42,015 nt of DNA from Deltaproteobacteria bacterium (GTDB lineage Bacteria > Myxococcota_A > Polyangia > Nannocystales > Nannocystaceae): assembly GCA_022601155.1 (NCBI GenBank), contig JAHZJA010000434.1, positions 1-42,015 of the forward strand. Reading direction: 5' to 3'. The notes beneath the pieces are model-generated. The model searched no databases and had not been told where the DNA came from. It saw nothing but the letters and a program-made list of their open reading frames with translations. How positions within the stretch are numbered: position 1 is the stretch's first letter; each line of letters opens with the position of its first letter. The position numbers were made by a program, and so were the translations under genes. Positions 1-42,015 of the stretch are shown here, one piece after another.

Positions 1-282
1 GATCAGCGACCTGACTCCTCTGGCCTCTCTGACGAACTTGACCGGGATCCTGCTCTACAGCAACCAAATCAGTGATCTCGGCCCCCTGAGTTCTCTTACC
101 GACCTGATCATCCTCGAGCTCCAAGACAATCAGATCAGCGACCTGACTCCTCTGGCCTCTCTGACGAACTTGACCGTGATCCTGCTCTACAGCAACCAAA
201 TCAGTGATCTCGGCCCTCTGAGTTCTCTTATCAACCTGAACACCCTCGAGCTCCAAGACAATCAGATCAGCGATCTGAGCCC
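1..282 (+). repeat. 132-bp tandem repeat within the LRR gene
   Basis: Bases 1-132 and 133-264 differ at only about six positions by eye; a third copy begins at 265 and diverges after about 18 bases. Each unit encodes two 22-residue LRRs. The near identity suggests recent duplication or gene conversion. Confidence 0.85.
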
Positions 283-418
283 TCTGGTCGACAATCCGGG
301 CATCGACGCAGGGGACTCCGTTTTCATCTTCTCCAACCCGATCGAGTGCGATCAGGAAGACTTGGACGATATCGCCGACCTGGAAGGGCGGGGCGTCGGG
401 CTGTGGCACGACTGCTAG
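2..418 (+). CDS. Leucine-rich repeat protein, 3' end (partial)
   Basis: The reading frame is open from the left edge, so only the C-terminal 138 residues are present. It consists of 22-residue leucine-rich repeats beginning NQISDL-(T/G/S)-PL, of the internalin-like SDS22 type. At least four full repeats and a fifth that runs into the C-terminal cap are visible. The cap (residues about 95-138) has the pattern NPGIDAGD...NPIECD and two cysteines, a form common in myxobacterial LRR proteins. The repeats alternate between two types (ending LLYS or LELQD), so the DNA unit is 132 bp. Such proteins are usually secreted and bind other proteins; the target is unknown. The signal peptide, if any, lies outside the window. 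Confidence 0.85.
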   Translation: MSDLTPLASLTNLTGILLYSNQISDLGPLSSLTDLIILELQDNQISDLTPLASLTNLTVILLYSNQISDLGPLSSLINLNTLELQDNQISDLSPLVDNPGIDAGDSVFIFSNPIECDQEDLDDIADLEGRGVGLWHDC

Positions 419-928
419 ACTCGACCTTGGCGGATTTCCATGGGCCACAACGCCGTCAGCGGCAGCTGCCTGGCGAGGCTGCGCTTCGAAGGCGCATCGG
501 GTCATGCGTCGAGGAGCGAAAACACTGCCACAGCGGTCGGGGGCGGTGTTATGGCGCGTGGAAGACCGCCAAAGTCGAGGCTAGAGAAGCCGACCGCATA
601 CCACGTGTGGCGACAACGGCGTCAGCCGAATGGCGATCGAGGCGCGAGGCCGAAAATCGTGGCGGGCACCCCCACGAGGGCCGAGCAACGCCGAGCCTCG
701 TGGCGGGCGTGGTCGTGGCCTCGCGTGGCAAGCGGTTTCGCCTCGCGAGCACGACTCGATCGGGCTCGGCGGGTGTGATCTGCGATCCGGGAGGCCGACG
801 TCCTCAGCCCTCCGAGACAGCCGGGACGACCTCCTGACCCATCACCTCTGCGGGCTGGAGCATCAGCCGCGGATCGAGCGTGGGTACTGCTCGTTGGATT
901 CCGACGGGTGCTCGGTGAATCCGACACA
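419..928. other. Gene-free stretch
   Basis: I see no convincing gene. All open frames here are short, arginine/serine-rich and mutually overlapping, as expected from GC-rich noncoding DNA. Around 630-730 there are fragments such as atggcgatcgagg and gtggcgggc that recur near the R-family repeats at 7.8 kb. Confidence 0.5.
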
Positions 929-952
929 ATGGCCGCCCCCTGGGGCGGCCAT
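929..952 (-). terminator. Perfect GC-rich hairpin just after the GNAT stop codon
   Basis: The sequence atggccgcccc-ct-ggggcggccat is a perfect inverted repeat with 10-11 bp arms, starting 3 nt beyond the stop of the minus-strand acetyltransferase. On that strand it is followed by attgtgt, a weak T-rich tail. The position and stability suggest a transcription terminator, although the U-tract is poor. Confidence 0.6.
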
Positions 953-955
953 CGC

Positions 956-1495
956 CTACGTCGTGTAGCGGAGCGTTGGCTCGCCATAGAAGTCGGCGGG
1001 AGCGTCGAGGCTCAGGCCCAGCTTCTCGGCCACACCGATCGACGCTCGGTTGCCCTCGTCGATGAATGCGATCACGCGCTCGCCCGGCCAGGACCTCTGG
1101 GCAAAGCGAAGAGCAGCTCCGGCCGCCTCCGTCGCAAAGCCCTGTCCCCAGTGCTGGCGGACAATCACCCATCCGATCTCGAGCTCCGGCCTAATCTCGC
1201 GTCGAAAGACCCCAACGGTGCCCACCGGACCCCGCGCAGGATGCTCGACCGTCCACCAGCCCGTGCCGGAGATCAACCAGCTCCCCGCACCACTGAGGAA
1301 GTTCCGCCAGATCTCGCGCGGGGTCGTAGCTCCACCGAGGTGCGCCATGGCAATCGGGTCCTCGGCGTCGGCCGACAAGACCTCGAAATCGGCCCGTCGA
1401 GGCTCCCGAAGCAGCAGGCGGGCGGTCTTCAGGCGAGGGATGCTGAAGGTCGGTCCCGCGATGGTTCGCGGTCGTGGTTCATTCATCTCAGCCAC
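956..1495 (-). CDS. GNAT acetyltransferase, RimJ/RimL type
   Basis: Encodes 179 residues of the GNAT fold, which transfers an acetyl group from acetyl-CoA to an amine, often a protein N-terminus or small molecule. Residues about 20-35 (RLKTARLLLREP) are the usual opening of the RimJ/RimL subgroup. The acetyl-CoA-binding motif A is at about 110-125 (VIVRQHWGQGFATEA), and the late segment NRASIGVAEKLGLS is also typical. Length is normal for the family. A second ATG lies three codons in. The gene starts 6 nt after the stop of the truncated frame at 1502-1715, so the two were probably one operon. Substrate unknown. Confidence 0.9.
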   Translation of the reverse strand: MAEMNEPRPRTIAGPTFSIPRLKTARLLLREPRRADFEVLSADAEDPIAMAHLGGATTPREIWRNFLSGAGSWLISGTGWWTVEHPARGPVGTVGVFRREIRPELEIGWVIVRQHWGQGFATEAAGAALRFAQRSWPGERVIAFIDEGNRASIGVAEKLGLSLDAPADFYGEPTLRYTT

Positions 1496-1501
1496 CGCTC
1501 G

Positions 1502-1715
1502 TTACTTCTGGTTCGTCATCACGGACCGCCGCTCGGGCTCCGAGTCCGGTCGCCCCTCGTCTCGACGGGTCCGGTCCAACTCGTACAACTCGACAATGAT
1601 CGACGCAAGGCCGGCGCCGACATTGGCCGGCAATCGGGCGACGACAATGGGCCACCTGCGATGCTCGCGGAACGAGTCCAGGTCGGGGACGAACGTCCCC
1701 TGCTCGACGGACCGC
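1502..1715 (-). pseudogene. 3' stump of an unrecognised gene, cut by repeat R1
   Basis: The minus-strand frame ending at 1502 has coding-like composition (for example FREHRRWPIVVARLP and ASIIVELYELDRTR) over about 70 residues. Upstream of about 1715 the frame runs into repeat R1, so residues before SVEQGTF are repeat-encoded and not original. The stump stops just before the acetyltransferase start, consistent with a former operon partner. No family is recognised. Confidence 0.45.
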
Positions 1716-1860
1716 CACCGGGGGCTCTCCCCTCGGCCGATAAACACCACTACGTCAACCTACGATGCGGCTGCTGCGGGCACGACGTGCCTCGGGCTGG
1801 TTCGAGGTCAGCATGACGGGTCGGGTACTCTCGGGCCTGTTCAAATTGCGGCCAATGATC
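1716..1860 (-). repeat. Interspersed repeat R1 (R family)
   Basis: This block matches, in inverse orientation, the copy at about 5200-5352. Shared parts include gggctctcccctcggccga, then about 85 nearly identical bases from ctacgtcaacctacgatg to tgacgggtcgggtac. Its outer end, gcctgttcaaattgcggcc, matches the copy at 7660-7690. It abuts the 3' end of the transposase remnant, so it may be an insertion-element end. Confidence 0.7.
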
Positions 1861-1865
1861 CCTAC

Positions 1866-2345
1866 CTTCGTGACGAAGTGACTTCCAGAACACCGCGATC
1901 ATCGAATTGGACTCCGCGAATCTCGACTTGCGCGAGGGCGCGGCGGATCGGCAGGGGAGCAAGGAAGTCGTTGACGACCTTGGTTGACGTTCTCGACACC
2001 CGAGTCGGTCAGGAGATGAACGTCGGCGCTCTCGACGAACGTGAGTGCCTGCTGAACAACCGCTGCGGTGGTCTGCCCCATGATCTCGTCCGAAAGCTGC
2101 CAGGCGAGGACCTTCCGCGAGAAGTTGTCCATGACGGCGTGCAGGTAGACCTTGGCGCCGTTGAGAAGACGGATGACGATGACGTCCAGATGCCGCCACT
2201 GGTCTGGAGCACAGCCCGTATCCCGACCGCCGGCCGGCGTGGATGAAGCCGGGTTCGGGGCCGTCGCCAGCCTCGCTGGAGCATCAATCGGCGCCACGTG
2301 GACGAGGAGGCGAAGACCTGCCCGCACGCCCACTTACGAAAAACG
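1866..2345 (-). pseudogene. Degenerate DDE integrase-type transposase (frameshifted)
   Basis: Pieces of one integrase-core transposase are recognisable in order on the minus strand but in different frames. First comes STWRRLMLQRGWRRPRTRLH (about 2230-2310). Then HLDVIVIRLLNGAKVYLHAV, DNFSRKVLAWQLSDEIMGQT and ADVHLLTDSG (about 1990-2200). Last is NSMIAVFWKSLRHE (about 1870-1915). This layout (HTH tail, D-rich core, NSMIE.FW.SLKH end) is that of IS3/IS481-like elements. At least two frame changes are needed, the catalytic Glu region reads NSMIA rather than NSMIE, and the C-terminus is replaced by repeat R1. The enzyme is not functional. Confidence 0.75.
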
Positions 2346-2503
2346 ACGGCGACCGCAATCGATCGATCGGACTGCCAGACTACCGGAGCGGCATCCACTG
2401 ATGTGTGCCGACTTCCATCGCCTGCCACCGCCCCAGCTCGTCGATGATTCATGCACTCAGGCCCGAACGCATACGGCTCGCCGATCATCAAGGAAGAACG
2501 ACA

Positions 2504-3472
2504 ATGCCTGCGCCCTTCAGCCTCATCACCGGCGGTCACCCTCGTCGAGCCCACTGCCGCAGTCTCGCTCGTGTCGTTGGCGCTGCCTTGTTGCTGTCGG
2601 CCTGCTTCGATGTCGATAGCCGAGACCCTTGGGCCAGCGCTGGCGCCGACGCCGGCGCTGATGCTGATGGCACCAGCACGATCGGTGGCAGTGGACAGTC
2701 CCCCGGGGACTCCGCGGACAACCCAACCGGTGCCGACTCCACCGACACCGATACACAAGACTCTTCGACCGCCGACTCGGGGACGTCCGGAGGAACGACC
2801 GCGGGTTCGAGCGGCGCGTCCCCCGTATGCGGAGACGGAATGGTCGACCCCGGCGAAGACTGCGACGACGCCAACGCAGACGCACTCGACGGCTGCGTCA
2901 ACGATTGCCGGCAGGGGCCGATCGGCGTCGCCATCGATCCCACCACCCCCGTGACCTTGCCCCTGCAAGGAAACCCCACCGGTGGAGACGCGACCGACCA
3001 TGCCTGCCCCGAAGGCGAGGTGGTCATCGGCATCCGTGGCACTGCGGAAGACTGGCTCTACCAGCTCCGCGTCGTGTGTGGAGTGGTCGAGCTCGTCGAC
3101 GAAGGGAACCCGGCCCTACATATCAGCGAGAGCACGGTGTTGCCCCTGCGCGGCGGCAGTCCAACTGGCTCCATGTACGATTCGATGTGCCCTCCGGATC
3201 ATGCTGTAGTGGGCTTTGGTGGGCGCGCGGGCGCGTGGCTCGATCAGCTCTTCCTCCGCTGCGCTCCCTTGACCGTCGCGGACCAAGGCTCTGCATGGTC
3301 ACTGGAGATCGGCGCGGTGACCGATCTGATGCCCGTGGGGAGTCCCGGCGGCAACGTCTTCGGCGCGGCGACATGCCCCGCCAACGCGGTAGCCACGATT
3401 AGCAACATCCGCCACGGCGAATGGATCGACGCGTTCGGGCTGACCTGTATGCCAATCAGCCTGTTGTTCTGA
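2504..3472 (+). CDS. Lipoprotein with Myxococcus Cys-rich repeat and three C-terminal CP..G repeats
   Basis: The start at 2504 is supported by AAGGAAG 8 nt upstream and by a signal peptide beginning there; 322 residues result. The hydrophobic segment ends in a lipobox (LLLSAC), so the protein is probably lipid-anchored. A Gly/Asp/Ser/Thr-rich linker follows, then one copy of the Myxococcus-type repeat (CGDGMVDPGEDCDD, about residues 107-133). The C-terminal half has three related units of about 55 residues: each carries CP(E/P/A)....V and later W(L/I)D.(L/F).L.C. These resemble beta-prism folds such as VMO-I or jacalin-like proteins, but that assignment is tentative. Probably an exported binding protein; no enzyme motif seen. 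Confidence 0.85.
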   Translation: MPAPFSLITGGHPRRAHCRSLARVVGAALLLSACFDVDSRDPWASAGADAGADADGTSTIGGSGQSPGDSADNPTGADSTDTDTQDSSTADSGTSGGTTAGSSGASPVCGDGMVDPGEDCDDANADALDGCVNDCRQGPIGVAIDPTTPVTLPLQGNPTGGDATDHACPEGEVVIGIRGTAEDWLYQLRVVCGVVELVDEGNPALHISESTVLPLRGGSPTGSMYDSMCPPDHAVVGFGGRAGAWLDQLFLRCAPLTVADQGSAWSLEIGAVTDLMPVGSPGGNVFGAATCPANAVATISNIRHGEWIDAFGLTCMPISLLF

Positions 3473-3764
3473 GCCTCACTCCCGTCGGCGGGCGAAGGCC
3501 AGCGGGGCCAGGCTGCTCAGCACTGCTCCAATGCTCCTAGGGAGCGCGCAGTTGAGACGCGATTCCTGCCAGATGTCATGGCCCGTAGCACGGCAACAAG
3601 GAGTTGTCGCCCGCGTCGCAGACCGACGACCGAGGTGCGCTCAGCCGGGGCGGACTCGTGGCCACCGCAACGACTGGGCAGTCCGCATGTACCGCCGGTA
3701 GGCCTCACCGTCGTGCAGCATCGCGAAGTCATCGACGTACACCTGGGCCTCCCGCTCCCCCGGG
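3473..3764. other. Intergenic region with short repeat
   Basis: Convergent intergenic region. It holds the short repeat atgtcatggcccgtagcacgg (about 3572). On the minus strand, 3645-3765 has a short coding-like frame (QVYVDDFAMLHDGEAYRRYM) that I cannot assign; it may be a gene stump. Confidence 0.4.
3569..3593 (+). repeat. Short interspersed motif, copy 1
   Basis: ccagatgtcatggcccgtag resembles the motifs at 10154 and 19028 and part of the R repeats (consensus tgtcatgscccgcagcag). See findings. Confidence 0.5.
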
Positions 3765-4745
3765 TCATTGGGAGCGCAGTGACATGCAGACCTCGCGCGC
3801 TCTCCACAGATCGCCCCAACGCAGCTCCTCTGCATCGCACAGAATTTGAGTGCCGTCGATCTCCCGACCGATCATCAGCGCGTCGACAGATCCATTGATC
3901 GTGGGGCTGGCGTGGTAGAGGATCTCGAACCCGGCGTCGAGCATCTTGGTCTTGACGCCCGATCCATCGGACCGCTGCGCCATGTCGTTGGCCACGTCTT
4001 GGGCTTGTGCCGGGCCATCATGTTTGGCCTCGAGTTGCACTTTGAAGCGAAGCCCGCTCAGGGTCGCGTAAGTCCCATCCTCGGTGAGCTCTGTATTCGA
4101 CGGCACCCGGGCAACCAGGCCAAGACTGGCGATGGTCATGTCAACGACATCGGGGCGCTCACTGGCCACACGAATGGACTTGCAGAACTGCAACAACGTC
4201 GCCTCGTCATGGTCGCTCCCGTATCGGCCCTGGCACACGATTCCTGTGGACCCGTCTCGGCGAGACACGAGAAGATCGCGACGATTGAAGCGGTCTCCGC
4301 CGCCGTCCCCACGCACGACGAATCCGCCCTCGATATCGGAAATTTCAAGTTCGCCCGGAACGATGTCGCCAATGCGATCGCGGAACGCCGAGTCATCGCC
4401 GGACTCGTTCCGTCCAATGCTAATACGCGCGATGACCCCGTGGATTCGGACCTCACCGTTGGGAAAGGTGCGGGCGCTCCCGTCGTCGATGCCCCAGACA
4501 TCGGGCCAGACCTGGATCCAATCGCCCGCTTCGATCGGCCCCTCCTGTGCGGGTTCCGGAGACGTTTCAGTTGCAGGATCTGTCTCGTGCGCCGCGGCTT
4601 GCAACCCGGGCGCGGCCTGCTTCACGGGAGCAGCAGGCTCCGCTACCGCTGGGCCGGGGGGCACCCGCCCACCACATGCCGCGAAGGCCGCAAGAAGCGA
4701 CAGGAGACCACACCGACCCCGCAAGCAAACAAAGCAGCCGACCAT
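3765..4745 (-). CDS. Putative lipoprotein, unknown function
   Basis: The open frame extends far upstream into repeat and remnant DNA, but the ATG at 4745 begins a good lipoprotein signal: a short basic start, a hydrophobic segment LLSLLAAFAAC, then GGR. This gives 326 residues. After a Pro/Ala-rich linker (to about residue 70) there is a folded part with GDWIQVWPDVWGIDDG, then GGGDRFNRRDLLVSRRDG, and a C-terminal domain with GLVARVPSNTELTEDGTYAT and several Lys/Asp-rich helices. I recognise no family. Two cysteines (in IVCQGRYG and ILCDAEE) could form a disulfide. A short ggag lies close to the ATG. Confidence 0.75.
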   Translation of the reverse strand: MVGCFVCLRGRCGLLSLLAAFAACGGRVPPGPAVAEPAAPVKQAAPGLQAAAHETDPATETSPEPAQEGPIEAGDWIQVWPDVWGIDDGSARTFPNGEVRIHGVIARISIGRNESGDDSAFRDRIGDIVPGELEISDIEGGFVVRGDGGGDRFNRRDLLVSRRDGSTGIVCQGRYGSDHDEATLLQFCKSIRVASERPDVVDMTIASLGLVARVPSNTELTEDGTYATLSGLRFKVQLEAKHDGPAQAQDVANDMAQRSDGSGVKTKMLDAGFEILYHASPTINGSVDALMIGREIDGTQILCDAEELRWGDLWRAREVCMSLRSQ

Positions 4746-4919
4746 GCTCCACAGACGGGCGGAGGCATGCCGGGTTGCAGGCTTGAAATCGGGGGCAGAC
4801 GCGACGATCGCAACATTGATCACGACACGGTCCACTTTTCGGCCGCGTGGCGCGACGCTCGCCCGCGCGAGTATCGACGACGCCGACGCGCGCTCGAACT
4901 CCGCGGCAGCGGGCGGTGA

Positions 4920-5177
4920 GCAGAAGCCGATCAGCGCCGCGACGTACGGACGACACACCTGCACGTGCACGTGTATCTGTCGGACGACCGCGTGTTCACG
5001 ACGCAGACTTACTTCGAGGAATCCGCACGCGACTCCACCTACGCCATGTCCCCCTACGACGAGCCACGGAGCGCGCCGTACCCCACCAACGCCCAGGAGG
5101 GCATACCGCCCTCCAAGATCATGCAGTTGGAGGAGGAGGACACGGGGCTGCTCGCCACGATGGTCCTCGTCACCTAG
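4920..5177 (+). pseudogene. Intradiol ring-cleavage dioxygenase, 3' fragment
   Basis: The frame after the stop at 4917 encodes THLHVHVYLSDDRVFTTQTY and later GIPPSKIM and TGLLATMVLVT. This matches the C-terminal third of intradiol dioxygenases (protocatechuate 3,4-dioxygenase family), where HxHV is followed by a TTQ-x-YF segment. The H-x-H pair includes an iron-ligand histidine of the family. The N-terminal part, with the Tyr ligands, is absent, and the 3' end lies about 30 nt from repeat R2. I take it as a truncated, non-functional remnant. The known role of the family is cleavage of catechol-type aromatic rings. Confidence 0.6.
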
Positions 5178-5199
5178 CGGCGCTGCGGCTAGGGATCTT

Positions 5200-5352
5200 T
5201 GGCCGCAAGTACCCGACCCGTCATGCTGACCTCGAACCTGCCCGAGGCACGTCGTGCCCGCAGCAGGCGCATCGTAGGTTGACGTAGTGATGTTTGTCGG
5301 CCGAGGGGAGAGCTGACGTTTGTCGGCCGAGGGGAGAGCCCGTGGCGGGCAT
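5200..5352 (+). repeat. Interspersed repeat R2 (inverse of R1)
   Basis: It contains tggccgcaagtacccgaccc, the cgtgcccgcagcaggcgcat block, and then two direct copies of gtttgtcggccgaggggaga (5290 and 5318), followed by gcccgtggcgggc. About 100 bases are nearly identical to the reverse complement of R1. The tandem doubling of the terminal 26 bases is unique to this copy. Confidence 0.7.
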
Positions 5353-5457
5353 GGCGAATCCTCGCCATCTGTGTCGCAATGCGCGAGCGCGAGGCCGAAC
5401 GGAGCGCCGTAGAGCAGGAACTCGGCGGGCATGGAGGCCTTCTTCGCGTCTTTGAAG

Positions 5458-6195
5458 TCACGCGGGGGCGATGCGTTCGAGGGCGAGCGCGGAGGCCTCG
5501 TCGGCGGGATACAACAACTCGACGCGTAGCTCATCGAGGGTGATGTCGTGGGCGGTGGTCAGCTCGCCGACGAGGGAAAACGTTCGAATCATGGCATCCC
5601 CAACCCGAAACGTTGGGCAGATCGCCACCGAGTCGCCGGCCGAGGGTCCGCACTCGGCCTCCGCCAACGTGCATAGCTCTGCCAGCCTCGCGTCGAACGG
5701 GGCTCGTCGCGCGTCGCGTCGCAGTCGCCCGAGGACGGCACGTGCCACCGCGGGGCTGTTCTCGAGGCGGGTGCGCAACGGGCCGTCACGAAGCAGCAGC
5801 GCTGCGAGGTTCTCGCCGTCCAGGTCTCCGAGCAGCTGGCGCCCGGGATCGTTGAGCCGCACGATGTCCCACCACCCGTTGACGATCACCCCCGGATACG
5901 GCGCGTGGGCTGCGAGCGTGCGCCCCAGTGCTGCGGCATAGGGCGCGGTCGAGCCCGTGCCCAGCGGGGTCTCTTCGAAGTTCGCGGGCAGGCCGGCCAG
6001 CAGCAGCAGGGCGTTCTGATCGCGAAGTGGGACATCGAGCGCCGCACACAACCGCAGGATCGTGTCGCGACGAGGACGCGATCGCCCGGTCTCGAGAAAC
6101 GACACATGACGCTGCGACATCTCGCTGCGAAGCGCGAGCTGAAGCTGGCTGAGGCCCCGTGTATGCCGCCATTGTCGGAGTCGGTCTCCGAACAC
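5458..6195 (-). CDS. XRE-family regulator, MmyB-like
   Basis: Encodes 245 residues. Residues about 1-60 are a helix-turn-helix of the XRE type (RLRQWRHTRGLSQLQLALRS, then SQRHVSFLETGRSRPRRD). Residues about 85-240 match the MmyB-like ligand-binding domain, with the typical NGWWDIVRLNDPGRQLL and the C-terminal TFSLVGELTTAHDITLDELR. Proteins of this build are single-component regulators whose PAS-like C-terminal domain may bind a hydrophobic ligand. It is divergent from the small membrane protein gene at 6279, with about 80 nt between them, so that gene is its most likely target. Confidence 0.9.
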   Translation of the reverse strand: MFGDRLRQWRHTRGLSQLQLALRSEMSQRHVSFLETGRSRPRRDTILRLCAALDVPLRDQNALLLLAGLPANFEETPLGTGSTAPYAAALGRTLAAHAPYPGVIVNGWWDIVRLNDPGRQLLGDLDGENLAALLLRDGPLRTRLENSPAVARAVLGRLRRDARRAPFDARLAELCTLAEAECGPSAGDSVAICPTFRVGDAMIRTFSLVGELTTAHDITLDELRVELLYPADEASALALERIAPA

Positions 6196-6278
6196 CGCCG
6201 AACGCTAGCACGGCTCCGCTGTGGACGATGACCTCCAATGGAATCGCCAGGCGTCTCAGAGGTTCGTACGGTTTGTGC
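6196..6278. promoter_or_regulatory. Shared divergent promoter region
   Basis: Short gap between the MmyB-type regulator and the membrane protein gene. Regulators of this family commonly control a divergent neighbour; the operator is not identified. Confidence 0.4.
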
Positions 6279-6674
6279 ATGTTTCGAGGACTTCTCCTGT
6301 TCACGGCGGTCGTGGCGGCAACGATCGGCACGTTTGCCTGTATCGCTCCTGCATCGCTGTTGACGGCCAAGGGCGTCGCCGACATCGACCCCGCCGCGGT
6401 CGCGATGACCCGCACCGTGGGCGTGGCTCTGCTCGGCGTCGCCAGTCTGGACTTCGCGTGCCGAGACCTACGATCCTCGCCGACGTTGCGCCGGGTGCTC
6501 GGTACGAACGCGATGTTCCAGCTCTTGCTGACGCCACTGGACCCGTATGCGTACGCTGTTGGCGCGTTCTCGGGCGTAGCCTCGTTCCTACCCAATACCG
6601 TGCTGCACATCGTGCTCGCGACCGTGTTCGCCCGTGCCTGGTGGACGTCACGCACCGTCGTGTGTCCGAGGTGA
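6279..6674 (+). CDS. Small integral membrane protein, divergent from MmyB-type regulator
   Basis: The ATG at 6279 (MFRGLLLFTAV) gives 131 residues. An upstream in-frame start would overlap the divergent regulator. Four hydrophobic segments are visible (about residues 3-24, 41-58, 72-95 and 98-122), including MFRGLLLFTAVVAATIGTFA and SFLPNTVLHIVLATVFA. It resembles small four-helix proteins of the DUF4267/DUF4345 kind, but without certainty. It is likely controlled by the regulator transcribed from the same gap. Function unknown. Confidence 0.75.
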   Translation: MFRGLLLFTAVVAATIGTFACIAPASLLTAKGVADIDPAAVAMTRTVGVALLGVASLDFACRDLRSSPTLRRVLGTNAMFQLLLTPLDPYAYAVGAFSGVASFLPNTVLHIVLATVFARAWWTSRTVVCPR

Positions 6675-6719
6675 GCGCGTTGCCGGCCGCGGGGATCGAC
6701 GGCTGCCTTGGATGAATTG

Positions 6720-7295
6720 TCAGAGTCCGGCTGGGTGGGCGGAGAGCCAAGCGGAGAACTTGGATTTCAGCAGCTCTCGCCTGGCGGTGCTCGACGCGAT
6801 GACGTCCACGCCGCCGTCGTATGGAGCGAAGACTTCACCCGACGCAGTGTCCATCCACAGGATGCGCAGCTCGTCCTCCGCGATGGCGAGCAGCAGTCGC
6901 CGCTCGGAGGCGAGGTCCCACGCAGAGTCGGTGAACCAAAACGAGAGATCGAATGACAGGTCCACGTTTTCATCGAAGTCGTCGTGATCCCCGGGGTCTC
7001 GATAGGTAGCGAAACACTCGAACGGTCGCTCTGGGAAGCCGTCGAGAGCCGCGCTCGCCCCAATATGCGATGCCTCGAAGACCGGGGCGATCAACCTGCA
7101 GTCGGACTTCAGGACTTCGCGGGCGAGGGCATCCTGGCGCAGGAGCAGAAGTTCCTGCTCTTGCTCGCCTTCGGGGTATCGCTTGGAGTCGGGGAGCGAG
7201 TGGATTCGGAGCCATCGGTCACGAAATGCAGTACGGAGACGGTGCCCCAGCGGCGCAATCTCCCCGAAGCGTTCTGCCCACCAGGTCGGGAACAC
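6720..7295 (-). CDS. DUF3885 domain-containing protein
   Basis: The family signature is clear: FPTWWAERFG near the start, LRIHSLPDSKRYPEGEQEQE in the middle, and a C-terminus with APYDGGVDVI and SAWLSAHPAGL. These are the hallmarks of DUF3885, a family of cytoplasmic proteins without known activity. I chose the GTG at 7295 (191 residues) because conserved sequence begins right there; the frame remains open to 7493, but the extra residues are Arg/Gly-rich and look noncoding. It converges with the membrane protein gene ending at 6674, with 45 nt between the stops. Confidence 0.8.
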   Translation of the reverse strand: MFPTWWAERFGEIAPLGHRLRTAFRDRWLRIHSLPDSKRYPEGEQEQELLLLRQDALAREVLKSDCRLIAPVFEASHIGASAALDGFPERPFECFATYRDPGDHDDFDENVDLSFDLSFWFTDSAWDLASERRLLLAIAEDELRILWMDTASGEVFAPYDGGVDVIASSTARRELLKSKFSAWLSAHPAGL

Positions 7296-7654
7296 GCCCG
7301 GGAGATAGCACGCGCGGGGGCTCCCGGGGACTCCGCCGAGTCTCCCCGACCCGGCCTCTCGCCCGACGTCGGTGGCGACGGCTCCTATGTGGTCACGTGC
7401 GCACCGATGAGTGACATGCCCGCGGGCGCTTCCACGCGCGACCGGCCGCAGCGAAGGGTGCACCCGTGCTCTCGAACTGCGGGTGGTCCGCATCCGGTCT
7501 CAGCCGATGAACTTCGCGACCTTGGCCCCCACGCAAAACTCGATGGTCGGGAGGTCATCAGGGGGGCGCCCCGACCGAGGGATTGCGATTTCCGCCGCCT
7601 CACCGACCATCCCCTTCCGAGCGTTAATCGCCGTCCAAGTCATCGTGTAACCGT
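7296..7654. other. Intergenic stretch
   Basis: No full gene. It carries the short minus-strand frame at 7500-7664 and, at its right end, the border of repeat R3. Confidence 0.4.
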
Positions 7655-7664
7655 TGGAGATCAT
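7500..7664 (-). pseudogene. Short coding-like frame adjoining repeat R3
   Basis: A 54-codon frame with balanced composition (GEAAEIAIPRSGRP, PTIEFCVGAKVAKFIG) whose first codons coincide with the edge of repeat R3. It is probably the 3' stump of a gene cut by the repeat. No family recognised and no ribosome binding site seen. Confidence 0.3.
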
Positions 7665-7735
7665 TCTTGGCCGCAAAATTGAACTGGCCCGAAAGACGTT
7701 TATCGGCCGAGGGGAGAGCCCCCGGGGCGGGCCTC
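7655..7735 (+). repeat. Interspersed repeat R3 (R family)
   Basis: Contains gatcattcttggccgcaaaa ttgaactggcccga followed by cgtttatcggccgagggga gagccc. The first part matches the outer edge of R1 and the second the cggccgaggggagagccc core of R1 and R2; the middle block of R1/R2 is missing here. A further partial core, aggggagagccccgtggcgg, lies at 7830-7850. Confidence 0.65.
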
Positions 7736-7828
7736 ATTGGCCTCGCCCCGGGTGGCAGCCCTCATTGGCTTCGCCCGGTGGCAAGGCGTGACGGCCTCAC
7801 CCCGATGGCGATCGAGGAGGGGTGGTGG

Positions 7829-7860
7829 CAAGAGGGGAGAGCCCCGTGGCGGGCCGGTGG
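7829..7860 (+). repeat. Partial R-family core
   Basis: aagaggggagagccccgtggcggg repeats the end of R2 and borders the MBOAT remnant, marking the breakpoint of that gene. Confidence 0.5.
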
Positions 7861-8350
7861 GCATCGCGGCGGGCACCAGCATCGCCGCGTGGATCGTGCG
7901 TGGCTCGTTGCACCTGACCTGGCCCGAGGCCTTCGGGGTCGCCGGGTTCATGGCAGCGATCTTCGTGGGGGTCAGCTGGCTACCGGTCACGCGTGGGCGG
8001 ATCAACACCATCGCCCACATCGCGATCACCTTCCACCTGCTGGTGCTCTCGCGGATCTTCTTCCGCTCGCCCGATCTCGACACCGCCCGCGAGATGGTCT
8101 CCGGTCTCATCGCCCTGGACGGCTATGGAATCGGGCGAAGGGCTCGTGAGCCCCTGGGTCGGAGCGGCGCTGCTCTTTGGCCTCGTCTACCACTTCACCC
8201 CCAGCGCCCGGGTCCGCGAGCACGCGTGCCGTCTGTTCCGGAAGCTGCCCGGGTTCGTGGTCGCTCTGCTCTTCGTCGGGTTGGCCTGTGGGCTGATGCT
8301 CCTGATGCAGGGCAGCCGCGGGCGTTCATCTACTTCCAGTTCTGGAGGAT
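7851..8350 (+). pseudogene. MBOAT O-acyltransferase, C-terminal remnant (frameshifted)
   Basis: Two frames join to give the C-terminal part of a membrane-bound O-acyltransferase of the AlgI/DltB kind. Helices TIAHIAITFHLLVLSRIFFR and DLDTAREMVSGLI lie in one frame. After about 8130 the sequence continues in another as LVSPWVGAALLFGLVYHFTP and LPGFVVALLFVGLACGLMLL. It then returns to the first frame (about 8310) with PRAFIYFQFW, the usual end of the family. The 5' two thirds, with the catalytic His, are missing and an R-family core sits at the break. At least two frameshifts make it non-functional. Intact members acylate extracellular polysaccharides. Confidence 0.7.
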
Positions 8351-8503
8351 TCGGCCTCGCTTGCGTGCGCTGGCCGTTCGCCGAATGATCGGACCCGCTG
8401 CGTAACCCGCTGAGATCACTCGCGGATGAGCCAAATCGCCAGTACGAGGTCATGATTTCGTTGGCACTGCAAGACGGAGGCACCCTGACGACATGGAGGT
8501 GGC

Positions 8504-9625
8504 ATGGCCAGGCCAGAGGTATTGCTCGATGACTCTCGGACTCGAACGCTCTTGTCTTTGACGGCGCTGATGTTCCTTCTCGCGAATTGCGCTTGTCGCG
8601 CAGAAGCCGACGTTCCGTCGACGAGCGATCGCGACCAGGTCCCGGGTACTTCCGCGGCCGTGCCTCCGACGAGACCAACGACGCCGCCGCCCGAGAATGA
8701 GACGGACCAAGACATCGATGAACCGATTAGCCCTTTCGTCCGGCGAATCTTTCAGGATCACCGAGGACATCTCTGGCTCGGCACCAACGGCGATGGCGTG
8801 TTTCGATACGACGGGCACGCGCTGAAGAACTTCGATCCCAGGGATGGCTTCGGGGGCTTCGTGGTTCGAGGGATCGTCCAGGACGAGGGCCGCGCACTCT
8901 GGTTCGGTACGGAACGCGGCCTGACTCGATACGACGGCGAGTCCTTCGTGAACTACACGAGTAAGGACGGCTTGGTCGGTAACGACACCTGGAGCCTCCT
9001 CGTCGATAGCAAGGGGATACTATGGATCGGCACGCTGGCTGGCGTGAGCCGCTTCGACGGAGAGCAGTTCATCCCGTTCGAGCTCCCCGAGTCCCCCGTA
9101 GACCCGTCTCGAGGAATATCGACCGCAAAGGCCGCGCACAGCATCATGGAAGACAGCCAAGGGAGGCTGTGGTTTGGAACCAGCGGAGGAGCCTATGTCT
9201 ATGACGGCGGCTCCATCACGAACATCTCCAAGCGGGATGGTCTGTGCGGCAACACGGTGAACTCGATTCTCGAAAGCCGAGATGGGACGTTTTGGTTCGC
9301 CACACACCACAACGGGATCTGCCGACTTCACGGCGACGCCTTCTCGAACTTCACCTCGGAGCATGGGATCTCAGGAACGGAAGCCTGGGACATCTATGAA
9401 GACAAGTCAGGGAACATATGGTTCCCGATCGAGAACGACGGAGTCTATCGCTTCGATGGACGATCGCTGACCAACCTCGGTCCATCCGAGGGGCTCGCCA
9501 GCAACGCAATCCAAGCGACGTTCGAGGACGATGAGGGGCGACTATGGCTCGGAGGGTGGAAGGGCTTGTTTCGGTACGATGGCAGCTCTGTCGTTGCGGT
9601 GGGCCCAGACGGACCTTGGCGCTGA
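8504..9625 (+). CDS. Lipoprotein with two-component-regulator-type beta-propeller (Reg_prop)
   Basis: Encodes 373 residues. The N-terminus has a signal peptide with a lipobox around residues 24-28 (LMFLLANC). After a Pro/Thr-rich linker there are about seven repeats, each with the pattern D..G.(L/F)W(L/F)GT..G(V/L).R(Y/F)DG and then F....GL..N.(V/I). This is the Reg_prop propeller unit, usually the periplasmic sensor part of hybrid kinases. Here no transmembrane or kinase part follows, so it is a stand-alone, lipid-anchored propeller, probably for binding a ligand or protein. GGAGGT lies close (3 nt) to the ATG. Confidence 0.9.
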   Translation: MARPEVLLDDSRTRTLLSLTALMFLLANCACRAEADVPSTSDRDQVPGTSAAVPPTRPTTPPPENETDQDIDEPISPFVRRIFQDHRGHLWLGTNGDGVFRYDGHALKNFDPRDGFGGFVVRGIVQDEGRALWFGTERGLTRYDGESFVNYTSKDGLVGNDTWSLLVDSKGILWIGTLAGVSRFDGEQFIPFELPESPVDPSRGISTAKAAHSIMEDSQGRLWFGTSGGAYVYDGGSITNISKRDGLCGNTVNSILESRDGTFWFATHHNGICRLHGDAFSNFTSEHGISGTEAWDIYEDKSGNIWFPIENDGVYRFDGRSLTNLGPSEGLASNAIQATFEDDEGRLWLGGWKGLFRYDGSSVVAVGPDGPWR

Positions 9626-10233
9626 GCCTGAACGCCTCGGCGACTTGGTTGACCCGGCCCCTCGAGCGGCCCTCCCGTACGAATGATGGAGGCCACCGAG
9701 CACCGGCATGCCACAGGTGACCAGGGCCTTGGAAGTTGATGACTTTCATGCTGCCCCGCGCAGTGCTCCTCACGACTCTTTTGCCGTCGCTCCGCCCGAC
9801 AACGCCGAACGTTGTGACGGCCCGGCGAGTAACAACGGGCTCACGCCTCCATTCCCAGGGTTTCAAGAGGAGGTCCCGGGCGGTGGCGAGCTGGGCCTCG
9901 TCGCCCCCAACGCCCAACTGGACGTCTGTGGGCCGGTATTCGATGGCGAAGCCCTCTCCGGATCCGTCGCGATTGGCCCGGCGTCGAGGTTCCGAGTCTC
10001 GACCGACCACGAGAGCTTCGCGATCCAGGCGTGGTCGATGACGGCCTCGGCCCCCACCATCGTGGGAGGCATCGAAATCGATGACGTGCGGTTGGCCTCA
10101 TCCCTGCCCAACGGCTTCGAGCAGCAGCCGCGGGGTGCAGCTGCTGCTCGCTACGCAATGTCATGGCCCGCAGCAGCGTGGCGGCGCGATGCGTCGACGC
10201 TTGGAGCGTCGTGTCGAGGGCGCAGCGTCACTC
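9626..10233. other. Gene-free stretch of about 600 nt
   Basis: No gene that I can support. A plus-strand frame at 9708-10259 is open but has no recognisable domain, no ribosome binding site and runs through the short repeat at 10154. It may be decayed coding sequence. Confidence 0.4.
10154..10181 (+). repeat. Short interspersed motif, copy 2
   Basis: cgcaatgtcatggcccgcag cagcg is close to the copies at 3569 and 19028. Confidence 0.5.
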
Positions 10234-10926
10234 TCAGGAGTCAGCGTGAGATCGGCTGAGCATTCCGCCCGTGGTCCCCGTGGAGGAGGCGGCGCGGGAG
10301 ATCCAGGTCAGGCTCGTTCGCCGTGGCACGATGATCAGCAGGGCCAAGGTCATCAGCCCCATGACGACGTTGTGAATCGTCACCGCACGCTCGGGCATCA
10401 GGACTCCGAGCGCGATCCCGACGATCCCGAGCGCGCCGGGGATGCGGAGGATCCGATGAACGAACGCCGATGCGTAGAACGAGATCACGGTGAACGACAC
10501 CAGGTTCGACAGCGCCGATTCATGCGGGGGCTGATGAACGAGAAAGTCGACGACGGATTGGGTGGTGAACACCACCACGAGGGCCACCGCATATCCCGTG
10601 AGCCTCCGTCCGAACCGACTGCCCTGCCACATCGGCCGCATGCCAATCACGATCAGGGTGAACCCCAGAGCGCTGCCGAGCGAGACGAGGACGTGGGTGA
10701 GGCTGTCGTACACCCACCATCCCAGGATGAAGGCGAGGTTCGCGGCCCCAGGCCCGGACACGATCAACAAGACGACGGCGGTGAATGACCAGCGCCGTCG
10801 CCGAGCGTCTTCGGGGTCATCCAGATCGGGGTCGTGGGACGCGAGGAGGTCACGCAGCAGTGCCGCAACCTCCCCCATCGACAGCCACCGCGCCTCCGCT
10901 TCGACCCGGAGGCCGCGTCGAAGCAC
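10234..10926 (-). CDS. C-terminal membrane part of a nonsense-split Ser/Thr kinase
   Basis: This frame is the exact in-phase continuation of the kinase frame that stops at 10966. Between them only one TAA interrupts the sequence ...VLSGEL-stop-EPDRRDVPTELLDVLRRG. The first 40 residues (VLRRGLRVEAEARWLSMGEV) are the last helix region of a bacterial Ser/Thr kinase domain (subdomain XI with its Arg). The rest holds six hydrophobic helices (for example FTAVVLLIVSGPGAANLAF and LTGYAVALVVVFTTQSVVDF) and a short polar tail. If translated separately, an ATG/GTG near 10926 would be needed; no strong ribosome binding site is evident. I infer that it is the broken half of one gene. Confidence 0.65.
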   Translation of the reverse strand: MLRRGLRVEAEARWLSMGEVAALLRDLLASHDPDLDDPEDARRRRWSFTAVVLLIVSGPGAANLAFILGWWVYDSLTHVLVSLGSALGFTLIVIGMRPMWQGSRFGRRLTGYAVALVVVFTTQSVVDFLVHQPPHESALSNLVSFTVISFYASAFVHRILRIPGALGIVGIALGVLMPERAVTIHNVVMGLMTLALLIIVPRRTSLTWISRAASSTGTTGGMLSRSHADS

Positions 10927-10965
10927 GTCGAGCAGCTCGGTCGGAACGTCTCGACGGTCGGGCTC

Positions 10966-11751
10966 TTACAGCTCCCCCGACAGCACGGACGCCGCACGTG
11001 CCGTCACCGTCTGGCCGACGAACGGCGGCTTGTCGTAGAGCGCTTCGAAGAGCGCGACGCAGTACGAGAACTGATCTGAGGTCGCGCTCAGAGGGGCCCG
11101 ACGAAACTGCTCGGGCGACATGTAGCGAGGCGTGCCGGCGATCGCTCCCGTCCGGGTCAGCTGCATCTCGAGCAGCGCTTCGCTGCGCGGTGAGGGATCC
11201 TCGTCGGCACTCGCGTCGCTCCTGAGCGCACGGGCGAGCCCGAAGTCGATGATGCGGGGCCGGCCGATTCGGTCGACGAGGATATTGTCGGGCTTGAGGT
11301 CGCGGTGAACGATGCCGAGCTCGTGCATGGCCTGCAGGCCCTCCGCGACGGCGGCAAAGACCTGCACCACCGTGGTCCAGGGGCGTGGTCGCTCCGCAAG
11401 CCAGGCACCGAGCGTGCGCCCCTCGATGTACTCCATCGCGATGTAGACCTGCCCTTGATGTCGCCCGACGTCGTAGACGGCGACGAGGTTCGGGTGGGAG
11501 AGCTTGGCGATCGCCCGAGCCTCGCGCAGCAGTCGGGTCTGCGCCGTGGCCGAGCTGAGGGCGTGGTCGTGGAGGACCTTGACCGCGACCCGACGGTCGA
11601 GCTCGCTGTCGTGGGCCTCGAACACCTGCCCCATGCCGCCGGCGCCCAGTCGACGAACGACCGAGAATCGGCCGATCTCCTTGCCGAGATCGTCCACCTT
11701 CGGTCCCACCTGCGCCTTGCTGTCGTCGGCAAGCGTGGTCCGGTGCACCAT
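10966..11751 (-). CDS. Ser/Thr protein kinase, truncated by an in-frame TAA
   Basis: Encodes 261 residues of a Hanks-type (PknB-like) kinase. The Gly-rich loop is at about 35-42 (LGAGGMGQVF), the ATP-binding Lys in VAVKVL at 58, the catalytic HRDLKPDN at 149-156, DFG at 169-171, and GTPRYMSPEQ with the Asp of ATSDQFSYCVALFEALYDKP after it. The stop falls just before subdomain XI, whose residues continue in phase downstream. It may still fold in part, but the ending is abnormal. Myxobacterial kinases of this build normally have a C-terminal membrane or TPR region, which here lies beyond the stop. The start at 11751 follows no obvious Shine-Dalgarno. Confidence 0.85.
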   Translation of the reverse strand: MVHRTTLADDSKAQVGPKVDDLGKEIGRFSVVRRLGAGGMGQVFEAHDSELDRRVAVKVLHDHALSSATAQTRLLREARAIAKLSHPNLVAVYDVGRHQGQVYIAMEYIEGRTLGAWLAERPRPWTTVVQVFAAVAEGLQAMHELGIVHRDLKPDNILVDRIGRPRIIDFGLARALRSDASADEDPSPRSEALLEMQLTRTGAIAGTPRYMSPEQFRRAPLSATSDQFSYCVALFEALYDKPPFVGQTVTARAASVLSGEL

Positions 11752-11841
11752 CCCACCGTACTATCGCGGACGTTGTGCGCCAACCACGGCGTCGAGCGCC
11801 GGGTCAGGCTCTCCCAGGGCAGGCCGCACGCGGGTGGCTGC

Positions 11842-12045
11842 TCAGGACGGACAGCCCGCATCCGCATAGTTGCCCTCAAAGCCGATCGCATACTCGGCCG
11901 CGATCGTGCCGTCCACACCCACCGCCCCATCCTTGCGGGTGCGTCGGAGCGCTTCCGGCAACAGGTCGATGTCGATTGTGATGAGCCACCGTCGTGAACG
12001 CCAGCTCGGGGTTCGTTTCGCCAGTTTCTCGATTCCGCGGAGAGT
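11842..12045 (-). pseudogene. Group II intron-type reverse transcriptase, N-terminal remnant
   Basis: On the minus strand three frames combine to RIEKLAKR, then PELAFTTVAHH, then IDIDLLPEALRRTRKDGAVG followed by VDGTIAAEYAIGFEGN and a stop. This is the N-terminal segment of group II intron reverse transcriptases, where R(T)RKDGA.GVDG precedes the palm domain. One extra A in cacaatcgac and another shift break the frame, and everything after about residue 65 is missing. A dead remnant of a retroelement lying between the kinase and the phospholipase gene. Confidence 0.55.
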
Positions 12046-12110
12046 GTGTTGCCGAAACCTTCCCGTCGGCTCGTGGCCTGCATTGCAGGGGTCCTAATTG
12101 CCTACGTTCG

Positions 12111-14378
12111 TCACCGGGTGGACGACCGAGGGGCGATCGACGAACCCGCCAACGCGGCGGGATCCGGGGCCGTCCACTCGGCGAGAGACCCGTGCCCCGC
12201 CGCGGCCCCCTGATCGACGACCTCCATGAACCGCCCGGTGTCGCCAGGGCCGAGCTCCTTGACGTCGGGACGAATGAGCAAGTCGGCCTGCCCCATCGCG
12301 CGCTCGGTCTGCGCGTCTGCTCCCAGGTTCATCGCGCTGCAGATGAGCAAAGCCAGGTTCGGCACGGCCAAGGGCTTGCGCCACGGCAGCAGCTTGCTCC
12401 ACAGGACCTGCCATGGAGAGGGCATGCCGGGACCGTCGTAGCTCAGGTCCATGCGACCTCCCACGTCCACGGCGATCACCGTCCCGCCGAAGATGCTGCG
12501 CGCGACGTCGGCGGGGACGTTGTTGAGCACGCCTCCGTCGACCAGCAGCTCGCCGTCGCTGGCGACCGGGGGAGCGAATCCGGGGACCGCCGAGCTGGCG
12601 AGCGTGGCCTCGACGATCGACCCGCGCTGGTGGATCCGCTGTGTGCGTCGGGTGAGGCTCGCCGAGGTGCACACGAAGGGGCGCCAGGTGTCCGCGATGT
12701 CGTCGTCGCCAAACACCGAGGTGCTCAGCTGTCGGAGGATCGCGCTGGACAACAAGGAGATGAGGGGCAGCGTCGGCCGGGCCAGCTTGGCGCCAGCGAC
12801 CTTCGACCGGCCGAACTCGACCAGCTCGTCCACCGTTCGCTCCTGCGCCAACGCGCCTCCGACGAACGCACCGACGCTGACGCCGACGATGGCGTCCACG
12901 GGTACACGGGCCGCCTCGAGTGCCCGGAAGACTCCCAGGTGCGCCATGCCTCGTGCTCCGCCCCCTCCGAGCACCACGGTCACACCGCGTCCGACCAACA
13001 GACGGGCCAGGCGCGACATGTGCGACGCGTCTCCCAGGCGGATGTTGACGTGCTGCGAGACCTCACGCGGATCGAGCCACGCGCGGGTTCCCTTGGGCAC
13101 TGCGGTCTTGGGGGGGTGGGCCAATACGAGGGTGTGACGGCCGGTGATCTCGTCGGCCATCACCCGCTCGAGCTCGGATGGCCGAGGGCCCGCGTCGGCG
13201 TGTCCGAGGACCACCAGATGGTTCGCCCAGTCCGCCGCGAAGCGGGCCCAGCCGTCGTCGCGCGGGTCGACAGCCAGGATCACGACCTCGTGGGCCTCGG
13301 CCTTGGCCTCGAGCCACAGTTGCATGCGCAACCAGCTCGGATGCTGCGGGCCGAAATCCTCGGTCGGGCTCCCCGACAGCCCAAGCTCGGTCAGGCTCCG
13401 GACCGTACAGACCTCGCTCGGCCCGAGCACGGCGAGGGCGTCGCCGAGCTGGCGGCAGAACGTGGCCACGTCGAGCTGGGGAGCGGCGCCCAGGACCGCG
13501 ATCCTCGTGTGGGCCACCGGGCGATGTCTCGAGCGGCGGTCGAGGTTGTCGATGGCCAGCGACGCGATCCCGGCGACGAGGCCGTGGGGGCACCGCTCGA
13601 GCAGTTCGAAGAAGTCGTCGCGGTCCAGCGCCAGCAGCTCGCTGCTGTCCAGGGCCGTCACCGACGCGGCGCGGGGACGCCTCGTGACGAGGGCGAGCGC
13701 GCCGAGTGCATCGCCTGGGCCCAGCTCGTTGATGAGCATCTCGCCCCGGTGAACCTTCAGGGCGCCGGTTCGGACCAGGTACCAGCGGTCGCCCGCATCC
13801 CCGGCCTCGAACAGGGGCTGTCCGCGGCCGAGGCGGAGCGGGTGAAGGCGCGCGACGAACTCTTCGACGAGCTCGTCGGGGAGGGGCCCGAGGGCCTCGC
13901 GCATCGCCCGACACGCTTGCTGGTGGCGCAGGCGCTCGCGGGACAGCTCGGCCATCGCGTCGAGCAATGCCGGGTACGCGCGCACGAGCACCTCGAAATC
14001 CTCCTGACCCAGGCGCTCGACGGTCACCCTTCCCCGAGCTCGGACCGTCGCGCTCCGCTGGCCGCCCACGAGCGCGTGGACCTCACCGAGCAGCGCCGGA
14101 GCGCGCACTGACGACACAAAGCGCTCGCCGTCGGGACCGCGCATGTAGACGGCAACTTCGCCACGGGTCAAGACGTAGAGCCCGTCGCCCTGCTCTCCTT
14201 GCTCGACGAGGACCGTGTTGGCCTCGAGGACCCGCTCGCTCAGCCTTCCCGCAATGTCCGTCAGGGCCTCTGTCGACAGCTGGTCGAGCCCGGGGATGCA
14301 CGAGAGCAATCGGGGCGTCGCGCCGGCGATCGTAGGGGCTCGCGTCGGCGAGCGCGGGGCTCCGTCGTAGGGGCTCAT
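12111..14378 (-). CDS. Cyclic-nucleotide-binding / patatin-like phospholipase (NTE family)
   Basis: Encodes 755 residues. Two cNMP-binding folds come first (about 25-150 and 165-270; for example VLVEQGEQGDGLYVLTRGEV and LFEAGDAGDRWYLVRTGALK). A middle region of about 180 residues follows, with an alpha/beta look. The C-terminal domain (about 465-650) is a patatin serine hydrolase with the oxyanion loop GGGGARG (471-477), nucleophile motif GVSVG (Ser501) and the catalytic Asp in DGG (614-616). This order is that of neuropathy target esterase and bacterial homologues, which hydrolyse phospho- or lysophospholipids at membranes. The cNMP domains suggest control by a nucleotide, but their ligand residues are not certain. 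All catalytic motifs are intact. Confidence 0.93.
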   Translation of the reverse strand: MSPYDGAPRSPTRAPTIAGATPRLLSCIPGLDQLSTEALTDIAGRLSERVLEANTVLVEQGEQGDGLYVLTRGEVAVYMRGPDGERFVSSVRAPALLGEVHALVGGQRSATVRARGRVTVERLGQEDFEVLVRAYPALLDAMAELSRERLRHQQACRAMREALGPLPDELVEEFVARLHPLRLGRGQPLFEAGDAGDRWYLVRTGALKVHRGEMLINELGPGDALGALALVTRRPRAASVTALDSSELLALDRDDFFELLERCPHGLVAGIASLAIDNLDRRSRHRPVAHTRIAVLGAAPQLDVATFCRQLGDALAVLGPSEVCTVRSLTELGLSGSPTEDFGPQHPSWLRMQLWLEAKAEAHEVVILAVDPRDDGWARFAADWANHLVVLGHADAGPRPSELERVMADEITGRHTLVLAHPPKTAVPKGTRAWLDPREVSQHVNIRLGDASHMSRLARLLVGRGVTVVLGGGGARGMAHLGVFRALEAARVPVDAIVGVSVGAFVGGALAQERTVDELVEFGRSKVAGAKLARPTLPLISLLSSAILRQLSTSVFGDDDIADTWRPFVCTSASLTRRTQRIHQRGSIVEATLASSAVPGFAPPVASDGELLVDGGVLNNVPADVARSIFGGTVIAVDVGGRMDLSYDGPGMPSPWQVLWSKLLPWRKPLAVPNLALLICSAMNLGADAQTERAMGQADLLIRPDVKELGPGDTGRFMEVVDQGAAAGHGSLAEWTAPDPAALAGSSIAPRSSTR

Positions 14379-14699
14379 GGACGACTCCTGGGGGGCGGCA
14401 CCGAGCCGTGGAGTGGATCGACAGGGTGCGCAGCCGCGGTCACCGCAGATCGAGTCGGTGGGTCACACACTCGGTGGAGGCAGTGCCGACGTCGCCCAGA
14501 GTTATTCACTCGGTCGTTCGAATCGTCGTGTAGGGGTGTTCATGAGCGGGCGGGGCGGAAAGAATACGCATGGATATCAACATGACGGGATCGCCTCTGA
14601 GTGGCGGTGTCAAGCGCACCAAAGTGGGCGGCCCTGCCGATTGATGGTCTCGGGATCCGGCTGAATAGAAAGGTCGCCGGTCGGCACTTCTCGGGAGGA
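14379..14699. other. Divergent intergenic region
   Basis: About 320 nt between the phospholipase and the PRTase-HAD gene, presumably holding both promoters. No motif stands out. A GTG at 14601 could extend the downstream gene by 33 codons. Confidence 0.4.
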
Positions 14700-15995
14700 A
14701 TGAACGTCATCGACGCCATCACCACGGCCACCTCCTCACCGTCGGCCTCCACCACCGTGCTGTCGATCGGCAACCTCGGTGTCACTCCCGAGGCGCAGCA
14801 CCTCGCCAAGCTCCGCCAGGCGAGCCTGCCCGATGAAGAGGTCGCCGCGAGCGTCACCGCCCTCGCTCGCCCCTTGATCGAGTCGTTGCCCCATGCCTAC
14901 GACGTCGTCCTCGTCGTGCTCCGGGGGGGCGGCCTGTTGACCCCCGCGCTGGAGCAGGCCGGCCACGCCGTCTCGGGCGTCCTCCCCTACGCCCTCGTGC
15001 TGCCCACGCTCGTCAATCCCGCCCCGCGCGTGCTCGTGTGCGACACGATGGCCGAGACCGGCAAGACTCTGGTCGACATTACCCAGCTCATTGCCGCCAC
15101 GTACCCGGATGCCGAGGTCGAGCTGCTGACCGTGTTCTCGACCGACGCCGCGCTCGAGCGCTTGCGCCCGAGCGTCGCGGCGTTCCACAACGCTCACCGT
15201 ATCGCGCCCGACGCCTTCTACCAGGTGGCGATGGACCTGCCCTACGACTTCGGCGATGTCGCGGAGAACGTCGGACTCAGCGGTGCCCGACTCGCTCGTC
15301 CGCCCCGCCCGATCGCGGGTGTGATCTTCGACTTCGACGACACCCTCATCGATAGCGGGTCGCTGTACTTCGAGGTCGACAGCATGGTGCTCGCCGAGCG
15401 CGGAGTGACGCTCACCCACGAACTCAACGCCGAGTTCATGGGGCACAGCCCTCGCGCCTTCTGGGAGCACCTGATCCGCGAGTTCGAGCTGTCCGAGACG
15501 GCCGATGCCCTGCTGGCGGAGACTCGTGCCCGCTACCTCCCTGTCGCCCGCGCCAAGCTCGAGCTGCTCCCGCACATGCTCGACTGCATCCGGTGGTTTG
15601 GCGAGCGCGGCTACCCGATGGCGGTGGCCTCTGGGAGCTCCCGGGACGTGCTCGAGTCGTTGCTGTCGCACTTCGGCATCCGAGACTCGTTCGAGGTGGT
15701 GCTCTCCTCCGAACAGGTCGCCCATCACAAGCCGGCGCCGGATGTGTTCCTCGAGGCCGCCGCGCGCATGGGCCTGGATCCGGCCGAGCTGCTCGTGTTC
15801 GAGGACTCGGCCGCGGGGGTGCTCGCGGCTCGCCGTGCGCGCATGCGCTGTGTGGCGATCCCGTCGAGCGCCGACGCGGTACGGCCGAGCCACCACATGG
15901 CCGATCTGTTGTTCGAGTCCGGGCGCGCGGGCTTCGACCTCGATCTGGTCATCGACCGGCTCTTGCCCGACGAGGAGCTGCAAGCCTGTGGATGA
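14700..15995 (+). CDS. Phosphoribosyltransferase-HAD hydrolase fusion
   Basis: Encodes 431 residues with two enzyme domains. Residues about 15-200 look like a type I phosphoribosyltransferase of the uracil type: LAKLRQ near 35-40, VVLRGGGLLTPALEQ at 73-85, and the PRPP loop VLVCDTMAETGKTLVD at 111-126. Residues about 205-425 are a HAD phosphatase of the beta-phosphoglucomutase/NagD-like subgroup: FDFDDTLID (nucleophile Asp211, Asp213), AVASGSSRD (Ser311), HHKPAPDVF (Lys344) and VFEDSAAG. All four HAD motifs are present. A likely role is making and dephosphorylating a nucleotide-like compound, by inference. The next gene overlaps its end. GGGAGGA touches the ATG, so the true start could be a few codons away. 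Confidence 0.85.
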   Translation: MNVIDAITTATSSPSASTTVLSIGNLGVTPEAQHLAKLRQASLPDEEVAASVTALARPLIESLPHAYDVVLVVLRGGGLLTPALEQAGHAVSGVLPYALVLPTLVNPAPRVLVCDTMAETGKTLVDITQLIAATYPDAEVELLTVFSTDAALERLRPSVAAFHNAHRIAPDAFYQVAMDLPYDFGDVAENVGLSGARLARPPRPIAGVIFDFDDTLIDSGSLYFEVDSMVLAERGVTLTHELNAEFMGHSPRAFWEHLIREFELSETADALLAETRARYLPVARAKLELLPHMLDCIRWFGERGYPMAVASGSSRDVLESLLSHFGIRDSFEVVLSSEQVAHHKPAPDVFLEAAARMGLDPAELLVFEDSAAGVLAARRARMRCVAIPSSADAVRPSHHMADLLFESGRAGFDLDLVIDRLLPDEELQACG

Positions 15996-16692
15996 GCGCA
16001 TCCTGTTCCTGGCGATCTTGACTCCGACCTGGGCGCTGTTGTTCGGCGCTGCATTACTGGTGCAGTGGCGGCGCCACGGCACCCTGGAGCACTGGGCATC
16101 GCCTACCGTCGCGGTGTTGCTCGGTCACGCGCTGATCTGCTCGAGCCTGTGTGTCGTCTACTACGCTCAGACGGGTCTCTCGCTCGACCACATTGGGCGC
16201 GCCAACAGCAGCTTCGCCAACTTCCTGGTCGCCAACACGTTGTGCTGCATGATGGTCGACCTCGTGTTCGCCGCGGCGCTCAGAACCCGGCACAAGCAGA
16301 CCTACGCTCACCATGTCCTCACGAGCCTCGGCGCTTTGGCCGTCCTTTATCACAACCTCTCGGGGTGGGAGTTCCTCCTCGCCGTCAGCACGGCCGAGCT
16401 GACGTTTTGCTTCTATCTACGACGCCTGCTTCGGATGCTCGACTACGACAACGAGCGCGTGCTCGGCATCGTCGCTCAGGGACAGACGATCGGGACGATA
16501 CTCGTGCGTGGTGTCATCCATCCGCTGCTGGCCGTTGCGGTCGTCTCGTCCGAGCAGGTGATGCTGGCGGAGAAGGTACTCACGGTGATGTTCTTCGCGC
16601 TGGGGGCTTTTTGGGTGTTCACCCTGGTCCGCGGTCGCATCGCCCGTGCTCGCAGGATCTCGACGTCGAGTCAGCCGGCCGCAGCGTGTTGA
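15988..16692 (+). CDS. TLC-domain-like polytopic membrane protein
   Basis: The GTG at 15988 overlaps the last 8 nt of the PRTase-HAD gene, with GAGGAG 11 nt upstream, so the two are translationally coupled; 234 residues. Six to seven hydrophobic helices are visible (for example LFLAILTPTWALLFGAALLV and SLCVVYYAQTGLSLDH). The middle has an HH pair (residues 108-109) followed by AVSTAELTFCFYLRRLL (132-148), the layout of TLC (TRAM-LAG1-CLN8) domains of the TLCD/TMEM56 kind, which read HH...E(L/V)STPF.N.R. In eukaryotes such proteins act in ceramide or membrane-lipid metabolism. The assignment rests on pattern only. Function here is unknown. Confidence 0.75.
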   Translation: MDERILFLAILTPTWALLFGAALLVQWRRHGTLEHWASPTVAVLLGHALICSSLCVVYYAQTGLSLDHIGRANSSFANFLVANTLCCMMVDLVFAAALRTRHKQTYAHHVLTSLGALAVLYHNLSGWEFLLAVSTAELTFCFYLRRLLRMLDYDNERVLGIVAQGQTIGTILVRGVIHPLLAVAVVSSEQVMLAEKVLTVMFFALGAFWVFTLVRGRIARARRISTSSQPAAAC

Positions 16693-16768
16693 TGCACCCG
16701 CGGGGTCACTCGCCCTGCGGTGCCCGCCCCGCCTACCACTCCCGCATCCTCGCGCTCGCCGGTGTCTG

Positions 16769-17158
16769 TCATCGCGGTTCTCCGGGAAGGCACGAACTAT
16801 AGGCTGCCTCTTCGGAGCCGCACGGTTCCTGCCCCTGTGGCGCGGTGTAGTGCAGCGCGTATTCGGGACACTCGTACTGCTGCATGCAGTCATACAGATC
16901 TTGCATGAGCACTGCGCATGTGCGCTCCCATACGACGTCGCCAATACACGCCTGATAGCAGCCCGCCTCGTCGTCAAAGCTGACGGTCCCTGCGTGCTCG
17001 AACGCGCACTCCATCATCCGGGAACAGCGGACTTCACACAACGGCTCGATCCGAAGGTCAGGTTCGATCTGCTCCTCGATCTGCCGCTCGTTGCAGTTGC
17101 AACTTGCGCTGAGCAGGAGCAGTGCGCTGACCGTGGAACGGAGAACTAGCATCTCCAT
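16769..17158 (-). CDS. Small Cys-rich lipoprotein
   Basis: About 129 residues. The signal peptide LRSTVSALLLLSASC carries a lipobox, followed by CNER. The mature part has about eight further cysteines in pairs (LCEVRC, CAFEH, CYQAC, CAVLM, CMQQYEC, C near the end), a pattern seen in many myxobacterial lipoproteins of unknown role. The ATG at 17158 or the one two codons later could be the start. It converges with the TLC-like gene. Confidence 0.8.
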   Translation of the reverse strand: MEMLVLRSTVSALLLLSASCNCNERQIEEQIEPDLRIEPLCEVRCSRMMECAFEHAGTVSFDDEAGCYQACIGDVVWERTCAVLMQDLYDCMQQYECPEYALHYTAPQGQEPCGSEEAAYSSCLPGEPR

Positions 17159-17258
17159 CAAATACCACCACGACCTCGGAGGACCGTGCGTTCTTCGTCG
17201 AGCAGCGGTTCATTCCGGTTGTTCATACGAGCCGAAGCTGCTGTCGCGACACGCTCGG

Positions 17259-18386
17259 CTACGAGCCTCGCTCGACGTCGACTGGACCTACGGCGACGTC
17301 AACAACTCGACGGGCGACAGTGTTGGAGCGTCGGACGGTGACCGTGGCGACCGGGGCCCGGAGGCTGTCAGGACCGATCGGAGGGATCACCGCCGCCGTT
17401 GGGCACCGCGAAACTCCCAGCTCGAAGGCGCCCACGGCCGCCTCGCAGCCCTCCCAGCAGATCCGGATGTTCTCCGGATCGGTCAGCAGGTCCTCGGGCG
17501 GGAGCCGGCCCGGGAAGCCGGTGTAGCCCTCGGGCCCGAAGAAGTCGCCAGGCCGGGCGCCAGGATCGGCGCAGGCGCGAATGATGCCGAGCGCTCCATC
17601 CTCGGCAGACTGCGCCTGGGACATCAGGCCGCTGTCCACGTCCATCCCGCCGGTGCTCGCGGAGTTCGTCTGGAGGCTGGTGGCCGCGAACCCGGGGTGG
17701 GCGAGCAGTGCCTTGACCGTGGTGATGCCCCGCTCGTCGAGCCGCTGCTGGAGGCCGTAGGTGAAGGTGCAGTTGGCGAGCTTGCTCTGATGATAGCGCT
17801 GCCACCTCGGTCCCCGGAGGGCGGCGTTGTCCTCGGGGCTGCCGTCACCCCCCAGATCGCCGCCGTTGCGACCGAAGTACATCGGGTCGTGGCCGGCACC
17901 CCGGCGCGCCAGCGAGCTCTGGTTGACCACACGGCCGTCGTCGCTCCGCCGCAGCAGGCCGAACAGCTCCTTGGTCAGCAAGAACGGCGCAATGCTGTTG
18001 GTCTGCATCTGCACGTCGTAGCCGTCCGCGGTCGCCTGGTCGGGCAGCGCCATGACCCCGGCGTTGTTGCACAGGGCGTCGAGCCGATCGTAGCGGCGCC
18101 CGATCTCCTGCGCCGCCGCCCGCACGCTAGCGAAGTTCTGCAGGTCACAGGTGATGGCCACAAATGTGCCGTCGGGGACCTCCGACTCCAGGCGCTGCCG
18201 CGCCGAGACCGATCGATCGCTGTCTCGGTTGAGCAGCAGCACGGTCGCCCCGAGCTTGGCCAGCTCTCGCGCGCAGACGTAGCCCGTGCCGCTGGTGGTG
18301 CCGGTGATGGCCACGACCCGCCCGCTCATGTCCTGGGTGTGGTCGGCGATCACGGTCTGCAGGTGCTTGGTCTCGATCTTCTGCAT
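17259..18386 (-). CDS. Short-chain dehydrogenase/reductase (SDR)
   Basis: Encodes 375 residues. The Rossmann fold starts at about residue 22 with the cofactor motif TGTTSGTG (28-35); ACDL-like CDLQNF at 80-85, NNAG at 107-110, the catalytic Ser in NQSSLARR and YHQSK (Tyr198, Lys202). It resembles the retinol-dehydrogenase/protochlorophyllide-reductase-like group, which commonly uses NADP(H). GGGAGGAC lies 8 nt before the ATG. The last 50 residues (after about 325) are Val/Arg/Pro-rich and unlike the family, so the frame may run past a lost stop or the tail may be real. Substrate unknown. Confidence 0.88.
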   Translation of the reverse strand: MQKIETKHLQTVIADHTQDMSGRVVAITGTTSGTGYVCARELAKLGATVLLLNRDSDRSVSARQRLESEVPDGTFVAITCDLQNFASVRAAAQEIGRRYDRLDALCNNAGVMALPDQATADGYDVQMQTNSIAPFLLTKELFGLLRRSDDGRVVNQSSLARRGAGHDPMYFGRNGGDLGGDGSPEDNAALRGPRWQRYHQSKLANCTFTYGLQQRLDERGITTVKALLAHPGFAATSLQTNSASTGGMDVDSGLMSQAQSAEDGALGIIRACADPGARPGDFFGPEGYTGFPGRLPPEDLLTDPENIRICWEGCEAAVGAFELGVSRCPTAAVIPPIGPDSLRAPVATVTVRRSNTVARRVVDVAVGPVDVERGS

Positions 18387-18600
18387 GGTGGTGTCCTCCC
18401 GGGCTCGACCTTCACCTATACCCTATACCAAGCGGGGCGAGGCGCCTGCCTCTTCCTCGCCGAAGTCTGCCCGATCCTGCCATCGGTACGCGCAAGGCTC
18501 CCCGGGTCGACAGCGAGCGCCTACCCTCGAAGGGCCACGGAAGCCAGAGCCATGAGCCTACCTACGTTCGCTCACCAAGAGAGTGGAGCTCCTCACCCGT

Positions 18601-18900
18601 GCTGCGGCCTGGCGTGGGATCTACAGGAGGAAGTCATGGGCCGAACGACGACCGCGGCTCTCGAGCAGGCTGCCAGATTCCTTGGTGGTGGGGTCGTGAA
18701 CTCGATGATCGAGGCATTCTGGAGGTCACTCCGGCACCAATGACTCTACCGGTATGACCTTGACTCTCTGGCGACAGTGCGGCGCACAGGTCGACTTTCT
18801 ACATCGCGGAGCGCAACACGATGATTGTCCCACGCCGCCTTCGATGGCCACACCCCGGACGAGGTCGACTTCGGCCGGCCTTCGGTGGCGTCCGAAATCC
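18601..18900 (+). pseudogene. Second degenerate integrase-type transposase fragment
   Basis: Reads LAWDLQEEVMGRTTTAALEQ, then after an internal deletion NSMIEAFWRSLRHQ, a stop in place of Trp, LYRYDLDSLATVRR, and after further frame changes HAAFDGHTPDEVDFG. It is homologous to the remnant at 1866-2345 (LAWQLSDEIMGQTT; NSMIAVFWKSLRH) and carries the C-terminal part missing there. The deletion removes about 60 residues of the catalytic core. Confidence 0.75.
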
Positions 18901-19021
18901 CGGCGCGCCGCATGACGGGTCCCGGTCATGCGTGGCATGTGTTCCATCCTCATCGGACCGACCGACTGCCCCCACAACGCCATAGGTCGCCGCGTGACCT
19001 CTCCGCGCACTTGCGACACGT

Positions 19022-19563
19022 CTACTGCCAAATGTCATGCCCCGCAGCAGGGCGGTGGACCGCGGCGTGGCGGGAGCGAGCGGGGGTGAGGGAAGCTGTG
19101 CGGGAGCGGGCGCGCGGGCCGGGCTCGCGGGGCGCGGGGGCGAGATCGACGGGCGCATCGATGACCGCGCGCGGACCCGCGACGGTCGCGTCGGCGGTCG
19201 GCGTGGTCAGGGCCACCATGCCCAGGGCGGAGATACCGATGGCAACGGTGAGGGCCAGGGCCTTGCCCTGCGCGGTGACGGAGGCGGCCGCGGTCGTGCC
19301 CGCGGTGGTCGTCACGGGAGCCGGTCCGACGAGCCTGGCGACCGATGCCACCCATCCACGCTGGAGCGCCCGCGGCGGGGGTGGCTGCTCGTGGGCCTGT
19401 CGAACGTGCACGGGCGACAGCGCGATGCCGTCGGCGTTGACCTGCGCGCAGGCACGTTCGAAGGCGGCCCGGGCCGCACGCAGTCGCGAGGAGGCGGTGT
19501 TCTGGTTGACGCCCACGTGCTCTGGACAACCCCCCGCGGTATGCCACTGTAGATCTCTCCCAC
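19022..19563 (-). pseudogene. ECF-type sigma factor C-terminal remnant with membrane tail
   Basis: On the minus strand EIYSGIP, then in another frame GVNQNTASSRLRAARAAFER, reconstruct sigma-70 region 4.2. A linker follows, then a hydrophobic helix LALTVAIGISALGMVALTTP, then a Pro/Ala-rich tail to a stop at 19022. Regions 2 to 4.1 are absent and one frameshift lies near 19530. A C-terminal membrane helix on an ECF sigma factor is unusual but known in several bacterial groups. The 3' end overlaps the short interspersed motif. Confidence 0.5.
19028..19055 (+). repeat. Short interspersed motif, copy 3
   Basis: ccaaatgtcatgccccgcag cagggcgg, compare 3569 and 10154. Confidence 0.5.
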
Positions 19564-19575
19564 GATCGACTCGCG

Positions 19576-20439
19576 ATGCCGACCCTCGTTGTGCCCACAG
19601 GAGTTCGTTCACCCGGATGGCGCAGTGACCTCGGGCTTCACTCCGCGCTCGGTTCGCTCGAGGAGCTTCCCGAGGGCTGGCGCTGTGAGCTTCCGAGCAT
19701 CCCCGACAACCCGTTCGGCAACATGCTCGTCTTGCGGGGGGCGCCGGGGGCCCGCACGCCGCAGGCCGTAGCCGCGTTGTTCGACGACCACTTCGGGGCG
19801 ACCGAGGTGACCCAGCTGTGCGTCGGCTGGGACGACCCGGGAGCCGATGCCAGCACCCTCGCTCCGTTCATCGCCCAAGGCTTTCAAGCGATCGACGATG
19901 TCGCCCTGGCGTTCGAGGGGGCCGAGCTCGACACGGGTCGCACGGCAACCGGCGGCGACGTGCGGCTCCGGAGGCTCGACCTGGGCATCGAGACTGCCCG
20001 TGTTCTCGCGTGCGAGCTGGCCGTCGATGCTCGGAGGGCCACCCCGTATGGGCCGGTTGCAGTCCGGCGAAGCGTGGCCTGGTCGCGTGCCGTGCTCGCG
20101 GTGGGGGACACGGCCGATGGCAAAGAGGGAGAGCCGACCGCAGGGTCCGAGATCGGTGGTTGGTACGGCGCCGAGGTCGACGGGCAGGTCGTCGCCACGC
20201 TGGGCATCGTGTCGGTGGGGGGACACGGCCGCCTGCAGTCGGTCGGGACCCACCCCAGTCACCGCAATCGCGGCATCGGCAGTGCACTGTTGGCGTGGGC
20301 GTGGCGCGACGCCGCTGCACGCTTGGACCTCGACCGGTTGTTGCTGATCACATCGCGAGATGGCGACGCAGAGCGGTTCTACCGACGGATGGGATTCCGA
20401 CGGACCGGCGGCAACCTCGGAGTGCTCCGCGCGGTGTGA
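19576..20439 (+). CDS. GNAT acetyltransferase, two-domain
   Basis: Encodes 287 residues. The C-terminal GNAT domain (about 125-287) has VVATLGIVSVGGHGRLQSVG, the acetyl-CoA motif HPSHRNRGIGSALL (226-239) and ERFYRRMGFRRTGG near the end. The N-terminal half may be a degenerate second GNAT fold, since it has ALFDDHFGATEV and APFIAQGFQAIDDVAL in the right order. Substrate unknown. A decayed copy lies at 23593-23935. The start is uncertain because no ribosome binding site is clear. Confidence 0.85.
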   Translation: MPTLVVPTGVRSPGWRSDLGLHSALGSLEELPEGWRCELPSIPDNPFGNMLVLRGAPGARTPQAVAALFDDHFGATEVTQLCVGWDDPGADASTLAPFIAQGFQAIDDVALAFEGAELDTGRTATGGDVRLRRLDLGIETARVLACELAVDARRATPYGPVAVRRSVAWSRAVLAVGDTADGKEGEPTAGSEIGGWYGAEVDGQVVATLGIVSVGGHGRLQSVGTHPSHRNRGIGSALLAWAWRDAAARLDLDRLLLITSRDGDAERFYRRMGFRRTGGNLGVLRAV

Positions 20440-20512
20440 GGCCGTCCGACTTCGCCTCCTGCAGGCCGGTTCTCCCTCGATGCCCCATGGGACCCTGGCG
20501 TGGTCGTCCTCG

Positions 20513-20536
20513 GTGACAGGGAGCGTCGCGGTCGAA
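20513..20536 (+). promoter_or_regulatory. Conserved upstream motif, copy 1
   Basis: gtgacagggagcgtcgcggt cgaa is repeated at 21534 and 21607. It is part of about 100 nt conserved ahead of both paralogues and ends about 60 nt before the start codon. Confidence 0.4.
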
Positions 20537-20595
20537 CGAGCTGCTGATCCCGCGGGTGTTGTGAGCTGGTCCAGGGCTTGCAGCATCACCGCGGG

Positions 20596-21321
20596 ATGAT
20601 GCTCCGTACCATGCTCGCCTTGACGGCATTCGCGGCCGTGACCGGCGTAGCGACCGTCACCTCTGCCGCCTTCACGTGGAGCCCGTACTTCTCCGAGGAG
20701 AGCCAACCCCCCCAGGAGTTCTGCACTTCCGTGGGTCAGGCCGTCGACGGAGTTCGATGCCAGGGTAGCTACTGCGACGACATTGGTATCCGCTGCAACG
20801 ACTTGCCGTTCGGAATGACGGCCGAGGGCCACAACTGGGAAGCGCTGATCACCGACGACCCCGATGCGGCAATTCCCCTCGGTACGATCGGAACCCACAG
20901 CTACATCGTCAGCGATGAGTACGGCCATGTCTGCGGCTTGGGCAGCGGAATTCTGACAGGTCTGCACTGTTCGGGCAGCTACTGCGACGACGTCACCCTC
21001 CAGTGCGCCACACCGACGATGGACTACCAGGGAGCCAAGGTGCCGGGCGAGCTGGTCAACTGTTTTTGGTCCAACTACTACTCGGAGGAAGATCCGTGGT
21101 TCGCGTACGGAGCCACCGCCAACCTGTGGATCTCGGGGATCGAGTGCTACGGCTCGTACTGTGACTCGAAGAAGTACCGGGTGTGCGAGCTCGCCAACCC
21201 GGCGAGCTGTGAGGACACGTGCGGCGCGCAGGCCTCCGCCGGCTGCTGGTGCGACTCGCAGTGCACCGAGCTGGGGGATTGCTGCGAGGATTACGTGTCT
21301 GCGTGCTCGACCCGCAATTGA
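20596..21321 (+). CDS. Secreted Cys-rich protein with somatomedin B-like domain (copy A)
   Basis: Encodes 241 residues from the first of two adjacent ATGs. A signal peptide (about 1-25, ending VTSAA) precedes three units that each hold C.GSYCDD or a variant and a final Cys (about 54-68, 124-137, 184-197). Residues 203-237 form a somatomedin B-like domain with eight Cys in the order C-x3-C-x7-C-x-C-x3-C-x5-CC-x6-C, very near the animal pattern. Secreted and disulfide-bonded, by inference. Somatomedin B domains in animals bind proteins such as PAI-1; no function is known for this bacterial form. The next gene is a close paralogue. Confidence 0.88.
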   Translation: MMLRTMLALTAFAAVTGVATVTSAAFTWSPYFSEESQPPQEFCTSVGQAVDGVRCQGSYCDDIGIRCNDLPFGMTAEGHNWEALITDDPDAAIPLGTIGTHSYIVSDEYGHVCGLGSGILTGLHCSGSYCDDVTLQCATPTMDYQGAKVPGELVNCFWSNYYSEEDPWFAYGATANLWISGIECYGSYCDSKKYRVCELANPASCEDTCGAQASAGCWCDSQCTELGDCCEDYVSACSTRN

Positions 21322-21533
21322 CCAACGCATGGTCGTGCAAACCGACGCGAGGCCCGGCTGAGGAGCGACGCGAACCCAGACGAACAGCGCTGCCGGCTTC
21401 GGCGGATGCGCAACGAAGGCCAGGAGCCTCTCGATCGGGCGGCCCACTGCCCCCGGCCTTCGCCTGCTCGCGCAGCACCGGCTCGGTGGGGTGCAGTCGG
21501 GGTGGTCGATGGGGTCTTCACGCGCTTGCCCTC

Positions 21534-21557
21534 GTGACCGGCAGCGTCGCGATCGAG
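21534..21557 (+). promoter_or_regulatory. Conserved upstream motif, copy 2
   Basis: gtgaccggcagcgtcgcgat cgag, about 70 nt before copy 3. Confidence 0.4.
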
Positions 21558-21606
21558 CGGCGGGGTGCGACCGGGTGGCCCATGGGACTGTCGTGTAACC
21601 GTCCCC

Positions 21607-21630
21607 GTGACAGGCGGCGTCGCGATCGAA
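21607..21630 (+). promoter_or_regulatory. Conserved upstream motif, copy 3
   Basis: gtgacaggcggcgtcgcgat cgaa, about 57 nt before the start of copy B, the same spacing as copy 1 has to copy A. Confidence 0.4.
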
Positions 21631-21687
21631 CAAGTGGCTGACCCCGCGGGCCCGTGCGCTGGTTCAGGGCTTGCAGCAGGACGTCGG

Positions 21688-22404
21688 ATGATGTTCCGTA
21701 CCATCCTCGCCTGCTCGGTATTCGCGGCCGTGGCCAGCGTTGCGACCGTCACCTCGGCCGCCTTCACATGGAGCCCGTACTTTTCCGAGGAGAGCCAACC
21801 ACCCCAGGAGTTCTGCTCTCCCACGGGCCAGGCCGTCGACGGTGTTCGATGCCAGGGTAGCTATTGTGACGACGTTGGCATCCGCTGCAACGACTTGCCG
21901 TTCGGAATGACGACCGAGGGGCACAACTGGGAAGCGCTGATCACCGACGGAGGCTATAACCCCGATTTCATCATCCATTCCGACCACATCGTCAGCGACG
22001 ACAACGGCCACGTCTGCGGCTTGGGCACCGGAATCCTGACGGGCCTACACTGCTCGGGCAGCTACTGCGACGACGTCACCCTCGAGTGCGCCACGCCGGT
22101 GTTGAACTACAACGGAACCAACGTACCGGGCGAGTTGGTCAGCTGCTTTTGGTCTGACGTCTACTCGGAAGAGGACCCGTGGTTCGCCTACGGAGCCACC
22201 GCCAACCGGTGGATCACGGGGATCAAGTGCTACGGCTCGTACTGCGACGCCAAGAGTTATCGGGTCTGCCAGCTCACCAACCCGGCGAGCTGCGAGGATA
22301 CCTGCGGCACGCAGGCCGCCGCCGGCTGCTGGTGCGACTCGCTGTGCACCGACAATGAAGATTGTTGCGACGACTTCGAATCGGCGTGTTCGACCCGCGT
22401 TTGA
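21688..22404 (+). CDS. Secreted Cys-rich protein with somatomedin B-like domain (copy B)
   Basis: Encodes 238 residues, very similar to the preceding gene over its whole length. The signal peptide (MMFRTILACSVFAAVASVAT...), the three GSYCD units and the eight-Cys somatomedin B-like C-terminus (SCEDTCGTQAAAGCWCDS onward) are all present. The clearest difference is a shorter stretch around residue 90 (GGYNPDFII against DDPDAAIPLGTIG). Frame and cysteines are conserved, so both copies appear functional. The 5' leader is also duplicated, so the pair may share regulation. Confidence 0.88.
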   Translation: MMFRTILACSVFAAVASVATVTSAAFTWSPYFSEESQPPQEFCSPTGQAVDGVRCQGSYCDDVGIRCNDLPFGMTTEGHNWEALITDGGYNPDFIIHSDHIVSDDNGHVCGLGTGILTGLHCSGSYCDDVTLECATPVLNYNGTNVPGELVSCFWSDVYSEEDPWFAYGATANRWITGIKCYGSYCDAKSYRVCQLTNPASCEDTCGTQAAAGCWCDSLCTDNEDCCDDFESACSTRV

Positions 22405-22708
22405 TCTTCGGCCTCGTCTGTCTCGCCCTGTTTGGTGGTCCTATCCGGACGGGGCAACCTGCCTGCGGCGAGCAAGTACAGCCCTGAACCTCTCCGAGCG
22501 AACGCTGCAATGGCGCGCGCCGCTCCACACGCGCATGAGCCCGCGGCCACATCGACGCAACCGGTGCACCCGATGTGGCTGTCGCGGCGACCAACGTGGT
22601 CGGCTATTGAGGGACCAGGTCGGTGATGATGTAAGGTCGACCGCGTCTCCCCCTCGGTTGTCGGATCTCCCCATGTACGACCACGAGCGTTGCCGCTGAG
22701 CGCGTCGT
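22405..22708. other. Convergent intergenic region
   Basis: About 300 nt between the converging stops of the somatomedin B-like gene and the small secreted protein. I see no gene, repeat or clear terminator. Confidence 0.4.
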
Positions 22709-23098
22709 TTAGGGGCACTGCGAGTGCGTACAGTGCAGATCTTCGAGAGACACCGAGTCGGCATCCAGGTGGCCGCCTTGCGGCCAAATGTAGCAAGTAA
22801 ACGAATCGCTGGAGGACGCCCCCAGGTCTTTGAGTTCAGATCCGGAGAACGTTGCGATGAGCGCGTAGGTGTCGATGTAGCTGAAATCCTCCACGCCAGC
22901 GAGGACTTGGACGCCTTCGAGCTGGCAGACATATCCAACGCTCCGATCGCTCAATGAGCCACCTGTGCTCTCGATACCAAAGACTATGCTATCGCCGTCG
23001 ATATAGAGATCGATAGTCTGGAAGTTTTCCACGTTCGCGAGCACGACATTGGGGGCGGTGAAGGCGAACAGAACAGTGACGGCGATAATCCGTTTCAT
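22709..23098 (-). CDS. Small secreted protein, unknown function
   Basis: Encodes 129 residues. AGGAG lies 6 nt before the ATG at 23098, and the N-terminus is a Sec signal peptide (MKRIIAVTVLFAFTAPNVVL-A). The mature part is rich in Asp, Ser and Val, with two stretches that look like beta strands (NFQTIDLYIDGDSIVFGIES; DFSYIDTYALIATFSG) and four Cys (YVCQLEG, FTCYIWPQ, two near the end). The gene is visibly less GC-rich than its neighbours, so recent transfer is possible. No family recognised. Confidence 0.75.
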   Translation of the reverse strand: MKRIIAVTVLFAFTAPNVVLANVENFQTIDLYIDGDSIVFGIESTGGSLSDRSVGYVCQLEGVQVLAGVEDFSYIDTYALIATFSGSELKDLGASSSDSFTCYIWPQGGHLDADSVSLEDLHCTHSQCP

Positions 23099-23592
23099 TT
23101 GGGCTCCTGTCTGCGGTGAAGCCTCCGCGGTCGAATCATGGTCGATCTCCCGAGGCCTCACCGGTTGTGGTTGGAGCTGTATCCTACGAGGGGCCGATTT
23201 ATTCAGCTCGATGCATTTTCTTTGAGTCGGACTTGCGGTCCGACGTGGTGACGTCGTCCGCTGAACCGGCCCTGCCTGCGATCCGACTGTCGACGCGCCC
23301 AATCACGGCGGAGTACGTTGGGCAACCACCACGGAGCTGTGGGTCAGGGCGCGCGTACCGAGCCCACCGAGGCCCCGCGCGGAAATCGAGCAGTGGTGCT
23401 CCGAGGCATCTGCGCGTTTTCGATCGCAGCTAGGGTGGGACTCGGGTCACCGGTAAGCCTCACGATCGTCGGGCCGCGACTCCATCGCCGTCTGGAGGAG
23501 CCGGAGAGCGGCCGACGTTGGCCGCCCGACCGATTGCACTCCGCCGTGGAGGGAGCGGTCGGTAGATATCTCTACTCTCAGGAGTATCAACT
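23099..23592. other. Upstream region of the small secreted protein gene
   Basis: No gene seen. The right part leads into the decayed acetyltransferase copy. Confidence 0.4.
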
Positions 23593-23935
23593 TGTCGCGT
23601 GCGAGCTGGCCATCGATGATCGGAGGGCCACCCCGTGTGGGCCGGTTACAGTGCGGCGGACCGTAGCCAGGTCGCGTGCCGTGGTCGCCCTGGGGGACGG
23701 CCGCTGGCAAAGAGGCAGAGCCGACTGCCTGCGGTCGGTCGGGGCCCAGCCCTGTCACCGCAATCGCGGCATCGGCAGTGCACTGGTGGCGTGGGCGTGG
23801 CGCGACGCCGCTGCGCGCTTCGACCTCGACCGGTTGTTGCTGGTCACATCGCGAGATGGCGACGCGGAGCGGTTCGACCGACGGAGGGGATTCCGACGGG
23901 CGGGCGGCAACCTCGGAGTGCTCCGCCCGGTGTGA
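23593..23935 (+). pseudogene. Decayed copy of the two-domain GNAT gene
   Basis: Matches the gene at 19576-20439 from ACELA onward (ACELAIDDRRATP.GPV against ACELAVDARRATPYGPV). It then has a small deletion and a deletion of about 85 nt that removes the strand before motif A, and ends HRNRGIGSALVAWAWRDAAA...GGNLGVLRPV. The N-terminal half is missing, and Tyr of FYRRMGF is Asp. Not functional. Confidence 0.8.
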
Positions 23936-24157
23936 GGCCGTTCGCGCCCCATCGAAGCCCACGATGCTCTCGACGACGCCGCAGCTGCACACTCAAAGCA
24001 GTCAGTCCGCGACCCAGTCACGGAAGGCCGCGGGGGCCCGGTGCGCTTCCACGTAGGCTTCGCAGGCCAGTGCGCGTTCACTCCCTCGGGACCCGCGGAA
24101 TCGAAGATTCGTCCCGGGTCGCTTCCCTCGCTCCACACCTCGTGCGACTTTCGGACC

Positions 24158-25462
24158 ATGAGCCGCTTTACCCTCTCGCTTCTCGCCATGGGACTTGGGT
24201 GCGCACCTCGAGTCATCCAGGTCGACGATGACAGCGGAGGCGGCAGCTCTGGAGAGCCGACCACCACCGGCGGCGGCATGCCGCCGTCTCCACCTCAGAC
24301 CACGCTCACCGCGGGCGACGGAACCGCGTCGGACGGACCGGCTGACAGCGGTGATCTTCCCCCGGAGCCTTTGTGCTGGCAGTCGGTGCCGATGTTCGAG
24401 GCGCCGAGCAACGTACGGCCCCTGGTGCTCGACCAGGACAGCGACGGGAGGGAGGAGCTTTGGCTGATCTTCGACTCCGATGGTGGAGCTGGGCCGGAGC
24501 CGGGTGAGACGACGGTCTTCGCCATCGAGCAGAGCGGCACCACGACGGCGGAGATCGTGTTCGACGGCTTCGTGCTGCGGTTGGGCGACATCACCGGGGA
24601 CGGCCTCGCCGACATCGTGACCTTCACCTTCGCCGGCGGCCCACAGTTCGGCTTCTTGCCCGCCACGGGACCCGCGAGCTTCAGCCCCCGGATGGTCCCG
24701 CTGGAGGTCGAGCTATCACCGTTCGTCACCGGATTCTTCGATCTCACCGAAGACGGATTCGCCGACCTGCTGATCGGGGAGTCGAACACTGAGCTGGCGC
24801 TGTATGTGGGCGACGGGCAGGGCGGCATGGGGCTCAGCGGGAGCGTGGAGCTCCCGGAGCTCGACTTCGCCAACGTATCTCCGGTGGCCGACGCGCCTAC
24901 CCTCGCCGTGCTCACGACCGTCGTCGGCAACCCGGGCGCGGACTGCGTGAGGACGCGCAACCGCCTGCTCGAGGTCGAACGCGGTCTGCCCTCGCTGCGC
25001 TACGACGCATTGCCAGCCGAGGTCCCGTACGGCCCACTCATCGATGCTCGTGCGTTCGACGAGGAGACCGGGGCGATCTACCTCGAGTCCTGCAACCTGC
25101 GCTCCGTCGCTCACGAGCTCCGCGTGCTCCGCTGGTCACCCCGCGCTCCGGTCCTCGAAGAAATCTCGCGCATCAACGGCGGCCGCATGGCAGCGGTGGG
25201 TGATTTCGACGGCGACGGACTCACCGACCTACTCTCCTCCCCATTCCCCGATCGGCAGCTCGCCTTTGCTCCCGGCCTCGATCGTTGGACCTTCGCCGAG
25301 CCCACGCCGATCGAGGTCGGGTCGGGGGAGGTCTTCCGAGGCAGTGTTCGGGCGGTGGACTTCGACGGCGATGGGCGCGACGAGCTCGTGCGGGGCATCG
25401 TTCAGGAGCCCGGCGATCCGGCTGAGCTGTTGTTCGAGCGCGTGTTTCTCGGGCCGTGCTGA
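24158..25462 (+). CDS. Lipoprotein with FG-GAP/VCBS-type repeats
   Basis: The ATG at 24158 starts a lipoprotein signal (FTLSLLAMGLGC), giving 434 residues. A Gly/Thr/Pro-rich linker follows. At least five repeats carry the calcium-loop pattern D.(D/N)GD..(D/E)L: LDQDSDGREELWLI, LGDITGDGLADIVTF, FDLTEDGFADLLIG, VGDFDGDGLTDLLSS and VDFDGDGRDELV. They fit the integrin alpha-like FG-GAP/VCBS propeller, a binding fold stabilised by Ca2+. Probably surface-exposed; partner unknown. Confidence 0.9.
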   Translation: MSRFTLSLLAMGLGCAPRVIQVDDDSGGGSSGEPTTTGGGMPPSPPQTTLTAGDGTASDGPADSGDLPPEPLCWQSVPMFEAPSNVRPLVLDQDSDGREELWLIFDSDGGAGPEPGETTVFAIEQSGTTTAEIVFDGFVLRLGDITGDGLADIVTFTFAGGPQFGFLPATGPASFSPRMVPLEVELSPFVTGFFDLTEDGFADLLIGESNTELALYVGDGQGGMGLSGSVELPELDFANVSPVADAPTLAVLTTVVGNPGADCVRTRNRLLEVERGLPSLRYDALPAEVPYGPLIDARAFDEETGAIYLESCNLRSVAHELRVLRWSPRAPVLEEISRINGGRMAAVGDFDGDGLTDLLSSPFPDRQLAFAPGLDRWTFAEPTPIEVGSGEVFRGSVRAVDFDGDGRDELVRGIVQEPGDPAELLFERVFLGPC

Positions 25463-26056
25463 GCCCCGCCGCCGGGGGCCCGAAGCAATCGACGATGCGC
25501 GGCGTTGATGCCACTGGCACTCGGGCGCACCTGTGTCACCGAGGTTGCCGCATGGGTCCTCGGCCGCGACCCGAGAGTATGCGCGGTGGTGCGGCAGTGA
25601 CCATCACGAGGCCCGTCTCCCGACCGTTCGAGATTGGGCTCCCATTGGCCGCCAGCGTCGGGGTTCGAGCGGCGCTTCGATCCAGGGCCTCAATCGCGTT
25701 GCGTGCCGCCGAGGGTGCCAGGTGCATGCCGCATTGCGTCGTCTCGATGCTCTGACGGCCGGCGAGTGGTTCGGCCGTCGGCCGGGCAGGGGCTGGGCCG
25801 GACCAGGGATAGATCCTCCGCATCAGGCTCAGATAGAGGCCGCCGGCGACGAAGAAGCCAACGAACCATGCGTACGTGTAGATGTCATCGAACTCCCGGA
25901 TGGGGCGAGAGTTCTGGAACGGCGAGGAGCATGATCAGGCTACGCCTCCAGGGAGTGGCTCTTCCCGGCGAAGGTGATTGGGGACAGGCCGGGTTGCCGA
26001 CAACGAACGCCTCGAACGCACGGCAAGTGGGTCCAGGCGAAATTCACTGACGCGCA
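25463..26056. other. Region with permease stump
   Basis: Apart from the NCS1-like stump on the minus strand nothing is recognised. tgtgtcaccgaggttgccgc at about 25530 resembles a sequence at 26968. Confidence 0.4.
25536..25934 (-). pseudogene. Nucleobase:cation symporter (NCS1)-like C-terminal stump
   Basis: The minus-strand frame beginning after a stop at 25935 reads FDDIYTYAWFVGFFVAGGLY LSLMRRIYP. Y.YAWFVGF..A...Y..LM is the end of the last helix pair in NCS1 permeases for uracil, cytosine or allantoin. The preceding frame ends in LIMLLAV, possibly the previous helix with a frameshift. After the match the frame continues for about 75 residues without homology. I take it as a truncated relic. 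Confidence 0.5.
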
Positions 26057-26917
26057 CTAAGGGCACGCGATGTCGAACGCCAACGGGAGCCCCTGCGGGC
26101 TGGTGTCGGTCACCCGCATCGCGCCGATGGTCGAGCCCGCCAAGGGTACTCCCAGGGCAGTCCCGTCGAGCGTGCCGCACAGCGTGTCGACGTCGAGGAT
26201 CTGCAGGTCCATTTCGATGGCGTGCCCCTCGGCGTCGAACTCGATGATGGGGTTGGTCGCTTCGGCAACGAACATGGGATCTATCGCGAGCGAGAACGTG
26301 CCGTCTAGGGCCACGGGGACGTCTTGGAATATCAGCGAGGGGGGGTACGGCTCTCGTGGGAAGTCCGTGCTGCCCATCTCCAAGGTTAGCGGCAGCAGCT
26401 CGACGTCGAGCATGCCGCCCGTGATTCCCGGCATGAAGTCGAACGTTGCGATGTACTGCAGCGGCAGGCTCGGATCGGCGGAGAGGGCGATCGCCAGCAG
26501 GAACTGCCCGGAGACATCCTGCGGCAGTGAAGCACCGGTGTCGCCGCGGCTCGGATCACCGCTGCTGCTGCCGTCTCCGCCCGTCGAGTCACTGGTGGTC
26601 GAGTCTCCGCCCGTCGGGTCACCGGTCATCGTGTCGATCGGCGGTCCACCCGTGGTGTCCGAGGGCGGGGCCGCGGTCGTCTCGGTGGCGGGGACAGAGG
26701 TGTCGTCCTCGGCGCAGCTGGGCTCACAGCCACCCGTACCGGTCTCGTTGCCGCCGGTTGTCTCGTTGCCCGGCGTACCACCCTCGTCGCTGGTGGAAGC
26801 CCCAGCCAAGGGCAGGACCCCACTAATGTTGAAGCAGCCGCTCATCATCAGGACGACCGCCACGAAGTGACCCACAGGTCGTAGTCGAGCGGCGCCGCCA
26901 TTGATCTCGAAGTTCAT
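26057..26917 (-). CDS. Putative lipoprotein with Thr/Gly-rich linker
   Basis: The ATG at 26917 has GAGGAGGA about 8 nt upstream; 286 residues. The signal ends in a lipobox (VVLMMSGC). A linker of about 110 residues rich in Gly, Thr, Ser and Asp follows, with repeats such as TTGGPP and DSTGGD. The C-terminal 150 residues look like a beta-rich domain (FLLAIALSADPSLPLQYIAT, VPVALDGTFSLAIDP, DTLCGTLDGTALGVPLAGST). Similar lipoproteins are frequent in this group; function unknown. Confidence 0.8.
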   Translation of the reverse strand: MNFEINGGAARLRPVGHFVAVVLMMSGCFNISGVLPLAGASTSDEGGTPGNETTGGNETGTGGCEPSCAEDDTSVPATETTAAPPSDTTGGPPIDTMTGDPTGGDSTTSDSTGGDGSSSGDPSRGDTGASLPQDVSGQFLLAIALSADPSLPLQYIATFDFMPGITGGMLDVELLPLTLEMGSTDFPREPYPPSLIFQDVPVALDGTFSLAIDPMFVAEATNPIIEFDAEGHAIEMDLQILDVDTLCGTLDGTALGVPLAGSTIGAMRVTDTSPQGLPLAFDIACP

Positions 26918-27394
26918 CGTCGATTCCTCCTCGGCACCCGGCGCGCGAAAATACACAGGACCACACTTGTGTCACCGAGTTGCCCGTTTGCAGGTCCAGT
27001 GCCACGGACGGCCTGGCTGGATTGCGCCGATCTTCGTGCACGACCCAATGTGCGGACATGCTCAACGGCGCGGCGACTCCGATCGTCGACGCTGGCCTCT
27101 TGTGGGCCGGGTCGCGGTTGGGTGCGCTGCGACGGCTTTGGCGAGTCCGGAGCGAGGTACTCGCTCGACGTCTTTGTTGGGACTTTGCCCTTCCAAGGGT
27201 GGCGAGATGGCCGAGTACCGACGATCTACGCGCTGACCCTCGGTAAAAGATGCCCGGGCTCACTCGAAACCACAGCAGGCAGCGATCCCGAACGCAGGAA
27301 GACTCACCATGATTTTTCAGTAACGGAACTATCGGACAAGACGCCGGAGACCATCCGCGTCCGCGGCTCCCAGCTTGCCCCTCAATTGCACAGT
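26918..27394. other. Intergenic stretch of about 480 nt
   Basis: No convincing gene. It carries the upstream region of the lipoprotein at 26917, including tgtgtcaccgagttgcccg at 26970. Confidence 0.4.
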
Positions 27395-27970
27395 CTACCG
27401 AGGCGAAAGTATGAACGGGTAGCGCACCTTCGCTGTCTCGCCGCCGGAAGGCTTGGGGTATTTCCAGCGCTTCACCGCCTCGGCGGCGCAGCGGCCGACC
27501 TCCTCGTCGGAGAGATCGGACGACGCAAGGGTCGAAGCGGAAACTTGGCCGCGGCTGTCGATCGCGAAGTCGATGGTGACCGTCCCCGCGAGGGAGCTAT
27601 CGGCCTTCAGTCCCACCCCATAGCAGTAGCGGATCTCGTTGATGTGGGCGTTCGTAATCCTCCGGATGATGTCCCCGTCCAACGGGCCCTCGACCTCGGC
27701 CGGGCCGAGCCGAACGTGGGGCACGGGGTCATCGCGATCGCCGGATCCTGCATCGCTGCCATCGCTGCCATCGTCGATGGTTGCGAGGCCGGAGGAGGGG
27801 CGCTCGGTGGATCCCGCATCGTCAGAGACCGCGACGTCGGTGGGGGCGTTGGAGGACGAACCCATCGGCTCGGGAGAAACGCTGGCGTCGGAGGAGCTCT
27901 TGCAGCCAATGACCAGGAGCAGGCACCACCCGATGTTGGCTCGCTTCATGAAGATGTCGGCTCGCTTCAT
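27395..27970 (-). CDS. Lipoprotein with AgmX/PglI-type C-terminal domain
   Basis: From the ATG at 27970 there are 191 residues. A second ATG 21 nt downstream repeats the sequence (MKRADIF-MKRANIGW), so the start is ambiguous. The signal is WCLLLVIGC. The linker (to about 80) is Asp/Ser-rich. The last 90 residues (IIRRITNAHINEIRYCYGVG, GTVTIDFAIDSRGQV, CAAEAVKRWKYPKP) form the TonB-C-like domain known as AgmX/PglI C-terminal in myxobacteria, where it occurs in proteins of gliding and envelope systems. A periplasmic or outer-membrane scaffold role is an inference. Confidence 0.88.
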   Translation of the reverse strand: MKRADIFMKRANIGWCLLLVIGCKSSSDASVSPEPMGSSSNAPTDVAVSDDAGSTERPSSGLATIDDGSDGSDAGSGDRDDPVPHVRLGPAEVEGPLDGDIIRRITNAHINEIRYCYGVGLKADSSLAGTVTIDFAIDSRGQVSASTLASSDLSDEEVGRCAAEAVKRWKYPKPSGGETAKVRYPFILSPR

Positions 27971-28046
27971 GAAGGTGAGGGTAGGCGATCCTGGCCGTGA
28001 ACTCGAAGTGGCGCAACGGTGGCCGCGTGGGACATTCGACCGACGC

Positions 28047-29402
28047 CTACCCGAGTCGGCTGATGATTGCGTTCGCCAGCTCGAGGATCGGCTCCTCATA
28101 GCTCTCGTCGCAAATCGAGCTCACGTTCGCCCACCCCTGGCCGTCCACCCACTCGGCGAGCTCCCGCATCCGCACGGGAGGCACGGCGTCCCCGTTGGCC
28201 GAGGTGCAGCCAGGACCGATCCCAAAGGCAGTCTGGAACTCGGCGTCACCGAGTGCGTCTTGGTACACGACGCTGCCGTCCGACTGCGCCCCCACGATGA
28301 GGGCCAGCATGGCGCCGTCGATCTCGGCCAGCCGCTCCAGGTAGCGGGACAAAGGATGGAGCACCGCACGGGTCTGGGGAGCGTCGTCGACCACGTCACC
28401 GTTGGCATCGAGGTCGATGGAGTAGCACTGGTCGTAGACCCCCGAGCCGCTGCAACTGACCCCGGCATTCCAACACACCGCGGACGTGGGCTCGGGAGCC
28501 GTATCGTCGCTCCAGAACACGCGAGCGCCCCCGGGCGAGAAGATGGTGTGCCAGGCGGGGTTGGCCGAGCAGTCGGCCTCGTCGGTGGCGATGAGCACCA
28601 CCAGCTGGGCCCCCGGAGGCAGGAAACCGGCGTTGTGACCCGTGGGCGAGTCGACGCGTAGGAGCGCCTGTTCCACGGCCTCCAGCTGGCCCTCGAACCC
28701 ACACCCATCGATACCCTGCGGGACGATGCAGCCCAGAGCGTCGGTCATGGCCAGGCCCGGGGGAAGGTTGGTCGCCCCGCCGATGTTCTGTAGCCACGGC
28801 CGTGATGCAACGTCCTGGCTCCCGACGATGGAGGTTGGCGTGGTCTCGATGACGTCGACGCCTTCCGGACACACAGCCGCGCACGCATCCTCGAAGGCCT
28901 CGACGGGGGGATCGGCATCGAACACGAACCGCTCCGGCCGCGAACGGCACGAGCTGAGCACGAAGCGGCCGACCTCTGGGGTCGTGTCGGTGCACCGAAT
29001 GTTGTCGATGTCGCTGGTGGTCACCCCGATGCGCCAATCGACTCCGGCGCCGGTGAGCGACTCGGCGAGCACGCCGATGGCCCGGCTGAGCGGGGCCTGC
29101 TCGGCGTCCATCGAGCCGGAATTGTCGACGACCACCAGAATGCTCACCGACGGGTTCGAGGGCTCGTCTCCTCCGCCGGGGTTGCCCATGTCGTCGTGAT
29201 CGGTGTCGCCGCTGGGCGTGGCATCGGGGTCGACGCACAGGTCGGACAGGCACACGAGCGGGGCGGGGCACCGGGAGTCGATGCACGCTCCGGTCTCCTG
29301 GCCCGGGGCCGCACCGGGCCCAGAGGTCGGTCCGCAACCCAGGGCGCTGACCAGCCCCACAACGACCACCCAATTGTGGGCAGATGGCAGTCGATACGGC
29401 AT
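28047..29402 (-). CDS. VWA-domain lipoprotein
   Basis: The start at 29402 has AAGGAGACC 6 nt upstream; 451 residues. Lipobox VSALGC. A short Cys module (CIDSRCPAPLVCLSDLCVDP) is followed by an Asp/Gly/Ser linker and a von Willebrand A domain from about 100, with the metal-binding motif DNSGSM. Many Cys pairs occur in the second half. VWA domains bind proteins through a metal ion. Its 5' neighbour ends 11 nt upstream and encodes a protein with a similar Cys module, so they form an operon. Confidence 0.9.
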   Translation of the reverse strand: MPYRLPSAHNWVVVVGLVSALGCGPTSGPGAAPGQETGACIDSRCPAPLVCLSDLCVDPDATPSGDTDHDDMGNPGGGDEPSNPSVSILVVVDNSGSMDAEQAPLSRAIGVLAESLTGAGVDWRIGVTTSDIDNIRCTDTTPEVGRFVLSSCRSRPERFVFDADPPVEAFEDACAAVCPEGVDVIETTPTSIVGSQDVASRPWLQNIGGATNLPPGLAMTDALGCIVPQGIDGCGFEGQLEAVEQALLRVDSPTGHNAGFLPPGAQLVVLIATDEADCSANPAWHTIFSPGGARVFWSDDTAPEPTSAVCWNAGVSCSGSGVYDQCYSIDLDANGDVVDDAPQTRAVLHPLSRYLERLAEIDGAMLALIVGAQSDGSVVYQDALGDAEFQTAFGIGPGCTSANGDAVPPVRMRELAEWVDGQGWANVSSICDESYEEPILELANAIISRLG

Positions 29403-29413
29403 GTCGGTCTCCT

Positions 29414-29908
29414 TCAGTCGCAGATGGCCAGCTCGGCGCACTCGAGCCACCCCGACGTGTCGGGCACACTATCGATGCAGGCGAACGTCTCGCGTGCGCA
29501 ATCGAAGTAGTCCGTAATGTCGCAGGGTAGATCTGCGTACAGGCTACAGTTGATCGCGTTCGAAACGTCGGTGCTGCCGCAGACGAGCTCGTCGGCGAGA
29601 GCCTGGCATGCGGCGACGTTGTCGGGCGAATCACCGGGGCCGTCGTCGGGCTGTGCTCCGTCCGCGGGGTTGGCCGTGGCCGCCTCGTCTCCGGGCTCCC
29701 AGTCGGGATCGACGCAGTAGTTGGACAGACAGCTCAGACCGGCGAGGCAGGTGCCAGCGACACACTCGCAGCGTTCGTGACCGGGTGAGCAGGACCGGTC
29801 GTCATCGGCGCATGACAGCCCGAGCGGTAGCCCGCCAAGCGCTACTGCGAATAGCCACGAAGACCATACTGAAGGCCGCTTGGCCCGTTGCTCGTATCGA
29901 CGATGCAT
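29414..29908 (-). CDS. Cys-rich lipoprotein, operon partner of the VWA lipoprotein
   Basis: Encodes 164 residues. The signal peptide (WLFAVALGGLPLGLSC) ends in a lipobox. CVAGTCLAGLSCLSNYCVDP (about 50-69) matches the Cys module of the downstream VWA protein. After an Asp/Pro/Gly linker there is a domain of about 70 residues with six Cys. Its stop lies 11 nt before the VWA start. The two probably act at the same place on the cell surface; function unknown. Confidence 0.82.
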   Translation of the reverse strand: MHRRYEQRAKRPSVWSSWLFAVALGGLPLGLSCADDDRSCSPGHERCECVAGTCLAGLSCLSNYCVDPDWEPGDEAATANPADGAQPDDGPGDSPDNVAACQALADELVCGSTDVSNAINCSLYADLPCDITDYFDCARETFACIDSVPDTSGWLECAELAICD

Positions 29909-30219
29909 GACTCAGCTCCAGTGAGGTGGGCTAGCATCCTTGCCGTACTACGTCATGGAGCTGTCGGGACAGTCGGCGAAAATTGTAACGACCTTCGGCA
30001 CAAGCGGCTTCGGGGTCGGCAGTCCCCGAGCCGGTTTCATCGTCGTCTCGACCGAGGCCGCTGGAGTCCGGCTGCCGCCGTGCTCAGCGGCCTGTCGCTC
30101 GTGGGAGCGTCCGGGTCGCCGGCTCGGACGACCGGGTCGTAGCCCTGCCTTGCGAGTGCGTCGACACCCGTTGTGCCGAGGGACCGAGATGGCCCCCGGG
30201 CGAAGCACGACGCGTCGTC
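29909..30219. other. Intergenic stretch
   Basis: Upstream region of the two-gene lipoprotein operon. Nothing else recognised. Confidence 0.4.
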
Positions 30220-31697
30220 TCAATCTCCGATCGCGACCACGTCGCCGCCGAACTGCGGCAGGACGATGCGCGACTGGCCCTGTGGCGTGACGACGATGGG
30301 CAGCTGCGCCGCGCTCCAGTCGCGAAATCCCGCTCCGAATATCACGCTGAAGCGCAGCGCGGGTGTCTCGGAAAGCACGATGCTGGTCAGGCGTTGGATC
30401 GTCAGCTCCGGCCCCCCCTGGGTGAAGGTGAGCACCGGGATTCCATCTTCATCGGCGCTCATGGTCATGGCCGAAGCGATGTTGGCGTCGGGATGTCCGG
30501 ACAAGATGCCCACGTCGACGATCGTCTCCGCCCCGTCCGCGGCGGCGAAGTGACGAAGCAAAGTCTCTTGCACACCGAACACCCACACGCCGCCCCGCGG
30601 GTCGGCCACGGCCGAGGCCGCCGAGGCGGTGGGGATCGGCCGCGTCCAGCGCTCGGTGCCATCCTCGATCGACAGCGCGAAGAAGTGCGGGTCGTTCGCG
30701 GCACAGTCCGCCTCCTGCTCGGTGCACGGCTCGGGTCGATCGCCGTCGAAGATGACCGCCCCGTCCGTGACCACGGGCGTCGCCCCCGAGCGCGAGCCGA
30801 AGCGATAGCTCCACTGCTCCACGAATGGCTCGCCAGACTCCGAAGGCACCTGCAGGGCGAACAACTTGGCGTGCCGCAGCGGGTCCGCGGAACCGTCTTC
30901 GAGCACGAACTCGGTCGAGACGAACACGGTGTCGCCCAACACTGCCGGCGAGTTGCGCGTGACGAGGTGCCGACACGGCCCGCTTCGACGACATTCAATA
31001 TCAATGTGCCGAGCACCTCGCCCGTGGATGAATCGTACGCGGCAACGACTCCGTCGTTGGTGCCGAGCACGATGACTCCGTCGTCGGTGAGTCCGGGGCT
31101 GATCGGCAGTCCGCCCGTCTGCGGCGTACTCCAGACCGTGTGTCCGGCATCATCGAAGCGAATGAGCGCGTTGTTGTCTACGGCGATCACCCCGCCCTGG
31201 GCGTCGATCATGGGTGCCGATGCGAACGCGGTCTTGTTCAGGCGGTCGAGGCCGGTGTCCGCATCGACCGAGGTCCACAACACCGTGCCCTGGCCGTCGT
31301 AGACCTTGAGATAGGGGCCAGGCTGCAGGTTGCCACCGAAGCTGCAAGCCACGCGCTCGCCGTTGGACACGCAGCCGAGGGCGAAATTGGAGCCGGCCGC
31401 CTCGGTGTCCTTCCAGACCACGGCGCTGTCGGGAGACGGGGCCGGCATCAGCGATTGATCGCTCATCTGCGGGTCGCAGTGGGCCATCGAGCATCCCTGG
31501 GGCGCGGGGACGAACCGGGCTGGCTCGTCGGACGGCTGCTCTGCGTCGTCGTCGGAAAGACCTGCGCCTAAGTCCTCGACCTGGGGATCGGACTCTCCGA
31601 GCGCGGGGGAGGAAGTGTCGCACCCGGTGGCGACGATGAGGGCCAGCACGGGGAGGAGCAGGGTGCTGTTTCGAGCGAGCATGAAGTCGTTTCCCAT
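30220..31697 (-). pseudogene. PQQ-like beta-propeller lipoprotein, frameshifted
   Basis: The ATG at 31697 opens a lipoprotein (LLLPVLALIVATGC) followed by a linker and propeller blades (GPYLKVYDGQGTVLWTS, GHTVWSTPQTGGLPISPG, TNDGVVAAYDSSTGEVLG). After VVEAGR near 30980 the homologous sequence continues in another frame (HLVTRNSPAVLGDTVFVS) and reaches the end at 30220 (FALSIEDGTERWTRPI, VVTPQGQSRIVLPQFGG). A single indel in cgggccgtgtcggcacc explains it. The whole would be about 490 residues. PQQ-like propellers without the cofactor act as binding scaffolds. Whether the shift is real or a sequencing error cannot be told. Confidence 0.8.
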
Positions 31698-31913
31698 GAC
31701 TCGAACGTAGGGTTGGCGGGTTCCGATGTCCGTGGTGACTCGGTTGTGATCCGTTGCGAGATGTTGCGCGCCCGTGGCGAGTCCGCGCCGTGGTCTCGCT
31801 CGGGTCGCAGGTCGCCCCTCGAACGAACCGCAGCGAGCGACGCTCGTTTTGTAGCGAACCGTAGATCCGGGCACACACCGCCGCAGGACGTGCTACTGAC
31901 CTATCTCGGTACG
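31698..31913. promoter_or_regulatory. Divergent promoter region of propeller lipoprotein and two-component system
   Basis: 216 nt separate the two start codons. The response regulator may act here, but no operator is identified. Confidence 0.35.
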
Positions 31914-32618
31914 ATGTCGAACGAGACGGCACGCCTTCTCATCGTCGAAGACGACGACCAGCTCGCGACCCTCCTGCTCGAGTATCTGGGCCAGCACGGG
32001 TTCGCGCTGTCGCGGATCTCGGCCGGTGACCACGCGGCCGAGACGATCCTCGCGTCGAACCCGGACCTGGTCGTGCTGGACCTGATGCTGCCGGGCAGCA
32101 ACGGCCTCGACGTATGCCGAGAGGTTCGCGATCGCTACAAAGGAGCCATCTTGATGCTCACCGCGAGCCAGAGCGAGGTCGACCACGTGGCTGGCCTCGA
32201 GCTCGGTGCGGACGATTTCGTGACCAAGCCGATCGAGCCCCGGGTGCTGTTGGCCCGGATCCGCGCCCAGCTCCGCAAGCTGGGCGCTACGCGAGCATGG
32301 GACGCCGCCAACGACGGGCTCCTGACCGTCGGTGCGCTGCACGTCGACGCGAAATCGCGCGACGTGAGCGTGAACAGCCAGCCGGTGTCGCTGACGACCA
32401 TGGAGTTCGACGTGTTGCTGATGCTCGCCCGTGAGGCGGGCACCGTCGTGACGCGAGACGAACTCTACCTCAAGATCGCGGGCGCCGAGTACGACGGAGT
32501 CGACCGCGGCATGGACGTTCACGTCAGCCGCCTTCGTCGCAAACTCCAGCGCTCGGGCTTCGACCCCTCGCGCCTCAAGTCGGTGCGCGGCATGGGGTAC
32601 CTCCTGGCTTCGCGATGA
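31914..32618 (+). CDS. OmpR-family response regulator (RstA-like)
   Basis: Encodes 234 residues. The receiver domain (about 5-118) has the acidic pair EDDD at 12-15, the phosphoacceptor Asp56 in VVLDLMLP, and FVTKPI. The C-terminal winged helix (about 135-232) has SLTTMEFDVLLMLAREAG and DVHVSRLRRKLQ, then RSVRGMGYLL-like ending. It controls transcription when phosphorylated by the kinase encoded directly downstream, whose ATG overlaps its stop (ATGA). The RstA subgroup is suggested by general form only. Confidence 0.95.
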   Translation: MSNETARLLIVEDDDQLATLLLEYLGQHGFALSRISAGDHAAETILASNPDLVVLDLMLPGSNGLDVCREVRDRYKGAILMLTASQSEVDHVAGLELGADDFVTKPIEPRVLLARIRAQLRKLGATRAWDAANDGLLTVGALHVDAKSRDVSVNSQPVSLTTMEFDVLLMLAREAGTVVTRDELYLKIAGAEYDGVDRGMDVHVSRLRRKLQRSGFDPSRLKSVRGMGYLLASR

Positions 32619-33910
32619 GACGCTCCTTCCGTCGGTTGATCGCGGCGAGCGTCCTGATGGCGTGGTTGCTGGGGTTCGTGGTCATCATGGTCTGGTCACG
32701 GACGAAGTCTTGGACACAGGAGCGCGCCCAGGGCGATGCGATCTTCTTGTTCCACGAGCTACTCGACCAGACCCCCGCGGCGGATCGGGCCGAGCGGTTG
32801 GCCGAGCTTCAAGCGCACTCCCGGGTCGAGCTCTCCCTCGTGTCGGTCGACGACGTCGAGCGTCGCGTGGGCCGAGCCGTCCACCCCGGAGAACGCATCC
32901 CGTACCGCGAGAACACCAGCGACAACTGGTACTTCTGGGTGGAGGAGTGGTACCTCATGGTGTTCGACGACGGCGAGGGAGCGCTGTCGGCCGGCCCGGT
33001 CAACCCCGCCCTACCACGCGGGATCTTCCCGATCGGTCTGATCGTCGCGATCATCGGTCTTCCCGCGATTGCGGCACTGGTTGCTCTGCGCGTGGAGCGA
33101 GAGCTCACCAAGGTCGAGCGGGCGACCGAAGCGCTCGGCGTCGGTGAACTCAGTGCTCGCGTCGAGGATGCCCGGGGTCCGTCGCATGAGCTCGCCGACA
33201 AGTTCAACGCAATGGCGGAGAAGGTCGAGCGCCTGATCCGGAGCCGCGACGAGCTGATACAGGCCGTCTCGCACGAGCTCGGCTCTCCTCTGTCACGGCT
33301 ACGCTTTCACATGGAGCTGCTCGAGCGTCAGTCGGAGGATGAGCGGGACCAGCGACTCTCCGCCATGACCCGCGAGCTCGATGCGGTCGACGAGCTCGTG
33401 GCCGAGCTGCTGACCTACGTGCAGTCCGAAGATCTGCAGCTCGAGGCCCGGCGCTTCGATCCGAGTCAGGGCCTGCGCGACCTCGCCGAGCTGGCCGTCC
33501 TCGAGGCTCCCGAGGACCGCGTCGTCGACATCCAGACGTCGCTACCGCCGGGCGTCGAGGTCTACGCGGACCAGCGTCTGTTCCTGCGGGCGGTCGAGAA
33601 CATCCTGCGCAACGCGATGCGCTACGCCCGTCACGACGTCCGGCTGGAGCTGTTGTCGCAGGCCGATCGAGTTCGGGTGACCGTGCATGATGACGGCCCG
33701 GGGATCCCGACCGACGTACGCGACAAGATCATGCTCCCGTTCGTCCGCCTCGAGGCCGATCGCGGCCGAAAGACGGGCGGCGTGGGGCTGGGCCTTGCCA
33801 TCGTCAGCCGGATCGTCAACCGGCACGGGGGCAGCGTCGAGATCGGAGACTCCCCGCTTGGCGGCGCCACGGTCTCGACCTCGTGGCCGACCCGCGACAG
33901 TCGAGGCTAG
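32615..33910 (+). CDS. Sensor histidine kinase (RstB/CpxA-like)
   Basis: Encodes 431 residues. A first membrane helix (about 10-27), a periplasmic part of about 110 residues, a second helix (about 138-158), a HAMP domain (to about 210), a dimerisation H-box AVSHELGSPLSRLRF (His220) and an ATPase domain with NILRNAMRYA, DDGPGIP and GVGLGLAI. It senses an envelope signal and phosphorylates the regulator in the same operon, with which it overlaps by 4 nt. The signal is unknown. Confidence 0.95.
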   Translation: MRRSFRRLIAASVLMAWLLGFVVIMVWSRTKSWTQERAQGDAIFLFHELLDQTPAADRAERLAELQAHSRVELSLVSVDDVERRVGRAVHPGERIPYRENTSDNWYFWVEEWYLMVFDDGEGALSAGPVNPALPRGIFPIGLIVAIIGLPAIAALVALRVERELTKVERATEALGVGELSARVEDARGPSHELADKFNAMAEKVERLIRSRDELIQAVSHELGSPLSRLRFHMELLERQSEDERDQRLSAMTRELDAVDELVAELLTYVQSEDLQLEARRFDPSQGLRDLAELAVLEAPEDRVVDIQTSLPPGVEVYADQRLFLRAVENILRNAMRYARHDVRLELLSQADRVRVTVHDDGPGIPTDVRDKIMLPFVRLEADRGRKTGGVGLGLAIVSRIVNRHGGSVEIGDSPLGGATVSTSWPTRDSRG

Positions 33911-33981
33911 CCCCACGGAGTCGATGGCTCGCCCCGCGGGGGCTCGCGCGATCTCTGCACGCAGGGAGGCTGCCCGTGGTC

Positions 33982-35430
33982 TCACCGGCAGGTGCCGTCG
34001 GGGAGAAACTGCGGTGCGGTCGCTCCATTGGCGATGATCGTGTCGTAGAGCCGGTCGGGTGAGACCCCGGCCTCGATGAGCCGGTTGGCCCTTGCTCTTT
34101 GTTCGGCGATGACGGCGTTGAGCTCGTCGGGGCGCTCGAGCATGCTCAGGCGCCGGCCGTTGACGAAGTAGGTGATCCAGGGCGAGGACACGCCGAGCGA
34201 TGCCCCGAGCTTCTCCCGCTCGATGAGGGCCTGGTCTCGCGCGTCACTGTCGATGGCGGCGGTGAGCGCGGCTGGGTCGAGGTCGAGTTTCTCGGCCCAG
34301 CCCGAGACCATCGACCTCGTGGTGTCTTCACTGGACTCGACGAGCAGCTCCTGCAGCGGCCAGAAGGCGTCGACTCCCTTCTGGGCGTGGGCCTCGAGGG
34401 CGGCGCGCCACGCCAGGAGCCTCGGCGACGTGTCCGGGTTGCGTCGAGCCAACAGGCCGAGCGTGGGCATGTAGGCGATGCGCACGTCGTCGGGATGCTC
34501 GGTCCTCAGCGCGCTCGGGGTGGGAAACGTCGAGCCCAAGCTCGGCATGCACTCGAGACAGCCGAGGGGAACGAACGCAACGATCGTCACCAGGGCGTCG
34601 GCCTTGCCCGCGACGATCGCATCTTCGATCGGCACCGCGTAGACCGCCGCGGGGTCGGGAACCCGACCGTCGATCCGGTAGATCCGATCTCGCTCCGCCT
34701 CGGGAAGCTCGGGCCTCGCGTCCTTCGTGAACGTCGCGTACAGATCGGCCGCGGGAACTCCGAGGGCCAGCAGCGTATCGGCGAGCTCGATCTCCTCGGC
34801 CAAGATCGCCGCCAGGACCTCGGACTCATCCCACGACGGCATCTTCACCCGTCTTCCGTTGATGAAGACGGCGTCACGCGACCAGGCGTCGAGCGCATGG
34901 GCGAGTGCGTCATCGGCATCGAGGGCGCTGTCGTGCTCGTGGGTCTCCAGGCGCGTCGCGTCGAGACCCATGGCCTTGGCGTGCTCGGCGAGCACGCGGT
35001 CGGGAAAGGTGAAGTCCTGCTCGTCTTGGAGGCGGCGGTGGAGCTTCCAGAAACCACCGTTGCCCTGCTGCACGAAGGCCTCTCGGGCCAGGATACCGGC
35101 GCGAGCCCCAACCGTACGCCGGTGCCGCCACACGAGCCGGACGTCGGGGTGATGAGCACGGGCCCGTTCGACCTGGCCGAATACGTTGGTCGAGGGCTGG
35201 AAGTCCTCGAACAGGACCACGGTGACCCTGGCGTCCTCCGGCCCCAACCAGGGCTGCGCGTCAGTCACGGGAACCGCAAAGCGCTCCGTGGCCGCGACCA
35301 ACATTGCGGCCGCCTTAGCACGGCCCGGATCGACCGACTCGGCTACAACCGGATGGTCACGGTTGCACCCGAGGCTCGCCGTCAACGACAGCAAGAGGAT
35401 GAAGGCGGAAGCGGAACGGGAGGGGTGCAT
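33982..35430 (-). CDS. Lipoprotein with two DsbA-like thioredoxin domains
   Basis: The ATG at 35430 opens a lipoprotein (LLLSLTASLGC, Cys22), giving 482 residues. Two DsbA/thioredoxin-4 type domains follow. The first (about 65-230) has VTVVLFEDFQPSTNVFG, where the usual CPxC is PSTN, so it lacks the active-site cysteines. The second (about 278-470) has VTIVAFVPLGCLECMPSLG with CxxC at 291-294. Each domain ends in NGRR and a helix pair with (A/S)(A/P)D(L/R)(L)Y, so they arose by duplication. The likely role is disulfide exchange in the envelope by the second domain. It converges with the sensor kinase gene. Confidence 0.88.
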   Translation of the reverse strand: MHPSRSASAFILLLSLTASLGCNRDHPVVAESVDPGRAKAAAMLVAATERFAVPVTDAQPWLGPEDARVTVVLFEDFQPSTNVFGQVERARAHHPDVRLVWRHRRTVGARAGILAREAFVQQGNGGFWKLHRRLQDEQDFTFPDRVLAEHAKAMGLDATRLETHEHDSALDADDALAHALDAWSRDAVFINGRRVKMPSWDESEVLAAILAEEIELADTLLALGVPAADLYATFTKDARPELPEAERDRIYRIDGRVPDPAAVYAVPIEDAIVAGKADALVTIVAFVPLGCLECMPSLGSTFPTPSALRTEHPDDVRIAYMPTLGLLARRNPDTSPRLLAWRAALEAHAQKGVDAFWPLQELLVESSEDTTRSMVSGWAEKLDLDPAALTAAIDSDARDQALIEREKLGASLGVSSPWITYFVNGRRLSMLERPDELNAVIAEQRARANRLIEAGVSPDRLYDTIIANGATAPQFLPDGTCR

Positions 35431-35509
35431 GCTATGGGCCGGGGGGGCCGTGGATGGGGTCACGTTCGTGGTGCTGCGGTCGGGCTGCGAGCGTCCGCCT
35501 ACCACTGCG

Positions 35510-36463
35510 TCATCCTGCCCCTCGACTCCTCGACGGCGAAGCCGCCTGGGCCGCTTGCACGGAAGGCTCGGTGGACTCGGCGAGCTCGGACACGAACAGC
35601 TCCTGTAGACTCTCGCCGAACCGGCTCTGCATCGCGCCGACGAGCTCGGCGATCGCCTCGTCGTCGTTCACCAGCGGTCTGGCATTCGCTTCGAAGCGCG
35701 CCTGCAGCTCGGTGCGGGCGCTGGCCAGCCACCGAGACATGGTGGACTCGTGCACGTCGTAGGACCCCGCCAGGGCGTTGGCCTGGACGCCTTCGAGATA
35801 GCGAAGCCGCAGCAGTGCGCGCTCCCGGGGCCCGAGCGAGTGAAACGCTTCGCCCAGCGCCTGCATGAACAGACTGCGGCGCGAGGCCTTCAGCGCGGCG
35901 AACTCTGGGCTGGCGCCGATCAGCTCCGGCGCGCGCTCGAGCGGTTTCGTTCCCTTGCCATCCCGGATCGCATTGAGGGCCAGCCGCGCGGCCACGGTAC
36001 GGGTCCAGCCCTCCAGGCTGCCCCAGCCCCGGTAAAGAGCGATGCGAGCGGGCCCCTGCGGGCTGGGGACGAGGAGCTGGACGCGGATGTGCTGCGCCAG
36101 CTCGGTGCGCTGGTCCTCCGACAGGGAGAAGCGCCGCAGCGTCCGCTCGAGCTGGGGACCCAGCCGCTGCTCGAACACCCGCACCGCATCGTCGTCGCCA
36201 TCGGCAAGCGCGGCACACAGCCAGATATCGGCTGCGTTGAGGGTGACCAGGTGCTCGCTCCACTCCGAGCGCTCGCGGTCCTGCAGGCACGCCCTGAGCT
36301 GCTGGACCAGCGCCTGTGCGGTCGGCACGAAGTCCTGGTACACGCCGCTTGCATCCGCGAGCGCCGATGCGAGCCTCGACTCGAGCGCCGAGTCGTGCGA
36401 GCCCGCGAGCCGCGACGATACGTCGTGCGCCAGCGTGTCCGTCGGCCGCGCTATGGTGCCCAC
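35510..36463 (-). CDS. ECF-like RNA polymerase sigma factor
   Basis: Starting at the GTG 36463, 317 residues. The N-terminal 90 residues are unlike standard ECF. A region 2-like segment is near FEQRLGPQLERTLRRFSLSE, followed by GWTRTVAARLALNAIRDGKG. Region 4 lies at about 215-265, with FHSLGPRERALLRLRYLEGV and HESTMSRWLASARTELQ, a clear helix-turn-helix. The build matches myxobacterial sigma factors linked to protein kinases. The kinase at 36471 is divergent, with 7 nt between the start codons. The tail after 265 (about 50 residues) is Glu/Ser/Ala-rich. Confidence 0.8.
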   Translation of the reverse strand: MGTIARPTDTLAHDVSSRLAGSHDSALESRLASALADASGVYQDFVPTAQALVQQLRACLQDRERSEWSEHLVTLNAADIWLCAALADGDDDAVRVFEQRLGPQLERTLRRFSLSEDQRTELAQHIRVQLLVPSPQGPARIALYRGWGSLEGWTRTVAARLALNAIRDGKGTKPLERAPELIGASPEFAALKASRRSLFMQALGEAFHSLGPRERALLRLRYLEGVQANALAGSYDVHESTMSRWLASARTELQARFEANARPLVNDDEAIAELVGAMQSRFGESLQELFVSELAESTEPSVQAAQAASPSRSRGAG

Positions 36464-36470
36464 GGTGTCG

Positions 36471-39380
36471 ATGATGACACAGGGGTGTCCGAACGACGAC
36501 CAGCTCGCCGCGTTCGCCGAAGGACAGCTGGACCCGGCGCAACGCAGTGCGGTCGAGGAGCACCTGGCCGGCTGCACCGATTGCAGCGCCGTCGTCAGTG
36601 CGACCTTCGCGGAGTCGTTGCCGCCGGAACACACCAAAGTGGGTCGCTACCAGGTGGTCGCGGAGATCGGGCGGGGCGGCATGGGGCGTGTGCTCAGGGC
36701 GCGGGATCCATCGCTCGGCCGCGACGTCGCGATCAAGAGCATCCTCCCGTCCGCGCTGTCGCCCGCGGCCAAGGAGCGATTCGCCCGAGAGGCAGTCGTC
36801 CTGGGGACGCTTCGGCACCCCAACGTCATCGAGGTGTTCGACGCCGGAGAGTTGGAGGGCGCCCCGTATTTCGTCATGGAGTTCATCGAGGGACAAGACC
36901 TGGACCAGTGGTGCAAAGACCGTCCCGTGCGAGAGGTTCTGGACTGCCTGTGCGGCGCGGGGCGAGGGCTGGCGGCGGCGCACGCCAAGGGCATCCTGCA
37001 TCGCGACTTCAAGCCCTCCAACGTCATCGTGGGGCGAGACGACCGGGCGAAGGTCGGTGACTTTGGGCTTGCGACCTTCGGCGGAGGTTCGTCGGTCCGT
37101 ACCGACGGGGCGTCGGTCGACACGCTGACCCAGACCGGGGCCCTCATGGGGACGCTGCCGTACATGGCCCCCGAGCTCCTCGAAGGAGGAAGAGCCAGCG
37201 AACTCAGCGACCAGTTCGCCTTCTGCGTGACGATGTACGAAGTGCTCTACGGTCAGCGCCCGTTCGCGGGGAAGGATCCGTGGTCGCTGGCGGAGGCGAT
37301 CCGCAGCGGCGAGATTCGAGACGGCCCCGCCGCAGTGGCCATCCCTCGTCGCGCTCATCGGGCCCTCGTACGCGGGCTCTCGCCGGAGCCCAGCGGTCGA
37401 TTTCCTTCGATGCGAGCCTTGCTGGCCGAACTCCATCCCCGGCGCCGGGTTGCGCTCAGGGTGGGGGCGGGTCTGGCTGCTACCGGGGCCGTCGTTGCCG
37501 TGGCCGCGGCTGTGGGCAGCACGACGCCGTCGGTCTGCGACACTTTCGCTGAGCGTCTCAGCGGGGTCTACGACTCGCGCGTACGCAGCCGAATCCGCAG
37601 CGCGTTCGCGGACTCCGATCTGCCGTACGCCGAGACCGCCTCGCGTGGCACCCTCGAGGGGTTGGATGCCTACGCGGAGCGATGGGCCGCGGGCGCGAAG
37701 GAGAGCTGTGGCGCCGCCCAGCGCGGCGAGCTGAGCGACGTAGCCCTCGATCTCCGGGTGCGCTGCTTCAAGCATTCGGCACAGAGCGTCGAGGCGATGG
37801 TCGGTCTGCTGCAGACCCCCCAGACCATCCACATCGAGAGCAGTCGGGAACTGCTGGCGGCGCTTCCCAACCTGGCCGTGTGCACCGACGCCGAGGCGCT
37901 GCGGCGCTTTGGCGTGCTGCCGGCCAACGCCGCCGAGGCGGCCGAGGCCGATGCCCTGGGCGCCGTGTTGAGCGAGGCGCACGCCCAAGCTCTGGTCGAC
38001 GACTTCGACGGCGCGTGGGACGTACTGGAGCGCAACGCCGAGGCCCTCGCCGCTGCCTCCTACCCGCCGGTCCGAAGCCGGACCCTCGCACTGCGGGCAA
38101 GGGTTCTGCTGGCCCGCAAAGACCTCGAAGCGTCCAGAGACGCGAGCGTGCAGGCACACGAGCTGACGATGGAGCACCGACTCGATCGCGAAGCGTCGCG
38201 GACGGCGACCTTCCTCGGGAGGATCGCCTCCCGCACCGGGGACGTCCAGGGCGCGCACCGGTGGTTCGACTTGGCGCTCGCCCTCGCCGAGTCGGGAGGC
38301 TTCACTCAGCTCCAGGCCCACACGCTCTCGACCGCGTCTCGGTTCTACCAGGAGCGTGGAGAGCTCCAGCGTGCCGTCCAAGCCGCGCGCCGAGCCGTCC
38401 AGTTGATCGAGGACGACGACGCCTACCCGGAGACGTCGCGAGCCGAGGTGCTGCTGGCCTACTCCGACCGCCTCCTGTCGCGGGGGGGAAGAGACGACGG
38501 CCTGGCCCAGCTCCAACGAGCGCACGAGATCCTGCTCGCTGTCCACGGGGACACCCATCCGGCCGTCGGCGATGTGCAGCGCTCTCTTCAGGAGCGAGCG
38601 TCGCGACGCGGTGACTACGACGCCTCGTACCGGCACGGGCGTGAAGTACTTCGCATCACGATGGCGCTCGATGGCCCAACATCGCTGCGGGCAGTCGCGG
38701 CCTCCGCGAACTTGGCAATCTCTCTGCGAGAGCTCGGGCGCTTCGCCGAGGCGGCGCGGGAGCTGGCGCATGCCAATACCCTGCTCGACCAGTGGCCGGC
38801 CTACGTGCCGATGCTCCGGATCCCGATCTTGACCAATCTCGGCAGCGTCATGCTGGGCCTGGGCGACAACGACGGTGCCCGCGACGCTCTGACCCGCGCC
38901 AAGGCGCTGTTCGAGGCGCAAGAAAACCGCAAGGAGCAAGGCATCCTGGTCGACGGACTGTTGTCGGCAGTCGAGCTGCGTGATGACAACCTCGCGGCAG
39001 CGCGCAGCCTCGCCGCTGGCGCGCTGGCGGCGTCGACAGAGGTCTATGGCGGCGACAACTTTCACACCGCAGACGCCGGGATGCGTCTTGCTCACGTCGA
39101 GCTGGCCGCGGGCAACTACGCGTTGGCGCGAGATCTGCTCGCCGGGGCGCTGGCCGTCCAAGACATCAACGAAGCCGACCGGGGAGAGATGACGTTCGGC
39201 CTCGCGCGAGCCACCTACGAGGACCCTCGAGCCTCGCCCCGCGATCGCGCGCGAGGCCTCGAGCTGGCCCGCGACGCCAAGCTCGCCCTGCAGGGCAAGC
39301 CTGCCTACGGAAGGCAGCAGGCCGAGGTCGCACTGTGGCTCCGCCAGCGGTCGGAGGACTCGTGCACTGGTTGCGACTGA
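36471..39380 (+). CDS. Ser/Thr kinase with zinc-finger anti-sigma-like N-terminus, membrane helix and TPRs
   Basis: Encodes 969 residues. Residues 6-38 (C6, H31, C35, C38; EEHLAGCTDC) match the zf-HC2 motif of zinc-binding anti-sigma factors. The kinase domain runs from about 58 to 322: IGRGGMGRV, VAIKS (Lys89), HRDFKPSN (177-184), DFG (197-199) and MAPE (232-235). A membrane helix follows at about 328-348. The remaining 600 residues are helical TPR-like repeats. All kinase residues are present. ATG 36471, GTG 36465 or ATG 36453 could start it; I prefer 36471. The divergent sigma factor is the likely partner. Confidence 0.92.
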   Translation: MMTQGCPNDDQLAAFAEGQLDPAQRSAVEEHLAGCTDCSAVVSATFAESLPPEHTKVGRYQVVAEIGRGGMGRVLRARDPSLGRDVAIKSILPSALSPAAKERFAREAVVLGTLRHPNVIEVFDAGELEGAPYFVMEFIEGQDLDQWCKDRPVREVLDCLCGAGRGLAAAHAKGILHRDFKPSNVIVGRDDRAKVGDFGLATFGGGSSVRTDGASVDTLTQTGALMGTLPYMAPELLEGGRASELSDQFAFCVTMYEVLYGQRPFAGKDPWSLAEAIRSGEIRDGPAAVAIPRRAHRALVRGLSPEPSGRFPSMRALLAELHPRRRVALRVGAGLAATGAVVAVAAAVGSTTPSVCDTFAERLSGVYDSRVRSRIRSAFADSDLPYAETASRGTLEGLDAYAERWAAGAKESCGAAQRGELSDVALDLRVRCFKHSAQSVEAMVGLLQTPQTIHIESSRELLAALPNLAVCTDAEALRRFGVLPANAAEAAEADALGAVLSEAHAQALVDDFDGAWDVLERNAEALAAASYPPVRSRTLALRARVLLARKDLEASRDASVQAHELTMEHRLDREASRTATFLGRIASRTGDVQGAHRWFDLALALAESGGFTQLQAHTLSTASRFYQERGELQRAVQAARRAVQLIEDDDAYPETSRAEVLLAYSDRLLSRGGRDDGLAQLQRAHEILLAVHGDTHPAVGDVQRSLQERASRRGDYDASYRHGREVLRITMALDGPTSLRAVAASANLAISLRELGRFAEAARELAHANTLLDQWPAYVPMLRIPILTNLGSVMLGLGDNDGARDALTRAKALFEAQENRKEQGILVDGLLSAVELRDDNLAAARSLAAGALAASTEVYGGDNFHTADAGMRLAHVELAAGNYALARDLLAGALAVQDINEADRGEMTFGLARATYEDPRASPRDRARGLELARDAKLALQGKPAYGRQQAEVALWLRQRSEDSCTGCD

Positions 39381-39475
39381 AATGACGGCGTCGCGGACGG
39401 CCGCGCGGGCGAGCGACCGCGCGACGGACGGCGGGAACGAACCCATCTCCGACCCCATCTCCGACCCTGGTGACG
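39381..39475. terminator. Hairpin in convergent gap
   Basis: cgcgcgg-gcgagcga-ccgcgcg (about 39402-39423) is a perfect 7-bp stem, alternatively cgtcgcg/cgcgacg. It lies between the converging stops. A direct repeat of cccatctccgac follows. No T-run is present, so a terminator function is tentative. Confidence 0.35.
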
Positions 39476-40636
39476 TCATAGCCCTCGGGCGCAGCGGAAG
39501 GTGATGCCGCCGAAACCAGTGTCACCCCGGCCCTCCTCGCGGCTCGCCACTCGGTTGTAGGTCAGAAAGTCGCTGCTGGTGCCCCCGCCCTTGAGGACGT
39601 GCGGGTCGGTGCTGCCGTCGGAGCCGCAGGGGTATTGGCCCTCGGTCCCTGGCACCAGGACGGCATTGTCCGCCGTGGCCTCGGGGGTCTCGAAGAAACC
39701 ATCGTCGTGGCAGTCGAACACCCACTCGCTGGTGTTGCCGGCCATGTCCATGTGCCCCCAGCGCGCCGCGCCGTCAGGCCTGCTGCCGACCGGTTCAATC
39801 GTGCCCGTGTCGAAGACGCTGCGGGTCTCGTCGATCGGTGCGCTACCCCAGGGGTAGAGACGATCCTGGTCGGCTCCAGCCGCGGCATACTCCCACTCAG
39901 CCTCGGTCGGGAGCCGGCCCTCGTCCCAGATGCAGAACGCCTGGGCGTGGTACCAGTTGACGCAGCCGATCGGCTTGTCTTCGTCGGCGCCCGGCGCCTC
40001 GGTCCAGGTCGCGCTGGCGTTGCACTGCAGGTCGAACGAGCCCGGGAGGTGGTCATTCCACGCCAGCTGCCACCCGCTACCGACCACGCCGGGGATTTCG
40101 CCCTCCCCCTCGGCTGGTCGCCAGTTGTCGTTCCAGGCGGCCACAAACGCCCGAAAGCGCCCGACCGTCACCGCGTAGTGGTCCAGCGCGAACCCCCCGA
40201 CTGTGACGTCGTGTTCGGGCGTTTCGTCCGAGAAACACTCGGACAGAAACTCCGGCGGGCACGCGTCGTTGCCCGACAGGCCGCGCCCCACGGCCACCGT
40301 CCCCCCGGGCAGATTCACGGTGGTGCAGCACGAGGCCCCGGCGCACGTCGTCTGCAGCCCCTCGCACGACGGCGCGTCCGGATCGTAGGGCATGCCCGCG
40401 TCTGTTCCTCCGCCGCTGCTGTCACTGCCGCCGCTACTGTCACCGCCGTCGCTGCTCGCATCACCCGTTTCTGGAGCGCCGGCTGTGCCATCGGCGACCG
40501 TCGAATCGTTGCCACCGGTCTCGGTCGACGAACCGCTCCCTCCAGTTCCCATCGCGGGGGTGCCTTCGTCTTCGCCCGGGTCGCAGCCGAGCACGAGTCC
40601 CGCAGACAACACCATGAGCATCGCGTTCTTGATCAT
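39476..40636 (-). CDS. SUMF1/FGE-sulfatase-domain lipoprotein
   Basis: From the ATG at 40636, 386 residues. The signal ends in VLSAGLVLGC. A Ser/Gly/Asp-rich linker reaches about residue 85. The rest is the formylglycine-generating-enzyme-like (SUMF1) fold: TVGRFRAFVAAWND, CVNWYHAQAFCIWDEGRLPT, EAEWEYAAAG, YPWGS, MDMAGNTSEWVFDC and GFGGITFRCARGL. In true FGE two cysteines do the oxidation; several Cys are present here, but I cannot place the catalytic pair. Many bacterial members of this fold are ligand-binding or act in other pathways. Converges with the kinase gene. Confidence 0.88.
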   Translation of the reverse strand: MIKNAMLMVLSAGLVLGCDPGEDEGTPAMGTGGSGSSTETGGNDSTVADGTAGAPETGDASSDGGDSSGGSDSSGGGTDAGMPYDPDAPSCEGLQTTCAGASCCTTVNLPGGTVAVGRGLSGNDACPPEFLSECFSDETPEHDVTVGGFALDHYAVTVGRFRAFVAAWNDNWRPAEGEGEIPGVVGSGWQLAWNDHLPGSFDLQCNASATWTEAPGADEDKPIGCVNWYHAQAFCIWDEGRLPTEAEWEYAAAGADQDRLYPWGSAPIDETRSVFDTGTIEPVGSRPDGAARWGHMDMAGNTSEWVFDCHDDGFFETPEATADNAVLVPGTEGQYPCGSDGSTDPHVLKGGGTSSDFLTYNRVASREEGRGDTGFGGITFRCARGL

Positions 40637-41127
40637 CGACTGGGGAACACGCGCCACGCCGCAACTTGCATGGACGGGAGGATTTTCTCGAACGAGTTCG
40701 TGTCACCCCATGACCCGCCGTCGAAAAACTGAGTGATCTCTCGATGTTCGACGCCGACTGCTGCCGTTGTTTTTCGAGCGTCGATCGTGGCCGCCTGGGG
40801 ACCTCGGTCGGCGAGGTCGGAATCGAGTAGCCCGTAGCTCGTGGCCGGTCATCGATTCTTCGGATGAACTCGGCGACCTCGTGCCTGTTGCCTGTTGCCT
40901 GTTGCCTGTTGCCTGTTGCCTGTTGCCTGTTGCCGGAGTCGAGGCGTTGGGCGCGTTGCGCGAGGCGACAGCCTGGCCGCCTTGTGCCTGATGGCCTGCT
41001 CGAGTTTGCCGGCCGAAGCGTGGTGGACTACGGAAGAGACCGGAGTGTCAAACGTATCGCGAGTACCTCCTGCGTGTTCCTATCGACGATCGTCGTCGGA
41101 GCGGACAACGCCATCGAGACCGCCGAC
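40637..41127. other. Intergenic region with heptanucleotide repeat
   Basis: No gene I can support. It holds the promoter side of the SUMF1-type gene and the tandem repeat at 40882-40934. Confidence 0.5.
40882..40934 (+). repeat. Heptanucleotide tandem repeat (tgcctgt), about 7.5 copies
   Basis: Seven perfect copies of tgcctgt plus four further bases, without interruption. Period 7 is not a multiple of three, so copy-number change would shift any reading frame through it. In one frame it encodes LLPVACC repeats, but no real gene is evident there. Confidence 0.95.
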
Positions 41128-41760
41128 TCAAGACCTCGGTGTCTTGGACCGAAGCTGAGCGCGGAGCTTCTGCAGTCCCTTGCGCATCGGTTCGCGGGCG
41201 TTGGCGCGCTTCATCCAGGCCGGGAGCCGACTCGCCATCGACGAGTTGCCCGCCTGCGGGCTGCGCTCACGCAAGAGCGCTTCGACGAAGCGCTCGATCT
41301 CCTCGAGATGCGCCTCGCTCCAGGCCCACAGCAGGTTGCCACGGACATTCGTCTGCAGCCACAACGGAAGTCCAAAGAACGGATCGAGGCCGGGACTGGC
41401 CGCAACGTAGAACGGAGCCGTGACGCTCGCGCGATGGCTGGTGCCACAACTGCAACGAAGCGCCACCTCGGCCGTGCCCCCGGGAGGCAGATGAACCATG
41501 CGCTCGTTCCGACGCCCGCACGTCGGACACCGAGCCTTCGCGCTCCGATCGCCGCCTCTGGACCCCCATAGCGCCGCGCCTTGATCCGCCCCCGAGCTGC
41601 GCGCGCAGCTCGTACAGCGCAGTGTCCGATGACCGCCCCGAGGATCGCCGGACACGATCGCCAGACCGTCACAACCCGGGCAAGCGACGAGGATCCGCTC
41701 GGCAAAGCGCCAGATCGAACCGCCCCCGTCGAGGTGTCGGCTGGGGCCGGGATCGGTCAT
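41128..41760 (-). CDS. Zinc-ribbon protein, unknown function
   Basis: The ATG at 41760 (MTDPGPSRHLDG) gives 210 residues. The N-terminal half holds three Cys clusters: CPGCDG with CTSC, CPTCGRR, and CSCG, a TFIIB-like zinc-ribbon layout. The second half has PFFGLPLWLQTNVRGNLLWA and AHLEEIERFVEALLRER, a combination I associate with a widespread family of zinc-ribbon proteins of unknown role. Probably cytoplasmic and nucleic-acid or protein binding, by inference. Confidence 0.78.
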   Translation of the reverse strand: MTDPGPSRHLDGGGSIWRFAERILVACPGCDGLAIVSGDPRGGHRTLRCTSCARSSGADQGAALWGSRGGDRSAKARCPTCGRRNERMVHLPPGGTAEVALRCSCGTSHRASVTAPFYVAASPGLDPFFGLPLWLQTNVRGNLLWAWSEAHLEEIERFVEALLRERSPQAGNSSMASRLPAWMKRANAREPMRKGLQKLRAQLRSKTPRS

Positions 41761-41923
41761 TGCACTCGCTCGATGGGCACGGGCATGGGTAGTATGACTA
41801 GCCACGGTTCAGAAGTCCGTGGAACCTGGAATTCGTGCCCCAGCGGGCTGTTTTGCAGCCCTTGTCCAAACAGCTCGATGAACAGCGCACACGGAGTGGC
41901 CAGCCGAACGCACCCGCACCGTC
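41761..41923. promoter_or_regulatory. Divergent gap upstream of the zinc-ribbon gene
   Basis: Presumed promoter of the zinc-ribbon gene. It contains a hairpin gggctg-ttttg-cagccc at 41845-41861 of unknown role. Confidence 0.3.
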
Positions 41924-42015
41924 ATGCTGATCTTCGTCGCCTGCTCGGGACGCGTCCATCCCCCGGCCGACGTCTCGCAGATCGATGTCGTGGCGCTCAT
42001 CGAGCGAGGGGCTCC
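41924..42015 (+). CDS. Possible 5' end of a gene cut by the right edge
   Basis: From the ATG at 41924 the frame reads MLIFVACSGRVHPPADVSQI and remains open to the end. The VAC-S may be a lipobox, but the signal segment would be very short. If real, a longer start must lie between 41882 and 41924, where no ATG or GTG is in frame. Uncertain. Confidence 0.3.
   Translation, partial: MLIFVACSGRVHPPADVSQIDVVALIERGA

Follow-up and report, generated by a model that had tools for sequence, protein, structure and literature searches.

The two genes described here lie side by side in a window of 42,015 nucleotides that is an entire contig (C1044) of a Nannocystaceae genome bin (10.8 Mb, 72% complete, 1522 contigs). 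ORF A (14700..15995, + strand, 431 amino acids) encodes a phosphoribosyltransferase (PRTase)-like domain fused to a HAD phosphatase, and ORF B (15988..16692, + strand, 234 amino acids) starts with GTG and encodes a TLC-type membrane protein with seven predicted helices. Both are real genes that overlap by exactly 8 nt (15988..15995, + strand), with the ORF A stop codon at 15993-15995 and the ORF B GTG at 15988, as the preliminary description of this DNA had reported. They form an isolated pair on one strand, with a divergent gene upstream and a convergent gene downstream. GC content at codon positions 1/2/3 in ORF A (.71/.46/.89) and ORF B (.62/.45/.83) resembles that of the adjacent patatin gene (.74/.51/.87), and both ORFs are therefore coding-like. 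Where exactly ORF A begins is uncertain, because GGAGG lies only ~1 nt ahead of the ATG at 14700. The divergent neighbour (12111-14378, − strand), 321 bp upstream of ORF A, is an NTE-type patatin gene whose product carries two cNMP-binding domains, an NTE P-loop-like domain and a patatin lipase with GGGGARG, GVSVG and DGG motifs. Downstream of ORF B, the convergent gene (16769-17161, − strand) encodes a small cysteine-rich protein.

The C-terminal half of ORF A (15306..15992, + strand) is, judged by sequence, certainly a HAD phosphatase. The domain spans residues 205-400, is of the C1 cap type and resembles beta-phosphoglucomutase and HxpB, with all motifs intact: DFDDT (Asp211, at 15330), ASGSS (15627), HKPAPD (15726; K344) and FEDS (15798). 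It passes the Pfam cut-off for PF13419 with ease (E 4.9e-31; 108.7 bits, cut-off 23.8), matches TIGR02009 at E 6.9e-32 and 1te2 at E 8.5e-24, and is nearest to small sugar-phosphate phosphatases. HxpB/beta-phosphoglucomutase-type HADs share its four motifs and C1 cap (E 1e-30 to 1e-32), but ORF A falls below their equivalog cut-offs and has an extra N-terminal PRTase. The HAD half also resembles pseudouridine-5'-phosphatase (5e-14) and AlnB (1.6e-6), a phosphatase acting on a ribosylated antibiotic intermediate.

The N-terminal half of ORF A (14700..15305, + strand; residues 1-202) bears a weak but real resemblance to PRTases in its sequence, and its assignment is less well supported than those of the HAD and TLC proteins. 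A type I PRTase PRPP loop, VLVCDTMAETGKT, is present, and matches to both PF00156 and PF14681 centre on this PRPP-binding region (VLVCDTMAETGKTLVD; 15030..15077, + strand). PF00156 (Pribosyltran) matches over the loop at E 1.9e-4, below the curated cut-off of the family, and PF14681 (UPRTase) reaches 18.7-19.1 bits without passing its cut-off of 27. The only NCBIfam models to match the N-terminal half are two for uracil PRTase and one for hypoxanthine-guanine PRTase (0.004-0.01), the last of these over a separate loop, LRGGGLL (14919..14939, + strand; Arg75 at 14922), which reads as a candidate pyrophosphate-binding loop. Together with the PF13419 match, the PF00156 and NCBIfam matches bear out the earlier proposal that a PRTase and a HAD phosphatase are fused in one gene.

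This half was compared with uracil PRTase, as also proposed earlier. Alignment of ORF A with Upp of related genomes by hhalign lines up the LRGGGLL and PRPP loops with the LRxGxGLL and D-x-M-x-x-TG loops of Upp (PF14681), a result that is suggestive only (E 0.011, probability 3.7). By contrast, the base-binding loop PGLGDAGDR, invariant in the Upp alignment, is absent from ORF A, which has YDFGDVAEN, a faint echo, at the expected place; ORF A further differs from Upp in its score under the cut-off and in the fused HAD. A single-sequence model of the PRTase half is unusable (pLDDT 40), and the two PRTases among its top five fold matches are non-significant. A canonical uracil PRTase is encoded elsewhere in the same genome (G000:C549, E 4.9e-75), which argues against a housekeeping salvage role for ORF A. 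Together with the loss of the PGLGDAGDR loop, it also suggests a base that is probably not simply uracil. Many genomes of the phylum encode a divergent uracil-PRTase-like family (L054, L057, L060, L063, L064, L066 and L067) of about 270-280 amino acids, with a long insertion, Pfam UPRTase matches of about 1e-12 to 1e-18 and an ending PGxGGxGE that replaces PGLGDAGDR; ORF A aligns with this family more poorly than with canonical Upp.

Assignment of ORF B to the TLC proteins is well supported by evidence of several kinds. The Pfam TLC profile (PF03798) matches ORF B itself below its gathering cut-off (E 0.49; 10.7 bits, cut-off 24.6), and a TLC family search of 284 genomes of the phylum returned zero matches over that cut-off. 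The two sub-threshold matches of the same search, in the Myxococcota genomes G156 and G256, are homologues of ORF B (30% identity over 162 residues, E 5e-13) and match the TLC profile at E 9e-5 and 2e-4 (21.9 and 22.9 bits, cut-off 24.6). ORF B is polytopic, and an AlphaFold model built from the three sequences has seven helices, at low confidence (pLDDT 52). Among 350,542 PDB chains, the two best matches to this model are yeast ceramide synthase, 8qtn and 8qtr (probability 0.87 and 0.77, E 0.42), and in BFVD eight of the nine best matches are viral proteins named as TLC-domain proteins (probability 1.00, best E 0.008). No fold match in PDB or BFVD falls under E 0.001, and the TLC fold call is therefore based on the consistent ranking of the fold matches combined with the sequence evidence. 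The profile and structure check suggested in the preliminary description thus went against ORF B in the direct Pfam search and in its favour in the E-values of the homologues and the fold ranking. An hmmsearch of PDB sequences with the ORF B profile gave zero matches. A weak Pfam match to Arnt_C (0.027) covers only 37 residues and disagrees with the fold results, and we rejected it.

That TLC enzymes work as ping-pong acyltransferases was established only in 2024-2025, with eukaryotic members (PMC11919693, PMC11838012). In CerS6, His211 is the acyl carrier and acts with His212, Asp239, Asp242 and Arg275 (PMC11919693); TLCD1 uses His117, needs Asp98 for passing the acyl group on and needs Glu145 for activity, and disease mutations in CLN8 fall at His139 and Arg204 (PMC11838012). 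ORF B carries AVSTAELTFCFYLRRLL besides an HH pair, and by spacing it has a counterpart of each TLCD-type catalytic residue tested, invariant in our conservation alignment of three sequences (ORF B and the homologues from G156 and G256): Asp91 (16258..16260) for TLCD1 Asp98, His108-His109 (16309..16314) for CerS6 His211-His212 and TLCD1 His117, Glu137 (16396..16398) for TLCD1 Glu145, and Arg174 (16507..16509) for CLN8 Arg204 and CerS6 Arg275, all on the + strand. In ORF B, the Asp-His spacing is 17-18 residues (19 in TLCD1), the His-Glu spacing 28-29 (28 in TLCD1) and the His-Arg spacing 65-66 (65 in CLN8, 64 in CerS6). When the ORF B sequence is shuffled, a pattern with these spacings turns up in 0.1% of cases, a figure that serves as a guide since the pattern was picked after the papers had been seen. 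In the low-confidence model these residues lie on helices 3, 4, 5 and 6.

The same arrangement of Asp on helix 3, His-His on helix 4, an acidic residue on helix 5 and Arg on helix 6, within the seven-helix fold predicted for ORF B, is found in TLCD1, YPR114w, FLD-1 and CLN8, from which ORF B differs in being bacterial, in scoring under the Pfam cut-off and in the overlap of its gene with a PRTase-HAD gene. Ceramide synthases (CerS6, Lag1/Lac1) provide the top PDB folds, and ORF B keeps their His-His and Arg, but a single Glu137 takes the place of CerS6 Asp239 and Asp242. The Lag1p motif, two Asp 28 and 31 residues past the first His, is accordingly missing (ORF B 136-139 reads A-E-L-T), which places ORF B closer to TLCD1 and CLN8 than to ceramide synthase; no known sphingolipid genes were found among the neighbours tested. 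The TLC matches, the modelled fold and the invariant residues at catalytic spacings and helices indicate that ORF B is probably an acyl-CoA acyltransferase. That it is a bacterial TLC-fold acyltransferase is our firmest new claim, one that by our own estimate is likely to be right, and the TLC layout noticed at first sight of the sequence has become stronger through the agreement of catalytic residues and fold.

These residues also bear on two readings in which ORF B is not an enzyme. ORF A could salvage bases or dephosphorylate nucleotides while ORF B transports the base or nucleoside, in keeping with a polytopic protein whose reading frame begins before ORF A has ended; we consider this very improbable, as the fold and residue matches of ORF B are to acyltransferases and not to transporters. 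Alternatively, ORF A might make a nucleoside-like signal to which ORF B responds as a receptor or effector in the membrane, as proposed for Ter systems, where PRTases and HAD phosphoesterases are candidate signal makers and transmembrane components respond (PMC7824862). Ter-type modules do combine a PRTase with a HAD and a proposed nucleoside product, as in ORF A, but TerB, TerC, TerD, TelA and vWA proteins are absent among the neighbours tested, PRTase_2 scores 14.6 bits against ORF A (cut-off 28.8), PADLOC finds no match for either ORF, the membrane partner is a TLC protein and its intact catalytic residues point to an enzyme. The relation to Ter systems raised in the preliminary description is consequently not supported, and a signalling role of this type appears improbable. 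Given the PADLOC result, we also rejected the pair as a defence system.

The pair has a narrow distribution. Relatives of the PRTase half of ORF A were found in none of 98 relatives, 379 genomes of the phylum and 318 of the class, nor in plasmids or phages, nor by peptide-pattern scans of IMG/VR and GTDB, which use 8-residue patterns and are insensitive; nine weak matches in the phylum, read individually, are chance matches. Homologues of ORF B occur in 2 other genomes of the 379 in the phylum (G156 and G256), both of which lack a PRTase-HAD, and none that is convincing was found in the class genomes. At the longer of the two loci (L020), the neighbours, as read from translations, are an RND efflux pair and glutathione-transferase-like and ferritin-like genes. 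ORF A and ORF B were not found together in any other genome searched. Of the earlier expectation that the two genes stay together in relatives, one half is contradicted by the two ORF B homologues without ORF A; on the other half, no ORF A homologue was found. The association is therefore the weak part of the argument, as the case for the pairing comes down to an 8-nt overlap seen in a single genome. The two genes may instead be chance neighbours of unrelated function in a strain-specific region, or the contig may be mis-binned. The pair is missing from all relatives tested, a search of the sister species at E 1e-60 gave no match to the patatin neighbour, the neighbourhood of the pair is not kept there, and the bin is incomplete and fragmented. 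We nevertheless regard chance or mis-binning as unlikely in view of the overlap, of repeat families that the contig shares (77-84% identity) with several others in the bin, and of two stretches, 16769-17161 and 18698-19054, repeated at 72-84% identity in several of the other contigs, which tie this contig to the bin.

The overlapping genes suggest an undescribed route that would make a ribosylated compound and attach a fatty acid to it. If two translationally coupled genes make up such a pathway, the PRTase-like half of ORF A would move 5-phosphoribose from PRPP to a nucleobase-like acceptor, the fused HAD would strip the 5'-phosphate to leave a neutral nucleoside-like alcohol, and ORF B would form an acyl-histidine from acyl-CoA and, at the membrane, acylate a hydroxyl of the ORF A product to yield a lipidated nucleoside-like compound. 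We favour this coupled ribosylation, dephosphorylation and acylation because the overlap needs explaining and because TLC enzymes can esterify thiamine. TLCD1 and its homologues from yeast and worm do so besides acting on lysophosphatidylethanolamine, although thiamine was a poor, non-saturating substrate, and the authors explain the reaction by the small size of the active site and by a ping-pong mechanism with tolerance for different acceptors (PMC11838012). Also in favour are the 8-nt overlap of an isolated same-strand pair, the affinities of the HAD half and the TLC residues and folds of ORF B. Set against it are the single genome with both genes and the two with an ORF B homologue and no ORF A, the divergent PRTase half with its unusable model and missing PGLGDAGDR loop, and the lipid nature of the acceptors for which TLC enzymes are best known, thiamine being a poor one. 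On balance, we put the probability of a nucleoside-like alcohol made by the PRTase-HAD and acylated by ORF B at roughly one in three, with the joint pathway itself inferred from translational coupling in one genome. The full claim, a bacterial lipidated-nucleoside pathway that unites PRPP ribosylation and dephosphorylation in one polypeptide with fatty-acid esterification by a TLC enzyme, is more doubtful. On the earlier idea that the product is used or exported at a membrane, the evidence leans towards use, by acylation, rather than export.

Nearly as likely as the coupled pathway is the possibility that ORF B is a TLCD1/CLN8-like lysophospholipid acyltransferase that remodels membrane lipids, perhaps in a deacylation-reacylation cycle with the adjacent NTE-type patatin lipase, and that ORF A, which would share only a transcript with it, acts separately in salvage or repair. 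TLCD1, YPR114w, FLD-1 and CLN8 all acylate lysophospholipids (PMC11838012), the neighbouring gene has the cNMP-binding, P-loop-like and patatin domains described above, and ORF B homologues exist without ORF A. This possibility leaves the tight coupling of ORF A and ORF B unexplained, however, and the patatin gene is divergent and 321 bp away, with none beside the ORF B homologue at L020.

TLC acyltransferases are an enzyme class characterized so far in eukaryotes, and the main texts of the two mechanistic studies (PMC11919693, PMC11838012) leave bacteria unmentioned. A small bacterial member with intact catalytic residues would offer a simpler system for studying TLC mechanism and origin and, if it is true that the PRTase-HAD supplies the acceptor, would also bring to light acylated nucleoside-like metabolites as a new class.

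Elsewhere in the window, tandem paralogous genes (20578-21321 and 21565-22404, both + strand) encode secreted cysteine-rich proteins, the first of which has a match to Somatomedin B (5e-7), a domain familiar chiefly from animals. At 31713-33910 (+ strand), genes for a response regulator and a sensor histidine kinase overlap by 4 nt, and Ser/Thr kinase genes of a kind typical of large myxobacterial genomes lie at 10966-11751 (− strand) and 36042-39380 (+ strand), the latter with a zinc-finger and TPR repeats.
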